DNA of 64,000 bases from Bacillota bacterium (GTDB taxonomy: Bacteria; Bacillota; TC1), in contig JAQUGR010000001.1 in assembly GCA_028683955.1 (NCBI GenBank), positions 62,001 through 126,000 of the forward strand, given 5' to 3'. Within the stretch, counting starts at the first letter, position 1. Each line of letters begins with the position of its first letter. The notes under the pieces are model-generated. The model was not told the origin of the DNA, searched no databases, and saw only the letters and a program-made list of their open reading frames with translations. This document shows positions 1 through 64,000 of this stretch, piece by piece. Position numbers and translations under genes: made by a program.

Positions 1-195
1 TTCAGCTTCATATATATTTGATGAACCTTTAGCTCTTTGGAGATATTGGTTGAATTGATCACCTGATATACGCAATTGCTTGCCTAAGCGGTGTGCATCC
101 AAATCACCACGTTTAATCATTTCATAAACAGTATATTTAGTAATTTTAAGTTTATTTGCTATTTCTTCAGGAGTGTATAAGTCTTCTATATTCAT
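1..195 (-). CDS. excisionase-type helix-turn-helix protein, partial
   Basis: An open frame of 65 codons reads leftward off the window edge from an ATG at 195-193, with GAGGTAG just upstream as ribosome site. The N-terminus reads MNIEDLYTPEEIANKLKIT, followed by a VYEMIKRGDLDAHRLGKQ stretch. This is the usual excisionase/MerR-like winged HTH that recognises DNA through its second helix. In many Firmicutes such a domain is fused to a periplasmic-binding-protein-like sensor and sits divergently from molybdate or tungstate transport genes. The neighbouring modA operon therefore suggests a transporter regulator, but the sensor half lies outside the window, so that is inference. Domain identity is secure; function is not. 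Confidence 0.8.
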   Translation of the reverse strand, partial: MNIEDLYTPEEIANKLKITKYTVYEMIKRGDLDAHRLGKQLRISGDQFNQYLQRAKGSSNIYEAE

Positions 196-288
196 ATCTT
201 CTACCTCTTCAATTATATTGCACTTTATTTTTTTATTCTAACATAAGGTTAATAAGATAACAATCTAAGATAAATACAAGAAATGTTA

Positions 289-317
289 TTGACAATCATA
301 TTGTGTTTTAATATAAT
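289..317 (+). promoter_or_regulatory. sigma-A consensus promoter of the mod operon
   Basis: TTGACA at 289-294 and TATAAT at 312-317 are both perfect consensus hexamers, separated by exactly 17 bases. Transcription should start near 324, inside the phased repeats that follow. Such a strong promoter implies that the transporter is controlled by repression rather than by weak basal transcription. Confidence 0.85.
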
Positions 318-320
318 GTT

Positions 321-358
321 TTTAGTTGATAATAGTTTGGTTTAGTTGGTTTTAGTTG
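321..358 (+). promoter_or_regulatory. 10-bp phased TTTAGTTG repeats, probable operator
   Basis: TTTAGTTG occurs at 321-328, 341-348 and 351-358, and a degenerate copy (AATAGTTT) occupies 331-338, so the unit recurs every 10 bases on one face of the helix. The array lies over the expected transcription start and ends about 50 bases before modA. A repressor bound here would block initiation. The divergent HTH protein is the obvious candidate, but this is inferred from position only. Confidence 0.5.
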
Positions 359-409
359 TGTATAGATTAGCTAAATCTTTCAAGATTATAGATAGAAAGA
401 GGAGAGACT

Positions 410-1198
410 ATGAAAAAAAAACTAAGTTTGATTCTATTATTTCTGGCTATGCTTTTTATTTTTGCCGGATGTAACAGTACTGAAAAAACAGATGATAGTA
501 CTGAACCGGTTACTATTACCATAGCAGTTGCAGCTAGCTTGAAAAATACTATGGATGAGGAAATTATTCCAGCATTCCAAAAACAATATCCTAATATTAG
601 GGTAGAAGCTACATATGATAGCTCTGGAAAGCTCCAATCACAAATTGAAGCAGGAGCAGTAATAGACGTATTTATGTCAGCGGCAACTAAACAAATGACT
701 GCACTAAATGATAAAGGTCTATTACTAGAAAATTCAGTTGTAGATTTATTAGAAAATAAGATTGTACTAATAGTACCAACAAATAGTAGTAATGATATAA
801 ATAGTTTTACTAATATCACAAAAGCTAATAATATTGGACTTGGAGATCCTGCAAGTGTTCCAGCAGGTCAATATGGAAAAGAAGCTTTGGTTAACTTAAA
901 ATTATGGGATCAAATTTCTGCTAAAATAAGTCTAGGCACAAATGTTACCCAAGTTTTAAATTGGGTAGCTGAAGGCAGTGCTGATGCAGGGGTTGTCTAT
1001 GCAACTGATGCAATTTCTAATAAAAATGTTAAAATAGTAGAAGAAGCCCCTTCTGAGAGTGTTTCTAAAGTAATATATCCACTAGGCATTATCAAAGCAA
1101 CAGAAAATGAAGAATCAGCTAAAAAGTTTGTAGAATTTCTACAAACTAAAGATATGCTAGATATTTTTGTATCTTATGGTTTTACTGCTATAAATTAA
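410..1198 (+). CDS. modA: molybdate/tungstate ABC transporter substrate-binding lipoprotein (copy 1)
   Basis: A 262-residue extracytoplasmic binding protein. It begins with a lipoprotein signal (MKKKLSLILLFLAML) and lipobox FAGC, so Cys21 should be lipidated and anchor the protein outside the membrane. The mature part has the ModA pattern: VAVAASLKN near residue 41, a YDSSG segment near 69, and GLGDPASVPAGQYGKEAL near 143, followed by WVAEGSADAGVVYATDA. These are the oxyanion-binding loops of the family. Ribosome site AGAGGAGAG precedes the ATG. It is the first gene of modA-modA-modB-modC. Whether it prefers molybdate or tungstate cannot be told from sequence. Confidence 0.93.
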   Translation: MKKKLSLILLFLAMLFIFAGCNSTEKTDDSTEPVTITIAVAASLKNTMDEEIIPAFQKQYPNIRVEATYDSSGKLQSQIEAGAVIDVFMSAATKQMTALNDKGLLLENSVVDLLENKIVLIVPTNSSNDINSFTNITKANNIGLGDPASVPAGQYGKEALVNLKLWDQISAKISLGTNVTQVLNWVAEGSADAGVVYATDAISNKNVKIVEEAPSESVSKVIYPLGIIKATENEESAKKFVEFLQTKDMLDIFVSYGFTAIN

Positions 1199-1242
1199 AA
1201 GGTTGTTATAATTCAAGATAATAGATAAAAAAAGGAGAGACT

Positions 1243-2031
1243 ATGAAAAAAAGACTAAGTTTAATTGTGTTATTAATGGTTATGATTTTTATTTTTGCCG
1301 GATGTAATAAAACTGCAAACGTCGATGAAGACTCAGAGCCTGTCACTATTACACTTGCTGTAGCAGCAGGTTTAAAAAATGTTATGGATAAAGAAATAAT
1401 TCCTGCTTTTCAAAAAGAGTATCCAAATATTAAAACACAGGTTACATATGATAATGCGGGTAATTTACAAAACCAAATCGAATCAGGAGCTGACGTAGAT
1501 GTTTTCATATCAGCGGCCATGAAACAAATGAATGCACTAAATGACAAAGGTCTGCTACTAGAAAATTCTGTGGTAAATTTATTGGAAAATAAGATTGTGT
1601 TAATAGTACCATTAAACAGTAATAAAGGAATAAATAGTTTTACAGATATAATAAAAGCTGATAATATAGGACTAGGAGATCCAGCGAGTGTACCAGTTGG
1701 CCAATATGGAAAAGAAGCGCTAGTCAACTTGAAATTATGGGATCAGATTACTTCTAAAACAAGTATGGGCACGACTGTTACACAAGTGTTAAACTGGGTA
1801 GCAGAAGGTAGTGCAGATGCAGGAATTGTCTATGCAACTGATGCAATTTCTAATAAAAATGTTAAAGTAGTAGAAGAAGCCCCTTCGGAGAGCGTTTCGA
1901 AAGTAATATATCCAGTAGGAATTATTAAAGCAACTACCAATGAAGATTCAGCTAAGAAATTTGTAGAATTTTTGCAAACTAAAAATATGTTAGATATCTT
2001 TGTATCATATGGATTTTTAGCTAGTAAATAG
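1243..2031 (+). CDS. modA: molybdate/tungstate ABC transporter substrate-binding lipoprotein (copy 2)
   Basis: A second 262-residue ModA directly follows the first and is collinear with it over its whole length, with no gaps visible. It has the same signal peptide architecture and lipobox (FAGC). Differences cluster in the N-terminal third: VAAGLKN replaces VAASLKN and YDNAG replaces YDSSG. These are the loops that contact the anion, so the copies may differ in substrate or affinity. The leader region (AAAAGGAGAGACT before ATG) is almost the same as that of copy 1, indicating a recent tandem duplication that included the ribosome site. Confidence 0.93.
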   Translation: MKKRLSLIVLLMVMIFIFAGCNKTANVDEDSEPVTITLAVAAGLKNVMDKEIIPAFQKEYPNIKTQVTYDNAGNLQNQIESGADVDVFISAAMKQMNALNDKGLLLENSVVNLLENKIVLIVPLNSNKGINSFTDIIKADNIGLGDPASVPVGQYGKEALVNLKLWDQITSKTSMGTTVTQVLNWVAEGSADAGIVYATDAISNKNVKVVEEAPSESVSKVIYPVGIIKATTNEDSAKKFVEFLQTKNMLDIFVSYGFLASK

Positions 2032-2039
2032 GAGTTTAC

Positions 2040-2711
2040 ATGGAAATATCACCAATAATTATTTCATTAAAAACAGCAGCGGCAGCTATAGTCCTAACTT
2101 TTATGTTAGGGCTATTTGTTGCAAGATTTGTAGTAAATATGAAATCCGAAAAAGCCAAGATGGTATTAGATGGGATTATGACCTTACCACTAGTTTTACC
2201 TCCAACAGTTATGGGGTTTTTACTATTGATTGTTTTTGGAGTAAATAGACCTTTTGGTAAATTCTTATTAGAAGTACTCGGGGTGAGAATAGTCTTTTCC
2301 TGGACGGCTACAGTTATAGCAGCAGTAGCAATTTCCTTTCCCTTAATGTATCGATCTGCCAGAGGAGCTTTTGAACAAGTAGACAAAAATCTTCTTATGG
2401 CTGGGAGAACTCTTGGTATGTCAGAAGGTAGGATTTTCTGGAAAATAACTATGCCGTTAGCATTGCCAGGTGTTGTAGCTGGTGGGGTCTTGTCCTTTGC
2501 TAGAGGTTTAGGAGAGTTTGGGGCAACTGCTATGATTGCAGGAAATATAGCAAATAAAACTAGAACATTGCCTTTGGCAATTTATTCTGAAGTTTCAGCA
2601 GGTAATATGGATATTGCCTTTTATTATGTATTAGTAATTTTAGTGATTTCTTTCTTGGTTGTTTTTCTTATGAATTACTTTAGCCAGAAGGAAAGAAAAT
2701 ACTTAAGATAG
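2040..2711 (+). CDS. modB: molybdate/tungstate ABC transporter permease
   Basis: A 223-residue inner membrane permease with about five to six hydrophobic segments. The family's coupling motif (EAA loop) is visible as AGRTLGMSEGRIFWKITMPLALPG near residues 120-143, followed by RGLGEFGATAMIAGN, which is typical of ModB/CysT permeases. The N-terminal LPLVLPPTVMGFLLL segment is also characteristic. The start ATG at 2040 follows AGGAG by five bases and lies eight bases after the modA copy 2 stop. Together with the ModC ATPase it forms the translocation complex. Confidence 0.95.
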   Translation: MEISPIIISLKTAAAAIVLTFMLGLFVARFVVNMKSEKAKMVLDGIMTLPLVLPPTVMGFLLLIVFGVNRPFGKFLLEVLGVRIVFSWTATVIAAVAISFPLMYRSARGAFEQVDKNLLMAGRTLGMSEGRIFWKITMPLALPGVVAGGVLSFARGLGEFGATAMIAGNIANKTRTLPLAIYSEVSAGNMDIAFYYVLVILVISFLVVFLMNYFSQKERKYLR

Positions 2712-2721
2712 GATTTTAATT

Positions 2722-3771
2722 ATGGGTTTAATAGTAGATATTAGAAAAAAACTAAAGTCACATAACCTTGATGTTTCCTTTGAAACACATGGTGAATACT
2801 TGGCTTTTTTAGGTGCTTCAGGTAGTGGGAAGAGCATGACTCTAAAATGTATCGCTGGAATTGAAACACCTGATGAAGGAAGAATAGTTCTTAATGATAA
2901 AGTGCTATTTGATTCTAAACTTAAAATAAACTTAAAACCACAAGAACGGAATATAGGCTATTTCTTTCAGAATTATGCCTTATTTCCTCATATGACTGTT
3001 GAAGAAAATATTGGGATTGGATTGGTTTGTTCGAAGAAAGAAAAAATGAAAAGAGTACAGAATATATTAAAAAAATTCCATCTTGAAGGTGAAGGGAAGA
3101 AGCATCCAAATCAACTATCAGGAGGTGAACAACAACGTATAGCTTTAGCTAGGTGTTTAATTTACAAACCAGATGTTTTAATGCTGGATGAACCATTTTC
3201 CGCATTGGATATGCATTTAAAGGAAAAACTTCAAAATGAAGTCTTGGAAATGCTTAAAGATTATAGTGGCGAAGTGCTGATGGTAACCCATAGTAGAGAT
3301 GAAGCTTATAAATTCTGTAAAAATTTAGTTATACTGGACCAAGGTAAAACTGTTATGACTGGTAATACAAAAGAAATATTCAAACAACCTAAACTTTTAA
3401 TAACAGCCAGGCTTACAGGTTGTAAAAATATTTCGAAATGTGATGTTTTATCGCAAAATAGGCTAAGAGCTATTGATTGGGGTTTAGATCTTGAAATAGA
3501 AAAAGAGATACCACTTAATATTACTCATATTGGAGTAAGGGCTCATAACCTTGTATCAGTGGCTAATGCAGCTAAAAAAAATACAATTGCCTGTAAAATT
3601 AAAAAAATATATGAAGATATGTTTGAATACGATGTGATTGCTACAAAAGATCATGAGGATGAGTATTCAGAAATTATTTATAAAGTGAAAAAACAAGATT
3701 GGGATTTAAGAAGGGAAGAAGAAACCCTATATTTACAAATCCCTGAAGAAGAAATTCTTTTCCTCAATTGA
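2722..3771 (+). CDS. modC: molybdate/tungstate ABC transporter ATP-binding protein
   Basis: A 349-residue ABC ATPase. Walker A is GASGSGKS near residue 31, the signature is LSGGEQQR near 132, and Walker B is VLMLDEPFSALD near 152, followed by an H-loop (MVTHSRDE). The C-terminal third, about residues 230-349, is a TOBE-like accessory region as in ModC/CysA, which can bind the anion or regulate transport. The gene starts 10 bases after modB. A terminator directly follows, closing the operon. Confidence 0.93.
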   Translation: MGLIVDIRKKLKSHNLDVSFETHGEYLAFLGASGSGKSMTLKCIAGIETPDEGRIVLNDKVLFDSKLKINLKPQERNIGYFFQNYALFPHMTVEENIGIGLVCSKKEKMKRVQNILKKFHLEGEGKKHPNQLSGGEQQRIALARCLIYKPDVLMLDEPFSALDMHLKEKLQNEVLEMLKDYSGEVLMVTHSRDEAYKFCKNLVILDQGKTVMTGNTKEIFKQPKLLITARLTGCKNISKCDVLSQNRLRAIDWGLDLEIEKEIPLNITHIGVRAHNLVSVANAAKKNTIACKIKKIYEDMFEYDVIATKDHEDEYSEIIYKVKKQDWDLRREEETLYLQIPEEEILFLN

Positions 3772-3792
3772 TTATTAACTACTATTATAGAA

Positions 3793-3827
3793 ATAAAGGA
3801 CTCATTATGAGCCCTTTATTTTTCTTT
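3793..3827 (+). terminator. intrinsic terminator after modC, probably bidirectional
   Basis: ATAAAGG-A-CTCAT pairs with ATGAG-C-CCTTTAT (one mismatch) and is followed by a T-rich tract. It overlaps the last codons of the convergent folate cyclo-ligase gene and can serve both directions. Confidence 0.75.
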
Positions 3828-4415
3828 AATTATAAATCCATCTTCTGTAAGTAGATTTTTAATGAGTAAGTCGTGTTCTTCTGTTGGTACTTTATCCACA
3901 AGTTGATGGGAAAAGGTTATTGCAATCTGAGTACATTCTTTTCTCGTTCTATTTAGAAAATTATCATAATAACCTCCACCATAGCCAAGACGATTACCCA
4001 GTTTATCAAAAGCCAAGCCAGGAACTATTATAAAATCTATAAGTTCAGGATTAGTAATTCTTTTGCATTCAAGTCTAGGTTCCATAATACCCATAAATCC
4101 CGGACGCAAGTCATTTTCAAAATCTATAATTTCAGATGCTTCCATATGAGAAAAACCATCTTTATTTTTAACAATAACAGGTACTAATATTTTTTTATTA
4201 AGTCTTTGACATTCTTTTATTAAATTACTTGTATCTACTTCATTTCCAAAGGAAAGATAACACATAACAATATTTGAGTTTTTAAATGTTGGTAACGTAA
4301 TAACTTGATTAACTATACTAGTGCTAGAGTTTTTAATATATTCAGATGTTAGAGTTGTCTTGATTTCGTTGATTCGTTTTCTAAGGATCTTTTTGTTAAT
4401 GTTAGTTGTTTTCAT
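3816..4415 (-). CDS. 5-formyltetrahydrofolate cyclo-ligase
   Basis: A 199-residue cytoplasmic enzyme that converts 5-formyl-THF to 5,10-methenyl-THF with ATP. The length fits the family, and the diagnostic C-terminal block GYGGGYYDNFL is present near residue 143, with VPGLAFD just before it (the family pattern is P-G-x-A-F-D...G-x-G-x-G-Y-Y-D). The basic N-terminal segment KKILRKRINEIKTTL is the family's first helix, with the KxxLRxxI pattern. AAAGGATAAATT precedes the ATG. It stands alone and converges on the mod operon. Confidence 0.93.
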   Translation of the reverse strand: MKTTNINKKILRKRINEIKTTLTSEYIKNSSTSIVNQVITLPTFKNSNIVMCYLSFGNEVDTSNLIKECQRLNKKILVPVIVKNKDGFSHMEASEIIDFENDLRPGFMGIMEPRLECKRITNPELIDFIIVPGLAFDKLGNRLGYGGGYYDNFLNRTRKECTQIAITFSHQLVDKVPTEEHDLLIKNLLTEDGFIIKEK

Positions 4416-4598
4416 AATTTATCCTTTTCTATCTTTTATCAGTATGTTAACAAAAAAAATAGCTAATTACAATCATAACTGATTTTGTAGGTTTATTAAC
4501 TTTATGTGATAGAATATATTAAAAGACCTTGATATTTGATTGAAAAACGATAATTTGTTATGAGTTTAAATATTTAAACTATAGAGGAAGGAGTTGAA

Positions 4599-5762
4599 AT
4601 GGATAAATATTGGCATAAAAAATGGTATCAGGACATTGAGCAATTAAAAAGTGAATTGCCAAAAAGACATAAAAATTTATACTTTCTTAATAGTGAAAAA
4701 AATTTTTTTGATTATATTGAATTATTGGAGAAAAGTTTAGAAAACTTAAATCATTTTAATGTTATATGTGAAATAGGAAAAATTATTGCTTCTTTTGGAG
4801 ATGGTCATACTACTTTAATGATACCGGGAAAATGGGTTTTACCTTTTGAGTTTTATTGGTTCGAAGAAGGTATATATATAATAGGAACAATAAAAAAATA
4901 TCAATATTGTATAAATAGAAAAGTTACCAAGATCAATGGAATATTTATTGAAGATATTATTAATAGCATGAAAAGTATAATTTCTCATGAAAATGAGCAA
5001 TTTGTTAAATCTCAACTTCCTAAATATTTAAAAGTTGCTGAAGTGCTATATGGATTAGGTATTATTGACAGTTTTAAATTAATAGAAATGGAAATAGAAG
5101 GTGAAATATTTAGCATTGAGACTATTGAAAATTTAGAACTAGAACAGTTATTGGAAATGAAAGAAAGTAAGAATAATAATAATTGTTTATTACCAATGTA
5201 TAGAAGAAATAGAGGGCTGAATTATTGGTGGGACTATTTAGAAAAGCGTCAAATGGTTTATATTAATTATAATTGTTGTAAGGATATGAGTAGCCTAAGG
5301 GTCAATGAGTTTGTTAAAGAATTAAGTGCATTTATCGATTCAAATAGGGTATTTAGTATTGTTGTGGATTTAAGGAATAATCTTGGTGGGGACTCAACTC
5401 TTTTAGACCCTTTTATAAAATGGTTAAATTATTGGAAGATGATTGGTAATAATAGAAAAGTTTATACTATAATAGGGAGAGATACTTTCTCTTCAGCCTT
5501 ATTAAATGCTTATTCATTAAAAAATGATGTTGGAGCATTGATGTTGGGTGAAGGTACTGGTGGAAAACCTAATTGTTATGGGGAAGTTAGATATTTTGAA
5601 TTAAATAATTCTAAGTTGAAAATTAGATATTCTACAAAATACTATAAATTACTTGAGGATGACAATCAATTATCCTTGTATCCAGATATTTCATTTGAGG
5701 TAGCATTTAAAGATTATATTAACTATAAAGATAATGTACTAGATTTTATTGTATCAAATTAA
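4599..5762 (+). CDS. S41-like (tail-specific protease fold) protein, cytoplasmic
   Basis: A 387-residue protein with no signal peptide or membrane segment. The C-terminal half matches the S41 peptidase core: SIVVDLRNNLGGDS near residues 250-263, GRDTFSSALLNA near 298 with the expected nucleophile serine, and GEGTGGKPN near 322 with the closing DYINYKDNVLDFI. The N-terminal half (SFGDGHTTL near residue 68) resembles the helical/HTT region of Tricorn-like and related S41 proteins. No PDZ domain is obvious. Ribosome site GGAAGGAG precedes the ATG. The substrate is unknown, and the catalytic Lys or His/Glu partners cannot be assigned without alignment. Confidence 0.75.
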   Translation: MDKYWHKKWYQDIEQLKSELPKRHKNLYFLNSEKNFFDYIELLEKSLENLNHFNVICEIGKIIASFGDGHTTLMIPGKWVLPFEFYWFEEGIYIIGTIKKYQYCINRKVTKINGIFIEDIINSMKSIISHENEQFVKSQLPKYLKVAEVLYGLGIIDSFKLIEMEIEGEIFSIETIENLELEQLLEMKESKNNNNCLLPMYRRNRGLNYWWDYLEKRQMVYINYNCCKDMSSLRVNEFVKELSAFIDSNRVFSIVVDLRNNLGGDSTLLDPFIKWLNYWKMIGNNRKVYTIIGRDTFSSALLNAYSLKNDVGALMLGEGTGGKPNCYGEVRYFELNNSKLKIRYSTKYYKLLEDDNQLSLYPDISFEVAFKDYINYKDNVLDFIVSN

Positions 5763-5776
5763 AAAGGGGGCTTACT

Positions 5777-6664
5777 ATGGCTGACGAACACAAGGAAGAC
5801 CACAATCATCATCATGAAAGAATAGGGAATATTAAAGTTGCTTTTTTCTTAAATTTTTCTTTTACTATATTAGAAATAATCGGAGGTATTTGGACTAATA
5901 GTATGGCGATTTTATCAGATGCCTTACATGATTTAGGAGATTCCTTGTCTCTTGGAATAGCCTGGTATTTAGAAAAGTATTCAGGTAAAGGTTCAGATTA
6001 TAAATTTTCATATGGTTATGCTAGATTTTCTTTATTGGGTGCATTACTAAATAGTGTTATATTAATTGTCGGTTCAATAATTATACTTACCCAATCAATA
6101 CCTAGGATATTTTACCCTCAGGAAGTATATCCTCAAGGTATGTTTATTTTTGCGATTATTGGTATTTTAATAAATGGATTAGCAGTTTTAAGATTAAGTC
6201 ATGGTTCATCTTTAAATGAAAGAGTTGTTTCTTGGCATTTGCTTGAAGATGTATTAGGATGGGTAGTTGTTCTGATAGGGAGTATTATCTTGATGTTTGT
6301 AGATATTCCTTGGTTTGATCCTGCTTTATCAGTTTTAATAACTATATATGTTTTATATAATGTGTTTAAAAATTTAAAAGAAACATTGAATATTTTTTTA
6401 GAAGGTGTTCCTAAGAGTATTTCTATAGAGAAAATTGAGAATGAAATATGTGAAAAGACTAATGTTATTAAGGCATATCATACACATATTTGGTCTCTTG
6501 ATGGTGAAAAAAATCTTCTTAGTCTTCATATAATTGTTAGTGATAGTTCTACAAGAGAAGATATTATTGATATGAAAAACCAAATTAGAGAGTTGATGAA
6601 AGAAAATGGAATAGAACATGTGACTATTGAAGTTGATTTCAAAAGCGAAGAATTTGAATATTAA
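5777..6664 (+). CDS. cation diffusion facilitator (zinc/divalent metal exporter)
   Basis: A 295-residue CDF transporter that exchanges divalent metal for protons across the membrane. The N-terminus is histidine-rich (HKEDHNHHHE), as in CzcD/ZitB-type zinc exporters. Six membrane segments are followed by a cytoplasmic ferredoxin-like domain (about residues 205-295). The transport site is visible as SDALHDLGDS in helix 2 (near 47-56) and HLLEDVLGW in helix 5 (near 154). It sits 15 bases after the S41 gene and ends one base before the convergent TSUP gene. The metal is most likely zinc by motif. Confidence 0.93.
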   Translation: MADEHKEDHNHHHERIGNIKVAFFLNFSFTILEIIGGIWTNSMAILSDALHDLGDSLSLGIAWYLEKYSGKGSDYKFSYGYARFSLLGALLNSVILIVGSIIILTQSIPRIFYPQEVYPQGMFIFAIIGILINGLAVLRLSHGSSLNERVVSWHLLEDVLGWVVVLIGSIILMFVDIPWFDPALSVLITIYVLYNVFKNLKETLNIFLEGVPKSISIEKIENEICEKTNVIKAYHTHIWSLDGEKNLLSLHIIVSDSSTREDIIDMKNQIRELMKENGIEHVTIEVDFKSEEFEY

Positions 6665-6665
6665 T

Positions 6666-7484
6666 TTAGGCAAAAGCTAAAAAGAAAATTCTGATGCCAA
6701 CAATTGCAAGGGCTAAGGCCAATAATCTAATTATTAGTCTTCCTTTAAGTTTATTGGATAGTCTGGCGCCAATCTGTGCCCCTAATATCGCACCAACTGA
6801 TAATAATAGAACTTGAAGAAAACTACTTGCTAAAGTACCGTTAAATAAATGTACCAAGCTCCCAGTAAAAGACATAATTGCTAGAACAAAGTGAGATGTT
6901 GCAGTAGCTAAATGTACTGGGAAATTTAAAATATGGACAAGTATAGGAACATGGATTATACCTCCACCTATACCTAATAAACTAGAAACAAAACCTACAA
7001 TGAGACTAAGAAACATACCAAGATATTTATTATAGCTATAAACATATTCGTTATTATCTGAATCAATAATTTTGCGTACTGTTAATTTGTCGCTGATTGT
7101 AGTTGTTATGCTATTTTTGTTATCGGGTTTTAAGGCTAAGTAAGTGGCAATGATAATTAATAAGGTTCCAAATATTAAATTAAAAATATTTCTTGATAGT
7201 ATTCCTACTACAAAAGAACCTAAAATTGCTCCTGGAATTGTAGCTATGGAAAAGAGTATTCCAGATTTATAGTCAATTCTTTTCATTTTTCTATAAGCTA
7301 AAGTTCCTGAGACTGCATTAAAGAAAACAACAGCTAAAGATATACTAGTGATTTCTTCTGGGGTTTTATTTGGGAATAATATTAATAAAACTGGTACTAG
7401 AATAAATCCTCCACCTGCACCTATCATGGTTCCAACCATTCCTACAAATACACCCAATATGGTAAGTAATACTATAAATTCCAT
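6666..7484 (-). CDS. TSUP family sulfite/anion exporter (TauE/SafE)
   Basis: A 272-residue, roughly eight-helix membrane protein. The two halves are a pseudo-repeat, each starting with the TSUP signature: GAGGGFILVP near residue 23 and GIGGGIIHVP near 173. The family moves sulfite, sulfonates or other sulfur anions. It is divergent from the YedF gene, so the pair may handle sulfur or selenium species together, though this is contextual inference. The ATG is preceded by AAAGAGGTG. Confidence 0.9.
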   Translation of the reverse strand: MEFIVLLTILGVFVGMVGTMIGAGGGFILVPVLLILFPNKTPEEITSISLAVVFFNAVSGTLAYRKMKRIDYKSGILFSIATIPGAILGSFVVGILSRNIFNLIFGTLLIIIATYLALKPDNKNSITTTISDKLTVRKIIDSDNNEYVYSYNKYLGMFLSLIVGFVSSLLGIGGGIIHVPILVHILNFPVHLATATSHFVLAIMSFTGSLVHLFNGTLASSFLQVLLLSVGAILGAQIGARLSNKLKGRLIIRLLALALAIVGIRIFFLAFA

Positions 7485-7697
7485 TTAGAACACCTCTTTA
7501 CATTTTCACTCCTTTTATTATACAAAATTATAATCAATAACTCTATAAGTTTCAGCATTAAGATTAATTTATGATTTTTGCAATTACATAAAATATATTT
7601 ATGTATTGATCGTTTTTGTTTATATTATATACTAATTAATATATACTTATTAGTAAAGTAGTTATTTAAAATATATGTGATGAATATGGAGGGTATT

Positions 7698-8267
7698 ATG
7701 AGACAAATAGATGGCAGAGGGCTAGAGTGTCCAAGACCGGTTATTTTAATAAAAAAAGCGATGGAAGAAGTAAACGAAGCTTCAATATTGGTTGATAATG
7801 AAGTTGCGAGGGATAATGTTAAGAGATTTGGATTAAACTCTGGCTGTAAGGTTACTGTTGTAGAAAATGATAATGGTATTGAATTATTTTTAAAAAAAGA
7901 AGAGAAAAAAGAAGAGAGCAGTTCTGAAGATTCAATAGTTGTATTAATAAAGTCATGTTATTTTGGTGAAGGTGATCCGAAATTAGGCAATGTTTTAATG
8001 AAAAGCTTTTTAGTCAGTTTATTAGAAAGCGACAAAAAAATTAAATCAATTATATTGATGAACAGTGGTATTGAGTTATCTACAAATAACCTTGAAGCGG
8101 TAGAAGTTTTAAAAGCTTTTGAAGCAAAGGGGGCTGTTATTTATAGTTGTGGAACATGTTTGGATTTCTATAATCTAAAAGATAAATTAAAAATTGGTTT
8201 AATTACCAATATGTATAGTTCGGTAGAACAATTAGTTGAGGCAGGCAGTAAGGTTTTAGTTATTTAA
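7698..8267 (+). CDS. yedF: YedF-type sulfurtransferase-like selenium metabolism protein
   Basis: A protein of 189 residues, with the start chosen at ATG 7698 because GGAGGG lies seven bases upstream; an earlier ATG has no ribosome site. The N-terminal 70 residues are a TusA fold with the LECPRPVILIKKAM signature (Cys in CPxP). The C-terminal 100 residues are a DsrE-like domain (KSCYFGEGDPKLG, then MNSGIELS and YSCGTCLDFYNL). This two-domain form is the protein typically encoded in selenium-using genomes, in keeping with the selenocysteine peroxiredoxin 5 kb downstream. The exact reaction is unknown. Confidence 0.88.
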   Translation: MRQIDGRGLECPRPVILIKKAMEEVNEASILVDNEVARDNVKRFGLNSGCKVTVVENDNGIELFLKKEEKKEESSSEDSIVVLIKSCYFGEGDPKLGNVLMKSFLVSLLESDKKIKSIILMNSGIELSTNNLEAVEVLKAFEAKGAVIYSCGTCLDFYNLKDKLKIGLITNMYSSVEQLVEAGSKVLVI

Positions 8268-8293
8268 TATATTACTTTTGATATTAAACTTAG

Positions 8294-8321
8294 AACACCA
8301 GTAAAACCTGGTGTTTTTTAT
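8294..8321 (+). terminator. intrinsic terminator after yedF
   Basis: AACACCAG and CTGGTGTT form a perfect 8-bp stem with a six-base loop, followed by a T-rich tract. Confidence 0.85.
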
Positions 8322-8357
8322 TGTATAATTAGTGATAATATGTTAAAATATCACTGT

Positions 8358-8397
8358 GATATCGAAAGTTATCGATATCATCGAAAAAAATCGATAT
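8358..8397 (+). promoter_or_regulatory. double ArsR operator
   Basis: Two dyads lie in series before arsR. The first is GATATCGA-6-TCGATATC (8358-8379), a perfect 8-bp arm repeat. The second is ATCGA-6-TCGAT (8380-8395). Both have a six-base spacer and share the ATCGA core. This is the position and symmetry expected for an autoregulating ArsR dimer that releases DNA when arsenite binds. Confidence 0.7.
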
Positions 8398-8418
8398 AGC
8401 AATATAAGGGGAATATAT

Positions 8419-8739
8419 ATGTCATATAACTATAGTGAATTTATGCCAATAATCAAAGCCATTTCTGATGAAACAAGGCTTAAAATAATTGATATGCTGT
8501 CTTGTGGTGAAATGTGTGCAAATGAAATTCTTGAAAAGTTTGAACTATCTCAATCTACTTTAAGTTATCATATGAAAATATTAACTGATGCAGGTATTGT
8601 CCAAGGTATTAGAGAAGGAGCTTGGATGAAGTACACCCTTAAAAAGAAAGAAATAGATGAAATGATTAATTTTATAAGATATATAACCGATGATAAAGAT
8701 AATTGTATTTGTAAGGAGAATAATCATGGAGAAAAATAA
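8419..8739 (+). CDS. arsR: ArsR/SmtB family arsenic-responsive repressor
   Basis: A 106-residue winged-HTH repressor. The start is ATG 8419, preceded by AAGGGGAATATAT; an upstream in-frame start would run through the operator. The HTH recognition region reads LSQSTLSYHMKILTDAGIV. Candidate metal ligands are Cys residues in CGEMCANEIL at the start of helix alpha-3 and the C-terminal pair in DNCICKEN. It represses its own operon until arsenite or antimonite binds. The next gene starts within its last codons, so the two are translationally coupled. Confidence 0.92.
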   Translation: MSYNYSEFMPIIKAISDETRLKIIDMLSCGEMCANEILEKFELSQSTLSYHMKILTDAGIVQGIREGAWMKYTLKKKEIDEMINFIRYITDDKDNCICKENNHGEK

Positions 8740-9772
8740 AGGTATTAGTTTTTTTGAAAAATATTTAACAATATGGGTTTTAGGTTGTATGTTAGTTGGT
8801 ATTCTAATAGGCCAATATTTAGGTTTTATACCCATTTTCTTAGGTAAATTTACTTATGCTGAAATTTCATTACCAATAGCTGTTTTGATTTGGTTGATGA
8901 TTTATCCAATGATGTTAAAAATAGATTTTAAATCTGTAATGAATGTTAGAAAAAATCCTAAGGGATTATTAATATCATGTGGTACCAGTTGGTTAATTAA
9001 ACCATTTTTAATGTTTGGTCTGGCATCTTTGTTTTTTTTAGTTATATTTAAAAATTTTATAACTCCAGACCTAGGTAGGCTATACGTTGCCGGTGCAGTG
9101 CTATTAGGAGCAGCTCCTTGTACAGCTATGGTCTTTGTTTGGAGTAATTTAACAAAAGGTAATCCTGCTTATACATTGGTTCAAGTAGCAGTTAATGATC
9201 TTTTGGTTTTAGTGTTTTTTGTACCAATAGTTACATTTCTACTTGGAATAAATAAAATTTTTGTTCCTTGGGATACTTTGTTTATTTCAATTCTTCTTTT
9301 TGTAGTTATCCCATTAACAGCTGGAGCCTTAACTAGAAAATTTGTGATTGATAAAAAGGGTTATGAATATTTTAATAATATATTTATACCTAAATTTGAT
9401 AACATTACTATTATTGGATTATTATTAACTTTAATAATAATATTTTCTTTTCAAGGGAAAGCAATTTTAAATAATCCTTGGCATGTTGCTATGATAGGAG
9501 TACCATTGATTTTACAAAATATCATAACATTCTTATTTGCTTATTTTGTTAGTTGGAAAGCAAAAATGCCACATAACATTGCTGCACCAGCAGGTTTAAT
9601 TGGTGCTTCAGATTTTTTTGAATTATCGGTAGCTGTTGCTATTACTTTATTTGGAGTCAATTCTCCAGTCGTATTAGTAACAACTGTTGGGGTTTTGACA
9701 GAAGTTCCGGTTATGCTATTATTAGTAGCATTTGTAAATAAAACAAAGGGGATGTTCGATAAAAATGAGTAA
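8726..9772 (+). CDS. acr3: ACR3 family arsenite efflux permease
   Basis: A 348-residue, ten-helix transporter that exports arsenite. The start is ATG 8726 because AAGGAG lies seven bases upstream; this overlaps arsR by 14 bases. The conserved block around the essential cysteine is visible as LLGAAPCTAMVFVWSNLTKG, and EISLPIAVLIWLMIYPMM is the first conserved helix. The C-terminal SDFFELSVAVAITLFG is also diagnostic of ACR3. It forms a three-gene operon with arsR and arsC and needs no ATPase. Confidence 0.95.
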   Translation: MEKNKGISFFEKYLTIWVLGCMLVGILIGQYLGFIPIFLGKFTYAEISLPIAVLIWLMIYPMMLKIDFKSVMNVRKNPKGLLISCGTSWLIKPFLMFGLASLFFLVIFKNFITPDLGRLYVAGAVLLGAAPCTAMVFVWSNLTKGNPAYTLVQVAVNDLLVLVFFVPIVTFLLGINKIFVPWDTLFISILLFVVIPLTAGALTRKFVIDKKGYEYFNNIFIPKFDNITIIGLLLTLIIIFSFQGKAILNNPWHVAMIGVPLILQNIITFLFAYFVSWKAKMPHNIAAPAGLIGASDFFELSVAVAITLFGVNSPVVLVTTVGVLTEVPVMLLLVAFVNKTKGMFDKNE

Positions 9773-10166
9773 TATTAAAAAGAAAGTAGCATTCATATGC
9801 GTGCATAATTCTTGCAGGTCTCAGATAGCTGAAGCTTTAGGTAAATTATTTGGTAAAGATGTTTTTGAATGTTATTCAGCAGGAACAGAAATAAAAGATC
9901 AAATAAATCAGGATGCTGTTAGATTGATGAAGGAAATTTACAATGTAGATATGGAAAAAGAACAATATTCAAAACTTTTAGAAAATATTCCTAGTGTGGA
10001 TGTGGTGGTTACAATGGGTTGTAATGTAGATTGTCCTTACTTACCTTGTGATTATAGGGTGGATTGGGGATTGGAAGATCCATCTGGTAAAAGTGATGAA
10101 GAATTTAAAAAAGTCATTATGGAAATAGAAAGAAAGATAAAGTTGTTAATAAAAGAATTAAATTAA
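9765..10166 (+). CDS. arsC: thioredoxin-coupled arsenate reductase
   Basis: A 133-residue reductase of the low-molecular-weight tyrosine phosphatase fold. The catalytic loop is CVHNSCRSQ near residue 12 (the P-loop Cys-x5-Arg). The downstream redox pair lies in MGCNVDCPYLPC near residue 83, matching the Cys82/Cys89 relay of the S. aureus pI258 enzyme. DWGLEDPSGK closes the family pattern. It overlaps acr3 by eight bases. It makes arsenite for Acr3 to expel. Confidence 0.95.
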   Translation: MSNIKKKVAFICVHNSCRSQIAEALGKLFGKDVFECYSAGTEIKDQINQDAVRLMKEIYNVDMEKEQYSKLLENIPSVDVVVTMGCNVDCPYLPCDYRVDWGLEDPSGKSDEEFKKVIMEIERKIKLLIKELN

Positions 10167-10174
10167 TACAAAAA

Positions 10175-10208
10175 ATAAAAGCCCTCTAGTAAAGGCTTTT
10201 ATTTTTTT
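10175..10208 (+). terminator. intrinsic terminator of the ars operon
   Basis: ATAAAAGCC and GGCTTTTAT pair over a ten-base loop, followed by seven T residues. Confidence 0.9.
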
Positions 10209-10238
10209 GGGGCGATTTTCAGTTGAGGGATATAATAA

Positions 10239-10263
10239 ACAGATCCTAAGAGTTAGGGTCTGT
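10239..10263 (+). other. strong hairpin in the ars/ABC intergenic region
   Basis: ACAGATCCTAA pairs with TTAGGGTCTGT (11 bp, one G-U pair) over the loop GAG. No T-tract follows, so it is not an obvious terminator. The rest of this 250-base gap shows an AT-rich promoter-like stretch before the ABC exporter and nothing else I recognise. Confidence 0.4.
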
Positions 10264-10424
10264 TATTATACTGTGTTTGTATAAAATATTAGCACAAATA
10301 TATGTTGCATTCAATAGTTCGATAAAAATATTATTATAGTTTTTATATTTAGTTTTTATATAATGATATAATATTTGTAATAAATCGTAATAAAATAATA
10401 AATATTATAAAAGGAAGTGGTTGG

Positions 10425-11339
10425 ATGAATAATATTATTTCAGTCAAAAATTTAGGTAAATCTTACGGGAAAATTGATGCTGTAAAAAATATTAGTTTTA
10501 CTGTAGAAAGTGGCAAATTATTTGCATTTCTTGGGCCTAATGGTGCTGGTAAATCAACAACTATTGATATAATAAGCACTTTGCTAAAACAAGATTCTGG
10601 TCAAATAACTATAAAAGAAAATATAGTAGGGGTTGATGATGAAAATATTAGAAAGCTTATAGGAGTTGTATTTCAAGATAGTCTATTAGATAATTACTTA
10701 ACAGTTAGAGAAAACCTAACTGTTAGAGGCAGTTTTTATAATTTAGCTAAAAAGGATTTGATTTTAGCCATTAAAAAAGCAGCGGAAGTTTGTGGTATTA
10801 CAGATATTCTTGATCGTCCATATGGGAAATTATCAGGTGGACAAAAAAGAAGAAGTGATATTGCTAGAGCAATTATCAATACACCAGAAATTCTTTTTCT
10901 TGATGAACCAACAACAGGTTTAGATCCACAAACAAGAAGTAATATTTGGAAAAGTATAAAAGAAATGCAAATTACTAAAGGTATGACAGTTTTTTTGACT
11001 ACCCACTATATGGAAGAAGCAGCAGATGCAGATTATGTAATAATAATTGATAATGGTGAAATTGCAGCAATGGGTACTCCCTCACAATTAAGAGATAAGT
11101 ATTCTAACGATCGTATAGTACTAACCGCAAAAGATGTAGACTTTCTGAAAAAAAGATTAGATAGTGATGGTTTAGTTTATGATGTATTAGCAGATAATAT
11201 ATATATAAATTTAGATTCGGCTTTTGATGCAATTCCTATATTAGAAAAATATCAAGAAGAATTAAGTAGTTTCGAAGTTTTAAAAGGTACAATGGATGAT
11301 GCATTTATTAAAATTACAGGGAAGGAGATAAGAGAATGA
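10425..11339 (+). CDS. DrrA-type ABC exporter ATP-binding protein
   Basis: A 304-residue ATPase of the daunorubicin-resistance (DrrA/ABC-2) class. Walker A is GPNGAGKS near residue 38, the signature is LSGGQKRR near 137, and Walker B is ILFLDEPTTGLDPQTR near 155. The 80-residue C-terminal extension (FEVLKGTMDDAFIKITGKEI) is the DrrA tail. AAGGAAGTGG precedes the ATG. It overlaps the next gene by four bases (ATGA), forming a two-gene exporter. The exported substrate, a drug or lipid, is unknown. Confidence 0.92.
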   Translation: MNNIISVKNLGKSYGKIDAVKNISFTVESGKLFAFLGPNGAGKSTTIDIISTLLKQDSGQITIKENIVGVDDENIRKLIGVVFQDSLLDNYLTVRENLTVRGSFYNLAKKDLILAIKKAAEVCGITDILDRPYGKLSGGQKRRSDIARAIINTPEILFLDEPTTGLDPQTRSNIWKSIKEMQITKGMTVFLTTHYMEEAADADYVIIIDNGEIAAMGTPSQLRDKYSNDRIVLTAKDVDFLKKRLDSDGLVYDVLADNIYINLDSAFDAIPILEKYQEELSSFEVLKGTMDDAFIKITGKEIRE

Positions 11340-12196
11340 GACAACTAATTAGTAGGAATTTAAAAATATTTTTTAGGGATAAAAGTTCAGTTTTCTTTTC
11401 TCTGTTGGCTGTATTTATTATTATTGGTTTATATATTCTTTTTCTTGGTGATATGATGTCTTCAAGTTTAGAAGGTATAAAAGGAGTGAGATTTTTAATG
11501 GATAGTTGGATAATGGGAGGACTATTATCTGTTACGTCTATAACTACTACATTAGGTGCGTTTGGAATTATGGTTGAGGATCAATATAAGAAGACTATAA
11601 GAGATTTCTATTGTTCCCCAGTAAAGAGAAGTAAATTAATTGGTGGTTATTTAATCAGCACCTTTATAATTGGTTTAATAATTTCAACTGTTGCCTTTAT
11701 ACTTTGTGAAGGTTATATCGTTATTAATGGCGGTAGAATTCTTCCGTTAATTGGTATATTGAAAACTTTAGGATTGATAATTATTACTACATTGACTAGT
11801 AGCTCAATGGTTGCATTTTTAGTAACATTTTTTAAAAGTCAGAATGCTTTTACTTCTTTTAGTACAGTCTTTGGTACTTTAATTGGATTTTTAACAGGTA
11901 TATATATTCCTGTGGGCACGTTGCCTGATTCTGTGCAAAATGTTATTAAAATATTTCCTATTTCGCATGCAGCAGTACTTTTCAGACAGGTATTTATGGA
12001 AGTACCTATAAAAGAAAGTTTTAGAGGTGCTCCCTTAGTAATGGTTAATGATTTCAAAGAAACTTTGGGTGTGGTTTTTACAATTGGAAATATAAATATG
12101 GGAGTTAGCACACATATTTTGGTGCTGGTTGGTTCATTTGTTTTTTTCTTATTACTGGCTATATGGAGGTTTCAGATAAAGAAAAAATCAATATAA
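11336..12196 (+). CDS. ABC-2 type exporter permease
   Basis: A 286-residue membrane protein with six predicted helices. The N-terminus has the RNLKIFFRDKSSVFFSLL pattern of ABC-2 permeases, and the FPISHAAVLFRQVF segment near residue 210 is typical of DrrB partners. It is coupled to the ATPase by an ATGA overlap. A strong terminator follows at once. Confidence 0.9.
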   Translation: MRQLISRNLKIFFRDKSSVFFSLLAVFIIIGLYILFLGDMMSSSLEGIKGVRFLMDSWIMGGLLSVTSITTTLGAFGIMVEDQYKKTIRDFYCSPVKRSKLIGGYLISTFIIGLIISTVAFILCEGYIVINGGRILPLIGILKTLGLIIITTLTSSSMVAFLVTFFKSQNAFTSFSTVFGTLIGFLTGIYIPVGTLPDSVQNVIKIFPISHAAVLFRQVFMEVPIKESFRGAPLVMVNDFKETLGVVFTIGNINMGVSTHILVLVGSFVFFLLLAIWRFQIKKKSI

Positions 12197-12198
12197 TA

Positions 12199-12233
12199 GA
12201 AAAAGAGCAATTATGATTGCTCTTTTTCTTAAT
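12199..12233 (+). terminator. bidirectional intrinsic terminator
   Basis: GAAAAAGAGCAA and TTGCTCTTTTTC form a 12-bp stem over six bases between convergent genes. The A and T runs within the stem serve both strands. Confidence 0.88.
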
Positions 12234-12239
12234 GGATAT

Positions 12240-12797
12240 TTAGAGACCGATTTCTGTTGCAACAGATCTCATACCTTTAATACACTTATCTATTACTATA
12301 TCTAGTTCCATATCTAAACTCTTGCAACCGTTAAGTATTACTTCTCTGTTTATACTAGCAGCAAAGGCCTTATCTTTAAATTTCTTCTTAACACTTTTCA
12401 CTTCAATATCCATTACTGATTTTGAGGGACGCATTAAGGCTGCTGCTCCTATAAGACCAGTTAACTCATCAATGGTATATAGGACTTTTTCCATATAAAG
12501 TTGTGGTTCTATATCAACAACTAGACCGTAACCATGTGATACTACTGCACGAATAAAAGCATCATCATATCCAGATTCTCTTAATAATTCTGGAGCTTTT
12601 TTACAATGTTCTTCTGGAAACATTTCATAATCTATATCATGTAGTATTCCAACTGCAGTCCAATAATCGATATTTTCTCCAGCTTCTTGGGCGAAATATC
12701 CCATAACTCCACCTACTCCAATACCATGTCTTACTAGTGCAATGCTCTTATTGTACTTTTTAAGGACTTCTAAAGCTTCTTGTTTCAATATCAACAC
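12240..12797 (-). CDS. HD superfamily hydrolase
   Basis: A 185-residue protein with an HD metal-dependent phosphohydrolase domain. Visible ligands are RHGIGVGGVM (first His, near residue 23), the ILHDIDYE doublet near residue 51, and AVVSHGYG near 84. The family arrangement H...HD...D suits small HDIG-type hydrolases often annotated as HDIG domain-containing. No membrane segment or other domain is present. It stands alone, divergent from the peroxiredoxin gene. The substrate is unknown. Confidence 0.85.
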   Translation of the reverse strand: MLILKQEALEVLKKYNKSIALVRHGIGVGGVMGYFAQEAGENIDYWTAVGILHDIDYEMFPEEHCKKAPELLRESGYDDAFIRAVVSHGYGLVVDIEPQLYMEKVLYTIDELTGLIGAAALMRPSKSVMDIEVKSVKKKFKDKAFAASINREVILNGCKSLDMELDIVIDKCIKGMRSVATEIGL

Positions 12798-12880
12798 TCC
12801 ATTCTATAATTGTTTACCTAAAATTAATTCTAATATAATTCTATTTACTTTACAATCCTATTAATTTTAGTGTTTATAAA

Positions 12881-12910
12881 TTGACTATACTATTAGTAGA
12901 GGAATATAAT
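12881..12910 (+). promoter_or_regulatory. promoter of the selenoperoxiredoxin gene
   Basis: TTGACT (12881-12886) and TATAAT (12905-12910) are 18 bases apart. The start should fall near 12917, about 40 bases before the ATG. Confidence 0.7.
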
Positions 12911-12957
12911 TAAAGAGGAAAGATAAATAGGTTTTATATTAGAAAGGGGGAAAAGTT

Positions 12958-13674
12958 ATGCCAGAGTCATTTAAACCAGGTTGTCAAAGACCACCTATCA
13001 AAAAGGCCGAAAAAGTTATTGAAAAATCAGGTATAGAAATAAATGAAAAGGAAGTGAAAAGCATGATTCAAGTAGGAAAACCTGCACCAGACTTTACTGC
13101 ACCTGCATATATTAAGGGTGAGTTTGCAAATGTTAGTTTATCAGAATATAAGGGGAAATGGGTATTACTTTGCTTTTATCCAGGTGATTTCACTTTTGTT
13201 TGAGCTACAGAAGTTGCAGCAGTTGCTGCTAAAAATAAAGAAATGGAAGATTTAGGAGTACAGGTATTATCTGTGAGTGTAGATAGTATATTCGTGCATA
13301 AAATGTGGAATGATCATGAATTAGGTAAAATGGTTGAAGGTGGAGTTCCATTCCCAATGTTATCAGATCAAAGTGGAGAAATAGGTAAAATGTATGGAAT
13401 TTATGATGAAGATGCTGGAGTGGAAACCAGAGGTAGATTTATTATTGATCCAGATGGTGTAGTTCAAGGATTTGAAGTATTAACTCCACCAGTTGGTAGA
13501 AATGTTAGTGAAAGTATAAGGCAAGTTAAAGCATTCCAATTAGTAAGAGACGCTAAAGGAACAGAAGCAACTCCTTCAGGTTGGAAACCAGGTAAAACAA
13601 CCTTGAAACCAGGACCAGATTTAGTAGGTAATGTTTGGAAAGTTTGGAAAGTAGAAGAAGCTTTTGATGATTAA
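12958..13674 (+). CDS. prxU: selenocysteine-containing peroxiredoxin (UGA read as Sec at codon 82)
   Basis: A single gene of 238 residues interrupted only by an in-frame TGA at 13201-13203. The TGA falls exactly where the peroxidatic cysteine belongs: [23 protein letters not shown], against the FTFVCPTE motif of 2-Cys peroxiredoxins. Both flanks keep the same frame and family similarity ([13 protein letters not shown] before; [13 protein letters not shown] and [10 protein letters not shown] after), and a stem-loop suited to a bacterial SECIS follows. The Prx domain begins at residue 38; the first 37 residues form a short extension with GCQRPP. The usual resolving-Cys motif CPAGW is ATPSGW here, so no C-terminal resolving Cys is present. 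It reduces peroxides in the cytoplasm. GAAAGGGGGAAAAGTT precedes the ATG. Confidence 0.93.
13201..13229 (+). other. UGA(Sec) codon and candidate bacterial SECIS stem-loop
   Basis: Twelve bases after the TGA, GCAGC (13216-13220) and GCTGC (13225-13229) form a perfect 5-bp stem around the tetraloop AGTT. A G in the first two loop positions and this distance from the UGA are the rules for bacterial SECIS recognised by SelB. The element lies within the coding sequence, as in all bacterial cases. Confidence 0.75.
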
Positions 13675-13688
13675 ATATAAATAAGTCT

Positions 13689-13727
13689 AAAGGCAGTCCA
13701 TGTGATGCATCCCTTGTCAAGTAGACA
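13689..13727 (+). mobile_element. IS-end-like sequence, left copy
   Basis: The block from AAAGGCAGTCC to AAGTAGACA is matched by an inverted, diverged copy at 18718-18757. Shared elements in order are CAGTCC, TGAT-CA, CCC and AAGTAGACA. The adjacent minus-strand transposase remnant ends 60 bases away, which is the spacing expected between an IS3-type transposase gene and its right terminal repeat. No flanking target duplication was recognised. Confidence 0.5.
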
Positions 13728-13753
13728 AGAAAAAAAGTTAAAATTAAAGTTTT

Positions 13754-13793
13754 AAGATAACCAGAATTCGTATGATTTCTGGTTATCTTTTTA
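13754..13793 (+). terminator. intrinsic terminator after prxU
   Basis: AAGATAACCAGAA pairs with TTCTGGTTATCTT over ten bases and is followed by TTT. It ends at the stop of the minus-strand transposase remnant and may serve both. Confidence 0.85.
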
Positions 13794-13997
13794 CATTGCT
13801 TGTTGAAGCAACAGTTGCTTCTTTTGTTCTATATTAGCCCAGAACTTAATGTATCTATTGGCTTGTTTTATCGGATATACAATAGGTTCTGACATTTTTA
13901 AAGATTCCTGTCGAACTTGACCACATGTTTTTCCTTTATATCTCTTTTGAGGATATTCATTTCTGTAGTAATCAAGAGTTCCATATAGCAGAAACAT
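13791..13997 (-). pseudogene. IS3-family transposase C-terminal remnant
   Basis: A 68-codon frame on the minus strand resembles only the extreme C-terminus of IS3/IS150-type OrfB integrases: LDYYRNEYPQKRYKGKTCGQ matches the usual YIDYYNNxRxQ..LxxxTPxxxR tail. The catalytic DDE core is absent and DUF3784 coding sequence begins just upstream, so this is a decayed element. The next 65 residues (YPIKQANRYIKFWA) fit the short tails of clostridial copies. Naming the exact IS group would need a database search. Confidence 0.65.
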
Positions 13998-14018
13998 TTA
14001 TATATGACGAGTAGAGAA

Positions 14019-14756
14019 TTATCCTCTTTTTACAATTATTTCATTGTATAGCTTCTGTGTTTCCTCTTTATTTTTCAAATTAAATATAGTAATTCCCTCA
14101 TCTGTTTCAAGATAAATAAAAGGTGGTTTATCTCTATCAACAAATAATTTAACAGAACCAAATTCAGTTGTTCTAAAATGACCCTTCAAATTTGACCCCA
14201 AAGCTGAACCATTGGTACGAAGTTCTATAGATGGCAGCTCTTCAATCAACTCCACACTACTAATTGACTTCCACATATACACTTCACCATACATACCATG
14301 GATTTCAATACCCTCCTCAAGAACAGTCACCTTAGTTGACTGGGATGAAAAAAACAACAATACACCAACAAACACCAAGGTAACAACACCAATCATTGCA
14401 GGTATGATAAATTCCTTCCCTGCTCCTTTTTTAAGCTTCCCATCCTTATCATAAATATTCCCATCATACTTTTGAGCCTTAATTAATAGGAATACAGTAG
14501 AAACAACAAATATGACAATAGCCGGCACCATACTCGGCTTAAGTCCCAATCCCTGTAGGATAGCCATTATTATGAAAATCCCACCATTGAAATAGCCAAA
14601 TATGCCCATCAGACGACCAAGTCCTGCTGTATCAACATTAGCCTTCTTTTCCTTTGACATGGTATTATAGCCTGAAATCAGAAAGTACCATTTAAACACA
14701 TGCACCGATAACCCCATGAAGATAAGGAATATTCCTATTAATAAATAAAACCACAT
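14019..14756 (-). CDS. DUF3784-type membrane protein with C-terminal PH-like domain
   Basis: A 245-residue protein. The first 100 residues match the DUF3784 pattern of Gram-positive membrane proteins: WYFLISGYNTMSKEKKANVD followed by GLGRLMG and two more helices. A fourth helix near residues 115-140 leads to a soluble beta-rich end (VTVLEEGIEIHGMYGEVYMW ... PPFIYLETDEGITIFNLKN) that looks like a bacterial PH domain. The function is unknown. It lies just downstream of the peptide operon but behind a terminator, so it may be an unrelated single gene or an immunity-like membrane protein; the sequence does not decide. Confidence 0.7.
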   Translation of the reverse strand: MWFYLLIGIFLIFMGLSVHVFKWYFLISGYNTMSKEKKANVDTAGLGRLMGIFGYFNGGIFIIMAILQGLGLKPSMVPAIVIFVVSTVFLLIKAQKYDGNIYDKDGKLKKGAGKEFIIPAMIGVVTLVFVGVLLFFSSQSTKVTVLEEGIEIHGMYGEVYMWKSISSVELIEELPSIELRTNGSALGSNLKGHFRTTEFGSVKLFVDRDKPPFIYLETDEGITIFNLKNKEETQKLYNEIIVKRG

Positions 14757-14819
14757 AAATGTACTCCTTATTGTAATAATTTAACTGACATCATTATAAC
14801 AAAGACTTTAAACAACATA

Positions 14820-14860
14820 CAACAAAAGCCTGGCTCCATTCAATCTAGAAACCAGGCTAT
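14820..14860 (-). terminator. terminator of the peptide/ABC/M50 operon
   Basis: On the minus strand AGCCTGG and CCAGGCT form a 7-bp stem over 18 bases, followed by TTTTGTTG. It lies 30 bases beyond the last gene of the operon. Confidence 0.7.
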
Positions 14861-14890
14861 AGTAACATATTTTAAAATCTTTATCTAAAT

Positions 14891-15415
14891 CTAATTATTA
14901 GCCCAAACAATCAATTCTTTCAGTTCTTTTGTCAATTCATTAAGTTGTTTAGTTGTCATTTTAGATACCTTGGCATCATGCCCTTTGACCGTAGCGATAT
15001 GTGTTTTAACTTCACCTTTAGAATTAATAAACACTATAAACGGAACTAATAATCGATTCTTTGTAGTATTGGAAATAAAATATTTCTCTAATTCAATATT
15101 ATTCATACTAGTATAAGAATCAGCACGAGTATCAACAACATAAGCTTTCATATTTTCATTCTTTAATACTTTATTAAATACTGGCACTAACTCCTGGCAC
15201 CACAGGCATGATGGAAAACCAAAGTAATAAATGCCAGCTTTACCTTCAGACATGATTTCAATCGTTTCACTAGCTGATCTATGTACAAATTGCTTTGTAT
15301 TCACCTCATAACTTCCCGTTCCTCCTCCTGAATTATCAGCAACAAAAAAACCCAAAGTAAATACTCCAATCATTATTACCAAAGTAATAATGATATATAA
15401 GATTTTTGATTTCAT
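14891..15415 (-). CDS. membrane-anchored thioredoxin-like protein with CLWC motif
   Basis: A 174-residue protein. Residues 5-25 form a signal anchor, so the rest lies outside the membrane. The thioredoxin-like domain has the redox motif C70-LW-C73 in GFPSCLWCQELVP and a cis-proline segment VPFIVFI near residue 127. The layout resembles the PedC/BrcD and SkfH-type accessory proteins that form disulfides in exported peptides. It is the last gene of the operon and starts with an ATGA overlap with the protease gene. I infer that it closes the bond between the two Cys of the 72-residue peptide; a general thiol oxidase remains possible. Confidence 0.8.
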   Translation of the reverse strand: MKSKILYIIITLVIMIGVFTLGFFVADNSGGGTGSYEVNTKQFVHRSASETIEIMSEGKAGIYYFGFPSCLWCQELVPVFNKVLKNENMKAYVVDTRADSYTSMNNIELEKYFISNTTKNRLLVPFIVFINSKGEVKTHIATVKGHDAKVSKMTTKQLNELTKELKELIVWANN

Positions 15416-15768
15416 TTTTTCTTTCCTTTCATTATAGAATAGATGGCCGATTCACCATCAGAGGTAAATGGCAATAAATTAAAAAAATTCAACAAGAACA
15501 TTATCTTCAATACTATGAAATATCCACTATCAGGCATACAAAGACCAATAAGAATTGATCCTATAGGCGCAGACAATGATATCAACAGTATCTTCCACCA
15601 TTCTTCCTCGGCTGAATACTCCAAGGCTGGGGTTAACCATTTAAAGGTCAAACTAAACTTAACCTTCAAAAAAAATGCCATAAGGACATGAATCAACTCA
15701 TGAATTACAACAGCAATAAATATAGATGCCATATACCATATAAGAATTATTACTAACTCTAAATTCAT
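15412..15768 (-). CDS. mini M50-type site-2 protease-like membrane protein
   Basis: Only 118 residues with about three to four hydrophobic segments. It carries HELIH at residues 23-27 in the first helix, the zinc-binding HExxH of M50 intramembrane proteases, and FFNLLPFTSDGES near residue 100, equivalent to the NxxPxxxxDG that supplies the third zinc ligand (Asp). This is a stripped catalytic core without PDZ or CBS domains. It overlaps its neighbours by four bases on both sides. I infer that it cuts the small peptide precursor within its membrane segment. The family assignment rests on the two motifs and their spacing. Confidence 0.75.
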   Translation of the reverse strand: MNLELVIILIWYMASIFIAVVIHELIHVLMAFFLKVKFSLTFKWLTPALEYSAEEEWWKILLISLSAPIGSILIGLCMPDSGYFIVLKIMFLLNFFNLLPFTSDGESAIYSIMKGKKK

Positions 15769-16037
15769 TTCTTATTAAGAATTTTACCTATTAAGCTTGA
15801 TGTAATAATAAAAAATATAGTAAAGATAATATAAGTTATAAGCACCTGCCATGTTAAACTAAATGTTGTAAATAACTCTTCAGGTGTCATTTCAGTGACT
15901 ATTCTTAATCCCAAAATAGTTACATGAGTTCCACTTTCAGTAATTCTAAATAATTCAATTACATAATCAATTAAAAAAACCACAACATATATCACAGTAG
16001 CAAGACTAATCTTTTTAAAAAGTTTATCCATAATCAA
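15765..16037 (-). CDS. small two-helix membrane protein of the peptide operon
   Basis: A 90-residue protein with hydrophobic stretches near residues 12-32 and 58-84 separated by a polar loop (RITESGTHVTILGLRIVTEM). The start is TTG at 16037, six bases after GGAG; an ATG two codons later is the alternative. It overlaps the permease stop and the protease start by four bases, so it belongs to the same translationally coupled operon. I recognise no family. Immunity protein or permease subunit are the natural guesses. Confidence 0.65.
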   Translation of the reverse strand: MIMDKLFKKISLATVIYVVVFLIDYVIELFRITESGTHVTILGLRIVTEMTPEELFTTFSLTWQVLITYIIFTIFFIITSSLIGKILNKK

Positions 16038-17392
16038 TATATTCTCCTTTCTTTTTTTGCTAATAAATATAAGGCACCCATCAACACCAATATGATTGGC
16101 ATAGCTATAAAATCATATCTAAAAGCTAATGTGAATGTTATTAATAATATCATTAAGAACAATGCTGATGCTGTTTCGTTTAAATTACCTTTAGACTTTG
16201 GAAACAAAAAACCAGCTATCAAAGAACTAAGATATATTACACCTCCATAAATAAGACCTTGATAATTGCCTTGAGTTACTAAAGCCAACAATATAGAAGG
16301 ACTTAAAATAAAGAATCCCATTAATATTAAAGAAGCGAATTCACGCTCTACACTAATCCTAAGCAGATTAAAAAATGATCTAACTTCAAATGTTGAATCT
16401 GCATAATAAAGTCCTACTATTCCAAATATTGGTAAAAACAAACCCAACACTGATGGTACCTCTTCTAATCCATAATTAAATAATGCAAATACAACTATTA
16501 AGGTTTCAAATCCAGTAATATACCAGAAATTTTTAGTTCTAACCATAGCATTAAAGGTAGTATCTAGATTTAATCTCAAATTAAGTAACTTAAATCCCAT
16601 ATACTTAGTTTGAATATTAACTTTAGATTCAACACCTAAGCAACCATCAATGTATAAAATTAAAGTTAAGATTAGTAATGGAATAAAAGTAGCCATAAGA
16701 AGTAAAACCGTTATGGAAACATCCAATTTACTAATTACTACATCCACTTTGAATCTAAACATCATCATATAACTAATAGCAAATATGATACTAACAAAAT
16801 CAAAAAAAACCATTAACTTATTACTAATCTTTAGTATTCCTTGATATAGCAAATCAATAAGATAAAATGTGACAAAAAATACAGCATGTACACTAACAAT
16901 GAAAAGCAAGACCTGAGGAACTGTTAAGATCATTAATTTAGCAATTGGAATAACAATAATAAATATAATCTCAAATACTGCCAGACCTACTAGTCCTTTA
17001 AATAACTTTTGTGCGAAAATAACTTCTTTTTTCAAAAATGGTATTGTAGTCCCAACAAAAATAGATGCTCTACTATAATTAATGGTTGAACGTATAAAAG
17101 TATATATTATTATTCCAAAGACAATAGACATATTCAAAAAACTACTAATAGTAATTCTTGTTGCAGTTATCATGGAACTCTTACTTGCAACTTCAACACT
17201 ATTCATCATGGTCCCTAATGCAGACATATTTAGTAAGAAATAGGCAATATATGCCATCCCCACAAACATCAAAAAGATAGTTAAGGTAATTCTATTTTTG
17301 AAAAAGGGTTGATCAAACACTCCATGAAGTGAGTCATTCAAAAAAAACTTTAATAAGGTTTTAATATTTGTCAATTTCTTCGATTTTCTCAT
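16034..17392 (-). CDS. ABC exporter permease of the peptide operon
   Basis: A 452-residue protein with around eleven to twelve hydrophobic segments and very few soluble loops. It has no close match to common ABC-2 permeases that I can name. The assignment follows from its place directly after, and overlapping by 32 bases, an ABC ATPase gene, and from its topology. The start ATG 17392 is preceded by AAGGTGG. It should form the membrane part of an exporter or immunity pump for the peptide encoded at the head of the operon. Confidence 0.7.
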   Translation of the reverse strand: MRKSKKLTNIKTLLKFFLNDSLHGVFDQPFFKNRITLTIFLMFVGMAYIAYFLLNMSALGTMMNSVEVASKSSMITATRITISSFLNMSIVFGIIIYTFIRSTINYSRASIFVGTTIPFLKKEVIFAQKLFKGLVGLAVFEIIFIIVIPIAKLMILTVPQVLLFIVSVHAVFFVTFYLIDLLYQGILKISNKLMVFFDFVSIIFAISYMMMFRFKVDVVISKLDVSITVLLLMATFIPLLILTLILYIDGCLGVESKVNIQTKYMGFKLLNLRLNLDTTFNAMVRTKNFWYITGFETLIVVFALFNYGLEEVPSVLGLFLPIFGIVGLYYADSTFEVRSFFNLLRISVEREFASLILMGFFILSPSILLALVTQGNYQGLIYGGVIYLSSLIAGFLFPKSKGNLNETASALFLMILLITFTLAFRYDFIAMPIILVLMGALYLLAKKERRIY

Positions 17393-18065
17393 TTAATCCA
17401 CCTTCATTTTTAACTAGATTTGATAATTCCAGAGGATTTCCAACATATTTTTCTAATCTACCAAAGCGCATAAGCCAAATATCTTTATTAAATTTTAATA
17501 ATGTATTTAAATCATGTGATATAACAACTATTTTTGATATATTCGCAGCTTTAATAAATAATTCTTGTGCCAAAATAACAGTTTCAAAGTCTAGTCCACT
17601 AAATATTTCATCGGCTATTATGGTATTGATGTTCAAGCTAACAGCTATAGCAATTTGGAGCTTTTTCTTCATTCCAAAAGAGTATGTTTCAATTGTTTTA
17701 TTAATATCCAATTTTAAATCAAATAAGCTTACAACTAATTCAAAGTATTCCAAATCAGAAGTATCATATCTGCTAAGAATAAATCTCGCATATTCTTTTC
17801 CAGTCATGTATCCTGGTAAATAAAAGTCAGATGGTAAATAAAATAGTTTCTCCTTATAACCCTCTGTTCCAAATAATGTATTATCAATTGAAATATTTCC
17901 TGAATCAGAACCAAATAGTCCAGAAATTATATTAAATAGTGTGGTTTTTCCTGATCCATTAGTACCAACGATTACTGATATATCTTTAGATAAGAAATCA
18001 ACCGATATGTCATCTAAAACAATGTGTTTTCCAAATCTTTTGCTTACATTTTTTATACTAATCAA
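17361..18065 (-). CDS. ABC transporter ATP-binding protein of the peptide operon
   Basis: A 234-residue ATPase. Walker A is VGTNGSGKTT near residue 34, the Q-loop region reads FYLPSDFYLPGY, and Walker B is NTIIADEIFSGLDF near 150 with H-loop VVISHDLN. The signature is degenerate (TYSFGMKKKL instead of LSGGQ), as in many bacteriocin-immunity and ABC-2 ATPases. The start is TTG 18065, five bases after GGAGAGG. An attenuator-like hairpin separates it from the peptide gene upstream. Confidence 0.9.
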   Translation of the reverse strand: MISIKNVSKRFGKHIVLDDISVDFLSKDISVIVGTNGSGKTTLFNIISGLFGSDSGNISIDNTLFGTEGYKEKLFYLPSDFYLPGYMTGKEYARFILSRYDTSDLEYFELVVSLFDLKLDINKTIETYSFGMKKKLQIAIAVSLNINTIIADEIFSGLDFETVILAQELFIKAANISKIVVISHDLNTLLKFNKDIWLMRFGRLEKYVGNPLELSNLVKNEGGLNEKIEEIDKY

Positions 18066-18080
18066 TGTATCCTCTCCTAA

Positions 18081-18119
18081 AAGAGAACTAGCACGATGTA
18101 AACCATACTAGTTCTTTTA
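18081..18119 (-). terminator. attenuator-type hairpin between the peptide and ABC genes
   Basis: On the minus strand AGAACTAG pairs with CTAGTTCT over a 16-base loop and is followed by CTTTT. The outer AAA/TTT can extend the stem. The T-run is short, so read-through into the ABC genes is expected. Many bacteriocin operons use such a partial terminator to make far more precursor peptide than transporter. Confidence 0.6.
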
Positions 18120-18130
18120 TAAGCAAATTA

Positions 18131-18349
18131 TTAATTTGCTTTACAACCAATACCCATTTGCCATATCTTAGGCCAATTTAACTTAACATTCCCAGAAAAA
18201 GAATAACCTCTGCTTGTGCAATAAAATGCATAAGCAAAAAATCCAACTAGAACAAGTAAAGCAAAAACTAACCAGAACCATTTGTTCCTAACAATATTTG
18301 AATATTTTACAGATAAATACTCTCTATAAATCGGTATAAGTGCATCCAT
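18131..18349 (-). CDS. 72-residue two-cysteine membrane peptide, candidate exported-peptide precursor
   Basis: The start is ATG 18349, because AAAGGGGGG lies nine bases upstream; an earlier ATG precedes that ribosome site and is rejected. Layout: 23 polar residues rich in Tyr and Lys/Arg (MDALIPIYREYLSV), one membrane helix (about W24-Y43), then 29 residues containing Cys44 and Cys69 with glycines, aromatics and the end GIGCKAN. No double-glycine leader is present. It heads an operon encoding an ABC transporter, an M50-like protease and a CxxC thioredoxin. I infer a membrane-held precursor cut by the protease, closed by one disulfide and exported. A small transporter subunit is the main alternative. 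Confidence 0.6.
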   Translation of the reverse strand: MDALIPIYREYLSVKYSNIVRNKWFWLVFALLVLVGFFAYAFYCTSRGYSFSGNVKLNWPKIWQMGIGCKAN

Positions 18350-18374
18350 AATGTATTTCCCCCCTTTCATTTTT

Positions 18375-18437
18375 TTATAACCAACTTCTATCTTTTAAAA
18401 CACCTCCTCCTCTGCTCTTTTCTAGCTGATTTTTCAA
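18375..18437 (-). CDS. possible 20-residue leader ORF before the peptide gene
   Basis: A TTG at 18437 lies five bases after AGGAG and opens 20 codons ending 26 bases before the peptide ATG. The product would be MKNQLEKSRGGGVLKDRSWL. It has no similarity that I recognise. It may be a translated leader, a second small peptide, or chance. Confidence 0.25.
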   Translation of the reverse strand: MKNQLEKSRGGGVLKDRSWL

Positions 18438-18717
18438 TTCTCCTATGAATATGGCAATTTATTCTAACAAAGTATATCAGAGTATATTAAATGTATATGT
18501 TATAAAACATTTCAATTTATTTTTAGTATTATAAATTTAACATATAAGTGCTATAATTACAATGCAAATTTGTATATTCTTTTATACATCCAGTTGAAAA
18601 TACAAAAATTGGATTAATCAAGTTTCACACAATCAATTTTTCATTTAGGTTATATTAAAGGCGTCATATGCGCAAAAAAAGACACCTTCGTAATTAGATG
18701 AATTTATTTATTTCATC

Positions 18718-18757
18718 TGTCTACTTAAGTGGGATTGTATCAATGGGACTGTCTTTT
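18718..18757 (-). mobile_element. IS-end-like sequence, right copy
   Basis: Reading on the minus strand, AAAAGACAGTCC ... AAGTAGACA matches the inverted left copy at 13689-13727. Inward of it, TTACGAAGGTGTC is reminiscent of the leader of IS3-type elements, but no transposase frame follows. The rest of the 18438-18851 gap is AT-rich and holds the promoter region of the peptide operon; I see no gene. Confidence 0.45.
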
Positions 18758-18851
18758 AATTTCTTTTAAAAATTTAATATGATATACTTTTTTTAAATGT
18801 GAGTAATATTTATACATATTCGAATAGTATTAACTGGAGGTAGTAAAAATA

Positions 18852-19733
18852 ATGAAAGGAACTTTAATATATTTTAGTCCTTGTGGTAGCACAAGAAAAG
18901 TAGCGGAATTAATAAAGAGTGAATTTGTAAAATATAATTGGGAAATTCAGATGCTTGATATGACCAAAGATAATGATCTTTTTCCAAATGGAGATATTGA
19001 AAAGTTTATTAATAAAATAGAAGGACATGATTTACTATTAGTAGGTGGACCAATATATATTGATCATCTTCACTATAATGTATTAAAGGTTCTTAAGGCT
19101 TTACAACTAGCTGATGGTGAAAAATATTCTAAAGATGCAGCTGTGTTTACTACCTTTGGTAAGATTACTCCTGGTGTTGGTTCCCTAGAGGCGGCAATAG
19201 AGTTAAAGGCAACTGGTAGAAATACTTGGGCAGCTATTGAAGTTGACAGTGAACATTGTGTGGCCAGAAATATACCTTATCATATTAGTGAAGGTTTACC
19301 AGGAAGAGAAGTGGAAACATTAGTATCTCAGTTAGTGGAATATCTAATTAAGATTGTTGATTTGAAGGATAAACCTTTAAAGGGGATAGCAGAAAAATTA
19401 AAAAGTAGATTTGATGATTTTCCTAAACTTATGGATGAAAGAAAAGTGACAAAATCAAGTTTTCCTAATATTGAATTTAATTATGATTTATGTAAACAGT
19501 GTTTGTTATGTGTAAAAAAATGTCCAGTAAACTATTTAATAGTTAAAGATGGCTATCCCGTCACTTCACTTATTGATAGTTGTGTGCACTGTACAAATTG
19601 TCTTTTCTATTGTCCTACAGGAGCAGTAAAAATGGATTTATTTGATAAAGAACCCTTTTATAGAAAACAATTAAAAGAGCAAAATCTTCAACCTGATGGG
19701 ACCTCAATTAGTAGTCTGATACTAGCTGACTAA
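18852..19733 (+). CDS. EFR1-type flavodoxin-ferredoxin fusion protein
   Basis: A 293-residue cytoplasmic electron carrier. The N-terminal half is a flavodoxin fold (IYFSPCGSTRKVAELI phosphate loop at residues 6-21, LLVGGPIYIDHL near 62). The C-terminal half has two [4Fe-4S] motifs, CKQCLLCVKKCP near 215 and CVHCTNCLFYCP near 246. FMN plus two clusters suits low-potential electron transfer in anaerobes. GGAGGTAG precedes the ATG. It is monocistronic by spacing, and its redox partner is not identifiable here. Confidence 0.9.
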   Translation: MKGTLIYFSPCGSTRKVAELIKSEFVKYNWEIQMLDMTKDNDLFPNGDIEKFINKIEGHDLLLVGGPIYIDHLHYNVLKVLKALQLADGEKYSKDAAVFTTFGKITPGVGSLEAAIELKATGRNTWAAIEVDSEHCVARNIPYHISEGLPGREVETLVSQLVEYLIKIVDLKDKPLKGIAEKLKSRFDDFPKLMDERKVTKSSFPNIEFNYDLCKQCLLCVKKCPVNYLIVKDGYPVTSLIDSCVHCTNCLFYCPTGAVKMDLFDKEPFYRKQLKEQNLQPDGTSISSLILAD

Positions 19734-19822
19734 TTACCTTGAATTAATAAAATTAAGAATAAATTTATTGTATAATTAAAGTATAAGAAGGATTAATTTA
19801 TTCTAATTATGAGGTGATTTCA

Positions 19823-21268
19823 ATGAAAGCATTTTTCATTAAAAATATTAGATGGCTAGTTGGTTTAGTTTCAATTTTTCTTATAAGTTTTTGTATAGGA
19901 TTATTTATTTACTTAACTCCACAAATAGAGTTGGTAGGAAATAGTCAGCTTAATATAGCTGTTGGTAAGGAATATAAGGAACTTGGAGTTAAAGCTAGGT
20001 TTGGACATTTTGATATTTCCGAAAATATTATAATAGAAGGTCTAGTTGATACAAGTCTATTAGGGGAATATACACTTAATTATTCAGTTGAAAATTTTAT
20101 TTTTACAGCCGATGTTAATAGAACGGTAATTGTTGTTGATAATATTAAACCTGAGATTACACTTAAAGGTGGATACATTATAAAGTTATGCCCAAATGAG
20201 AAATTTGTTGAACCAGGTTATTCAGCCAAGGATAACTATGATGGCGATTTAAGTAAAAATATTGTTGTTATATTAAAGGATGATCAAGTTATTTATGAAG
20301 TTAAGGATTCTTCAAATAATTCTACTTCATTAGTAAGAATTTTAGATAGAATTGACAAGGAAAATCCTGTTATAAAACTTAGAGGAAATAAGATTGTATA
20401 TCTTTATAAGGGTGATAAGTATACTGAAAGTGGTTATACTGTAACAGATGGATATGATAAATATATTTCCAAGAAAGTTATTATAAAAGGGACTGTTAAT
20501 ACAAATGTTGCAGGAACTTATAAGTTAGTTTATGAGGCTACAGATTGTAGTGGTAATGTTGGTAAAGTTACAAGAACTATAGTAGTTAAAACCCCGCCTC
20601 CACCAGCACCAATACCAAATGATGGAAATGGAACTAATGTTTCAGGTATTACTATCTATTTGACTTTTGATGATGGTTCTTCTTATTTAACTCCTCAAAT
20701 ACTTGATATTTTAAAATCAGAGGGAGTTAAGGGTACATTTTTTGTTATTGGTACAAGGCGTAATGATGCAGTATGGAATAGGATGGTAAATGAAGGTCAT
20801 ACTATAGCTCTGCATACTGACACTCATATTTATTCACAAGTTTATGCATCAGTTACTGCCTACTATAATGATTTATATGCAGTAAGAGATAAAGTAAAAG
20901 ATTCAACAGGAGTTGATTCTAAAATATTACGTTTTCCAGGTGGGTCATCAAATCTTGTAAGTAAAGAATACTCTTTAGGTATAATGTCATTTCTTGTAAA
21001 AGATGTTCTGGCCAAAGGCTTTCATTATTTTGACTGGAATGTTAGTTCTGGGGATACTGGTAATTTAACTAGTGCACAGATTTATTCAAATGTTATAAAT
21101 AGTTTAGGTAGCAAGTCAACTTATGTTGTATTAATGCATGATTATGGTGGTAATGAAACAACTAGGGATGCTTTAAGAGATATAATAAGGTATGGTAAAA
21201 GTCACGGTTATAAATTTAGCAATATAACAATGAGTACTCCTCAAATACATCATGGAGTGGCTAATTAG
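19823..21268 (+). CDS. membrane-anchored polysaccharide deacetylase with Ig-like repeats
   Basis: A 481-residue extracellular enzyme; ATG 19823 is chosen because the upstream GTG lies inside the ribosome site. Residues 10-30 form a membrane anchor. Three Ig-like/DUF5011-type repeats follow (about 33-100, 105-175, 178-255), each with a KLxGxxxxxxxxGxxYxExGY-type beta pattern, then a PPPPAP linker. The C-terminal 200 residues are a NodB deacetylase: TFDDGS, the metal site HTDTH, RFPGGSSN and VLMHDYGG. It likely removes acetyl groups from peptidoglycan or another cell-surface glycan. Confidence 0.92.
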   Translation: MKAFFIKNIRWLVGLVSIFLISFCIGLFIYLTPQIELVGNSQLNIAVGKEYKELGVKARFGHFDISENIIIEGLVDTSLLGEYTLNYSVENFIFTADVNRTVIVVDNIKPEITLKGGYIIKLCPNEKFVEPGYSAKDNYDGDLSKNIVVILKDDQVIYEVKDSSNNSTSLVRILDRIDKENPVIKLRGNKIVYLYKGDKYTESGYTVTDGYDKYISKKVIIKGTVNTNVAGTYKLVYEATDCSGNVGKVTRTIVVKTPPPPAPIPNDGNGTNVSGITIYLTFDDGSSYLTPQILDILKSEGVKGTFFVIGTRRNDAVWNRMVNEGHTIALHTDTHIYSQVYASVTAYYNDLYAVRDKVKDSTGVDSKILRFPGGSSNLVSKEYSLGIMSFLVKDVLAKGFHYFDWNVSSGDTGNLTSAQIYSNVINSLGSKSTYVVLMHDYGGNETTRDALRDIIRYGKSHGYKFSNITMSTPQIHHGVAN

Positions 21269-21304
21269 ATAAAAATTTTATTAAGATAGATTAGGGGTAA
21301 TTAT

Positions 21305-23218
21305 ATGAGCGCTTTAGACCAAATGTGGGTACTTATTTGTGCACTTTTTGTATTTTTCATGCAGGCTGGTTTTATCTGTTATGAGGTAGGCTTTATTAGG
21401 ACTAAAAATGTTGTGAGTGTTGCAATAGAAAATATAATAACATTTGTCATAGCTACTTTATCATTTTTTGGCGTAGGCTTTGCTATTATGTTTGGTCCTT
21501 CATTTCATGGATTATTTGGTGGTGGTTTGTGGTTTGGCTCACACTTACAAGATCCTTCAAGTTATGTTATTGTATTTTTTGAATTAATGTTTGCTGGTAC
21601 TGCAGTAACAATATTTTCAGGAAGTATGTCAGAACGCACTAAAACTATTGCATTAATAATTAGTGCCATAATAGTTGGTGGATTGATTTATCCTGTTTAT
21701 GGTCATTGGGTATGGGGGAATTTATATATGAATCAAACAGCCTGGTTGCATCAATTAGGTTTTATTGATTTTGCAGGTGCTACAGTTGTTCATGGTACTG
21801 CGGGATGGATAGCATTGGCAGGGATATTAGTAGTGGGACCTAGAAAAGATAGGTGGGATTCTAATGGTAGGATTAGAAACTTAGGAAGGTCAAATATTCC
21901 TTTTGCTGCACTTGGAACATTTATTTTATGGTTTAGTTGGTTTGGTTTTAATGGTGGAAGTTTAATGAGATTTGATGATAAAATCGGACAAATATTAATG
22001 AATACAAATATCTCTGCTTCTGCTGGTGTAATAGGGGCAGTTTTAACTGTGTTTTTTATAATTAAACAAAGAAGTTTTATGGAGGCAATATTTACAGGTG
22101 CTCTTGGTGGATTGGTAGCTATAACTGCCAGTTCAAATATATTAGAACCAATACAAGCATTTTTGGTAGGATTAATAACTGGAGTTATTGTAATATTAGG
22201 TAGTGCTCTATTAGAGAAGTTAAGAATTGATGATGCGGTTGGTGCTGTTTCAATACATGCTTTTGGAAGCGTAGCTGGTATCTTATTATTATCTTTATTT
22301 GCTAATAAAAGTGAATTGGTTTTAGCTAATCGCATGTCTCAGTTTGGGATTCAATTATTTGGTGTTTTCATAAACTTTATCTGGGTATTTACAATTAGTT
22401 ACTTGATGTTCAGGCTGATTGATAAATTTATTGGTTTAAGAGTTACACCAGAAGAAGAAGAGCAGGGATTAAATATTGTTGAATATTCAGATATTTATTC
22501 ATGGCAACAAGCTATTAAAGATAGGACATATACAGAATTAACAGACGAATTATATCAGAAAATTCGCCAACAAAATCAGGAATTGGAGAAAAAATCTCAG
22601 AGACTTATGGCTACTCAAGAGCAGGAAAGAGATAAGATTGCCAGAGATCTTCATGATGGTGTTGGTCAATTATTGGCTGCATCAAAAATTGATTTAGGTC
22701 AATTGAAAAAGAATTTAGAAAATCAAAAGCAACAGGACCAAGCTAGTAGAATTATGAATTTGATTGATAATACTGTTGATGAAATTCGTAATGTTATTTT
22801 TAATTTAAAGCCAGTTAAATTAGAAGAAGAAGGGTTGCTGAAAAGTATTCAGCGACTTACTAATCAAATTGAAAAAATTAGTGATTTAGAATTTATATAC
22901 CTTATTAATAATCCCATTCCAAAATTGGGTGAAGTTGAAATGTTAAATGTTTATAGAATCATTCAAGAAAGTTTAAGTAATATTTTGAAACATGCTAATG
23001 CTAAAATAGTTAATTTAATTTTCTCTGATGAAAAAAATGGAGTCTATAATATTATTATTGAAGATGATGGAATAGGTTTTGATTATAATCATATTTATGA
23101 AGGTTTAGGGATGACTACTATGTTAGAAAGAACAAAATTGCTTGGAGGTAGATTATCTATTGAAGGGAAAACTGATAAGGGAACAAAAATAGTATTGGAG
23201 ATACCATATGAAAACTAA
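21305..23218 (+). CDS. Amt ammonium transporter fused to a NarL-type sensor histidine kinase
   Basis: A 637-residue fusion. Residues 1-400 are a full Amt/Rh domain of about eleven helices. The paired pore histidines are kept (VVHGTAGW near 161 and SIHAFGSVAG near 318), as is the Asp in FIDFAG. A linker follows that keeps the Amt tail-like GLNIVEYSD, then a short coiled coil and a HisKA_3 dimerisation domain with phospho-accepting His450 in RDLHDGVGQ. The HATPase ends the protein (EDDGIGFDY, EGLGMTTMLERTKLLGG). This matches the ammonium sensor-transporter (Ks-Amt5) idea, but with a NarX/LiaS-class kinase. The regulator gene overlaps its end by 11 bases. Confidence 0.93.
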   Translation: MSALDQMWVLICALFVFFMQAGFICYEVGFIRTKNVVSVAIENIITFVIATLSFFGVGFAIMFGPSFHGLFGGGLWFGSHLQDPSSYVIVFFELMFAGTAVTIFSGSMSERTKTIALIISAIIVGGLIYPVYGHWVWGNLYMNQTAWLHQLGFIDFAGATVVHGTAGWIALAGILVVGPRKDRWDSNGRIRNLGRSNIPFAALGTFILWFSWFGFNGGSLMRFDDKIGQILMNTNISASAGVIGAVLTVFFIIKQRSFMEAIFTGALGGLVAITASSNILEPIQAFLVGLITGVIVILGSALLEKLRIDDAVGAVSIHAFGSVAGILLLSLFANKSELVLANRMSQFGIQLFGVFINFIWVFTISYLMFRLIDKFIGLRVTPEEEEQGLNIVEYSDIYSWQQAIKDRTYTELTDELYQKIRQQNQELEKKSQRLMATQEQERDKIARDLHDGVGQLLAASKIDLGQLKKNLENQKQQDQASRIMNLIDNTVDEIRNVIFNLKPVKLEEEGLLKSIQRLTNQIEKISDLEFIYLINNPIPKLGEVEMLNVYRIIQESLSNILKHANAKIVNLIFSDEKNGVYNIIIEDDGIGFDYNHIYEGLGMTTMLERTKLLGGRLSIEGKTDKGTKIVLEIPYEN

Positions 23219-23846
23219 AAAAGTTTTTTTAGCTGATGATCATAAGATTTTAAGAGAGTCCTTAAAACATTATCTTTGTCAAGAATCAATTGTTGATGTT
23301 ATAGGTGAAGCAGATAACGGACTGGATGCATATAATCAGATTATTCACTTAAAACCTGAAATAGCGATTATGGATATAACTATGCCTCAGTTAAATGGTT
23401 TGGATTTATGTGAAAAATTAAAAGCAGAAATGCCTGATTTGAAAGTTATTATATTAACTATGCATAAATCTGAAGAGATGCTTTATAAGGCTTTGAGTGC
23501 TGGAGTTAATGGGTATGTTCTTAAAGATAATGCTTTAGAAGATTTGGTAGAGGCAATAAAGACAGTAGATGACGGGAAAATATTTATATCTGCGGATTTA
23601 TTGCAGTCTGTTGTTGGTGTTTATGTTAATCATAAACGAGAGAATACAGACATTATTTCACTTAGAGAACGTGAGATCCTCCAGATGCTCGCTGAGGGCA
23701 GAAGTAACAAGGAAATAGCTGAATCATTGCATTTAAGTATTAAGACTGTTGAAACTCACAGGGCAAATATTATGAAAAAACTTGGCCTTAAAAGTATAGC
23801 TGATTTAGTTATGTATGCAGTTAGAAACCATTTGATTGAAATTTAG
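23208..23846 (+). CDS. NarL/FixJ family response regulator, partner of the Amt-kinase
   Basis: A 212-residue regulator with a receiver domain at residues 1-120 (acidic pair D10/D11, phospho-acceptor Asp56 in IAIMDITMP, Lys in VLKDN) and a LuxR-type HTH at 148-205 (LSIKTVETHRANIMKKLGLKS). The overlap with the kinase gene makes them a cognate pair. The next gene is another amt, 100 bases on, which is the obvious transcriptional target; this is inference from position. Confidence 0.93.
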   Translation: MKTKKVFLADDHKILRESLKHYLCQESIVDVIGEADNGLDAYNQIIHLKPEIAIMDITMPQLNGLDLCEKLKAEMPDLKVIILTMHKSEEMLYKALSAGVNGYVLKDNALEDLVEAIKTVDDGKIFISADLLQSVVGVYVNHKRENTDIISLREREILQMLAEGRSNKEIAESLHLSIKTVETHRANIMKKLGLKSIADLVMYAVRNHLIEI

Positions 23847-23946
23847 TACAGTAAATATCAAGAAATAATACAGTAAAACCCCGATTGTTTATAAATTTCT
23901 ACAGAATTATAATTTAAGTAGTCTTTATAAAGAACGGAGGAGTTTT

Positions 23947-25161
23947 ATGATTGATTCAGGTGATACTGCGCTAGTCTTAGTTAGTGCAGCTCTAGTGTGT
24001 CTTATGACACCAGGATTAGCATTCTTTTATGGTGGGCTAGTTAACAGGAAAAATGTTTTAACTATAATGATGCAAAGTTTTATTTCAATGGGTGTAGTTA
24101 CTGCAATTTGGTTTGTTGTCGGTTTTAGTATGGCTTTTGGTCCAGACTTTCATGGGATAATTGGAGGTTTGCAGTATGTATTTCTTCATGGAGTAGGACT
24201 AGGTCCTAATGCTCAATATGGTGGAACAATACCATTTATATCTTTTTATACATACCAACAGATGTTTGCAATTATAACTCCGGCTTTAATAACTGGTGCC
24301 TTTGCTGACAGGGTTAACTTTAAAAGTTATTTAATATTCTTGGTAATATGGAGTTTATTAGTTTATATTCCTTTTACTCACTGGATTTGGGGTGGAGGTT
24401 TCTTACAACAATTAGGTGTAATTGATTTTGCCGGTGGAATAGTTGTACACGTTAGTGCAGGTATGGCAGCTTTGGCATCTATTATATTTGTTGGACAGAG
24501 GCAAAACTTAGATAAGTTGGATCGAACCCCGCATAATATAACATATGTTGCCTTAGGTGCAGCACTATTATGGTTCGGTTGGTTTGGTTTTAATGGTGGT
24601 AGTGCTTTACACGCTAATGGTCAAGCAGCTGCAGCATTTGTTAATACAGATATTTCAGGTTCTATTGCAATGCTTACCTGGTTGATAATTTCATGGTATA
24701 AAGAAAAAAGACCAAGTTTTGTAGGAGCTTTGACTGGTGCAGTAGCCGGGCTTGCTGCTATTACTCCGGCAGCTGGTTATGTTGAACCATGGGCAGCATT
24801 TATTATTGGTATATTGGCTGGTTGGGTTTGTTACATGGCAATTCAAATTAGAATTGTTAAAAAATGGGATGATGCACTTGATGTTTGGGGCGTACATGGT
24901 GTTGGTGGTATCTTGGGATCAATTCTAGTTGGTGTATTTGCTGTTAAACAAGTTGGTGGAGTTGATGGACTAATTGGTGGTAATCCTAAATTATTACTAA
25001 TACAAACTCTTGCAGTGCTTTTCACAGCTGTGTATGCCTTTATAGCTACTTATGTAATATTATATGTAGTTAATAAATTCGTAAGAATAAGAGTTTTACC
25101 TGAACAAGAAATTATGGGTCTTGATTATTGTATTCATAAAGAAGAAGCCTATAAATTATAA
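23947..25161 (+). CDS. amt: ammonium transporter
   Basis: A 404-residue Amt channel of about eleven helices. Key residues are in place: the MFAIITPALITGAFADR Phe-gate segment, FIxTHW-equivalent PFTHWIWGGGFL, DFAGGIVVHVSAGMAAL (Asp and the first pore His), WFGWFGFNGGSAL, and the second pore His in DVWGVHGVGGILG. It has no kinase. The cytoplasmic tail ends in PEQEIMGLDYCIHKE, similar to the PII-responsive tail of other Amts, but no glnK gene lies nearby. CGGAGGAG precedes the ATG. Confidence 0.95.
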   Translation: MIDSGDTALVLVSAALVCLMTPGLAFFYGGLVNRKNVLTIMMQSFISMGVVTAIWFVVGFSMAFGPDFHGIIGGLQYVFLHGVGLGPNAQYGGTIPFISFYTYQQMFAIITPALITGAFADRVNFKSYLIFLVIWSLLVYIPFTHWIWGGGFLQQLGVIDFAGGIVVHVSAGMAALASIIFVGQRQNLDKLDRTPHNITYVALGAALLWFGWFGFNGGSALHANGQAAAAFVNTDISGSIAMLTWLIISWYKEKRPSFVGALTGAVAGLAAITPAAGYVEPWAAFIIGILAGWVCYMAIQIRIVKKWDDALDVWGVHGVGGILGSILVGVFAVKQVGGVDGLIGGNPKLLLIQTLAVLFTAVYAFIATYVILYVVNKFVRIRVLPEQEIMGLDYCIHKEEAYKL

Positions 25162-25211
25162 AAGCATAAAACAAATTAATTATATATAAATATTAAACTG
25201 ATTATTTAATG

Positions 25212-25244
25212 AAAAAAAGATGCATTTTAAATGCATCTTTTTTT
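25212..25244 (+). terminator. bidirectional intrinsic terminator after amt
   Basis: AAAAAAAGATGCAT and ATGCATCTTTTTTT pair over five bases between convergent genes. Confidence 0.9.
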
Positions 25245-25261
25245 ATTAAATTATAGAAAGC

Positions 25262-26611
25262 TTATTTCTTTATATGCTTTCTATGTTTGAAATAGTCTAA
25301 TGCTGGTTTTGGAAATAGTACATAGGTTAGAAGATCTTCTTCACTTTTCATTATGTTTCCAAGTTCTGCTTTAGCTTTTTCTAATTCAGGTTCTAACAAA
25401 TCCGCAGGTCTTGAAAGAATTGGTTTATCATTTCCTATTATTAGTTTTAATATTTCATCACTTATTGGAACTGCAGGTTTTCCATACATTCCTCTCACAA
25501 GTTCTTTTGCTTCTCTTGGTACCATTTTATAACGTTTTCCAAGCAGGATATTCAAGACTGCTTGACTGCCAACTATTTGACTACTTGGAGTTACAAGTGG
25601 TGGATACCCAAAATCTTCTCGTACTTTGGGTATTTCTTTTAAAACATCATCAAAACGTTCAATAGCATTTTGTAGTTTTAGTTGCTGTACTAAGTTTGAT
25701 AACATACCACCAGGAACTTGTGAGATTAGAGTGTTAATATCGACTCCTAAAACTTTTGGATCTAATAGGCCAGTTTCTAGTGCTTTCTCCCTTAAAGGCT
25801 TGAAGTAGGATGTTGCCTTGCTTAGTTCCTTTAGGTTTAATCCTGTGTCATATTTGGTGCCTTTAAAGGTCACTACCATTGGTTCTGTTGATGGTTGTGA
25901 GGTTCCTTCCCCAAATGGAGAAAGAGCAGTATCGATTATATCAACTCCAGCTTCTACTGCTTTTAAATATGTAGTAGATCCGAGTCCACTAGTGGCATGT
26001 GTATGTAATTCTATTGGAATATCTACTGCATTCTTCATTGCTTTTATTAATTTATAGGTATTATAGGGGTCTAAAAGACCAGCCATATCTTTTATGCAGA
26101 TTGAATCAGCTCCCATATCTTCGAGCTCACGTGCTAAATTTATAAATAATTGATTTGTATGAACTGGACTTATGGTATAGCATATTGCTCCTTGAGCATG
26201 TCCACCATATTTTTTACAGGAATCTATACCCATTTTCATATTTCTAGTATCATTTAGTGCATCAAATATTCTGATAATATCTATACCATTGTTTATTGAG
26301 AGTCTTACAAAACTATCTACAACATCATCAGCGTAGTTTCTATAGCCTACAAGATTTTGACCTCTTAGAAGCATTTGTAGTTTTGTCTTCTTAATATTTT
26401 TCCTGATTGTTCTTAGTCTTTCCCATGGGTCTTCATGAAGAAAACGGAGACTTGCATCAAAAGTAGCCCCACCCCACATTTCTAAAGCATGGTATCCAAC
26501 ATTATCAAGTGTTGAAAGTATTGGTTCCATTTCTTTTGTTGTCATTCTTGTGGCAATTAGTGATTGATGAGCATCTCTTAATATTGTTTCAGTAATTTTT
26601 AATTTAGCCAT
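25262..26611 (-). CDS. oadA: oxaloacetate decarboxylase alpha-type carboxyltransferase subunit
   Basis: A 449-residue TIM-barrel carboxyltransferase of the pyruvate carboxylase B/OadA/transcarboxylase 5S group. It starts with ETILRDAHQSLIATRM (metal-binding Asp), has MLLRGQNLVGYRNY, DALNDTRN, CIKDMAGLL and the HTHATSGLG block with metal-binding histidines, then PGGMLSNL. The conserved C-terminal PxxVTPSSQIVGSQA is present. The biotinyl domain and its EAMKM motif are absent, so it must use a separate biotin carrier not found in this window. Its partner membrane or carboxylase subunits are also not here. Confidence 0.9.
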   Translation of the reverse strand: MAKLKITETILRDAHQSLIATRMTTKEMEPILSTLDNVGYHALEMWGGATFDASLRFLHEDPWERLRTIRKNIKKTKLQMLLRGQNLVGYRNYADDVVDSFVRLSINNGIDIIRIFDALNDTRNMKMGIDSCKKYGGHAQGAICYTISPVHTNQLFINLARELEDMGADSICIKDMAGLLDPYNTYKLIKAMKNAVDIPIELHTHATSGLGSTTYLKAVEAGVDIIDTALSPFGEGTSQPSTEPMVVTFKGTKYDTGLNLKELSKATSYFKPLREKALETGLLDPKVLGVDINTLISQVPGGMLSNLVQQLKLQNAIERFDDVLKEIPKVREDFGYPPLVTPSSQIVGSQAVLNILLGKRYKMVPREAKELVRGMYGKPAVPISDEILKLIIGNDKPILSRPADLLEPELEKAKAELGNIMKSEEDLLTYVLFPKPALDYFKHRKHIKK

Positions 26612-26794
26612 AATTAAGCCTCAATTTCTTTTATAGATTAGGTTTCTTTAAGAGTATAATATCATTTATTTTTAGATAATCAAAGATGAGAGCTAGTTTT
26701 TTAATGTAAATTATCAAAATTATAATTTAAAGGATAAATATATAAAATAATACTTGATGATTAAATAATACTTTATTTTTCTAATATTATTTGG

Positions 26795-26895
26795 TATAAT
26801 TTAATAGGTATTGATTTAGTATCGATTACCTCTGATATTGTTTATTAAAGAAAATCAAAAAGCGATTAGATAATTTATCTAATTGCTTTTTGTTT
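26795..26895 (+). ncRNA. candidate small transcript or attenuated leader upstream of the tspO-like gene
   Basis: TGG-TATAAT (26795-26800) can start a transcript near 26807. It would begin with a hairpin (AGGTA-TTGAT/ATCGA-TTACCT, 26806-26831) and end at a strong terminator, CAAAAAGC-ATTAGATAA/TTATCTAAT-GCTTTTTG (26856-26892). That gives a discrete RNA of about 90 bases, or a leader whose terminator controls the gene 70 bases on. The rest of the 26612-26965 gap shows nothing further. Confidence 0.4.
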
Positions 26896-26965
26896 GTTAT
26901 TTGATACAATTTAGTAAGAATATACATATTAATAAATGTATTAAAGGTTAAAAGGAGGATATATT

Positions 26966-27769
26966 ATGGAAAAGAATAGGGAAAATTTTTTTATAAAAGG
27001 TATGGTAGCTATTTCCTTTGCAATAATGGTTTTAGTTAATGGGATTGCTAATATTTTACCGATTAATGGTATTAACACAGGGCAGGTTTCAGATTTATAT
27101 TTTAATTTGTTTGCACCTGCTGGTATAACTTTCTCAATATGGGGTGTTATTTATTTGCTTCTATTAATATATACGCTATATCAGTTTGGTTTATTTCAAA
27201 ATAGAAGTTCAGAGGTAAAAGTTAAACTTTTGGAGCAAGTGGGTATTTTATTTACAATATCATCAATTGCTAATACTATTTGGATTTTTGCTTGGCATTA
27301 TCAAGTTATTCTCTTATCACTGATATTAATGTTGATAATTTTAGTTTGTTTAATTATGATTAATAGATTGATTATGGCTGAAAAATTAAGTATGATTGAA
27401 AAGTTTTTAATTGCTATACCGTTTAGTATTTACTTTGGTTGGATTACTATTGCTACAATTGCTAATGTTATAACCTATTTGGTAAGTATTGGATGGACTG
27501 GTTTTGGTTTATCAGCTGTTGGTTGGATGGTTATAATATTATTAGTTGGTTTATTAATTGGTGGATTTACTATGGTAAAAAATAAAGATGTTGCTTATGG
27601 TCTTGTTTTGATTTGGGCATATATTGGTATTTTTATAAAGCATACTTCAATATATGGATTTTCAAGTATTTATCCAGCAGTTATTGTTACTGTTATTATA
27701 TGTATAGTAGTTTTTGTTTTAGCAGAGCTTTATTTAATCTTTGGTCAAAATATTTCCAGAAAGAAATAG
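26966..27769 (+). CDS. TspO/MBR-related membrane protein
   Basis: A 267-residue protein with about seven to eight hydrophobic segments. The first part carries the TspO/MBR-like signature (FAPAGITFSIWGVIYLLLLIY near residues 49-69; compare FxPP...FxxxWxxLY) and tryptophans at helix ends. It is longer than classical five-helix TspO (about 160 residues), like the tryptophan-rich sensory proteins of Firmicutes. Ligands of this group (porphyrins, lipids) are not evident from sequence. AAAGGAGG precedes the ATG. The PhzF gene begins 10 bases later. Confidence 0.75.
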   Translation: MEKNRENFFIKGMVAISFAIMVLVNGIANILPINGINTGQVSDLYFNLFAPAGITFSIWGVIYLLLLIYTLYQFGLFQNRSSEVKVKLLEQVGILFTISSIANTIWIFAWHYQVILLSLILMLIILVCLIMINRLIMAEKLSMIEKFLIAIPFSIYFGWITIATIANVITYLVSIGWTGFGLSAVGWMVIILLVGLLIGGFTMVKNKDVAYGLVLIWAYIGIFIKHTSIYGFSSIYPAVIVTVIICIVVFVLAELYLIFGQNISRKK

Positions 27770-27778
27770 GTGGATTAA

Positions 27779-28555
27779 TTGAATTACTATATTGTAGATG
27801 CTTTTACAGATTATGTTTTTGGTGGTAATCCTGCAGGAGTGTGTGTGGTTGATAGAATTATTGAAAGTGAATTAATGCAGAAAATTGCATCAGAAAATAA
27901 TCTTTCCGAGACTGCTTTTGTTTATAGATGTTCGCATGGTAAATATGATCTTAAATGGTTTACGCCTAAGAGTGAAATAAATTTATGCGGGCATGCTACA
28001 TTAGCGACGGCTTATGTTATAAGTCATTTTGTTGATGTTGGTATTGAGTTAATGGAATTTAATACCTTGAGTGGAGTATTAAGTGTTGAAAATGTAGGGG
28101 ATATGTTCATTATGAATTTTCCTGCTATTATGCCAAAACTAATTGAAATTCCAAAGGGTGTGGAGATTGCTTTGGGTACTAAATGTTTGGAGGCATATTT
28201 GGATCGAGACTTGATTGTAGTTGTAAAAGATGAAAGTGTTGTAAAGGAATTAAGGCCTGATTATGCAAAGATTGGAGAAATTACAGAAGGGCTAGGTTTA
28301 ATTGTTACTTCTAAGGGTATTGAGTCTGATTTTGTATCAAGGTGCTTTTATCCAAAGCTTGGTGTTAATGAAGATCCTGTAACTGGGTCGGCGCATAGTT
28401 TTCTTGCACCACTATGGGGTAGAATCATTGGTAAAACTAAATTAGTGGGATATCAGTTGTCAGAACGTGGTGGAATTATTCGATGTGAATTACATGGTGA
28501 TAGAGTTTATATGAAAGGGAAAGCGGTTCTTTACTTAAAAGGAGAGTTGCTATAG
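27779..28555 (+). CDS. PhzF family isomerase/epimerase-like protein
   Basis: A 258-residue protein of the diaminopimelate epimerase fold. It starts at TTG 27779, five bases after AGGTGG. Family landmarks are FTDYVFGGNPAGVCVVD at the N-terminus, the catalytic Glu in NNLSETAFV near residue 45, CGHATLATAYV near 72, and EDPVTGSAHSFLAPLW near 200. Most PhzF members outside phenazine producers have unknown substrates, and nothing here suggests phenazine synthesis. Confidence 0.92.
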   Translation: MNYYIVDAFTDYVFGGNPAGVCVVDRIIESELMQKIASENNLSETAFVYRCSHGKYDLKWFTPKSEINLCGHATLATAYVISHFVDVGIELMEFNTLSGVLSVENVGDMFIMNFPAIMPKLIEIPKGVEIALGTKCLEAYLDRDLIVVVKDESVVKELRPDYAKIGEITEGLGLIVTSKGIESDFVSRCFYPKLGVNEDPVTGSAHSFLAPLWGRIIGKTKLVGYQLSERGGIIRCELHGDRVYMKGKAVLYLKGELL

Positions 28556-28678
28556 TTTTTAATTGTGAAAGTTTTATGAATTATAAAAGAAATATTGGAC
28601 TTATTAAGGTGTTAAGTGTTAGTATATGAAGTACGCAGGTTAATTATTAACTAAAACAATCTGCAAAGGGAGATAAAT

Positions 28679-29197
28679 TTGTTAAAAATATTTAAAAATA
28701 GATTTAATAGAGTTATGAATCCTCCTAGTGAGGAAGAATATGAAGAGTGTATTAGTGATTTGATAAATCACAAAGAAGTGGGTTCTATGCGAAAATTTAT
28801 GCAGCATGGTGATACAACTACTTTAGAACATAGTCTTAATGTTTCATATTATAGTTATAGAGTATGTAAAATACTAGGTTTAGATTATAGGGCTGCTGCT
28901 AGAGGTGGTTTGTTACATGATTTCTTCCTTTATGATTGGCATGAGGGTAAAGACTATAAAGGTTTACATGGTATTCATCATCCTAGGATTGCTTTAAAAA
29001 ATGCAGAGAAACATTTTGATTTAAACAAGAAGGAAAAGGATATAATTAAGAAGCATATGTGGCCATTAACTATAAAATTACCTAGGTTTAAGGAATCATT
29101 TGTTGTATTAATGATGGATAATTACTGTTCTATAGGTGAGGTTATGGTTTGGCGAAAATCTCTCAAAAGACGTATTAAACTTATATTAGGAATATAA
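28679..29197 (+). CDS. HD domain hydrolase
   Basis: A 172-residue protein that starts at TTG 28679 after AAAGGGAG. HD ligands are visible: TTLEHSLNVSYYSY (first His near residue 45), GGLLHDFFLYDWHE (HD doublet near 80) and GIHHPRIAL near 100. The family includes broad phosphohydrolases; this small form is common in Clostridia next to lipid or signalling genes. The C-terminal tail is basic (WRKSLKRRIKL). The substrate is unknown. Confidence 0.85.
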   Translation: MLKIFKNRFNRVMNPPSEEEYEECISDLINHKEVGSMRKFMQHGDTTTLEHSLNVSYYSYRVCKILGLDYRAAARGGLLHDFFLYDWHEGKDYKGLHGIHHPRIALKNAEKHFDLNKKEKDIIKKHMWPLTIKLPRFKESFVVLMMDNYCSIGEVMVWRKSLKRRIKLILGI

Positions 29198-29213
29198 TAT
29201 ATCTTACTAATCC

Positions 29214-29245
29214 ATGATCACCGTTTGTTGGTGATCATTTTTTAT
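29214..29245 (+). terminator. intrinsic terminator
   Basis: ATGATCACC and GGTGATCAT form a perfect 9-bp stem over seven bases, followed by TTTTTATT. Confidence 0.9.
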
Positions 29246-29290
29246 TGCCAGTAATATTATTGTACAAAAGAAGGTAAGTAGCTATAATTT

Positions 29291-29320
29291 AGTTAAGTTA
29301 AGTTAAGTTAAGTTAAGTTA
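29291..29320 (+). repeat. pentanucleotide microsatellite (AGTTA)6
   Basis: Six perfect tandem copies of AGTTA lie 60 bases upstream of the acyltransferase ATG, in its probable promoter region. Slippage would change promoter spacing or leader length in steps of five. Confidence 0.95.
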
Positions 29321-29379
29321 AATTGTTTGATGTTTAGTTCTATTATATTAAAAATTAAAGGATTAATTGGGAGATTACT

Positions 29380-30057
29380 ATGTTTTACAATTTTTTGATA
29401 TGGGTAGTGATGCATATAGTGAGAAAACCCAAAATAATTGGAATTGAGAACTTGGATAGGCGTAGAGGTGCAGTTTATGTTTCAAATCATCTCGGATATT
29501 ATGCACCTATTAAGATAATGTTGTTTTCTGGTCTTGATTTATATCCTTGGGTTATCGAAGAAGTTACAGATAATAGATTGTGTGCAGATTATTTAAGACA
29601 GGATTTTATTGAGCCGACTTTGAAGATAAAAGGTATCTTAGCTCGTATGTTGTCATTAATCTTAGCTCCAATATGTGTTGGCCTTATGAAGTATGTTTCT
29701 GCTATAGCAGTTTATCATGGCAATATTAAAATTAGAGAAACTTTTAGGGAAAGTATAAAATATTTATCTAAGGGTAAGTCTGTTTTAATATTTCCTGAAG
29801 AAGCTAATATTAATGATAAATATAATCTTGGTAATTTTCAGTCTGGGTTTCTTAAGATAGGCAGTGATTACTACAAAGATTATGGTGATAATATAACTTT
29901 TTATCCTGTTTTTGTTAATAAAGGCAAGAATGAAATTACCTTTGGCGAGGGTATTTTGTTTGATGGCGAAAAGACTTTTAAGCTAGAGAGGGAAAGAGTG
30001 ATTAGGTTACTAAAAGATAAGATTTTGATGTTATCAAGGAGTAATACTTTAAATTAG
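29380..30057 (+). CDS. PlsC-like acyltransferase with divergent active-site motif
   Basis: A 225-residue protein resembling 1-acylglycerol-3-phosphate acyltransferases: an N-terminal hydrophobic helix, VYVSNHLGYYAPIKI near residue 33, then KGKSVLIFPEEANIND near 130, and PVFVNKGKNEITFGEGI. In the canonical enzymes motif I is NHxxxxD and motif III is FPEG. Here the Asp position after His is Pro or Ile (NHLGYYAP) and FPEG reads FPEE. It may use a different acceptor or be catalytically altered. GGGAG precedes the ATG. Confidence 0.7.
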   Translation: MFYNFLIWVVMHIVRKPKIIGIENLDRRRGAVYVSNHLGYYAPIKIMLFSGLDLYPWVIEEVTDNRLCADYLRQDFIEPTLKIKGILARMLSLILAPICVGLMKYVSAIAVYHGNIKIRETFRESIKYLSKGKSVLIFPEEANINDKYNLGNFQSGFLKIGSDYYKDYGDNITFYPVFVNKGKNEITFGEGILFDGEKTFKLERERVIRLLKDKILMLSRSNTLN

Positions 30058-30172
30058 TCTAGTGTATAAATATATAAACTGTAGATAAATTGGGCGAAAA
30101 TGGTAGGTATATATAACTTTTATTCATTTACGACTTTTTTTAATTATGCATATATTAATGGAGATGATTTTT

Positions 30173-30721
30173 ATGAGAGTATTTGTTGCTATTGAATTAA
30201 CTGATAAAATTAAAGATAAATTATCTGATTTGCAAAGTGAGATTAAAGAGATTTGTCCTATTGGTAATTATAGTAGTTGGGATAATTTTCATCTTACTTT
30301 AAGGTTTATTGGTGAAATTGATGAATCTAAGATTGAGGGTGTTAAAGTTTGTTTGGAAAATGTTGGAAGAGGAACACGTAAGTTTAGTATTATTTTAATG
30401 AATTTAGGAATTTTTAAGAAAAGGAATAGATTTGTGGTATGGACTGGGGTTATGGATAATACATCTTTGCTTAGGTTATATAATAAGATTGAGTTGTGTT
30501 TGGTGGATAGTGGTTTTATAAGAGAGGATAGGATTTTTAGGCCTCATATAACTGTAGGTAGGAATGTTTTGATTGGTGATGTTGTTGATTTATCTGTTCA
30601 TAGTTATATTATTGAGGGTATAAGCATGGAAATCAGGTCTATTTGTTTGATGGAGAGTAAGAGGGTTGAAGGTGTATTAAGGTATATTCCATTATATAGA
30701 ACGTATTTTAATAATATATGA
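30173..30721 (+). CDS. thpR: RNA 2',3'-cyclic phosphodiesterase (2H family)
   Basis: A 182-residue enzyme; ATG 30173 is chosen for GGAG upstream and the classical MRVFVAIEL N-terminus. The two HxT motifs of the 2H superfamily are visible as NFHLTLRFIGE near residue 43 and RPHITVGRN near 125. It opens 2',3'-cyclic phosphates at RNA ends. A non-coding region follows. Confidence 0.9.
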   Translation: MRVFVAIELTDKIKDKLSDLQSEIKEICPIGNYSSWDNFHLTLRFIGEIDESKIEGVKVCLENVGRGTRKFSIILMNLGIFKKRNRFVVWTGVMDNTSLLRLYNKIELCLVDSGFIREDRIFRPHITVGRNVLIGDVVDLSVHSYIIEGISMEIRSICLMESKRVEGVLRYIPLYRTYFNNI

Positions 30722-30946
30722 TATTGACTCATTTGTTGAGTGTTTGATAGACCTACAGGTGGCTGTTGGTTCAAGTACCAAATTTTCTATTAATCTAATA
30801 AATAAAATTATGAAAAATAGTATAGAAGGATATGCTGTTTTTTTGTTATTTAATGCTAGACTAAACATATATTTTTAATTGAATGTTAGTATTTTTATAG
30901 ATTAAGTCATTCGGTTCATGTGTCTTTGTACATTAAGGAGTTGAAT

Positions 30947-31090
30947 ATGCTAGCAAACACTTTATATTTAGTGATAATCATATTGTTACTATTAATTGTA
31001 ATTGAATTAAAGAAATTATCAAAACTAAAAAAAAATCATATTGAAATGTTACTTACTTTATACAATAAATTCAAGCGTGATAGTAAATAA
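30947..31090 (+). CDS. 47-residue single-helix membrane protein
   Basis: ATG 30947 follows AAGGAG by seven bases and opens 47 codons. The product starts MLANTLYLVIII, has one hydrophobic helix (about residues 5-18), then a basic amphipathic tail (KKLSKLKKNH, FKRDSK). No family is recognised. The good ribosome site and protein-like layout argue that it is real. The 225 bases before it hold no gene I can see. Confidence 0.5.
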   Translation: MLANTLYLVIIILLLLIVIELKKLSKLKKNHIEMLLTLYNKFKRDSK

Positions 31091-31136
31091 CAAGTGAGAT
31101 TAATGTGATTTATAATATGATGATATAATAATATTG

Positions 31137-31208
31137 CATCTTAATCTGGAGTTTAACAGGAAAATATTTAATACTCCTTGTACAAATAAGTTGGTAAATA
31201 TTAAGATG
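31137..31208 (+). ncRNA. candidate structured RNA, nested stems
   Basis: CATCTTAAT (31137-31145) pairs perfectly with ATTAAGATG (31200-31208), and inside it GGAGT (31148-31152) pairs with ACTCC (31173-31177), leaving a 22-base single-stranded side. This is a small two-stem fold of 72 bases in a non-coding gap. Function unknown. Confidence 0.35.
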
Positions 31209-31269
31209 AAATTATATGCATGAAATTATTAATGAGCTATTAGAAATTAGAATGAATTATATAATAAAG

Positions 31270-31389
31270 GAATATTAATCGAATAAAAAGGGCGACTCTC
31301 CCCAATAGAATTAAACATTTTTTAATTAACTATAATAAAGTTTGTATTTATTAATTATTGTTTTTGTCCTTTTTATTCGATTAATATTC
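31270..31389. repeat. long inverted-repeat element A
   Basis: Arms of 22 bases (31270-31291 and 31368-31389) are perfectly complementary. Within the arms is a 17-base core, TTAATCGAATAAAAAGG, shared with element B. Between the arms lies CCCCAATAGAA (31300-31310), eight bases after the left arm. No T-run follows the right arm, so it is not a terminator. Confidence 0.85.
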
Positions 31390-31435
31390 AATTTATATAA
31401 TTAGGTTTAAGTGTTATATATAAGTTTAAGAACTT

Positions 31436-31536
31436 TTAATCGAATAAAAAGGAATGGTTTGCCCCAATAGAAAAAATATAATGGAATAATAAGAATTTTA
31501 TTTTAATATATATTTCTTTCCTTTTTATTCGATTAA
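31436..31536. repeat. long inverted-repeat element B
   Basis: Perfect 19-base arms (31436-31454 and 31518-31536) contain the same 17-base core as element A. The same inner motif CCCCAATAGAA (31462-31472) lies nine bases after the core. The rest of the interior differs from A. The remaining sequence from 31537 to 31810 is very AT-rich, with no gene visible. Confidence 0.85.
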
Positions 31537-31810
31537 GAGCTCAATATTTATTAGATAACATTATTGCAATCAATTATACTTTTGGAATTTATGACTTAAA
31601 TATTTCGTTTATAGGTAATATAATAATTATTTTAATTATTATATTACACTTAAATTTGTATTATTTTAAAAGTTTTTAGTTTATTGTAGTTTAAATTTAT
31701 ATATATAGATATAATTAATTAAATATATGATGTTTTAGTAGTGTAGTGTTATGGTAAATATGTAATATCTATTAATAAAAGAAACATGAGAAATAATAAG
31801 GATTATAACA

Positions 31811-32131
31811 ATGAAAGATTTCGATGAAAATATTAACAGAATGATTACTGAAACAGGTTTGGAAAGAACTGAAATTAATAAATTAGTAAAGCTTTTCATC
31901 GAATCAATTCAAAACTACATAGATGAAATAGAAGTAGCTATTATAAACAATAATTTTAAACAAATAAAAATAATATCCCATAAATTAAAGGGAGCTAGTG
32001 CTAATTTGCGCTTTTTTGAAATAAGTGATTGTTCAGCAGAACTAGAATTAGCTGCTGATAAATGTGATTTATATTTATGTAGTAGTAACTTCAGAAAGTT
32101 ACTGTTGATTTTAGGAAAGTATACCAATTAA
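31811..32131 (+). CDS. histidine phosphotransfer (Hpt) domain protein
   Basis: A 106-residue stand-alone Hpt domain, an all-helical phosphorelay shuttle. The phospho-accepting His lies in ISHKLKGASANLRF near residue 57, matching the HxLKGxSxN pattern. It is the first gene of a four-gene signalling cluster and probably passes phosphate between the hybrid kinase receiver and one of the two response regulators nearby. Confidence 0.9.
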   Translation: MKDFDENINRMITETGLERTEINKLVKLFIESIQNYIDEIEVAIINNNFKQIKIISHKLKGASANLRFFEISDCSAELELAADKCDLYLCSSNFRKLLLILGKYTN

Positions 32132-32151
32132 TCATAAAGGGAAGTGTCATA

Positions 32152-32865
32152 ATGGGTATAAAAATATTGATTGTAGAAGATGATATCATAAGCGGAAAAA
32201 TACTCGAAATGATAATAAGTAAATTAGGTTATGAATCATTAGGTATTGTTAAGAGTGTTGAAGAAGCACTGCTAACCGTAAAAAAAGAATATCCTGATTT
32301 AGTTTTTATGGATATTGATTTATCATCATCTATGGATGGTATCCACATAGCAGAATTAATTAATGGATATTTCAAAACTCCAGTAATATTTGTTACGAGT
32401 CATTCTGATAAAGTAACAGTTAATAGAGCAAAAAATATTGGAGCAGGATACATCATAAAGCCATTTTTTGAAAAAGATATTAAAGATATTTTAATAAGCA
32501 TATTTAAAAATACTAGTTTAAATAAAGAAGAGACTAAAAAGGTAGATAAATATAAAATTGCTGCGAGATATGAAGATGAAATCAAGTTTATTTATTTATA
32601 TGATATTTTATTTTTTGAATCAAATGGCCATAAAATTTTGATTTATATTGATGATAAGATATATCATTTAAGAGGTAGTTTAAAAGAATTCGAAAGAATG
32701 GATATAAAAAATAATTTTTTAAGATGTCATAAGAGCTATTTGGTAAATATTGATAAAATTGAAGGACTAAAACATGATGGATCATATAATTATAGGATTA
32801 AAATAAAAGGGAGTAAAATAAATATACCAATAACCAAGGGAAAAGTGAAAATGTTAAAAAATTAG
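32152..32865 (+). CDS. LytTR family response regulator
   Basis: A 237-residue regulator. The receiver domain (1-120) has the acidic pair in VEDD, phospho-acceptor Asp in LVFMDIDLS near residue 54 and Lys in IIKPF. The DNA-binding LytTR domain (about 140-237) shows ILFFESNGHKILIY and FLRCHKSYLVNIDKIE. It is 20 bases after the Hpt gene. Target promoters are unknown. Confidence 0.92.
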   Translation: MGIKILIVEDDIISGKILEMIISKLGYESLGIVKSVEEALLTVKKEYPDLVFMDIDLSSSMDGIHIAELINGYFKTPVIFVTSHSDKVTVNRAKNIGAGYIIKPFFEKDIKDILISIFKNTSLNKEETKKVDKYKIAARYEDEIKFIYLYDILFFESNGHKILIYIDDKIYHLRGSLKEFERMDIKNNFLRCHKSYLVNIDKIEGLKHDGSYNYRIKIKGSKINIPITKGKVKMLKN

Positions 32866-32924
32866 TAATAGTAAAATTTAATTTTTAATCTTAGTATTAT
32901 TAAAGGAAAGTAAAGGTGTATTAA

Positions 32925-35900
32925 ATGGAGCAAAATTATTTTGATTTAAATATTAACTTAATGTGTGTTGTTGATATGGCTGGTAATTTTATAAAAGTGA
33001 ATAAAGCTTGGGGTGAATTACTTGGATATCCAGTTAAATATCTTGAAAATAGTAAATTTATTGATTATGTTCATCCAGAAGATATAGAGGATACAAACCA
33101 AGCATTTTTAAAATTAAAAGAAAAAAAACAAGTTATAAATTTTGTTAATCGATATATGAGTAAAGATGGAAATTATCGATATATTGAATGGAATTCACAA
33201 GTATTTGATGATTATATTTATTCTTCAGCAATTGATATTACAGATAAACTAAAAGCTCAAGAAATGAGTGAAGAAAACTTCAAAACATTTTTTGAAACTA
33301 TTAATGATTATATATTTATTGTTGCAACAGATGGAAAAATTATTTATTCTAATAAAGCTGTAAAAGAAAGACTGGGCTATACTGAAGATGAACTTTTTAA
33401 AATGCATCTTCTAGATATACATCCTGAAGAATATAGAGAAGAAGCAAATAAAGTTTTAGAATCTATGATAAATGGAGAAAGAGATTTTTGTCATCTGAAA
33501 ATAGCAACAAAAAGTGGTGTGCAAATACCTGTAGAATCTAGAATATGGTTTGGTAAATGGTATGGTCAAGATTGTATATATGGAATATCACAAGATCTTT
33601 CAGTTGTTGAATCAATTAAGGATAAATTTTATAAATTATTTGATAGTAATCCATCTTTGATGGCTTTAACGAATATGGAAGATGGTAAGTTTATAGAAGT
33701 TAATTCTTCTTTTCTAACTAACCTTGGATATGAAAAAAAAGAAGTTATTGGTAAAACAAGTAGGGAGTTAGATATTTTTATAAATTATGATGATCATGAA
33801 AAAGCTCTGTGTCAGATGATTAAAGAAAACAAATTAAGAAACTTTGAAGCTGACATTAAACGAAAAGATGGGAAAATTTTAAATGGACTGTTTTCAGGCG
33901 AAATAATTGATAATCTTTTAAATAAAGAGTTGTTAACAGTAATGACTGACATAACTGAAAGCAAGAATATGAAAACCCAGCTTTTTAAACAATTGGAATT
34001 TGAAGATATCTTGTTAGAACAATCATCATTAATTTTTTGTTCCAATGAAATTGAATTAGATAATGCCATCAATTCTACACTTAAGCGAATAGGTGAATTT
34101 TTTGATGTAGATCGCTCTTATATATTTAACTTTAATAGAGATGGATTGTTAATGAACAATACATACGAATGGTGTGCCAATAATATATCTCCTGAAATTG
34201 ATAATTTACAAGACTTGCCAGTTGAAATATTTCCAGTATGGATGGCAACTCTTAATATTGGGGAATGTATATATATAAATGATGTTTCAAAATTACCAAA
34301 AGAATGGGCTGCGGAAAAAGCAATACTTGAACCCCAAGGCATTAAATCACTTTTAGTAATACCTATAACTTCAAATAAAAAACAATTTGGATTTATTGGA
34401 TTTGATGCAGTTAAAGAAAAAATAGAATGGAATAAAGAGTCTAGAAATTTATTGCGATTTTTCGCTGATAATTTAGGCGAAGTTTGGTATAGACAAGAAC
34501 AAAAAGTAGCCTTAAATAATGCAGTTGAACAATCAAGAAGCCTTAAAAATAAGGCTGAATTAGCAAATAGGGAGAAAAGTACATTTTTGGCTAATATTAG
34601 TCATGAAATTAGAACTCCTATGAATGGAATTATAGGTATGGCTCAACTTATGGAAGGTACTGATTTAACAGATAATCAACAACATTATTTAGATGTAATA
34701 CAAAGCAGTAGTAATCTATTATTGAATATTATAAATGATGTTTTAGATTTTTCTAAAATAGAAGCAGGTAAATTGGGGATTGAGAACATCCAATTTTCAC
34801 TTAACGAGTTATTAGATAAAATTAATTCTGTGTTCGCATATCAGGTAGAAAAAAAAGGGATTAAATTTTATTTGAATTTAAATTTTAAAGATGAAATTTA
34901 TCTTTTAGGTGATCCTTTAAGATTAACTCAAATAATTAACAATTTATTAAGTAACTCAATTAAATTCTCATCAAGTGGAAGAATTGATTTAAATGTAAAT
35001 ATTTTTAAAAGAATAGATAAAAAAGTTGAATTAGAAATTGAAGTTATAGATGACGGAATTGGTATTGAGGAGGAAAACATTTCTAAATTATTCGAAATGT
35101 TTTCACAAGCAGATGCATCAACTACTAGAAAATTTGGTGGCACTGGACTTGGATTGGCAATTACTAAAAAGTTATGTGAGATGATGAATGGAAGTATAAG
35201 AGTTGAAAGCGTTTATGGAAAAGGATCAACTTTTTTTGTTGGTATTCCTTTTGATATGATAGATAATAATTATAAAATACATGATTCTCTAGAAATTGAT
35301 GAAAGTAATCTAACATTTAATAATGTTAAAATTCTTGTTGCTGAAGATATTGAAATTAACAGAGAAATAATACTTGTAATGCTTAAAAAGTTAGGTGTTG
35401 AGGCTGAGATAGCTCGAGATGGACAAGAAGCCATAAAGTTAGTAAAAGATAACAACTACGATATGATATTAATGGATATTCAAATGCCAATCATTGACGG
35501 TTATTTAGCCACCATTGAGATTCGTAAGTTTGATAAGAATATACCTATAATAGCAATGACCGCAAATGCACTCACAAATGATATTAATAAGAGCTTGTTA
35601 GTTGGGATGAATGGTCATATCTCAAAACCTATTATTAAAAAAATATTGATTAAAACTCTAAAAGATTTCTTAAGTGATAAACTACTTGTTGAGAATGAGT
35701 TGGATTTTGAAAAAGGATTAGAGTATGTTGATGGTAATAAAGAGATATATATAAATTTATTAAAAAAATTTTTGAATGAATACTCAGAATCAAATAAATT
35801 AATTTTAAAAGACTTTCGAGAAAATAATATAAATGCAGCAGTTATAAAATTACATTCAATAAAATCTGTATTAGCCTATATTGGAGCAGAAAAAGTTGTT

Positions 35901-36068
35901 CTTTCAGTAGAAAATATTGAAAGATTAATTGTTGAAAGTAATAATACTGATATTATTACAAATTCTATATTGGATGAATTTATAAATAAATTTGATAAGT
36001 TAGTCAATGAAATACCCAATGTGATAAATAATTTAGAAACAAAAATTATAAGTGATTTGGGAGAATAA
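32925..36068 (+). CDS. multi-PAS/GAF hybrid sensor histidine kinase
   Basis: A 1047-residue cytoplasmic protein with no membrane helix. Domains in order: PAS at about 10-110, 125-235 and 240-350; GAF at 365-520 (FDVDRSYIFNF...LLVIPI); a coiled linker; HisKA with His560 in ANISHEIRTPMNG; HATPase to about 785 (GTGLGLAITKKL); receiver at 805-925 (Asp in MILMDIQMP); and a C-terminal Hpt-like domain (AVIKLHSIKSVLAYIG), where the usual HxLKG is HSIKS but the His is kept. The soluble sensor suggests detection of a redox or small-molecule signal inside the cell. Confidence 0.93.
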   Translation: MEQNYFDLNINLMCVVDMAGNFIKVNKAWGELLGYPVKYLENSKFIDYVHPEDIEDTNQAFLKLKEKKQVINFVNRYMSKDGNYRYIEWNSQVFDDYIYSSAIDITDKLKAQEMSEENFKTFFETINDYIFIVATDGKIIYSNKAVKERLGYTEDELFKMHLLDIHPEEYREEANKVLESMINGERDFCHLKIATKSGVQIPVESRIWFGKWYGQDCIYGISQDLSVVESIKDKFYKLFDSNPSLMALTNMEDGKFIEVNSSFLTNLGYEKKEVIGKTSRELDIFINYDDHEKALCQMIKENKLRNFEADIKRKDGKILNGLFSGEIIDNLLNKELLTVMTDITESKNMKTQLFKQLEFEDILLEQSSLIFCSNEIELDNAINSTLKRIGEFFDVDRSYIFNFNRDGLLMNNTYEWCANNISPEIDNLQDLPVEIFPVWMATLNIGECIYINDVSKLPKEWAAEKAILEPQGIKSLLVIPITSNKKQFGFIGFDAVKEKIEWNKESRNLLRFFADNLGEVWYRQEQKVALNNAVEQSRSLKNKAELANREKSTFLANISHEIRTPMNGIIGMAQLMEGTDLTDNQQHYLDVIQSSSNLLLNIINDVLDFSKIEAGKLGIENIQFSLNELLDKINSVFAYQVEKKGIKFYLNLNFKDEIYLLGDPLRLTQIINNLLSNSIKFSSSGRIDLNVNIFKRIDKKVELEIEVIDDGIGIEEENISKLFEMFSQADASTTRKFGGTGLGLAITKKLCEMMNGSIRVESVYGKGSTFFVGIPFDMIDNNYKIHDSLEIDESNLTFNNVKILVAEDIEINREIILVMLKKLGVEAEIARDGQEAIKLVKDNNYDMILMDIQMPIIDGYLATIEIRKFDKNIPIIAMTANALTNDINKSLLVGMNGHISKPIIKKILIKTLKDFLSDKLLVENELDFEKGLEYVDGNKEIYINLLKKFLNEYSESNKLILKDFRENNINAAVIKLHSIKSVLAYIGAEKVVLSVENIERLIVESNNTDIITNSILDEFINKFDKLVNEIPNVINNLETKIISDLGE

Positions 36069-36069
36069 G

Positions 36070-37146
36070 ATGTATAAAAAGAAAAGTATTTTGATAGTGG
36101 ATGATACAAAATTTTATTCTGATATGTTATATGATTTTCTTTTTGAAGAATATAATATAAATATAGTATCAGATGGTGAAGCTGCATTAAGCACTATAAA
36201 ATTTGATATTCCTGATTTAATTATTTTAGATGTACTCATGCCAGGAATGGATGGATTTGAAGTTTGTAATATATTAAAACAAAATAAAAAAACAAAGGAT
36301 ATTCCTATTATAATATTATCATCATTAACTAATGTAGTGGATGAAAGTAAAGGTTTAGAGCTTGGAGCAATAGATTATATAAAAAAACCATTCAATTTAA
36401 AGTTATTAAAAAATAGAATAGAAAATCATCTTGAATTATATGAAAAAATGGGGAAGTTGACTAAAGAGTTAGTAGAATCAAATAATATTGTCAATAAAGA
36501 AATTGAAAATATTATTAAAAGTTTGGGTATTTTAGCTACTTATAGAGATGATGATACAGGAAAGCATCTTGAAAGGACTAAGTTCTATATGCGTTTTTTA
36601 GCGGATGAACTAAAAAATAAATATCCTTATGAATTAAATGAAAATAAAATAGATTTATTGTGCCAATCTTCCATATTACATGATATTGGTAAAGTAGGTA
36701 TTTCAGATTCAATTTTATTGAAAAAAGGGAAACTGACCAATAGTGAATTTGAAGAAATAAAAAAGCATACAATTAAGGGAAGAGATATAATTAGGGAAGT
36801 AGAAGTTTCATATGGGAAAAGTGAATTTTTAAACATAGCTGCAGAAATTGCAGAATATCACCATGAGAAATGGGATGGGTCTGGATATCCATATGGTTTG
36901 ATAAAACAACAAATACCTTTTTATGCTAGAATGATGTCTATCATAGATATTTATGATGCTTTGACAAGTGAGAGACCATATAAAAATGCATTTACTCATG
37001 AGGAAGCTATAAAAATAATATTAGAAGGTGATGATCGTGTAAAACCACAACATTTTGATCCTGATATCTTAGAAGCTTTCAATCGAATACATATAAAATT
37101 TAAAGATTTTAGTTTAGTTGAAGAATTTAATTTGATTAAAAATTAA
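36070..37146 (+). CDS. response regulator with HD-GYP cyclic-di-GMP phosphodiesterase domain
   Basis: A 358-residue protein. ATG 36070 is used because GGGAG lies six bases upstream; it begins one base after the kinase stop. The receiver (1-120) has Asp in LIILDVLMPGMDG. A coiled linker joins the HD-GYP domain (about 160-350): ILHDIGKVGISD, EIAEYHHEKWDGSGYP and DIYDALTSERPYK, all the catalytic motifs of active enzymes. It should hydrolyse c-di-GMP when phosphorylated by the adjacent kinase. Confidence 0.93.
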   Translation: MYKKKSILIVDDTKFYSDMLYDFLFEEYNINIVSDGEAALSTIKFDIPDLIILDVLMPGMDGFEVCNILKQNKKTKDIPIIILSSLTNVVDESKGLELGAIDYIKKPFNLKLLKNRIENHLELYEKMGKLTKELVESNNIVNKEIENIIKSLGILATYRDDDTGKHLERTKFYMRFLADELKNKYPYELNENKIDLLCQSSILHDIGKVGISDSILLKKGKLTNSEFEEIKKHTIKGRDIIREVEVSYGKSEFLNIAAEIAEYHHEKWDGSGYPYGLIKQQIPFYARMMSIIDIYDALTSERPYKNAFTHEEAIKIILEGDDRVKPQHFDPDILEAFNRIHIKFKDFSLVEEFNLIKN

Positions 37147-37259
37147 ATCAGTTTTTAATTAATTTGAAGTTATACATGATTGTTTGTCGATAATATATAT
37201 GATAACATGGGTATTATTAATTATTTTATTAGTAGACGATTTATGAAAAGGAGAATGTT

Positions 37260-37988
37260 ATGTGGACAAGAGAAGAACTTAAACTAAAAGCCAAATCAGT
37301 TTTAAAGAATACCTATTGGAAGGCATTTGTAGCAAGTATCGTATTATCTATTGCTACAGGAGGCGGACCATCATTTGGAAGTTCCATCAGAACAGGAAAA
37401 ACAAACAATCAATTTATTAATATAGATACTAACATATTATTTCCAATATTTGCAGTAATTGCTATATTTGCAGCTGGAGCAATAATATTTTCAATTATAC
37501 TAACTGTTTTTGTTGGAGCTCCCCTTGAAGTAGGTGCTCAGAAATTTTTTGTTAAAAATCAACAAGAAGATAGCAACTTGAAATATCTAGGAGCTGGCTT
37601 TGCCAAGGAAACATATTTAAAAGTTGTTTTAACTATATTCCTTCGTAATTTATATATTTTTCTATGGACCTTGTTGTTTATTATCCCAGGTATAGTCAAA
37701 AGCTATGCCTATAGTATGGTTCCATATATATTATCAGAAAATCCAGGTATGAATACAGCAGAAGCAATAAATTTAAGTGAAAAGATGACCAAAGGACACA
37801 AGGCCGATATTTTCGTACTTGATCTTTCTTTTATCGGTTGGATTCTGTTAGGAGTATTAGCCTGTGGGATAGGAGTTATTTTTGTTTTACCATATATTTA
37901 TGCAACAAAAGCAGAGCTATACCTAAAACTTAAAGAAATAGCTTTAGTAAAAGGTATTGCCAATACAAATGAATTTATAGCGGACTAG
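37260..37988 (+). CDS. DUF975 family membrane protein
   Basis: A 242-residue protein with about five hydrophobic segments. It starts with the family pattern (ELKLKAKSVLKNTYWKAF) and contains GAPLEVGAQKFFV near residue 85 and LFIIPGIVKSYAYSMVPYIL near 140, followed by GHKADIFVLDLSFIGW. Function unknown across the family. AAAAGGAG precedes the ATG. It ends in its own terminator. Confidence 0.85.
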   Translation: MWTREELKLKAKSVLKNTYWKAFVASIVLSIATGGGPSFGSSIRTGKTNNQFINIDTNILFPIFAVIAIFAAGAIIFSIILTVFVGAPLEVGAQKFFVKNQQEDSNLKYLGAGFAKETYLKVVLTIFLRNLYIFLWTLLFIIPGIVKSYAYSMVPYILSENPGMNTAEAINLSEKMTKGHKADIFVLDLSFIGWILLGVLACGIGVIFVLPYIYATKAELYLKLKEIALVKGIANTNEFIAD

Positions 37989-38032
37989 TTATAAGTTTAA
38001 AGTTAAAATAATCTAATATTATATCAAGTTAG

Positions 38033-38069
38033 GTAGAGATGATTAATTGTGTATCGTCTCTACTTTTTT
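38033..38069 (+). terminator. intrinsic terminator
   Basis: GTAGAGATGAT pairs with ATCGTCTCTAC (one G-U pair) over nine bases and is followed by six T residues. Confidence 0.85.
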
Positions 38070-38127
38070 ATTGGTATAATGTTAGGTAAGGATATATGTA
38101 TCGATTTGTATATAATGGAGGTAAAGG

Positions 38128-38664
38128 TTGAATAAAATAGTAGTTTTTGACGTGGAGACACCAAATTCCAATAATGATAGAATATGTTCGATAGGAGTTA
38201 CGATAATAGAAGATGGCATAGTAAAAGAGTCAGAAAATTATCTTGTAAATCCTGAATGTGATTTTGAATATCGCAATATTAATATTCATGGAATAAAACC
38301 AGATGATATAAAAAATGCTCCTACTTTTCCTACTGTATGGGCTTTGATAGGAGAGAACTTCATGAATAATATGGTAGTGGCTCATAATGCATCATTCGAC
38401 TTAGGTGTACTTAAAAAAACTCTTCTATATTATGAAATAAATGATTTGGTTTTGATGTATGCAGATACATTAAGAATTGCCAGAGCAATCTTAAAAGAAA
38501 CAGCAAATCATAAATTACCAACGCTATGTTGGTATTATGATATAGAATTAAAACATCATGATTCAGGAAGTGATAGTTGGGCCTGTGCTCAATTGCTTTT
38601 GAACTTAGTAGAAGATGGTGCTGACCTAAATAAATATATTAAAGAATATAGATTGGGGATTTAA
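38128..38664 (+). CDS. DnaQ-like 3'-5' exonuclease
   Basis: A 178-residue DEDDh exonuclease. It starts at TTG 38128 after GGAGGTAAAGG. Motif I is VVFDVETPN (Asp and Glu), motif II is VVAHNASFDLGVL near residue 88, and motif III is HHDSGSDSWACAQLL near 150. It resembles the stand-alone epsilon-type nucleases used in DNA repair or RNA trimming. It ends one base before the alcohol dehydrogenase start, so the two are co-transcribed although unrelated in function. Confidence 0.88.
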   Translation: MNKIVVFDVETPNSNNDRICSIGVTIIEDGIVKESENYLVNPECDFEYRNINIHGIKPDDIKNAPTFPTVWALIGENFMNNMVVAHNASFDLGVLKKTLLYYEINDLVLMYADTLRIARAILKETANHKLPTLCWYYDIELKHHDSGSDSWACAQLLLNLVEDGADLNKYIKEYRLGI

Positions 38665-38665
38665 A

Positions 38666-39835
38666 ATGAATACAAAATTTATTTATGATATACCTACAAA
38701 AGTATATTTTGGAGAAAATCAACTATCAAACTTAGGTAAGGAAATAAAGCAATATGGAAATAAAGTCTTATTAGTATACGGTGGCGGATCTATAAAAAAA
38801 AGTGGACTATATGAAAAAGTTATGACTGAATTGATTAAAGAAGGCTTGGAAGTTTTTGAATTACCTGGTATTGAACCTAATCCCAGGCATACATCAGTTA
38901 ATAAAGGCTCAGATATATGTAAGAAAGAAAAAATCGAGGTATTGTTAGCAGTCGGTGGTGGTTCGGTTATTGATGCTACAAAATTTATTGGTGTAGGTGC
39001 AGGTTATGATGGTGATATATGGGATATATTAACAAAAAAAGCAGAAATTAAAAATTGCTTGCCTATAATTTCAGTAATAACTTTATCAGCTACTGGCTCA
39101 GAAATGGATGCTGGTGGTGTAATTAGTAATCAAGAAACTAAAGATAAGATTGGCATGTTTAATCCTTTGATGAGACCGAAAGTTTCATTTTTAGATCCTA
39201 CAAATACCTATTCAGTAAATGAGTATCAAACAGCATGTGGGAGTGTTGATATTCTTTCTCACATCATGGAAGTATATTTTAATATGGAAGATGATTTATT
39301 TATGCTTGATTGCGTGATGGAAGGCTTGATGAAAACAGTAATAAAATATGGACCTCTCGCAATTAAAGAACCAGATAATTATGAAGCTCGAGCTAATTTA
39401 ATGTGGGCATCATCATGGGCAATAAATGGGTTTGTAATGGGGGGAAGAATGAAAGCTTGGAGCTGTCATCCAATGGAGCATCAATTATCTGCCTATTATG
39501 ATATTACTCATGGTCTAGGATTGGCTATTTTGACTCCTCGTTGGATGGAATATACCCTAGATGAAACAAATGTTAGTAAGTTTTATCAATTTGGGGTTAA
39601 TGTTTTTGATATAGACAAATCACTTTCACCAATGACTGTGGCAAATACAAGTATTGAATTATTATCTGATTTTTTCTTCAATACTCTTGGATTGGATAGT
39701 ACTTTAGGTGCAATAGGTATTGATGATAAGCATTTTGAAATTATGGCAGAAAAAGCTAGTCAGGGTGGAACACAAAATGGATTTAAACCTTTGAACAAGA
39801 ATGATATCCTTAAGGTTTTTAGAATGTGTCTTTAA
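38666..39835 (+). CDS. iron-containing alcohol dehydrogenase (butanol dehydrogenase type)
   Basis: A 389-residue group III alcohol dehydrogenase. The nucleotide loop is LLAVGGGSVIDATKFI near residue 92, with VYGGGSIKKSGLY near 35. Metal ligands are in SVDILSHIMEVYF (Asp, His) and CHPMEHQLSAYYDITHGLGLAIL (two His). The sequence follows the NAD(P)H-dependent BdhA/YqhD branch, reducing aldehydes to alcohols. It leads a short run of unknown genes. Confidence 0.93.
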   Translation: MNTKFIYDIPTKVYFGENQLSNLGKEIKQYGNKVLLVYGGGSIKKSGLYEKVMTELIKEGLEVFELPGIEPNPRHTSVNKGSDICKKEKIEVLLAVGGGSVIDATKFIGVGAGYDGDIWDILTKKAEIKNCLPIISVITLSATGSEMDAGGVISNQETKDKIGMFNPLMRPKVSFLDPTNTYSVNEYQTACGSVDILSHIMEVYFNMEDDLFMLDCVMEGLMKTVIKYGPLAIKEPDNYEARANLMWASSWAINGFVMGGRMKAWSCHPMEHQLSAYYDITHGLGLAILTPRWMEYTLDETNVSKFYQFGVNVFDIDKSLSPMTVANTSIELLSDFFFNTLGLDSTLGAIGIDDKHFEIMAEKASQGGTQNGFKPLNKNDILKVFRMCL

Positions 39836-39847
39836 AGGAGATTTAAG

Positions 39848-40192
39848 ATGAATGAATACATATTAGAACATGAAGCGTATATAAAGGGAATATTAGAAAA
39901 AAATGATAAACAGGATTGGAATAGTATAAAGGAATATCATAAAGTGCAGATTATGTTCATGCAACATGAAAGATTAGTTCATATGATTGTTACTTTATTT
40001 TTTGGGTTATTTTTATCAATATCTTTAGGTTTGGCTCTGTTATTTAATATGAGTTTGTTATTTTTATTAGTATTTATTATAGGTATCATTGAAGTATTTT
40101 ATATGGTTCATTTATACAGGTTGGAAAATGGTGTTCAAAGATGGTATGTTTTATATAATGAGTTATCCAGAAAGGCTGATGAGCAAAAATGA
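39848..40192 (+). CDS. two-helix membrane protein, unknown
   Basis: A 114-residue protein. A polar N-terminal 45 residues is followed by two close hydrophobic segments (about 47-68 and 70-90) and a short polar tail. AAAGGAGA precedes the ATG. It overlaps the lipoprotein gene by four bases (ATGA), so they are likely expressed together. No family is recognised. Confidence 0.7.
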   Translation: MNEYILEHEAYIKGILEKNDKQDWNSIKEYHKVQIMFMQHERLVHMIVTLFFGLFLSISLGLALLFNMSLLFLLVFIIGIIEVFYMVHLYRLENGVQRWYVLYNELSRKADEQK

Positions 40193-40896
40193 AAAAAATA
40201 ATTATTAGTATTTTATTATTTATTGGTTTTTTTATCATATTATCAGGTTGTCAAAAAGACAATAATACAATAAACAATGATTTTAAGACTAAAGTATTAA
40301 CAAATCTTAGAGAAAATTCTATTATGACTATTAATGGTACATTTGAAGATGGGTATTTTGAATCAGAAGGATTTAAGACAGAGGAACATGGGAAATTAGA
40401 GAATGGTTTATTTAAATTGAGTGTAGATAGTAACGAATATGATGACTATAACGAAATTCCATTAGATGAAAGAATTGTTGAAGTAGAATTCAAGGTGGAT
40501 TCTTCAGAAAAAACTGAAGGTTATTATGGATTATATTTGGCCCCACTTGATGATGATTTAGATTATGTTTATAAAGAATTAGACGATGGTTATGCAAGTT
40601 TGACATATGAAGAGAAATCAGTAGATAGAGATATTATAGAAGATATTGCTGGGTATTTTTATACTTGGAAAAGATACTATATTGAAGCATCAAAAGTTGA
40701 TGCTAAAGTTAGATATGTAAAAGTAGATATGGTTGAAGTGATAAGTTATAATCAAATAGATTCAGACATTGATAGTTTATATGAGTCTGATATGGCTGAT
40801 TTTGGTAAAATTGCTAGCAAAATAAATAATAGTTTTACTGATCCTCTTGATTTTGGTGTTTATGGGAAAGTGAAATTTAGTGCCGAATTTAAATAA
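40189..40896 (+). CDS. acidic lipoprotein, unknown
   Basis: A 235-residue exported lipoprotein with signal peptide and lipobox LSGC near residue 20. The mature part is strongly acidic (runs such as DDDLDYVYKELDDGY) and Tyr-rich. Its size, acidity and layout resemble the lipoprotein at 61853-62617, but identity is too low to call them paralogues by eye. Function unknown. Confidence 0.8.
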   Translation: MKKIIISILLFIGFFIILSGCQKDNNTINNDFKTKVLTNLRENSIMTINGTFEDGYFESEGFKTEEHGKLENGLFKLSVDSNEYDDYNEIPLDERIVEVEFKVDSSEKTEGYYGLYLAPLDDDLDYVYKELDDGYASLTYEEKSVDRDIIEDIAGYFYTWKRYYIEASKVDAKVRYVKVDMVEVISYNQIDSDIDSLYESDMADFGKIASKINNSFTDPLDFGVYGKVKFSAEFK

Positions 40897-40901
40897 ATTA
40901 T

Positions 40902-41276
40902 CTATTTTAAAACATTGATTTTTTGAGTAGGATATCTGTATGGATATATTTCTAGAATAATTTCTGGAACGGTTACCATTACATGATCTCCAATTTTTAG
41001 GTCTTGGAAACTAAGAATTTTTTTTGAACTATTGGAAAAGATTATAGTTGATTTATTTATTGAAACATATGCTTTATAGACATCTCTTTCAATAAATATT
41101 GTTCCGTATTGACCTTCTTTAGTGATTTCTTTTATTGTACCTGTTTCTGTTCTCTTATCTGAGGGTATGTCTGATATCTTATTATTTTTAATAAAAATAA
41201 AGTAATAGAGAGAAATTAAAACTAAGAGCAATATGAATAATGATGAGATAATTATTAGTACATTTTTCTTTACCAT
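40902..41276 (-). CDS. signal-anchored small protein, unknown
   Basis: A 124-residue protein with an N-terminal hydrophobic anchor (residues 5-28) and a beta-rich extracytoplasmic region (GTIKEITKEGQYGTIFIERD, then FQDLKIGDHVMVTVPEIIL) resembling small OB-like folds. GGAGG precedes its ATG. It is convergent with the acidic lipoprotein gene and five bases from it. Not recognised. Confidence 0.65.
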   Translation of the reverse strand: MVKKNVLIIISSLFILLLVLISLYYFIFIKNNKISDIPSDKRTETGTIKEITKEGQYGTIFIERDVYKAYVSINKSTIIFSNSSKKILSFQDLKIGDHVMVTVPEIILEIYPYRYPTQKINVLK

Positions 41277-41414
41277 GATAAACCTCCAACATATTAGATT
41301 ATGGATTTTAAAATAATTATAACATAATTATAATATCTGTTTATATATAGAAAATTAGTCAAAAATAGAGTATTATCAATATAGAGAAATTTTTGATATA
41401 AATAGGAGTAAAGA

Positions 41415-41837
41415 ATGGATTATAGTATTTTTGAAATGAAATTATTATATTTGTTTGGTTTGCAAATATCTTTTTTTGTTGTGCTAATTTTATTTCTTAT
41501 ATTTATTCTTATTATTTCTAATGTTTCAGCGACATCTAGGGCTGAAAATATAGTACTTGTTTTCTTAATAATTGTGTTGATTTGGGTTTCAAAAGATAAA
41601 TTATTGGATATACCTAATGTTGCGACTAAAAACTATACTGTTGAAACTATGAGAGTAACAAACATAGTAGTAAAAAATGAAAATATTAAAAATAGAAATA
41701 TTGATTTTATAAGCGCTGATGGGAATATTATTAACTTAAAGCTGACAGCACCTAAGGTTAACAATGGAGATGAATATTTAATTATGTATTTGCCTAATTC
41801 GAAAATTGGAGTGATTATAGAAAAAGTAATAGAATAA
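41415..41837 (+). CDS. small membrane protein, unknown
   Basis: A 140-residue protein with two hydrophobic helices in the first 65 residues, then a soluble beta-rich end (IDFISADGNIINLKLTAP ... NNGDEYLIMYLPNSKIG). The soluble part is similar in style to that of the divergent neighbour at 40902-41276, so both may be membrane-held OB-like domains. AGGAG precedes the ATG. No family is recognised. Confidence 0.65.
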   Translation: MDYSIFEMKLLYLFGLQISFFVVLILFLIFILIISNVSATSRAENIVLVFLIIVLIWVSKDKLLDIPNVATKNYTVETMRVTNIVVKNENIKNRNIDFISADGNIINLKLTAPKVNNGDEYLIMYLPNSKIGVIIEKVIE

Positions 41838-41877
41838 GTAATTAATTGTATATTGAAAAGAGAGATTTAAGATGAAG

Positions 41878-41921
41878 TGCACCCTGAATGTTGGACAAAA
41901 AAACTTACATTTGGAGGTGCA
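41878..41921 (+). mobile_element. short IS-end or MITE-like remnant
   Basis: TGCACC at the left and GGTGCA at the right bracket 32 bases containing AATGTTGGACAAAAAAA. This wording recalls the ends of IS3-type elements in Clostridia (TGCACC ... TTGGACA). No transposase remains. The rest of the gap before the MetY gene shows only AT-rich promoter-like sequence. Confidence 0.35.
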
Positions 41922-42030
41922 TTTTTATATAATTAAATAAACTATTTATTGAGATGTAATATTCGTGTATAATTAATAATATTGAAATGAATTAAATAAA
42001 TATTTAAATATATAATAATGGAGGGTTAAT

Positions 42031-43308
42031 ATGAGTAATAAAATAGAAACAAAATGTATTGTTGAAGGTTGGAAACCAGGAAATGGAGATCCAAGACAAT
42101 TACCGATTTATCAAAGTACTACTTTTAATTATGAAAATAGTGAAGCAATGGGTAAACTATTTGATTTGGAAGCAGAAGGGTACTTTTATACAAGATTACA
42201 AAACCCAACAAATGATGCAGTTGCTGCTAAAATATGCTCTTTAGAAGGTGGTGTAGCTGCAATGTTAACCTCATCAGGTCAAGCTGCAAATTTTTATGCT
42301 ATCTTTAATATTTGTGAAGCGGGTGATCATTTTATTGCTTCAACTTCAATATATGGTGGTTCATATAATCTATTTAATGTAACAATGAGGAAAATGGGGA
42401 TAGAGTGCACCTTTGTTGATCAAAATTTATCAGAAGAAGAATTAGGAAAATACTTTAAATCAAATACTAAAGCTTTGTTTGGAGAAACTATTACTAACCC
42501 TACTGTGAAAATATTAGATTTAGAAAAATTTGCAAGAGTAGCACATAAACATGGTGTTCCTTTAATTGTGGATAATACCTTTGCTACTCCAGTTAATTGC
42601 AGACCTTTTGAATGGGGGGTTGATATAGTAACTCATTCAACAACAAAGTATATGGATGGTCATGGTGTTGGTGTTGGTGGTTGTATAGTTGATAGTGGAA
42701 ATTTTAACTGGTTGGAACATAAGGAAAGATTTCCAGGTTTAACAACTCCTGATGAATCATATCATGGAATTATATATGCAGAAAAATTTGGTAAGGGTGC
42801 ATATATTACTAAGGCTACAGCTCAATTAATGAGAGATTTTGGGTCAATACAATCTCCTCAGAATGCATTTTACCTTAATATTGGACTTGAAACTTTACCA
42901 TTAAGAGTTGAGCGACATTGTAGTAATGCTTTAAAGATAGCTGGATATTTAGAGAACAATGAAAATGTTGCTTGGGTTAATTATCCAGAATTATCTAGTA
43001 ATATTGATTATAAATTAGCACTTAAATATTTACCTAATGGTAGTTGTGGAGTAGTTTCCTTTGGCTTGAAAGGGGATAAGGAAAGATCAATTAAATTTAT
43101 GGATAGTTTAAATTTAGTTTCAATAGCAACTCATGTTGCAGATAGTCGTACTTGTTTATTACATCCTGCTAGTCATACACATAGACAACTAAGTGAGCAA
43201 CAATTATTAGAAGCTGGTGTAGCACCTGATTTAATAAGGTTATCTGTTGGCATAGAAAATGTGAATGATTTGATTGCAGATTTAGATCAAGCTTTTAAAG
43301 GTTTATAA
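42031..43308 (+). CDS. metY: O-acetylhomoserine sulfhydrylase / Cys-Met metabolism PLP enzyme
   Basis: A 425-residue PLP enzyme of the Cys/Met metabolism family. The start region QSTTFNYENSEAMGKLF and YFYTRLQNPTNDAVA are typical. The PLP-binding Lys lies in THSTTKYMDGHG near residue 210, and the Asp that holds the ring is in LIVDNTFATP near 190. The C-terminal TRTCLLHPASHTHRQLSEQQ block suits O-acetylhomoserine aminocarboxypropyltransferase. A methionine gamma-lyase activity cannot be excluded. GGAGGG precedes the ATG. Confidence 0.88.
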   Translation: MSNKIETKCIVEGWKPGNGDPRQLPIYQSTTFNYENSEAMGKLFDLEAEGYFYTRLQNPTNDAVAAKICSLEGGVAAMLTSSGQAANFYAIFNICEAGDHFIASTSIYGGSYNLFNVTMRKMGIECTFVDQNLSEEELGKYFKSNTKALFGETITNPTVKILDLEKFARVAHKHGVPLIVDNTFATPVNCRPFEWGVDIVTHSTTKYMDGHGVGVGGCIVDSGNFNWLEHKERFPGLTTPDESYHGIIYAEKFGKGAYITKATAQLMRDFGSIQSPQNAFYLNIGLETLPLRVERHCSNALKIAGYLENNENVAWVNYPELSSNIDYKLALKYLPNGSCGVVSFGLKGDKERSIKFMDSLNLVSIATHVADSRTCLLHPASHTHRQLSEQQLLEAGVAPDLIRLSVGIENVNDLIADLDQAFKGL

Positions 43309-43320
43309 AATATAAGCATA

Positions 43321-43357
43321 AAAAAACATCTAGTTTTAAAAAACTAGATGTTTTTAA
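43321..43357 (+). terminator. bidirectional intrinsic terminator
   Basis: AAAAAACATCTAGTTTT and AAACTAGATGTTTTT form a long A/T-flanked stem between the convergent metY and GGDEF genes. Confidence 0.9.
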
Positions 43358-43358
43358 T

Positions 43359-44228
43359 TTATGCTTTATAGGAATTCTTACCATTTCTTTTAGCTTCATA
43401 TAATTTTTTATCAGCATTATTTATAAATTCATCAAGACTGGATTCTTTGTCTATTGTCGTAACACCTATACTAAGAGTAATATATATATAATCATCATTA
43501 TTTGTTTTTATGCCAGATTGGGAAATGGTTTTGATTATTCTTTTAGCTACTCCTATTGCTGATAACTTATCAGTATTGATCAAACCAATTAGAAATTCAT
43601 CACCACCATAACGACCAAAGATATCAGGAGTTCTAAGCTCGCTTTTTATTAAACTTGCAATTGATGAAAGAACTTTATCACCATTTAAATGACCGTAGTT
43701 ATCATTAATAGTTTTAAAATTATCAATATCAATCATAAGTAATGATAAAGGGGAAGGATTCAATTTAATATTATTAAATACTTCTGATAACAATTGCATT
43801 GAATACTGTCTATTGTATGTGTTGCATAATGAATCAATTTGGGCCATTTTTTTAAGTAATTGTCCTTCTATTTTTTCAGTAACATCCATGCAACTACCAA
43901 CAAAGCCTAGAAATTCTCCATTATCGCTATAGAATGGAGTTCCCCGGTCATTTATCCATCTATACTGACCATCAAATCTTTTGAGTCGGTAATCCATTTC
44001 AAATTTTTGTTGTTTGTTAAAATTATCCGTATATATTTTTACACATCTATCAAAATCATCTGGGTGAACTCCCTGTGCCCAACCAAAACCAAGTTCATCT
44101 TCAAGAGATCTACCAGTAAAATCAAGCCAAGTCTTATTGAAATAATCACATTCTGTTGAGAGGTTTGATCTCCATATCAAGTTAGGTGAGAACTCAAGAA
44201 TTTGACGGTATTGTTCTAAATCCATCAT
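43359..44228 (-). CDS. PAS-GGDEF diguanylate cyclase
   Basis: A 289-residue soluble protein. The PAS domain covers residues 5-125 (HPDDFDRCVKIY, then YRWINDRGTPFYSDNGEFLG, VTEKIEGQ). The GGDEF domain covers 130-288 with the intact active site RYGGDEFLI near residue 205 and an inhibitory I-site RTPD five residues before GGDEF. It should make c-di-GMP and be product-inhibited. Its counterpart, an HD-GYP regulator, lies 7 kb upstream. GGAGGTGG lies upstream of the ATG pair. Confidence 0.93.
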   Translation of the reverse strand: MMDLEQYRQILEFSPNLIWRSNLSTECDYFNKTWLDFTGRSLEDELGFGWAQGVHPDDFDRCVKIYTDNFNKQQKFEMDYRLKRFDGQYRWINDRGTPFYSDNGEFLGFVGSCMDVTEKIEGQLLKKMAQIDSLCNTYNRQYSMQLLSEVFNNIKLNPSPLSLLMIDIDNFKTINDNYGHLNGDKVLSSIASLIKSELRTPDIFGRYGGDEFLIGLINTDKLSAIGVAKRIIKTISQSGIKTNNDDYIYITLSIGVTTIDKESSLDEFINNADKKLYEAKRNGKNSYKA

Positions 44229-44312
44229 AAAAGTCCACCTCCTTTGTTTTATATTTGTATCATATAGCTTATCAAGATTATACAGCCAATTAATTAAGAA
44301 AACAATAGAAAC

Positions 44313-44347
44313 TTCATAAACCTTAAATATTAACTAAGGTTTATGAA
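44313..44347. promoter_or_regulatory. 13-bp perfect dyad before the decayed SDR gene
   Basis: TTCATAAACCTTA and TAAGGTTTATGAA are exact inverted repeats separated by nine bases. No T-run follows. It lies just upstream of the broken dehydrogenase and looks like a dimeric repressor operator, possibly orphaned. Confidence 0.5.
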
Positions 44348-44349
44348 AG

Positions 44350-44935
44350 GTTGTGTTAAGTAACTTACAAGAATTATGGGATGTTTCAAAAGAAATGGTC
44401 TAATATTGATCTTTGGATTAATAATGCTAAGGTGAATGTGATGCATAATAATACATGGGAAACTTACTTATGCTATACTGATAGTGTAATTAATACTAAT
44501 ATCATGGGCATGATTTGTGGATCACAAATAGCTGTTAAAAATATGCTATCAATAGTATGGAAGGTCCTGGATCAAATAATTAGTGGCAGAATAAAACTAT
44601 ACTATATGGAACAACAAAACATGCACTTACTTATTTCATGAAAGGCTTAGCTAAAGAATTAGAAAATAGTGAGATTATTACAGGTAGATTATATCCAGGT
44701 ATGATACTGACCGATTTTATAACAAAAAAACCAGAGGGATAGAATTCAGAACATTTGTATAATAAAAATTTAAAAAAATATTGAATATTTTAGGAGATAA
44801 AACTGAAACAGTAGCAGAGTTTTTTGTACCAAGTATAATTAGTAATTGTAAAAATGATAAAAAATTGCCTGGTTAATAAATAGTAGAATAGCACTAAGAT
44901 TTATTAGTGCACCATTTAGTAAAAGAAAAATAATA
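44350..44935 (+). pseudogene. short-chain dehydrogenase/reductase, decayed
   Basis: Fragments of one SDR gene can be followed in order across frames: QELWDVSKE, a frameshift, then IDLWINNA (normally INNAG) and VINTNIMGMICGSQIA; a small deletion and shift; NSMEGPGSNN, an in-frame stop, then the catalytic YGTTKHALTYFMKGL and RLYPGMILTDFI, another stop, and a C-terminal ILGDKTETVAEFFVP ... RFISAPFSKRK. The N-terminal nucleotide-binding TGxxxGxG region is missing. The open frame at 44381-44641 is only a chance-length piece of this wreck. Confidence 0.85.
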
Positions 44936-44954
44936 TAGAGTGGAGATAATAATA

Positions 44955-45368
44955 TTGGAATATATATATAATGAGAATAGGCAAGAATTAATCGAGAAAC
45001 TTTTAAATTATAAATTAACTAAAAATGATGAGAAAGCATTAATAGAAAATTTTCTAAAGGCAAACAATATTTCTATGATAAAAGGTCTTTTTAGTAAATT
45101 AGAGCAGGATGAAAAACAAATGAAATATAAAAATAAATTCATTAGGAATATATTGTTAATTATTATTCTAACTATTGTGCTAGGTATTATGGGTTTTGGA
45201 GCTTATTATTATTTTTACTTGATATCAGGTATATCAAGTAAAGTGATTTTTGCTGTATTAGTCTTAGTATCACATATTGTACTAGTAACTGATTTAATTT
45301 TATTATTTTATAGTAATATTATCTTAAAAAATAATATTATTAATAAAATGAGAAAATATTATAATTAA
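44955..45368 (+). CDS. two-helix membrane protein, unknown
   Basis: A protein of about 137 residues. The start is taken as TTG 44955, nine bases after GGAG; a GTG five codons earlier would overlap the ribosome site. The N-terminal 70 residues are charged and helical (NRQELIEKLLNYKLT, LFSKLEQDEKQMKYKNK), followed by two hydrophobic helices (about 73-98 and 101-122). The partner downstream is 16 bases away. No family is recognised. Confidence 0.65.
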   Translation: MEYIYNENRQELIEKLLNYKLTKNDEKALIENFLKANNISMIKGLFSKLEQDEKQMKYKNKFIRNILLIIILTIVLGIMGFGAYYYFYLISGISSKVIFAVLVLVSHIVLVTDLILLFYSNIILKNNIINKMRKYYN

Positions 45369-45384
45369 AACGGAGGTGTAAATT

Positions 45385-45645
45385 ATGGAAAATGAAAATA
45401 TTGATGATCAAGAAATCGAAATAACAGAGGACAGCATCAAATTAAAGTGTAAAAAAGATAAAAACTATAATAACAAGAGCATGCATGCTTCTGGTGGAGC
45501 AGTTTATGGATTTGGATTTATAGGAGCGGTCGTTTATTTTTTTTCAACAGCTAGTGGATTTTGGATTGGTATTTTAGGTTTATTGAAGGCTATAGTCTGG
45601 CCTGCAATATTAGTTTTTGAATTGATGAAATATTTAAATCTTTAA
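45385..45645 (+). CDS. conserved small membrane protein
   Basis: An 86-residue protein. A charged N-terminal 30 residues is followed by SMHASGGAVYGFGFIGAVVYF and a second helix ending WPAILVFELMKYL. The pattern (HASGGAVYGxGxIGAxVYF ... GxLKAxVWPAxLVxE) is one I recognise from small uncharacterised proteins in many bacteria; no function is known. CGGAGGTG precedes the ATG. It shares a transcript with the upstream small membrane protein, and a terminator follows. Confidence 0.8.
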   Translation: MENENIDDQEIEITEDSIKLKCKKDKNYNNKSMHASGGAVYGFGFIGAVVYFFSTASGFWIGILGLLKAIVWPAILVFELMKYLNL

Positions 45646-45662
45646 AATTAATAATATAAAAC

Positions 45663-45690
45663 AAAACCACTTTCGGGTGGTTTTATTTTA
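45663..45690 (+). terminator. intrinsic terminator
   Basis: AAAACCAC and GTGGTTTT pair over six bases, followed by ATTTTAT. Confidence 0.85.
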
Positions 45691-45755
45691 TAATAATAGA
45701 AAATATTGACTATAAAACTTTCATATTATATAATTGTGGAAAAGGGAGGCGTTCA

Positions 45756-47123
45756 ATGAAAGGTGTAGATTTATTAGTAATTAATGCAAATCTTATTACA
45801 ATGAATGGTAGCAGGGAAATTTTTAAAGATTATGGAATTGCTATATTGGGGGATACCATAATTGATATTAAAAACACAGAAGACATATTAGAAAATTATA
45901 AAAGTGAAAAAGTTCTTGATGCTAAAGGAAAATTCATATTTCCTGGTATGATAAATACTCATGATCATCTTTTTCAAGTATTATTTAAAGGTATAGGGAA
46001 GGAAAAAGCCTTGATAAAATGGCTAGCTGATGCAATTCAAAAGCCATTTTTTAATATTTCGAACGAGGATATATATTTGGCTGCAATGATTGGAAGTATA
46101 GAACAGATTAAATCTGGTGTTACTACAATTGTTGATTATCAATATGCTCATGGCAGACCATTTCTAAGCGATTCAGTTTGTCAAGTTTGGGAAGACTTGG
46201 GAATGAGGGGGATATTGGCTAGAGGTTATACAGATTCTTGTGATTTCCCTAAATATAGTGGTAATGAAATTGTAGAAACTGAAGAAGATTTCTTTGATGA
46301 TGTTAGAAGATTACATAAAAAGTATAAAAATAATGCTAATATTGATATAGCTTTAGCACCTGGAATAATATGGGTAATGACAGAAGATGGGTTTAAAAAA
46401 TGTGCTAGTCTAGCAAAAGAACTTGATACATTTAACACTATTCATACACTTGAAACAGAAGAAGATAATGCCTACTCTATGGAAAAATTTGGCATGTCTA
46501 CTATTGATTTTTATGAAAAGACAGGAATACTATCATCAAAGTTCTTAGCTGTTCATTGTGCACAAATCAATAAAGAAGAAATTAAAAAATTGAAAAAATA
46601 TGATGTTAGAGTATCTTATAATGCTATATCAAACATGCTTATTGGTTACCAAACTCTACCAGTCAAAGACTTGCTTGAAGAAGGTTTAGTAGTAGGATTA
46701 GCCACTGATGGAGCAGCTTCTAATGATAATCAAAATATGCTAGAAGTATTGAAAATTTCACCTTTATGGCAAAAGGCTTTTTACAGAGATCCATCTGTAA
46801 TTCCTGCATTAAAAGTAGTTGAAATGGCAACAATTGACGGAGCTGATGCGATATATAAAAAAGATGAAATAGGATCACTCGAAGTTGGTAAGAAAGCTGA
46901 TTTCTTTATTTATAATCATATGAAAGCAAATACTGTTCCACTATATGATCCAATTGTGAGTTTAGTTTATAGTGCTGATGAAAACAATATTGAGACAACA
47001 GTAATTGGTGGAAAAATTGTAATGGAAAATGGAAAAATTCCAGGTGTGAATGAAGAAGAATTATATGCGAAAATTCAAATTGCAGCCGAAAAGCTCTGGG
47101 AAAGATCAAATATAAAAAAATAA
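45756..47123 (+). CDS. amidohydrolase of the chlorohydrolase/deaminase group
   Basis: A 455-residue metal-dependent hydrolase (TrzA/AtzB/SsnA-like). The first metal site is INTHDHLFQVL near residue 67, then NTIHTLETEED near 228, FLAVHCAQ near 265 and LATDGAASNDNQNML near 310, the usual H-x-H, H, H, D set for a mononuclear deaminase. The end GSLEVGKKADFFIY is typical. Likely substrates are cyclic amidines or purine-like compounds. It is followed by a convergent XRE-cupin regulator, which may control it. Confidence 0.85.
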   Translation: MKGVDLLVINANLITMNGSREIFKDYGIAILGDTIIDIKNTEDILENYKSEKVLDAKGKFIFPGMINTHDHLFQVLFKGIGKEKALIKWLADAIQKPFFNISNEDIYLAAMIGSIEQIKSGVTTIVDYQYAHGRPFLSDSVCQVWEDLGMRGILARGYTDSCDFPKYSGNEIVETEEDFFDDVRRLHKKYKNNANIDIALAPGIIWVMTEDGFKKCASLAKELDTFNTIHTLETEEDNAYSMEKFGMSTIDFYEKTGILSSKFLAVHCAQINKEEIKKLKKYDVRVSYNAISNMLIGYQTLPVKDLLEEGLVVGLATDGAASNDNQNMLEVLKISPLWQKAFYRDPSVIPALKVVEMATIDGADAIYKKDEIGSLEVGKKADFFIYNHMKANTVPLYDPIVSLVYSADENNIETTVIGGKIVMENGKIPGVNEEELYAKIQIAAEKLWERSNIKK

Positions 47124-47129
47124 AACTGA

Positions 47130-47675
47130 TTAATTTTCAATTAAAGGTTTAAGTGCAAACCAATAAGTTACACATTTTATAGTTGATGCATTTTTGAAAG
47201 TATGAGGGGTATTGCCTGGGATAAATAGAAGATCATCTTTCTCTGCGATAAATGTTTCATCGTAAAGATAAAGTTCCAAGGAACCCTCTGTGACAATAAC
47301 AATATTATCTTCAGGTAAGCCAATAGATGATTCATTAGTTTTGCAATTTTCATCTATAGTTATGCAAACACATTTAAAGGGTTGACTTCCATAAGTAGCT
47401 AGTTCGTAGAGAATACCGGATTTTAATTTTAGAATTTCTTCAAAATCATTTCTTTTGGTTAGAGTTTTTGAACTGATTTTTTTCTCGGCTAGGAAATCTG
47501 TGATTGTTATATCTAAGGCATCGGTAATTGAAACAAAATTGACGAGAGTTGGGCTAGTAACGTCTCTTTCTATGTTGCTTAATAGACTTATTGATAGGTT
47601 AGTTGTTTTTGCAAGATCACTTAGGGTTATGCCTTTAGCTTTTCTTACAGATCTAAGTTTATTTCCAATTTTCAT
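47130..47675 (-). CDS. XRE-cupin transcriptional regulator
   Basis: A 181-residue regulator. The N-terminal 65 residues are a XRE helix-turn-helix (KLRSVRKAKGITLSDLAKTT, then SISLLSNIERDVTSPTL). The C-terminal 80 residues are a cupin barrel (VIVTEGSLELYLYDETF, DLLFIPGNTPHTFKN). This fusion usually senses a small metabolite and controls adjacent catabolic genes. It is convergent with the amidohydrolase and divergent from the flavodoxin-like gene, either of which may be its target. Confidence 0.92.
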   Translation of the reverse strand: MKIGNKLRSVRKAKGITLSDLAKTTNLSISLLSNIERDVTSPTLVNFVSITDALDITITDFLAEKKISSKTLTKRNDFEEILKLKSGILYELATYGSQPFKCVCITIDENCKTNESSIGLPEDNIVIVTEGSLELYLYDETFIAEKDDLLFIPGNTPHTFKNASTIKCVTYWFALKPLIEN

Positions 47676-47787
47676 AATTTCACCTCAAGTTTAGTTGATA
47701 TTAAATAGTACTACAGTAAGTCTAAATCAAATTGACTGTTTAAGTCAATATTAATTATATATAGAATAAAAATTAAGGAGACAGAAT

Positions 47788-48339
47788 ATGAAAATTTTAG
47801 CTTTTTTTGGAGGGGCAAGAAAAAATGGTAATACTTTAGCTATGTTAAACTATTTATTAGATCAACTTGAAGGGGAAAAAGAAATTATAAATTGTTATAG
47901 TTTAAATGTTTCACCTTGTACTGATTGTAGGTATTGTTTTAAACATAGAGCATGTAGTATAAAAGATGAAATGGTTGATATTTATAGAAAAGTCGATGAA
48001 GCGGATATAATAATATTTGCAGCTCCAACATATTTCTTTGGTATACCAGGGAAAATGAAGGTTATGATTGATAGATTTCAAATGTATTGGTCAGGAGTAA
48101 AAAGAGGAGATTTACCTGAAAAGTTTACTAAAAAGGGCGCATACCTAATGAGTGGTGGTGGACCTTTGTTTGATACTCAGTTTACCGGTGGTGGTCTGGA
48201 ACTATCTGAAGCATTAGTAGTAACAAATACAAAAAAAGTAGGAGCGGTACTAATGGATGATGCTGATATAGTTACGAACTTAGCACAAAGACCAGAAATT
48301 AAAGAAAAAATATTAGAAATAGCCAATTTACTAAAATAA
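47788..48339 (+). CDS. NADPH-dependent FMN reductase-type iron-sulfur flavoprotein
   Basis: A 183-residue flavodoxin-fold protein. The FMN phosphate loop is FGGARKNGNTLAML at residues 6-19. A cysteine cluster SPCTDCRYCFKHRACSIKDEM near 46-66 matches the compact CxxCxxC motif of iron-sulfur flavoproteins. AAPTYFFGIPGKMKVMIDR near 88 is the second flavin loop. It acts as an electron carrier or reductase in anaerobic metabolism. AAGGAGACAG precedes the ATG. Confidence 0.88.
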   Translation: MKILAFFGGARKNGNTLAMLNYLLDQLEGEKEIINCYSLNVSPCTDCRYCFKHRACSIKDEMVDIYRKVDEADIIIFAAPTYFFGIPGKMKVMIDRFQMYWSGVKRGDLPEKFTKKGAYLMSGGGPLFDTQFTGGGLELSEALVVTNTKKVGAVLMDDADIVTNLAQRPEIKEKILEIANLLK

Positions 48340-48403
48340 AAAAACTTATAATATTATGTTTTATATCTAGTATTATAAAAACAGTTTACAACAGGAGTTT
48401 ATA

Positions 48404-48571
48404 ATGGTAATATTAATATATAATATACGATTATTCAAGCTTGGGGGAGTTGTGATTGTTATGTGGAAAGCTGTAGTACTTGGTATTACTGTTGGAATTA
48501 TTGTAGGTGGATTTTTAATATATACATTTTGGTACATAGCTTGTGATATAATGCCGGTAATTATTAAATAA
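48404..48571 (+). CDS. 55-residue single-helix membrane protein
   Basis: ATG 48404 follows AGGAG by six bases. The product has a central hydrophobic helix (VVLGITVGIIVGGFLIYTFW) and ends CDIMPVIIK. A second ATG at codon 20 (MWKAVV) with GGGGGAG upstream is a plausible alternative start. No family is recognised. It lies between the flavoprotein and the FMN riboswitch. Confidence 0.45.
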   Translation: MVILIYNIRLFKLGGVVIVMWKAVVLGITVGIIVGGFLIYTFWYIACDIMPVIIK

Positions 48572-48660
48572 ACTGCATGAACAATAATAATAAATAAAAA
48601 TAATAAAAGTTAGTTTGACTCAATAAAGACAATATGTTAATATAAATTTAATTGAATAAG

Positions 48661-48770
48661 AACTTCAGGGCAGGGTGAAATTCCCTACCGGTGGTAATAG
48701 TCCACGAGCCTCAAAAGGGTTGACTTGGTGTAATTCCAAGACCGACAGTAAAGTCTGGATGGGAGAAGTT
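48661..48770 (+). promoter_or_regulatory. FMN riboswitch (RFN element)
   Basis: The closing stem is AACTTC (48661-48666) with GAAGTT (48765-48770). Inside are the invariant RFN blocks AGGGCAGGGTGAAATTCCC, ACCGGTGGTAATAGTCCACGAG, and ACCGACAGTAAAGTCTGGATGGGAGAAG. With FMN bound, the downstream terminator should form and shut off the rib operon. Confidence 0.97.
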
Positions 48771-48840
48771 AAATATAGTTCATGTACTTTATATATATAA
48801 TTATATATAAAGGAAATATATGTAATTATAAAATATTTTT

Positions 48841-48870
48841 GCTCTGAAGTTTAGCTTCAGAGCTTTTTTA
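48841..48870 (+). terminator. riboswitch-controlled terminator of the rib operon
   Basis: GCTCTGAAG and CTTCAGAGC form a 9-bp stem over TTTAG, followed by six T residues, 14 bases before the ribD ATG. This is the expression platform of the FMN riboswitch. Confidence 0.92.
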
Positions 48871-48883
48871 TTGGAGGAAAAGA

Positions 48884-49999
48884 ATGGATAGGGATAAAAA
48901 GTTTATGAAAAGAGCTATTGAATTAGCGAAAAAAGGAGAGGGGAGCACAAGGCCCAACCCTTTGGTTGGAGCAGTGATTGTTAAAAATGGGGAAATAATT
49001 GGAGAAGGCTATCATCAATATTATGGTGAGAATCATGCGGAAATAGAAGCTATTAATAGCTCAAAAGAATCTGTTGTAGGTGCAACCCTATATGTAAACC
49101 TTGAACCATGCTCTCATTATGGTAAAACACCTCCTTGTGCAAATAGAATTGTAGAAGAAGGCTTTAGTAAAGTAGTGATAGGGATGATGGATCCAAATCC
49201 GAAAGTGGCTGGTAAAGGTATTGGAATATTGAAAAAAAATAATATTGAAGTAGTAGTTGGGGTACTTGAAAATGAAGCAAAACAACTAAATGAAATATTT
49301 ATTAAATATATAACTGAAAACAGACCATTTACTTATTTGAAATATGGAATGACCCTTGATGGTAAAATTGCCACTACAACAGGAGATTCTAAATGGATAA
49401 CAAATGATAAATCCAGACAAGAAGTACATAAAATAAGAAATAAAGTTGGAGCAATAATGGTGGGAATTGGAACTATATTAGCTGATGACCCAAGTCTTAA
49501 TACAAGAATTAAAAATATTAGTGGTAAATGTCATGATCCAATCAGAATAATAGTTGATAGTGAATGTAGAATACCTCCAACTGCTAAAGTGCTTCACCTC
49601 AATTCCCAATCTAAAACTATAGTAGCTGTCACCAAAAAAGCAGATCCATTAAAAATTGGAGAAGTATTAGCTACAGGAGCAGAGGTTCTGATAGTTGATC
49701 AAAAAGATGAGAGAGTGAATCTTAATAGTTTGATAAAAATACTTGGTGAGAAGGGTATTGATAGTATTTTGATTGAAGGTGGAAGTGAGTTAAGCTATAG
49801 TGTTTTAGCTGAAAGCTTAATTGATAAAGTAATGGCATTTATTTCTCCAAAGATAATAGGTGGAGCTAGAGCACCAACACCAGTTGGTGGCAAAGGAATT
49901 AATCTAATAAAAGATGCGATTGAATTAAAAAAGGTAAAAAGAAAAGTTTATGGTCAAGATATTATGATTGAAGGGTATATAAAGAAAAGGGGTGATTAA
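48884..49999 (+). CDS. ribD: bifunctional riboflavin deaminase/reductase
   Basis: A 371-residue two-domain enzyme. The deaminase (1-145) has the zinc site in ENHAEIEAI and LEPCSHYGKTPPCAN; it converts the first pyrimidine intermediate. The reductase (146-371) begins YLKYGMTLDGKIAT and contains GGSELSYSVL near 305. Both domains are complete. The first gene of the rib operon, it ends directly at the next ATG (TAAATG). GGAGG precedes the start. Confidence 0.97.
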   Translation: MDRDKKFMKRAIELAKKGEGSTRPNPLVGAVIVKNGEIIGEGYHQYYGENHAEIEAINSSKESVVGATLYVNLEPCSHYGKTPPCANRIVEEGFSKVVIGMMDPNPKVAGKGIGILKKNNIEVVVGVLENEAKQLNEIFIKYITENRPFTYLKYGMTLDGKIATTTGDSKWITNDKSRQEVHKIRNKVGAIMVGIGTILADDPSLNTRIKNISGKCHDPIRIIVDSECRIPPTAKVLHLNSQSKTIVAVTKKADPLKIGEVLATGAEVLIVDQKDERVNLNSLIKILGEKGIDSILIEGGSELSYSVLAESLIDKVMAFISPKIIGGARAPTPVGGKGINLIKDAIELKKVKRKVYGQDIMIEGYIKKRGD

Positions 50000-50650
50000 A
50001 TGTTTACGGGTCTAATAGAAGAGAAAGGTCTAGTAAAAGGATTAGTAAGAGGGGGCAAATCGGGTAAATTAAGAATTGGTTGCAGTAAAATTATCGAAGG
50101 TATAAGACTTGGCGATAGTATTAGTGTAAATGGCATTTGTCTTACAGTAACAAATTTTGATAATAATACTTTTGAAGTGGATTTCATGCCTGAAACAGGT
50201 AAGGTTACAAATATATCTTCAATTAGTATTGGGCATAGAGTTAATCTAGAAAGAGCTCTAATGGTAGGAGCTAGACTTGGAGGTCATATTGTTTCAGGTC
50301 ATGTAGATGGTATTGGCATAATTACATCCTTTAATGTTTTGGAGAATGCAACTGAGGTTAAGGTAAGAGCAGATAGTTCACTGATGAAATATATTGTTAA
50401 AAGAGGTTCAATCGCTATTGATGGAGCAAGTTTGACCGTAGTGGATTCAACTAGAGAAACTTTTGTTGTCTCGATTATACCTCACACAAAAAAAGAGACT
50501 ATTTTATTAGATAAGAAGGTTGGAGATATTGTTAATCTAGAATGTGATTCTATTGGGAAATATATTGAAAGGTTTATTGAGTTTAGGAATGTGGGAAATG
50601 AAAAAGGCACGCTTACCATGGAACTTTTAGGTAAAAATGGATTTATATAA
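50000..50650 (+). CDS. ribE: riboflavin synthase
   Basis: A 216-residue enzyme made of two similar barrel domains, as expected. It starts with the invariant MFTGLIEEKG. Domain 1 has GDSISVNGICLTV and domain 2 has GSIAIDGASLTVV, and GGHIVSGHVDGIG marks the junction. It dismutates two lumazine molecules to riboflavin. The start codon is contiguous with the ribD stop, giving strict coupling. Confidence 0.97.
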   Translation: MFTGLIEEKGLVKGLVRGGKSGKLRIGCSKIIEGIRLGDSISVNGICLTVTNFDNNTFEVDFMPETGKVTNISSISIGHRVNLERALMVGARLGGHIVSGHVDGIGIITSFNVLENATEVKVRADSSLMKYIVKRGSIAIDGASLTVVDSTRETFVVSIIPHTKKETILLDKKVGDIVNLECDSIGKYIERFIEFRNVGNEKGTLTMELLGKNGFI

Positions 50651-50665
50651 GAGAGGTGATCTGAA

Positions 50666-51856
50666 GTGGAATTTAATACAATTAATGAGGCGATTGAAGA
50701 CATTAAACTAGGGAAGATGATTATAGTAGTTGATGATGAAGGTAGAGAAAATGAAGGAGACCTTCTTATGTCGGCCCAAAAAACGACACAAGAAGCTATA
50801 AACTTTATGGCTACCCATGGTAGGGGTTTAATCTGTGTTCCGATGATGAAAGAAAGACTAGAAGAACTTAATATTCATCCAATGATAAGGTTGAATACTG
50901 ACCCTAAAGAAACAGCATTTACAGTTTCTGTTGATTCAAAATCTTGTGCAACGGGAATTTCAGCAATAGAAAGAGCCAAGACTATTAGAGATTTGGTGGA
51001 TGAAAATATAAAGGGAGATGGTTTCACAAGACCTGGTCATATATTTCCTTTAGGAGCAAAAGAGGGTGGTGTATTAAAAAGAGCAGGGCATACTGAAGCT
51101 GCTGTTGATATAGCAAAGATTGCAGGACTTTATCCAGCAGGAGTTATCTGTGAGATTATGAATGATGATGGCACTATGGCTAGAGTACCCGAGTTAATGA
51201 AATATGCACAAAAACACGAATTAAAGATTATAACAATAGAAGATTTAATTGCCTATAGAAGAAAAAATGAGACATTAATAGAAAAAGTAGCTGAAGCAAA
51301 AATGCCTACTAAATATGGGGATTTTAAAATTGTGGGGTATATAGACAAAATAAGTGGAGAACATCATGTTGCACTTGTAATGGGGGATATTGGTGAAGAA
51401 GACGAGGTTTTAGTGAGAGTTCATTCTGAATGTTTGACTGGTGATGCCTTTGGTTCGTTGAGATGTGATTGTGGACAACAATATGATGCTGCAATGAAAA
51501 AAATTGCGGAAGAAGGTAAAGGGGTTTTACTTTATATGAGACAAGAAGGCAGAGGGATAGGTCTTATAAATAAGATTAAAGCTTATGAACTGCAAGATCA
51601 AGGTTATGATACGGTAGAAGCCAATATTATGTTAGGTTTTCCTGATGATATGAGAGACTATGGTATTGGTGCTCAAATACTTTATGATTTAGGTATTAGA
51701 AAAGTAAGACTAATGACTAATAATCCTAAGAAAATAACTGGACTTAATGGTTATGGTTTAATGATTGTTGAGAGAGTTCCAATACAGATGAACCATAATG
51801 AAAAGAATAAATATTATCTTAATACTAAAAAAGTTAAAATGGGACATATATTATAA
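50666..51856 (+). CDS. ribBA: bifunctional DHBP synthase / GTP cyclohydrolase II
   Basis: A 396-residue fusion that starts at GTG 50666 after GAGAGGTGAT. The N-terminal RibB part (1-200) has [13 protein letters not shown] and RPGHIFPL near 135 plus HTEAAVD. The C-terminal RibA part (205-396) has the zinc site in [16 protein letters not shown] and the catalytic RQEGRGIGL. It supplies both precursors of riboflavin from ribulose-5-phosphate and GTP. Confidence 0.97.
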
Positions 51857-51879
51857 AAAATTATTTAAGGAGAAATAAA

Positions 51880-52341
51880 ATGAAAACATATAATGGGAAT
51901 TTAATTTCAGAAAAAGGTAGATTTGGTATTGTAATTAGCAGGTTTAATGAATTTATAGGTAGTAAACTACTTGATGGTGCTATCGATGCTTTAGAACGCC
52001 ATGGAGTTGATAATTCCAATATTGGTATAGCTTGGGTACCTGGAGCTTTTGAAATACCTCTTGTCGCAAAAAAAATGGCTAAGACAGGACTTTATGATAG
52101 TGTTATATGTCTTGGTGCTGTTATTAGAGGGACTACACCACATTTTGATATTGTAGCAAATGAAGTGTCTAAAGGAATTGCTCAAGTAGGATTAGAAACA
52201 GAAGTACCTATAATATTTGGTGTGTTAACGACTGATAATATTGAACAAGCTATAGAAAGAGCAGGCACAAAAGCCGGTAATAAAGGTTTTGAAGCCGGAG
52301 TAACTGCAATTGAAATGGTTAATCTTTTAAAGGAGATTTAA
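51880..52341 (+). CDS. ribH: 6,7-dimethyl-8-ribityllumazine synthase
   Basis: A 153-residue enzyme of normal length. Landmarks are [16 protein letters not shown] at the start, VPGAFEIPL near residue 53, [14 protein letters not shown] near 80 with the catalytic His, and [12 protein letters not shown] near 110. It condenses the two RibD/RibBA products into lumazine for RibE. It is the last gene of the operon. AAGGAG precedes the ATG. Confidence 0.97.
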
Positions 52342-52573
52342 TTTGACTATCATAAATATAACGGATACCATCTAGGGTTAGATTTTCATCGATGATAATA
52401 ATATTATGACATGCACTTAAAAGGCTGGAGTATCCGCCTGTAGCTATTACAGTTACATTGTAGGGTAATTCAGCCTTTTTTTGTTGAATTATGCCTTCAA
52501 TGGCATTAATATAACCAAAATATACACCACTTGTTATACATTCTTCGGTTGTGTTCTTATAATTTGATTTTTT
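52319..52573 (-). pseudogene. coaX: type III pantothenate kinase C-terminal fragment
   Basis: On the minus strand 84 codons read KSNYKNTTEECITSGVYFGY, then VTVIATGGYSSLL, then ENLTLDGIRYIYDSQ. This is the C-terminal third of CoaX (compare KNTVxxMxSGxxYGYxxxVDG, VIATGGLAxL, LTLxGLRxIYE). An in-frame stop lies just upstream, and the N-terminal actin-like ATPase motifs are missing. A plus-strand open stretch to 52710 next to it (GMLGNIIAQLLFTIFLIPLK) looks like the tail of a lost membrane protein. The remaining 52711-52873 sequence shows nothing recognisable. Confidence 0.8.
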
Positions 52574-52873
52574 TTAAAATCTACAAGAGTAATTTGACAG
52601 TATATTTTGATAATGAATTATTAAGAATTGGTATGCTAGGAAATATAATTGCACAATTACTTTTCACCATATTTTTAATACCGCTAAAAAAATTAATTAT
52701 TCGATTATAAATAAAGTTTTATAGCTTTTGCTTAGGTTTTAGACTGTTTGATGTTTATTTATTTAAAAATTAATAATATTGGAATTTATAGAAATACACA
52801 ATATGTTGTGGTTTGCTTTTATGTTATTTACATATATTGTTATTTATGTTATATTTAATTAAATTAATATGTT

Positions 52874-53012
52874 TTAACAATGTACGGGAAAACAGTGAAA
52901 AGCTGTTGCAGCCTCCGCTACTGTAAGTATTGAGTGAATTCAATAAATCACTGTCAATTGATGGGAAGAGAGAATTTGCGTTTTAGATACAAGCCAGGAG
53001 ACCGATTGTTAA
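52874..53012 (+). promoter_or_regulatory. cobalamin riboswitch
   Basis: The closing stem P1 is TTAACAAT (52874-52881) with ATTGTTAA (53005-53012). Inside are the core blocks GGGAAAACAGTGAAAAGCTG, GCAGCCTCCGCTACTGTAAG, and the B12 box GCCAGGAGACCGAT. A leader ORF and a terminator follow before nrdD, so B12 is expected to switch off transcription or translation of nrdDG. Confidence 0.93.
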
Positions 53013-53050
53013 ATAATGTTGGTATATATTTCGGAAGGAGGTATATTGCT

Positions 53051-53080
53051 ATGGTTAAGGTTTATCCGTTAAGACTATAG
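53051..53080 (+). CDS. 9-codon leader ORF after the cobalamin riboswitch
   Basis: GGAAGGAGG (53033-53041) is a near-perfect ribosome site nine bases before ATG 53051. The peptide is MVKVYPLRL and its TAG ends at the foot of the terminator stem. It may couple translation to terminator folding, or be a by-product of an anti-ribosome-site platform. Confidence 0.45.
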   Translation: MVKVYPLRL

Positions 53081-53114
53081 TCCTCTTTTCTATTTTAGAA
53101 AAGAGGATTTTTTA
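53081..53114 (+). terminator. riboswitch-controlled terminator before nrdD
   Basis: TCCTCTTTTC and GAAAAGAGGA form a perfect 10-bp stem over seven bases, followed by six T residues, 15 bases before the nrdD ATG. Confidence 0.92.
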
Positions 53115-53128
53115 TAGGAGGATTAGAA

Positions 53129-55300
53129 ATGAAGAGTATTTATGTTATTAAAAGAAATGGTAAAACTGTAATGTTTGATAAAGAAAAAATTACAGAAGCT
53201 ATTATGAAAGCAATGAAATATGGTAGTGGAATAATTGATACTGAAGTTGCTAGATTGATAGCTGTAGAAATTGAAAATGAAGCTTTTTCACAAATAGATA
53301 TAAGCAAGATAGAAGAATTAGTTTATAGTAAACTAAATAAATACGGACATGGAATTACTGCAAGAGCGTATGAAGGTTATAGAGCAGTAAGAGAGTATCA
53401 AAGAGAACAGTTGATTATTGACGAAAGGATAACAGGTATTGTTAATGGAAGTAATATTGAGGCTATTAAAGAAAACTCTAATAAAAATGCATATATTGCT
53501 TCAACGCAAAGAGATTTAATAGCAGGTGAATACTCAAAGGATTATTGTGATAGAAAAATGCTCCCAGCAAATATTGTACAGGCTGAAAATCAAGGAGTTA
53601 TACATTTTCATGATAAAGACTATTTTATTCAACCAATATTTAACTGTTGTTTAGTTGACTTAAAAGATATGTTAAATAATGGGACGGTTATAAATTCAAA
53701 ATTTATTGAAAAACCAAAGTCTTTTCAGACAGCTTGTACAGTCGCTACTCAAATCGTTCAACAAATTGCAAACGGACAATATGGTGGTCAAACAATATCT
53801 TTAGCCCATCTATCACCATTTGTTAGAATAAGTCATGAAAAACATAAAAAAAGAATTATTGAAGAAGGTTTGCAAATTGGAGTGCACTATAATGAAAATC
53901 AACTTAAACAATTGATTGATATTAGGTTAGAAAGAGAAATAGCAGAAGGAATACAAACTATACAGTATCAAATAAATACATTTTCAACATCAAATGGTCA
54001 AGCTCCTTTTTTATCTATATTTATGTATATTAATGAAGAAATAGGTTATGAAAAAGAAACAGCAATGTTGATTGAAGCTATTTTAAATCTTAGATATTTA
54101 GGTATGAAAAATGAAGTGGGAGTATATATTACACCTTCATTTCCCAAGTTAATCTATGTTTTAGATGAAAATAATATTTATGAAGATAGTGAGTACAAAT
54201 TTTTAACAGACTTGGCTATAAAAACTGTGGCAAAAAGAATGATGCCTGATTTTATATCAGCTAAGAAAATGAAGGAATATCATAATGGTCAAGTTTATCC
54301 ACCAATGGGTTGCAGGAGCTTTCTTTCTGAATACATAGATGAAGATGGTCAATATAAATGGTATGGAAGATTTAATCAAGGCGTAGTAACTTTAAATCTT
54401 GCAGATGTAGGGTTATCAGCTGAAAAAAATTTAGATAGATTTTGGGATATATTAGAGCATAGACTGGAATTATGTTATCAGGCACTTATGTTAAGACATG
54501 AGATGTTATGTGATGTAACAGCAAGTATTAGTCCAATCCACTGGCAGTATGGTGGTATTAAGAGATTGAAAAAAGGAGAAATTATTAAACCTCTACTTTT
54601 TGGTGGATACTCAACTTTGTCCTTAGGTTATATTGGATTGTATGAATGCGTTATGTCCATGATAGGAAAAAGCCATACTTCTAAAGAAGGTGAAATACTT
54701 GCATTAAAAATAATAAAAAAAATGAACAATAAATGCGAAGATTGGAAGAAAAAAACCAATATTGGGTTTGCTTTATATGGAACCCCTTCTGAATCAACAA
54801 CATTTACTTTAGCAAAAAAAATGAGAGATAAATATGGTTTGATAAAAGATATTACTGATAAGGATTATTTGACTAATTCCTATCATGTTAATGTTAAAGA
54901 AAAAATTAATGCATTTGAAAAATTATCATTTGAAGCTAAGTTTCAGAAGCAAAGTCCTGGTGGTTGTATTAGTTATGTGGAGGTTCCAAATTTATGTAAC
55001 AATCTTAAAGTCTTGAAAAAAATTGTAGAATTTATGTATCATAATATCAAATATGCTGAAATAAATACCAAATCTGATTATTGTATGGATTGTGGCTTCA
55101 CTGGAGAAATTTTGCTTGATGATAACCTTGAATGGTTTTGTCCAGAATGTGGTAATAAAAATGAGGATACAATGAATGTTTGCAGGCGAACTTGTGGATA
55201 CTTGGGTGATAATTTTTGGAATAAGGGAAGAACTCAGGAAATATCAGAGAGAGTGATGCATCTAGATAATGAAATATTAGAAAGTGTGAAATTGGTATGA
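53129..55300 (+). CDS. nrdD: anaerobic (class III) ribonucleoside-triphosphate reductase
   Basis: A 723-residue glycyl radical enzyme that reduces NTPs to dNTPs without oxygen or B12. The N-terminal 90 residues are an ATP-cone (IKRNGKTVMFDKEKITEAI). The catalytic barrel follows (NGQAPFLSIFMYI, NLADVGLSAEKN). The C-terminal zinc site has four Cys in YCMDCGFTG and FCPECGNK, and the radical Gly lies in RRTCGYLGDNFW near residue 690. It overlaps the activase gene by four bases. It is controlled by the cobalamin riboswitch upstream. Confidence 0.97.
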   Translation: MKSIYVIKRNGKTVMFDKEKITEAIMKAMKYGSGIIDTEVARLIAVEIENEAFSQIDISKIEELVYSKLNKYGHGITARAYEGYRAVREYQREQLIIDERITGIVNGSNIEAIKENSNKNAYIASTQRDLIAGEYSKDYCDRKMLPANIVQAENQGVIHFHDKDYFIQPIFNCCLVDLKDMLNNGTVINSKFIEKPKSFQTACTVATQIVQQIANGQYGGQTISLAHLSPFVRISHEKHKKRIIEEGLQIGVHYNENQLKQLIDIRLEREIAEGIQTIQYQINTFSTSNGQAPFLSIFMYINEEIGYEKETAMLIEAILNLRYLGMKNEVGVYITPSFPKLIYVLDENNIYEDSEYKFLTDLAIKTVAKRMMPDFISAKKMKEYHNGQVYPPMGCRSFLSEYIDEDGQYKWYGRFNQGVVTLNLADVGLSAEKNLDRFWDILEHRLELCYQALMLRHEMLCDVTASISPIHWQYGGIKRLKKGEIIKPLLFGGYSTLSLGYIGLYECVMSMIGKSHTSKEGEILALKIIKKMNNKCEDWKKKTNIGFALYGTPSESTTFTLAKKMRDKYGLIKDITDKDYLTNSYHVNVKEKINAFEKLSFEAKFQKQSPGGCISYVEVPNLCNNLKVLKKIVEFMYHNIKYAEINTKSDYCMDCGFTGEILLDDNLEWFCPECGNKNEDTMNVCRRTCGYLGDNFWNKGRTQEISERVMHLDNEILESVKLV

Positions 55301-55788
55301 GGTATGCTCAAATTAGAAAACAAGATATTTCAAATGGTGAGGGCATTAGAGTATCTCTTTTTGTAACAGGTTGTAATTTAAAATGCGCAGGTTGTTTTAA
55401 TGAAAAATATCAGGATTTCAATTATGGTATAAAATGGGATTATAAGATAGAAGAAGAATTTATCAAACTAGGTGATAACAATTTTATCGATGGTTTTAGT
55501 ATTCTTGGGGGAGAACCATTACTCCAAGGCAAAGAGATGCTTGATTTAGTAAGAAAAATTAAGATAAAAAATGACAAAACTATTTGGATGTGGACAGGTT
55601 ATAAATTTGAAAAATTAAATAGTATCCAACGCCAGATTATAAAGTATGTTGATGTTTTAGTAGATGGTCCATATATTGAAACACTAAAGGATTCTAATTT
55701 GATGTTCAGAGGCTCTAGTAATCAAAGAATCATAGATATTAAAAAAACGTTGAAAAATAAAAAGGTGATTGATTGGAGAGTTTTATGA
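55297..55788 (+). CDS. nrdG: anaerobic RNR activating radical SAM enzyme
   Basis: A 163-residue activase that installs the glycyl radical in NrdD. The [4Fe-4S] motif CNLKCAGC lies near residue 28 in FVTGCNLKCAGCF, and GGEPLLQGK near 65 is the SAM-binding GGE. Its length is normal. ATGA overlap with nrdD couples their translation. Confidence 0.96.
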   Translation: MRYAQIRKQDISNGEGIRVSLFVTGCNLKCAGCFNEKYQDFNYGIKWDYKIEEEFIKLGDNNFIDGFSILGGEPLLQGKEMLDLVRKIKIKNDKTIWMWTGYKFEKLNSIQRQIIKYVDVLVDGPYIETLKDSNLMFRGSSNQRIIDIKKTLKNKKVIDWRVL

Positions 55789-55921
55789 AGGGGAAATTTA
55801 TAGACTCATATAGTTGAGGTAAGATAACGTATTGGCCTTGAATTTTCTTTGGATTATATTGTGGGAAAATAGATTTAAGTGAAGAGGGTTATGTACAAAT
55901 TTCCATTCTAGTTTGAAATAG

Positions 55922-55965
55922 AAAAACACTAGGATTTATATTAAGTCCTAGTGTTTTTTATTTAG
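55922..55965. terminator. bidirectional intrinsic terminator
   Basis: AAAAACACTAGGA pairs with TCCTAGTGTTTTT between the convergent nrdG and pdxT genes, with T tracts on both strands. Confidence 0.9.
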
Positions 55966-56531
55966 ATCATATCGAGAAAATATTTATGAACACTTAAATC
56001 AGTTGTTAGTTCAGGATGAAAGGAGGTTACTAACATATTATTTTGTCTTGCTGCAACTATATTATTATCAACTATTGCAAGAATTTCACCTTCATTACTA
56101 ATAGAGTTGATATATGGTGCTCGAATGAAAGTCATAGGGATTTCACCGAGGTATTTAAATTCATGGTTTACTTGAAAACTACCTAACTGTCTTCCATAAG
56201 CATTCCTTTTGATAGAAATATCCATTGTTGCTAAATGGCATTCATTATCATTAATAACTTCCTTAGCTAGCAGAATAAGACCTGCACAAGTCCCCAAAAC
56301 TGGCAAACCATCCTCGATTAATTTTTTAAGAGGGTAGAACATATCCAATTCTCTTAGAAGTTTTCCCATTACAGTACTTTCTCCTCCTGGAAGAATTATT
56401 CCATCAAGTTCTATATTTTCCAAGTGAGATTTTTGTCTGATTTCAATTACTTCTACATTAAGAGCACTTAGCATAGAAGCATGCTCGGCAAAAGCGCCTT
56501 GAATAGCCAATATACCAATTTTCCTTCTCAT
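55962..56531 (-). CDS. pdxT: pyridoxal phosphate synthase glutaminase subunit
   Basis: A 189-residue class I glutaminase that feeds ammonia to PdxS. It starts [16 protein letters not shown]; the oxyanion loop is [12 protein letters not shown] near residue 48; the catalytic Cys lies in [11 protein letters not shown] near 80; and the His-x-Glu pair is in [10 protein letters not shown] near 170. It starts with a one-base overlap of the pdxS stop (TAATG). Confidence 0.97.
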
Positions 56532-57403
56532 TATTCACCTCTTAAAGCCATTAGTACTTCAATTTCTTGTTCATTAATACCCACCATAGCTTCACCAAGG
56601 TCTTCGGATAATTCCGCTAATAATTTTGCATCATTAAAATTAGTTACTGCTTTAACAATTGCTTGTGCTCTTCTTTCTGGATCTCCTGATTTAAAGATTC
56701 CAGATCCTACAAACACACCTTCGGCTCCTAGTTGCATCATTAGTGCTGCATCAGCAGGAGTGGCTATGCCACCAGCTGCAAAGTTTACAACAGGCAATTT
56801 ACCATTCTGGTGTACATATTTTACTAAATCATAAGATACTTGAAGATCTTTAGCCGCTTGGAAAAGTTCATCTTCTCTTAAATTTTGTAATTTTCTCATT
56901 TGTTGATTAATCATTCTCATATGACGTACTGCTTGTACTACATCACCAGTACCTGGTTCACCTTTAGTTCTGATCATTGAAGCACCTTCAGAAATTCTTC
57001 TTAAAGCTTCTCCTAAATCTTTAGCTCCACAAACAAATGGAACTTGAAACTGTGTTTTATCAATATGGAAAGTATCATCAGCTGGAGACAAGACTTCACT
57101 TTCATCAACATAGTCAATTTCTATTGCTTCAAGAATTTGCGCTTCAGTAAAATGACCAATACGAACTTTTGCCATAACTGGTATAGTAACTGCTTCTTGT
57201 ATACTTTTAATCATTTTAGGATCACTCATTCTAGAGACTCCACCAGCAGTTCTAATATCAGCAGGTATACGTTCTAGTGCCATAACCGCACAAGCACCTG
57301 CTTTTTGAGCAATTCTGGCTTGTTCTGGGGTGGTTACATCCATAATAACTCCACCTTTTAACATTTGTGCAAGGTTTTTGTTTAGTTCATATCTGTTGTT
57401 CAT
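56531..57403 (-). CDS. pdxS: pyridoxal 5'-phosphate synthase lyase subunit
   Basis: A 290-residue TIM barrel that makes PLP from ribose-5-phosphate, glyceraldehyde-3-phosphate and ammonia. Family blocks [55 protein letters not shown] (catalytic Lys) and [15 protein letters not shown] (second Lys) are intact. AAGGAG lies before the ATG. It forms an operon with pdxT, divergent from a PdxR-type activator. Confidence 0.97.
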
Positions 57404-57427
57404 TTTTTAACACTCCTTTAAATTTGA

Positions 57428-57513
57428 TTGACTTTTTCTTATTACTTGTTTATTATATGAATTAACTGATTGTATTGAAAGTACCAATTAGTGATATTTT
57501 AAGGGTATCAGTT
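57428..57513. promoter_or_regulatory. overlapping divergent promoters and dyad between pdxS and pdxR
   Basis: For the plus-strand gene, TTGACT (57428-57433), 17 bases and TATTAT (57451-57456). For the minus-strand pdxS, a TATAAT (complement of 57452-57457) sits on the same bases, with a weak TTTCAA 17 bases away. AACTGAT (57464-57470) and ATCAGTT (57507-57513) form an inverted repeat beside them. The arrangement lets one regulator control both directions. Confidence 0.55.
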
Positions 57514-57526
57514 TAGGAGGACTAAA

Positions 57527-58936
57527 ATGGATATGTTAACATTTTCAATAGATGAAAGGAGAAGGACTCCACTTTATCGACAGTTGTATGATTATATAAA
57601 AAAGGAAATAAGGTCAGGTAATTTATCTTTTAATACTAAACTTCCTTCAAAAAGAAAATTATCTGCTTATTTAAATATAAGTCAAAATACTATACAGACT
57701 GCATATGATCAATTAATAGAAGAGGGCTACATCATACCTATTGCAAAAAAGGGCTTTTTTGTTAACCGGTTAGATAATATTTTAAGTTTAGATTTTAAAA
57801 TTGAGGATAAACCTATAAATAAGAATAAAGAGGCATCTGATTTAAAATATGATTTTTCCTATCATGGTGTGGATCACAGTTCTTTTCCTTTTTCTATCTG
57901 GAGAAAGTTAACGAAAGATACTATTAATGAATATGATGAGGATATTTTAAAACCTGGGTCAGCACAAGGTAGTGATTCATTACGCATTAGTCTGGCTAAA
58001 TATTTAAGACAATCTAGAGGTGTTGACTGTACTGCTGAAGATATAGTAATTAGCTCAGGTACAGAGAGTTTATTTCAAATATTAATTCAACTTTTAGGTC
58101 AGAAATATATCTATGGAATAGAAAATCCAGGTTATGAGAAATTAAACCTACTTTTTAAAAGTAATAATACTAAGTTTAAGACTATTAATATAGATTTGAA
58201 TGGAATGCAAATTGATGATATTGAAAATAGTGGTGCCGATATTTTGTGTATTACACCAGCTCATCAATTTCCTTTAGGTGGTATTATGCCAATTAATAGA
58301 AGAATTAAAATTTTAAATTGGGCCTATGAAAATGATAATAGATATATTATAGAAGATGACTATGATAGTGAATTTAAATATAGTGGGAAACCTATACCTG
58401 CTCTTTGTGGATTAGATACTTATGGCAAGGTCATTTATATGGGTTCTCTTTCAAAGTCCTTATCACCTTCAATTAGGGTAAGTTATATGGTGTTGCCTAA
58501 ATTATTACTTAAAAAATATAAGGAAAAAATGTCCTTTATCATTTGTCCTGTACCAACTATTGATCAAAAGGTTTTACAAAAGTTCATTGAAGATGGACAT
58601 TTTGAAAGACATATTAATAAAATGAGGAATATCTATAAGAAAAAAAGAGAAATTTTAGTTGAAGCCTTATCAGAGATAAAAGTTAAGATTGAAGTTGTTG
58701 GAGCAGATGCTGGTTTACATCTTCTATTAAAGGTTGATAATGGGATGAGTGAAGATGAGTTGGTAACTAAAGCTCATGAGGTTGGAGTCGGTGTTTATGG
58801 AATTTCTAACTACTATTATGATAAGGCCAGCTTAGATAAAATCTCTACTGTTTTATTAGGTTATGCAAGTATGGAAGATGATACAATCAAGGGAGCTATT
58901 AATTTACTTGAAAACGTATGGTTACCTGAAAAATAG
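57527..58936 (+). CDS. pdxR: MocR/PdxR-type GntR-aminotransferase fusion regulator
   Basis: A 469-residue regulator. The N-terminal 75 residues are a GntR winged helix (PLYRQLYDYIKKEIRSGNL, LPSKRKLSAYLNISQNTI). The rest is a fold-type I aminotransferase-like effector domain, with AHQFPLGGIMP, DDYDSEFKY and the PLP-binding Lys in YMGSLSKSLSPSIRVSY near residue 310. Members next to pdxST sense PLP and activate its synthesis genes. GGAGGAC precedes the ATG. Confidence 0.93.
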   Translation: MDMLTFSIDERRRTPLYRQLYDYIKKEIRSGNLSFNTKLPSKRKLSAYLNISQNTIQTAYDQLIEEGYIIPIAKKGFFVNRLDNILSLDFKIEDKPINKNKEASDLKYDFSYHGVDHSSFPFSIWRKLTKDTINEYDEDILKPGSAQGSDSLRISLAKYLRQSRGVDCTAEDIVISSGTESLFQILIQLLGQKYIYGIENPGYEKLNLLFKSNNTKFKTINIDLNGMQIDDIENSGADILCITPAHQFPLGGIMPINRRIKILNWAYENDNRYIIEDDYDSEFKYSGKPIPALCGLDTYGKVIYMGSLSKSLSPSIRVSYMVLPKLLLKKYKEKMSFIICPVPTIDQKVLQKFIEDGHFERHINKMRNIYKKKREILVEALSEIKVKIEVVGADAGLHLLLKVDNGMSEDELVTKAHEVGVGVYGISNYYYDKASLDKISTVLLGYASMEDDTIKGAINLLENVWLPEK

Positions 58937-59105
58937 TAGGTATGAAAACAAAATGGGTTATTGACATATGCCATTTAATAATGTATCTTTAAGAAAATAG
59001 CAATTGAAAAATGTTATATTTTATATACAATTATCTAGAGTTTAAATGTATATATAGTAAAGATTTGTTGAGTTATTACTATCAAAATAATCTAAGGTGG
59101 TTAAA

Positions 59106-60428
59106 ATGAAAAATAAAAAGATAATTATATCTTGTTTTACTATTTTTTTAAGTGTTCTTTTTAGTGTAAGTTTAACAGGAGGTGCAGTTAAGGCTGCTGA
59201 CTCTTTTATTGCTTATGGGTGGAATGCCTATAGAGGTAATACTGGTATAGAAGAAGGCACAATCAAATTAGAAGTACCTGATGGTAATATTACTTTATTG
59301 GCCACAGAATCTGAATTTTTCATGTCAGGGGGAGATTTTGTTGATAATATTCTTTATATGGTAAGTTACCCAATTGCTGGACAATCAAGTCTTTATACTG
59401 TAGATACAACTACAGGGGTATATAACCTTATAGGCAACACAAATGTTGATCTTTCCGGATTCACTTATGATGTTTCTACAGGTATTGCTTATGGAGCATC
59501 AGGAAGTAATTTGTACTCAATAAATTTAGATACTGGAGCTGGTACTTTAATAGGTCCTATAAATACCGATTTAATAATAGGAATTGCTTGTGATGCACAG
59601 GGGAACCTATATGGTGTAGATGTTGGTGAAGATAGTCTTTATTCAATAAATAAGACAACTGGATCTGGAACTGTTATTGGGTATATGGGAATTGATATAA
59701 ATTATGCTCAAGATATATGTTTTGATAGAGATTCAGGAACACTATATGGCACACTTTATGCAAACAGTGGCGGATTATATGAAATAAATACTGTTACAGG
59801 TGCAACTTCATTGCTTAAAGATATATCTGCTGAAATAGATGCTTTTGCAATACCGTATAATTTACAGGAATACACAATAAACGCTTCAGTTAATTTAACA
59901 GGTGCCGGGTCTATAACAGGTGCTGGAACATATGTTCAAGGGAATAATATAACTTTATATGTGACTGCTAATCCTGGTTATAAATTTATAAATTGGACTG
60001 AAGATGGTAATGTGCTTAGTAAAGATGCAAGTTATTCTTTCACTTTAGGTGGAGACAGAAACTTAGTAGCAAACTTTATAGTACCTGTAACTGGAATTAC
60101 TTTAAATAGTAATAATATAACTTTAAATGCAAAAGGTTCTAGTTATCAATGTATACCAACAATTAACCCTATAAATGCAACACAAAAAGACATTATCTGG
60201 ACTTCAACAAATCCAAGTGTAGCAACAGTATCAGATAAGGGATTAGTAAAACCTTTGGTTGAAGGAACAACTATAATTCGAGCAACTTCAGTTGATGGTC
60301 AACTTGTTGCAGAAGCAGTTGTAAATGTTGGAGGAGTTTTACCCCAAACTGGTGTATCTCCAATGACTGTTTTGTTACCTTTAATATTTATTACCAGTGG
60401 TATAGCTTTACTGGGCATAAAAAAATAA
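59106..60428 (+). CDS. LPXTG-anchored surface protein with propeller-like, InlB-type and Ig-like domains
   Basis: A 440-residue protein; ATG 59106 is chosen because AAGGTGG lies upstream. Residues 1-31 are a signal peptide (cut near VKAADS). About 35-255 is a repeated beta unit with S-L-Y-x-I-x-x-x-T-G pattern (LYTVDTTTGVYNLIG, LYSINLDTGAGTLIG, LYSINKTTGSGTVIG), like a short beta-propeller. Then a bacterial repeat domain (ITLYVTANPGYKFINWTEDG) and a BIG2 domain (NPSVATVSDKGLVKPLVEGT). The end is LPQTG, a membrane helix and KK, a sortase signal. Ligand unknown. Confidence 0.88.
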   Translation: MKNKKIIISCFTIFLSVLFSVSLTGGAVKAADSFIAYGWNAYRGNTGIEEGTIKLEVPDGNITLLATESEFFMSGGDFVDNILYMVSYPIAGQSSLYTVDTTTGVYNLIGNTNVDLSGFTYDVSTGIAYGASGSNLYSINLDTGAGTLIGPINTDLIIGIACDAQGNLYGVDVGEDSLYSINKTTGSGTVIGYMGIDINYAQDICFDRDSGTLYGTLYANSGGLYEINTVTGATSLLKDISAEIDAFAIPYNLQEYTINASVNLTGAGSITGAGTYVQGNNITLYVTANPGYKFINWTEDGNVLSKDASYSFTLGGDRNLVANFIVPVTGITLNSNNITLNAKGSSYQCIPTINPINATQKDIIWTSTNPSVATVSDKGLVKPLVEGTTIIRATSVDGQLVAEAVVNVGGVLPQTGVSPMTVLLPLIFITSGIALLGIKK

Positions 60429-60444
60429 AATAAATGTATATTTG

Positions 60445-60480
60445 AAAAGTTTCGATTATGAAATTAGTTGAGACTTTTTA
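60445..60480 (+). terminator. intrinsic terminator
   Basis: AAAAGTTTC pairs with GAGACTTTT (one G-U pair) over 16 bases and runs into TTTTTA. Confidence 0.65.
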
Positions 60481-60552
60481 TATTGCTTATTTGTATGTTG
60501 ATATTAAATAGTATTATAATAAATAAGTGAAGAAGTAGTATGGAGGTTAGTC

Positions 60553-61839
60553 ATGAAAAATAATTTATTAGATTTACTCAATGAAAAATTAAAACCTGCA
60601 ATGGGTTGTACAGAGCCAATAGCTATAGCTTTGGCAGGTGCAGTTGCAATGCATAATTCCAAAGACACTAGTATTGATAAGATTGAAAAAATTGAAGTTA
60701 ATGCAAGTGTAAATATTATAAAAAATGCTATGGGAGTTATGCTTCCACATGTGTATGAAGCAGGAATAGATTTGGCTGTAACTTTAGGAGTTTTATCCTA
60801 TAAAAATTATGATAAAATGCTTGAAGTGTTAAATAGTGTAGATGAAGATATGATAAAAAAAGCTAAAGAAATCATAAAATTAGGCAAAGTGAAAATTAAT
60901 TTAGCCGATACAAAAAAGAAATTATTTATAGAAGTGATATTAACAAATGAAAATGAAAAAATAAAAGTAATAATTGAAGATTATCATACAAATATTTCTT
61001 TAATAGAAGTTAACGGAAAAGTGATTTTAATTAAAGAAAATAAAAATTCTGAAAATGATAAAGAATCAAATAGTTTTGATGATTTTGATCTTGAAGATAT
61101 TATGGAATTTGTAGAAAATGTAAATATTAAAGATCTTAAAATAATTGAAGATACAATTATACTAAATAAAAAGATTTCAGAAGAAGGTATAAAGAATCCT
61201 TATGGACTAGAAGTAGCAAGAACTATAATTAATAATATAAATAAAGGTTATTATCATGAGGATATTCAGAAAGTAGCAAGTTATGTAACCGCAGCTGGCT
61301 CAGATGCCAGAATGGGTGGGGCAAGAATGGCTGTAATGAGTAATTCTGGTAGTGGGAATCAAGGTATAGTTGCTACCCTTCCTATTGTTGCAGTTGGCGA
61401 AAAACTGAAAATTGATAATGAGAAAATTATTAGAGGAGTGACTTTGAGTCATTTGGTATCCATATATATAAAAATGAAATTTGGTGTGTTATCAGCCTTT
61501 TGTGGAGCTGTAGTTGCTGGAATTGGTGCAAGTTGTGGTATTGTCTATATTATGGGTGGAACTAGAAGTGAGATTGAAATGGCTATTAATAATATGGTCG
61601 GTAATATAACAGGTATGATATGCGATGGTGCTAAACCAGGCTGCGCCTTAAAAGTAGCACAAGTTGCAAGCACAGCTGTTGATTCTGCACTTTTGAGTTT
61701 AGCTGGCAAAGGAGTAAGTTCTTTAGATGGTATAGTGACTAACAATTACTCTACAACAATAAATAATTTCACTAGACTTTCTCAAGATGCATCAGAGGTT
61801 TTAGATGGTATTATATTAGACTCTATGTTAAATAAATAA
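60553..61839 (+). CDS. L-cysteine desulfidase family protein (UPF0597)
   Basis: A 428-residue cytoplasmic enzyme of the CyuA/YhaM/CdsB family, related to serine dehydratase alpha subunits. The opening MGCTEPIAIALAGAVA carries the first cluster cysteine; further conserved Cys are in SAFCGAVVAGIGASCG near 315 and MICDGAKPGCALK near 353. SDARMGGARMAVMSNSGSGN is the substrate-loop block. Family members use a [4Fe-4S] cluster to break cysteine to sulfide, ammonia and pyruvate. GGAGG precedes the ATG. Serine could also be the substrate. Confidence 0.9.
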   Translation: MKNNLLDLLNEKLKPAMGCTEPIAIALAGAVAMHNSKDTSIDKIEKIEVNASVNIIKNAMGVMLPHVYEAGIDLAVTLGVLSYKNYDKMLEVLNSVDEDMIKKAKEIIKLGKVKINLADTKKKLFIEVILTNENEKIKVIIEDYHTNISLIEVNGKVILIKENKNSENDKESNSFDDFDLEDIMEFVENVNIKDLKIIEDTIILNKKISEEGIKNPYGLEVARTIINNINKGYYHEDIQKVASYVTAAGSDARMGGARMAVMSNSGSGNQGIVATLPIVAVGEKLKIDNEKIIRGVTLSHLVSIYIKMKFGVLSAFCGAVVAGIGASCGIVYIMGGTRSEIEMAINNMVGNITGMICDGAKPGCALKVAQVASTAVDSALLSLAGKGVSSLDGIVTNNYSTTINNFTRLSQDASEVLDGIILDSMLNK

Positions 61840-61852
61840 GGAGTATATATTA

Positions 61853-62617
61853 ATGAAAAAGAAACTATTAATTTCATTTGTTATCATATCATCATTATTG
61901 TTTTTGTCTGGATGTGATGGTGAAAAGGACAAAGTTGAAACTAACGAAGAAATACAATTTAGTATTAATGATTTTAAAGAAGGTATATTAGAAAATTATG
62001 ATAGTAAAAGTGATTTAAAGGTAGAGAGTCGCTATGCTATTGGATACATGTATGCTGAGTCTTTTTCATGTGATGAAACTGGTACATTAACAAATGGAGA
62101 ATTGAAAGTATCAGGTAGAGCATTTGATCCTGCTGATTTTGGTGATGAAAGTGTTTTGAATGGAAGACTGTATGACAATACAATAAACAAAAATTCTAAT
62201 ATGAATCTTGAATTGTCTAATGGTAGTAAAGTTGATAATTTTTATGCAAAATATTTTAATCCATTAAATATTGATTTAAATGAATACGAATTTGATGATA
62301 TTGATGAAAATAATGGGCAGATTACATATGCGCAAACTGATGTGCAAAATAGCATTGAGAATGGACAGACTATATTTATTTATGATTATATATATTATTA
62401 CTTTGTTGGGGATAAAAGAGATTATAGTATAAGTCATGGTGAAATAAATGAAATAACTATTAAAAGTTATATTGATATTTCAGATAAAATGGATGAGTTT
62501 ATAAATGCTGATTTTGGTAGCAGATTTATTCTTGCAGATACTATTAATCAAACATTAGGGGATGATTTTTTAAAAGGTATTTATTTGGTAGATGAATTCA
62601 TGGCAGATTTTAAATAG
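61853..62617 (+). CDS. acidic lipoprotein, unknown
   Basis: A 254-residue exported lipoprotein: signal peptide, lipobox LSGC near residue 21, then an acidic, Asn/Asp/Tyr-rich mature part (NEYEFDDIDENNGQITYA). It starts 13 bases after the cysteine desulfidase gene, so the two are probably co-transcribed. It recalls the lipoprotein at 40189-40896 in composition. No family is recognised. Confidence 0.8.
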   Translation: MKKKLLISFVIISSLLFLSGCDGEKDKVETNEEIQFSINDFKEGILENYDSKSDLKVESRYAIGYMYAESFSCDETGTLTNGELKVSGRAFDPADFGDESVLNGRLYDNTINKNSNMNLELSNGSKVDNFYAKYFNPLNIDLNEYEFDDIDENNGQITYAQTDVQNSIENGQTIFIYDYIYYYFVGDKRDYSISHGEINEITIKSYIDISDKMDEFINADFGSRFILADTINQTLGDDFLKGIYLVDEFMADFK

Positions 62618-62662
62618 AAAAGGTGCACTTATATAAGTGCACCTTTTCTATTTGTTTTTTAT
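62616..62662. terminator. bidirectional intrinsic terminator
   Basis: AGAAAAGGTGCACTT pairs perfectly with AAGTGCACCTTTTCT over four bases, between convergent genes; T-rich sequence follows on the plus strand. Confidence 0.92.
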
Positions 62663-64000
62663 AAGCTATCTCCAAAATCTTCTTTATATTTAGCAACCAG
62701 TTTATTTTGCCAATCACCTTTAGCGGTAAGTTTACCAAAAAAGAAACGTAGTAATTTAGGCTCTTCAACAAATTCTAAACCACCAATCAATTTTCTGTTT
62801 TCATATAACCATTTTAAACGATCAACAGCATAATCTATTTGAGACATTGTAAATACTCTTCTCGGTAAGGCCAATCTTAGCAATTCCATATTAGCATAAT
62901 GATCACTGCCATCTGGATTTCTTTCTTCAGAAACTGTTCCTCTTTCCATACCTCTAATACCACTAGCAATATACATGGCTGAAGCTAAGGCCCCAGCAGG
63001 ATATTCATTTTGTGGTACATGGTCAAGAAAGGCCATTGCATCAACATGACAACCAAGGCCACCAGCTGGAGTTACAACTGGAACACCAGCTTCTACTAGT
63101 TTTTCCACCATGTATTGAGTGAATAATGGGCCTTGACTAATCATATCCTCGTCCATAGTTTCTTCAAGACCTATTGCTAAAGCTTCAATTTCTCTAACAC
63201 TCATTCCTCCGTAAGTTAGGAAACCTTCATAAAGAGTAATTAGCTCTCTCATTTTCATATATGCATCTTTACTATTAGTGATTATTCCACCACCTCTAGC
63301 GTGTCCTAATTTCCTAGCTGAAAAATAGATTATATCACAAAGATCAGATATTTCTTTATTTAATTCTCTAATGCTTTTATCCTTGTATTCAGCTTCTCTT
63401 GTTTTAATGAAGTATAGATTATCAGCAAGTAGGGAAGAATCCATTACCAACATTATTCCATGTTTATCACAAACACTTCTAACTTCCTTCATGTTTTTAA
63501 GAGAAATTGGTTGTCCACCAATTAAATTTGTTCCAGCTTCTAGTCTAACAAAGGCTATTTTATCAGCTCCATTTTTTGCAATAAGATTTTCTAATAACCC
63601 AATATCCATATTCCCTTTAAATGGCTCATCACTTGTTATATTTAGGCCATCTTTTGTTATTATTTCTTCTACAATGCCACCATTAAGTTGGATGTGAGCT
63701 TTTGTTGTAGTAAAGTGATAGTTCATTGGAACTATTTGCCCCTCTTTAACAAAAACTTGAGAAAGTATGCTTTCGCAAGCTCTTCCTTGGTGCGCTGGTA
63801 GAAAATATTCTTTATGGAAAAGTTCTCTAATTTTATTTTCTAGTTTTGTATATGTAGCTGAACCGGCATAACTATCATCAGCTTCTAGCATGGAAGCAAC
63901 TTGTTTGTCGCTCATAGCATTGACTCCACTATCTGTTAACATATCAAGATAAACGTCTTTGTTTAAAAGTAAAAAGGTATTATTACCAGCTTCCTTTATA
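62659..64000 (-). CDS. tryptophanase / tyrosine phenol-lyase family enzyme, partial at the window edge
   Basis: The frame continues beyond 63942 to the window edge: before the first ATG the sequence still reads KEAGNNTFLLLNKDVYLDML, as in family members, so the start lies outside. Of the expected 455-470 residues about 446 are seen. Blocks are LTDSGVNAMSDKQ, FLPAHQGRACESI, FTTTKAHIQLNGG, LVMDSSLLADN, the PLP Lys in SARKLGHARGGG, and YGGMSVREIEALA. It splits an aromatic amino acid to pyruvate, ammonia and the ring compound. Which amino acid is used (Trp or Tyr) cannot be decided here. Confidence 0.88.
   Translation of the reverse strand, partial: IKEAGNNTFLLLNKDVYLDMLTDSGVNAMSDKQVASMLEADDSYAGSATYTKLENKIRELFHKEYFLPAHQGRACESILSQVFVKEGQIVPMNYHFTTTKAHIQLNGGIVEEIITKDGLNITSDEPFKGNMDIGLLENLIAKNGADKIAFVRLEAGTNLIGGQPISLKNMKEVRSVCDKHGIMLVMDSSLLADNLYFIKTREAEYKDKSIRELNKEISDLCDIIYFSARKLGHARGGGIITNSKDAYMKMRELITLYEGFLTYGGMSVREIEALAIGLEETMDEDMISQGPLFTQYMVEKLVEAGVPVVTPAGGLGCHVDAMAFLDHVPQNEYPAGALASAMYIASGIRGMERGTVSEERNPDGSDHYANMELLRLALPRRVFTMSQIDYAVDRLKWLYENRKLIGGLEFVEEPKLLRFFFGKLTAKGDWQNKLVAKYKEDFGDSL

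What the first reader, a model, noticed from the sequence alone, without database searches (positions are those of the whole stretch)
14891..18349. Candidate undescribed disulfide-peptide system: two-Cys membrane peptide, ABC pump, mini M50 protease and CxxC thioredoxin
Seen: six minus-strand genes in a tight operon. The first encodes 72 residues with one membrane helix and two Cys (44, 69) in the outer 29 residues. Then come an ABC ATPase and permease, a 90-residue membrane protein, a 118-residue HELIH + NLLPFTSDG protease core, and an anchored CLWC thioredoxin, the last four genes overlapping by 4 bases or more. Known: SDP/SKF and pediocin-type systems combine a precursor, membrane protease or transporter, and thiol oxidase. 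Inference: the protease releases the Cys-containing end, the CLWC protein closes its disulfide, and the ABC pair exports it or gives immunity. There is no GG leader, no radical SAM and no LanM, so it matches no named class I know.
Basis: partly seen in the sequence, partly recalled or inferred. Interest (0 to 1): 0.8.

Follow-up and report, generated by a model that had tools for sequence, protein, structure and literature searches.

The report
TMcin-type bacteriocin operon with built-in thioredoxin
This six-gene operon very probably makes a TMcin, a recently described kind of antibacterial peptide that keeps a membrane-spanning helix and one disulfide bond; the unusual point is that the operon carries its own disulfide-forming enzyme, of a different type from the one known in staphylococci.

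Summary
Observation confirmed: six overlapping minus-strand genes encode a 72-aa one-helix, two-Cys peptide, an ABC ATPase and permease, a 90-aa two-helix protein, a 118-aa mini site-2 protease and an anchored CLWC thioredoxin. The same six genes, in the same order, occur in Lactococcus piscium and 13 other fetched loci. Both Cys are invariant, and in 337 genomes the precursor never occurs without the protease (17/17).

It is not an undescribed class. It matches the TMcins (Nat Commun 2025; bioRxiv 2026) in gene content, Cys spacing, protease fold and profile similarity to a staphylococcal TMcin cluster, with Paraclostridium precursors as a bridge.

The modest but useful novelty: the 2026 preprint says the disulfide-enzyme gene tmcD is missing outside staphylococci. 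Here a PedC/BrcD-type thioredoxin is built into the operon. One relative carries a different PedC-type protein instead, and Paraclostridium plasmids carry a DsbA-like one. Verdict: new variant of a known kind. Antibacterial activity and the thioredoxin's role are inferred, not shown.

The parts
18131..18349 (-). tmcA-like precursor, 72 aa: leader about residues 1-19, helix about 24-43, disulfide loop Cys44-Cys69
18078..18119 (-). RNA hairpin between tmcA and tmcB
   Evidence: z -3.8 against dinucleotide shuffles; 10 of 14 loci have z of -2.3 or lower in this gap
17361..18065 (-). tmcB-like ABC ATPase, 234 aa, TTG start
   Evidence: ABC_tran 4.5e-17; best plasmid relative is in the S. epidermidis TMcin cluster
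16034..17392 (-). tmcC-like ABC permease, 452 aa, no Pfam or NCBIfam match
   Evidence: Profile match to staphylococcal TmcC: probability 94.8, E 5e-8 over 373 columns
15765..16037 (-). tmcE-like two-helix protein, up to 90 aa (second possible start at 16031)
   Evidence: Position between C and P and conservation; sequence match to known TmcE weak
15412..15768 (-). tmcP-like mini site-2 protease, 118 aa: HELIH (23-27), NLLPFTSDG (97-105)
14891..15415 (-). Membrane-anchored CLWC thioredoxin of PedC/BrcD type (Cys70, Cys73; Val-Pro 124-125), proposed equivalent of tmcD
   Evidence: TIGR01295 in 18 of 19 relatives, below its cut-off in this protein

Best explanation
It is a TMcin bacteriocin gene cluster in the order tmcA-B-C-E-P plus a thioredoxin. 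The 72-aa precursor sits in the membrane with its C-terminal loop outside. The anchored CLWC thioredoxin joins Cys44 and Cys69. TmcP, a mini site-2 protease helped by TmcE, removes a leader of about 19 residues. TmcBC pulls the roughly 53-residue helix-plus-loop peptide (about 6.2 kDa) out of the membrane. The peptide then inserts in other Gram-positive cells and forms pores. Shown here: the genes, their co-occurrence, their conservation, the protease fold and the profile links to TMcin genes. Shown by others in a staphylococcal homologue: each maturation step, killing and pore formation. Inferred: that the same steps run here, and that the thioredoxin does the job of TmcD.
For: Same gene set B-C-E-P next to a one-helix two-Cys precursor as in the staphylococcal cluster. 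A cut before Val20 puts the Cys at 25 and 50, as in TMcin-G1905. Permease profile match probability 94.8 and protease 87.7. Precursor linked through Paraclostridium: probability 92 to this family, and 49 bits to staphylococcal TmcA, above 2000 decoys. Protease model pLDDT 87.9 with SpoIVFB, mjS2P and RseP as the three best PDB matches. Precursor and protease found in the same 17 of 337 genomes. Cys invariant.
Against: The direct precursor-to-staphylococcal-TmcA match is weak (probability 56.6, and it does not beat shuffled decoys). TmcE similarity is weak (17-57%). The second helix-flanking Trp described for TMcins is missing in this precursor, though present in L040-L043. No DsbB or VKOR was found in the genome to re-oxidise the thioredoxin. 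No activity data.
Confidence: 0.87

Rival explanations
1. The same machinery makes the peptide, but it is a signal (pheromone) or acts on sibling cells, and is not a pore-forming bacteriocin.
For: Rgg-family regulators, often peptide-controlled, stand upstream in some relatives (L002, L027). The loop is well conserved within groups of relatives.
Against: The characterised homologue kills Gram-positive bacteria by pores (PMC12328743). No regulator of that kind adjoins the operon in the window.
Confidence: 0.07
2. One reading: the protease cuts within or after the helix and releases only the 25-30 residue Cys-containing loop.
For: Site-2 proteases cut in or near helices. The loop is closed by the two invariant Cys.
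Against: In TMcin-G1905 N-terminal sequencing and mass put the helix in the product. Helix and loop are equally conserved, the leader less.
Confidence: 0.04
3. The 72-aa protein is a small subunit of the ABC transporter or another membrane complex, and no peptide is released.
For: Weak Pfam matches of the precursor to ABC2_membrane_2 and DUF5684, both under their cut-offs.
Against: The precursor and protease track each other. Thiol oxidoreductases of different families accompany these clusters. The homologue is secreted.
Confidence: 0.02

Closest known systems
TMcin (staphylococcal TMcin-G1905; tmcBCEPA plus tmcD), PMC12328743 and PMC13252029
   Same: One-helix precursor with two Cys at the same spacing, ABC ATPase and permease, two-helix small protein, DUF3267 site-2 protease, thiol-disulfide enzyme; genes B-C-E-P in the same order
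   Different: tmcA comes first instead of last; leader about 19 instead of 45 residues; protease 118 instead of about 172 aa; the disulfide enzyme is a PedC/BrcD-like thioredoxin in the operon instead of a separate DsbA-like TmcD
Paraclostridium bifermentans plasmid clusters (L089, L093)
   Same: 72-aa two-Cys precursor first, then ATPase, permease, protease, small protein and an oxidoreductase
   Different: Protease fused to a PqqD domain; oxidoreductase is DsbA-like (Thioredoxin_4); an extra DUF3267 gene follows
PedC/BrcD disulfide proteins of class IIa bacteriocins (TIGR01295)
   Same: Thioredoxin-like CxxC protein that serves a bacteriocin
   Different: Membrane-anchored, below the family cut-off, and serves a helix-containing peptide without a double-glycine leader
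SKF and epipeptide systems of Bacillus
   Same: Works partly alike: precursor, membrane protease and ABC pump (largely from general knowledge)
   Different: No radical SAM enzyme in this operon

Membership tests
TMcin | Precursor with a single membrane helix followed by a loop between two universally conserved Cys | tested here: met
TMcin | Precursor homologous to TmcA | tested here: met
   Met through the Paraclostridium intermediate; the direct comparison with staphylococcal TmcA is inconclusive
TMcin | Two highly conserved Trp flanking the helix | tested here: inconclusive
   Trp24/26 on the inner side; none on the outer side here, but present in L040-L043
TMcin | TmcP: DUF3267 site-2 protease with HExxH and distal Pro and Asp | tested here: met
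   DUF3267 score of the window protein itself is below the Pfam cut-off
TMcin | TmcB/TmcC transporter | tested here: met
TMcin | TmcE two-helix escort protein | tested here: inconclusive
   Same position and conserved, but sequence match weak
TMcin | DsbA-like TmcD (stated for staphylococcal clusters only, not defining for the class) | tested here: not met
   A PedC/BrcD-like thioredoxin takes this place
TMcin | Leader removed, helix kept in the product, disulfide present, pore-forming antibacterial activity | not testable with these tools
   Needs expression and mass spectrometry
PedC/BrcD (TIGR01295) | Score above the family cut-off (120 bits) | tested here: not met
   29.4 bits, E 6e-7: related, not a member
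SKF/epipeptide-type systems | Radical SAM enzyme in the operon | tested here: not met
   None of the six proteins matches one

The most novel reading that the evidence does not exclude
TMcin clusters outside staphylococci do not simply lack a disulfide enzyme, as the preprint states. A streptococcal/lactococcal-type branch, including this organism, has its own PedC/BrcD-like thioredoxin built into the operon, and thiol oxidoreductases of different families (DsbA-like in staphylococci and Paraclostridium, PedC-like here, another PedC-type protein in L050) have been recruited to the same peptide class more than once.
Probability: 0.7. Interest if true: 0.55.

Novelty: new variant of a known kind. 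Interest (0 to 1): 0.47.

Why it matters
The TMcin preprint leaves open how non-staphylococcal TMcins get the disulfide they need for killing: a distant oxidoreductase, or oxidation by the environment. This operon supplies a direct candidate that can be tested by changing two codons. It also gives an alignment of precursors and partner genes for finding TMcins by genome mining (no NCBIfam model matches them, and the authors report that antiSMASH missed theirs), and it places one in an organism outside the Lactobacillales.

Tried and rejected
Viral contigs, phages and plasmids searched with the thioredoxin, permease, protease and precursor gave no close relatives; the protease hits are at chance level. 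So phage or plasmid carriage of this branch is not supported. The S. epidermidis RP62A group (L090), Roseburia (L091) and Peribacillus (L092) share an ATPase but show no TMcin cluster in their annotation and were dropped. The permease AF2 model is unusable (pLDDT 38.6). The first ATPase/permease tree had L050's ATPase out of frame; one search replaces it. The protease-thioredoxin fusion in L036 was not used as evidence, because that locus is decaying (stops in the precursor, broken permease). The precursor's DUF5684 and ABC2_membrane_2 hits are under their cut-offs. Whether the 2025 paper's tree already contains streptococcal members could not be checked (figure and supplement not held). Four paper searches for the system by its parts found nothing before the one that found the TMcin preprint or beside it.

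Full report
OBSERVATION. The six ORFs are present at the stated coordinates on the minus strand. The first encodes 72 aa with Cys44 and Cys69 and a single hydrophobic stretch. The next five overlap: ATPase/permease by 32 bp, the following three junctions by 4 bp each. Pfam and NCBIfam recognise only the ATPase clearly. The protease gives DUF3267 (3e-4) and M50 (0.006), the thioredoxin PedC/BrcD (6e-7), all under cut-off; the precursor and permease match nothing above cut-off.

RELATIVES. A scan with the thioredoxin found Lactococcus piscium DSM 6634 with all six genes in the same order. From there, 20 of 337 genomes of that family have the thioredoxin. The regions around them show complete operons in L025-L029, L031, L037-L041 and L043, damaged ones in L030, L036, L042 and L044, one cut by a contig end (L035), and orphan thioredoxins in L032-L034. 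Two more came from the wider order: L051 (complete) and L050. Cys44 and Cys69 are invariant in 15 precursors.

In the 337 genomes the precursor profile hits 17 strongly, and all 17 have the protease. The only extra protease genome (G313) is the contig-end case, and one weak precursor hit (G081, 5e-4) looks spurious. Fisher's test gives 1e-27, but that ignores shared ancestry. In the window's own phylum only this genome among 399 searched has the permease. In an unrooted ATPase plus permease tree the window sits nearest L051 and L037-L039 on long branches. Transfer between lineages is likely, but its direction is not shown.

WHAT IT IS. A literature search found the TMcins: PMC12328743 (Nat Commun 2025) and PMC13252029 (bioRxiv 2026). 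TMcin-G1905 is a 5.8-kDa peptide with an N-terminal helix and a two-stranded loop closed by a disulfide between C25 and C50; it forms large pores. TmcP, a DUF3267 site-2 protease, removes the leader. TmcE is a two-helix escort, TmcBC exports the peptide, and the DsbA-like TmcD makes the disulfide, which killing requires.

As a yardstick I used the S. epidermidis plasmid pHOB2 (L088), which has the same layout and a 297-bp tmcA as published; it is not the published plasmid itself. Profile comparisons: permease probability 94.8, E 5e-8; protease 87.7, E 3e-6; precursor directly only 56.6. Paraclostridium bifermentans plasmids (L089, L093) encode a 72-aa precursor that links the two: probability 92 to the window family and 49 bits to staphylococcal TmcA, above 2000 block-shuffled decoys. 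TmcE similarity is weak (17% alone, 57% with Paraclostridium added). The AF2 model of the window protease (pLDDT 87.9) has SpoIVFB, mjS2P and RseP as its three best PDB matches.

MECHANISM. Inferred from homology: disulfide closure outside by the anchored thioredoxin; leader removal by TmcP with TmcE; extraction by TmcBC; pore formation in targets. A cut before Val20 would put the Cys at 25 and 50, exactly as in TMcin-G1905. Helix (48%) and loop (46%) are more conserved than the leader (33%) among the relatives, as expected if both belong to the product. A hairpin lies between tmcA and tmcB in most loci (10 of 14 with z of -2.3 or lower) with unrelated sequences; I read this as favouring expression of the precursor, which is inference.

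WHAT IS NEW. [quoted passage not shown] The family described here has an in-operon thioredoxin, CxWC in nearly all members and with an invariant Val-Pro, related to PedC/BrcD (18 of 19 members) and not detectably to the Paraclostridium DsbA-like protein. L050 lacks it, but has another PedC/BrcD-like protein (2.9e-13) divergently beside tmcA. Paraclostridium carries a DsbA-like Thioredoxin_4 protein (1.5e-18). So such an enzyme seems to be recruited repeatedly. What re-oxidises it is unknown: no DsbB or VKOR was found in this genome.

LIMITS. There is no experiment. The published tree and gene-arrangement figure could not be read, so streptococcal members may already be listed there; the text I could search does not mention a thioredoxin, or these genera as producers. 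The self-immunity mechanism is unknown here and in the published system.

Noticed in passing
window 12958-13674 (+): Peroxiredoxin gene with an in-frame TGA at codon 82, where the peroxidatic Cys is expected: a selenocysteine peroxiredoxin (PrxU model, 409.6 bits; SelB present in the genome).. A gene finder without selenocysteine would split it in two.
   Followed up: yes
L093:7722-8615 and L089:7221-8114 (Paraclostridium bifermentans plasmids): TmcP-like protease fused to an N-terminal PqqD (peptide-binding) domain in a TMcin-like cluster, with a further DUF3267 gene downstream.
   Followed up: partly
L050:5437-5889: A different PedC/BrcD-like thioredoxin lies divergently beside the precursor gene of a cluster that lacks the usual thioredoxin.
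   Followed up: partly
L036:6479-7381: Protease and thioredoxin fused in one 300-aa ORF, in a locus that otherwise looks decayed.
   Followed up: partly
L032, L033, L034: Orphan copies of the thioredoxin directly after a GTPase gene that looks like der, without the rest of the operon; one of these genomes (G161) also has a full cluster.
   Followed up: no
L002:3667-4527, L027:6619-7488, L038:4135-5357: Rgg-family regulators upstream of the operon in L002 and L027; in L038 a different HTH protein with a small ORF of secreted-peptide type between it and the precursor gene. Possible peptide-controlled expression.
   Followed up: partly
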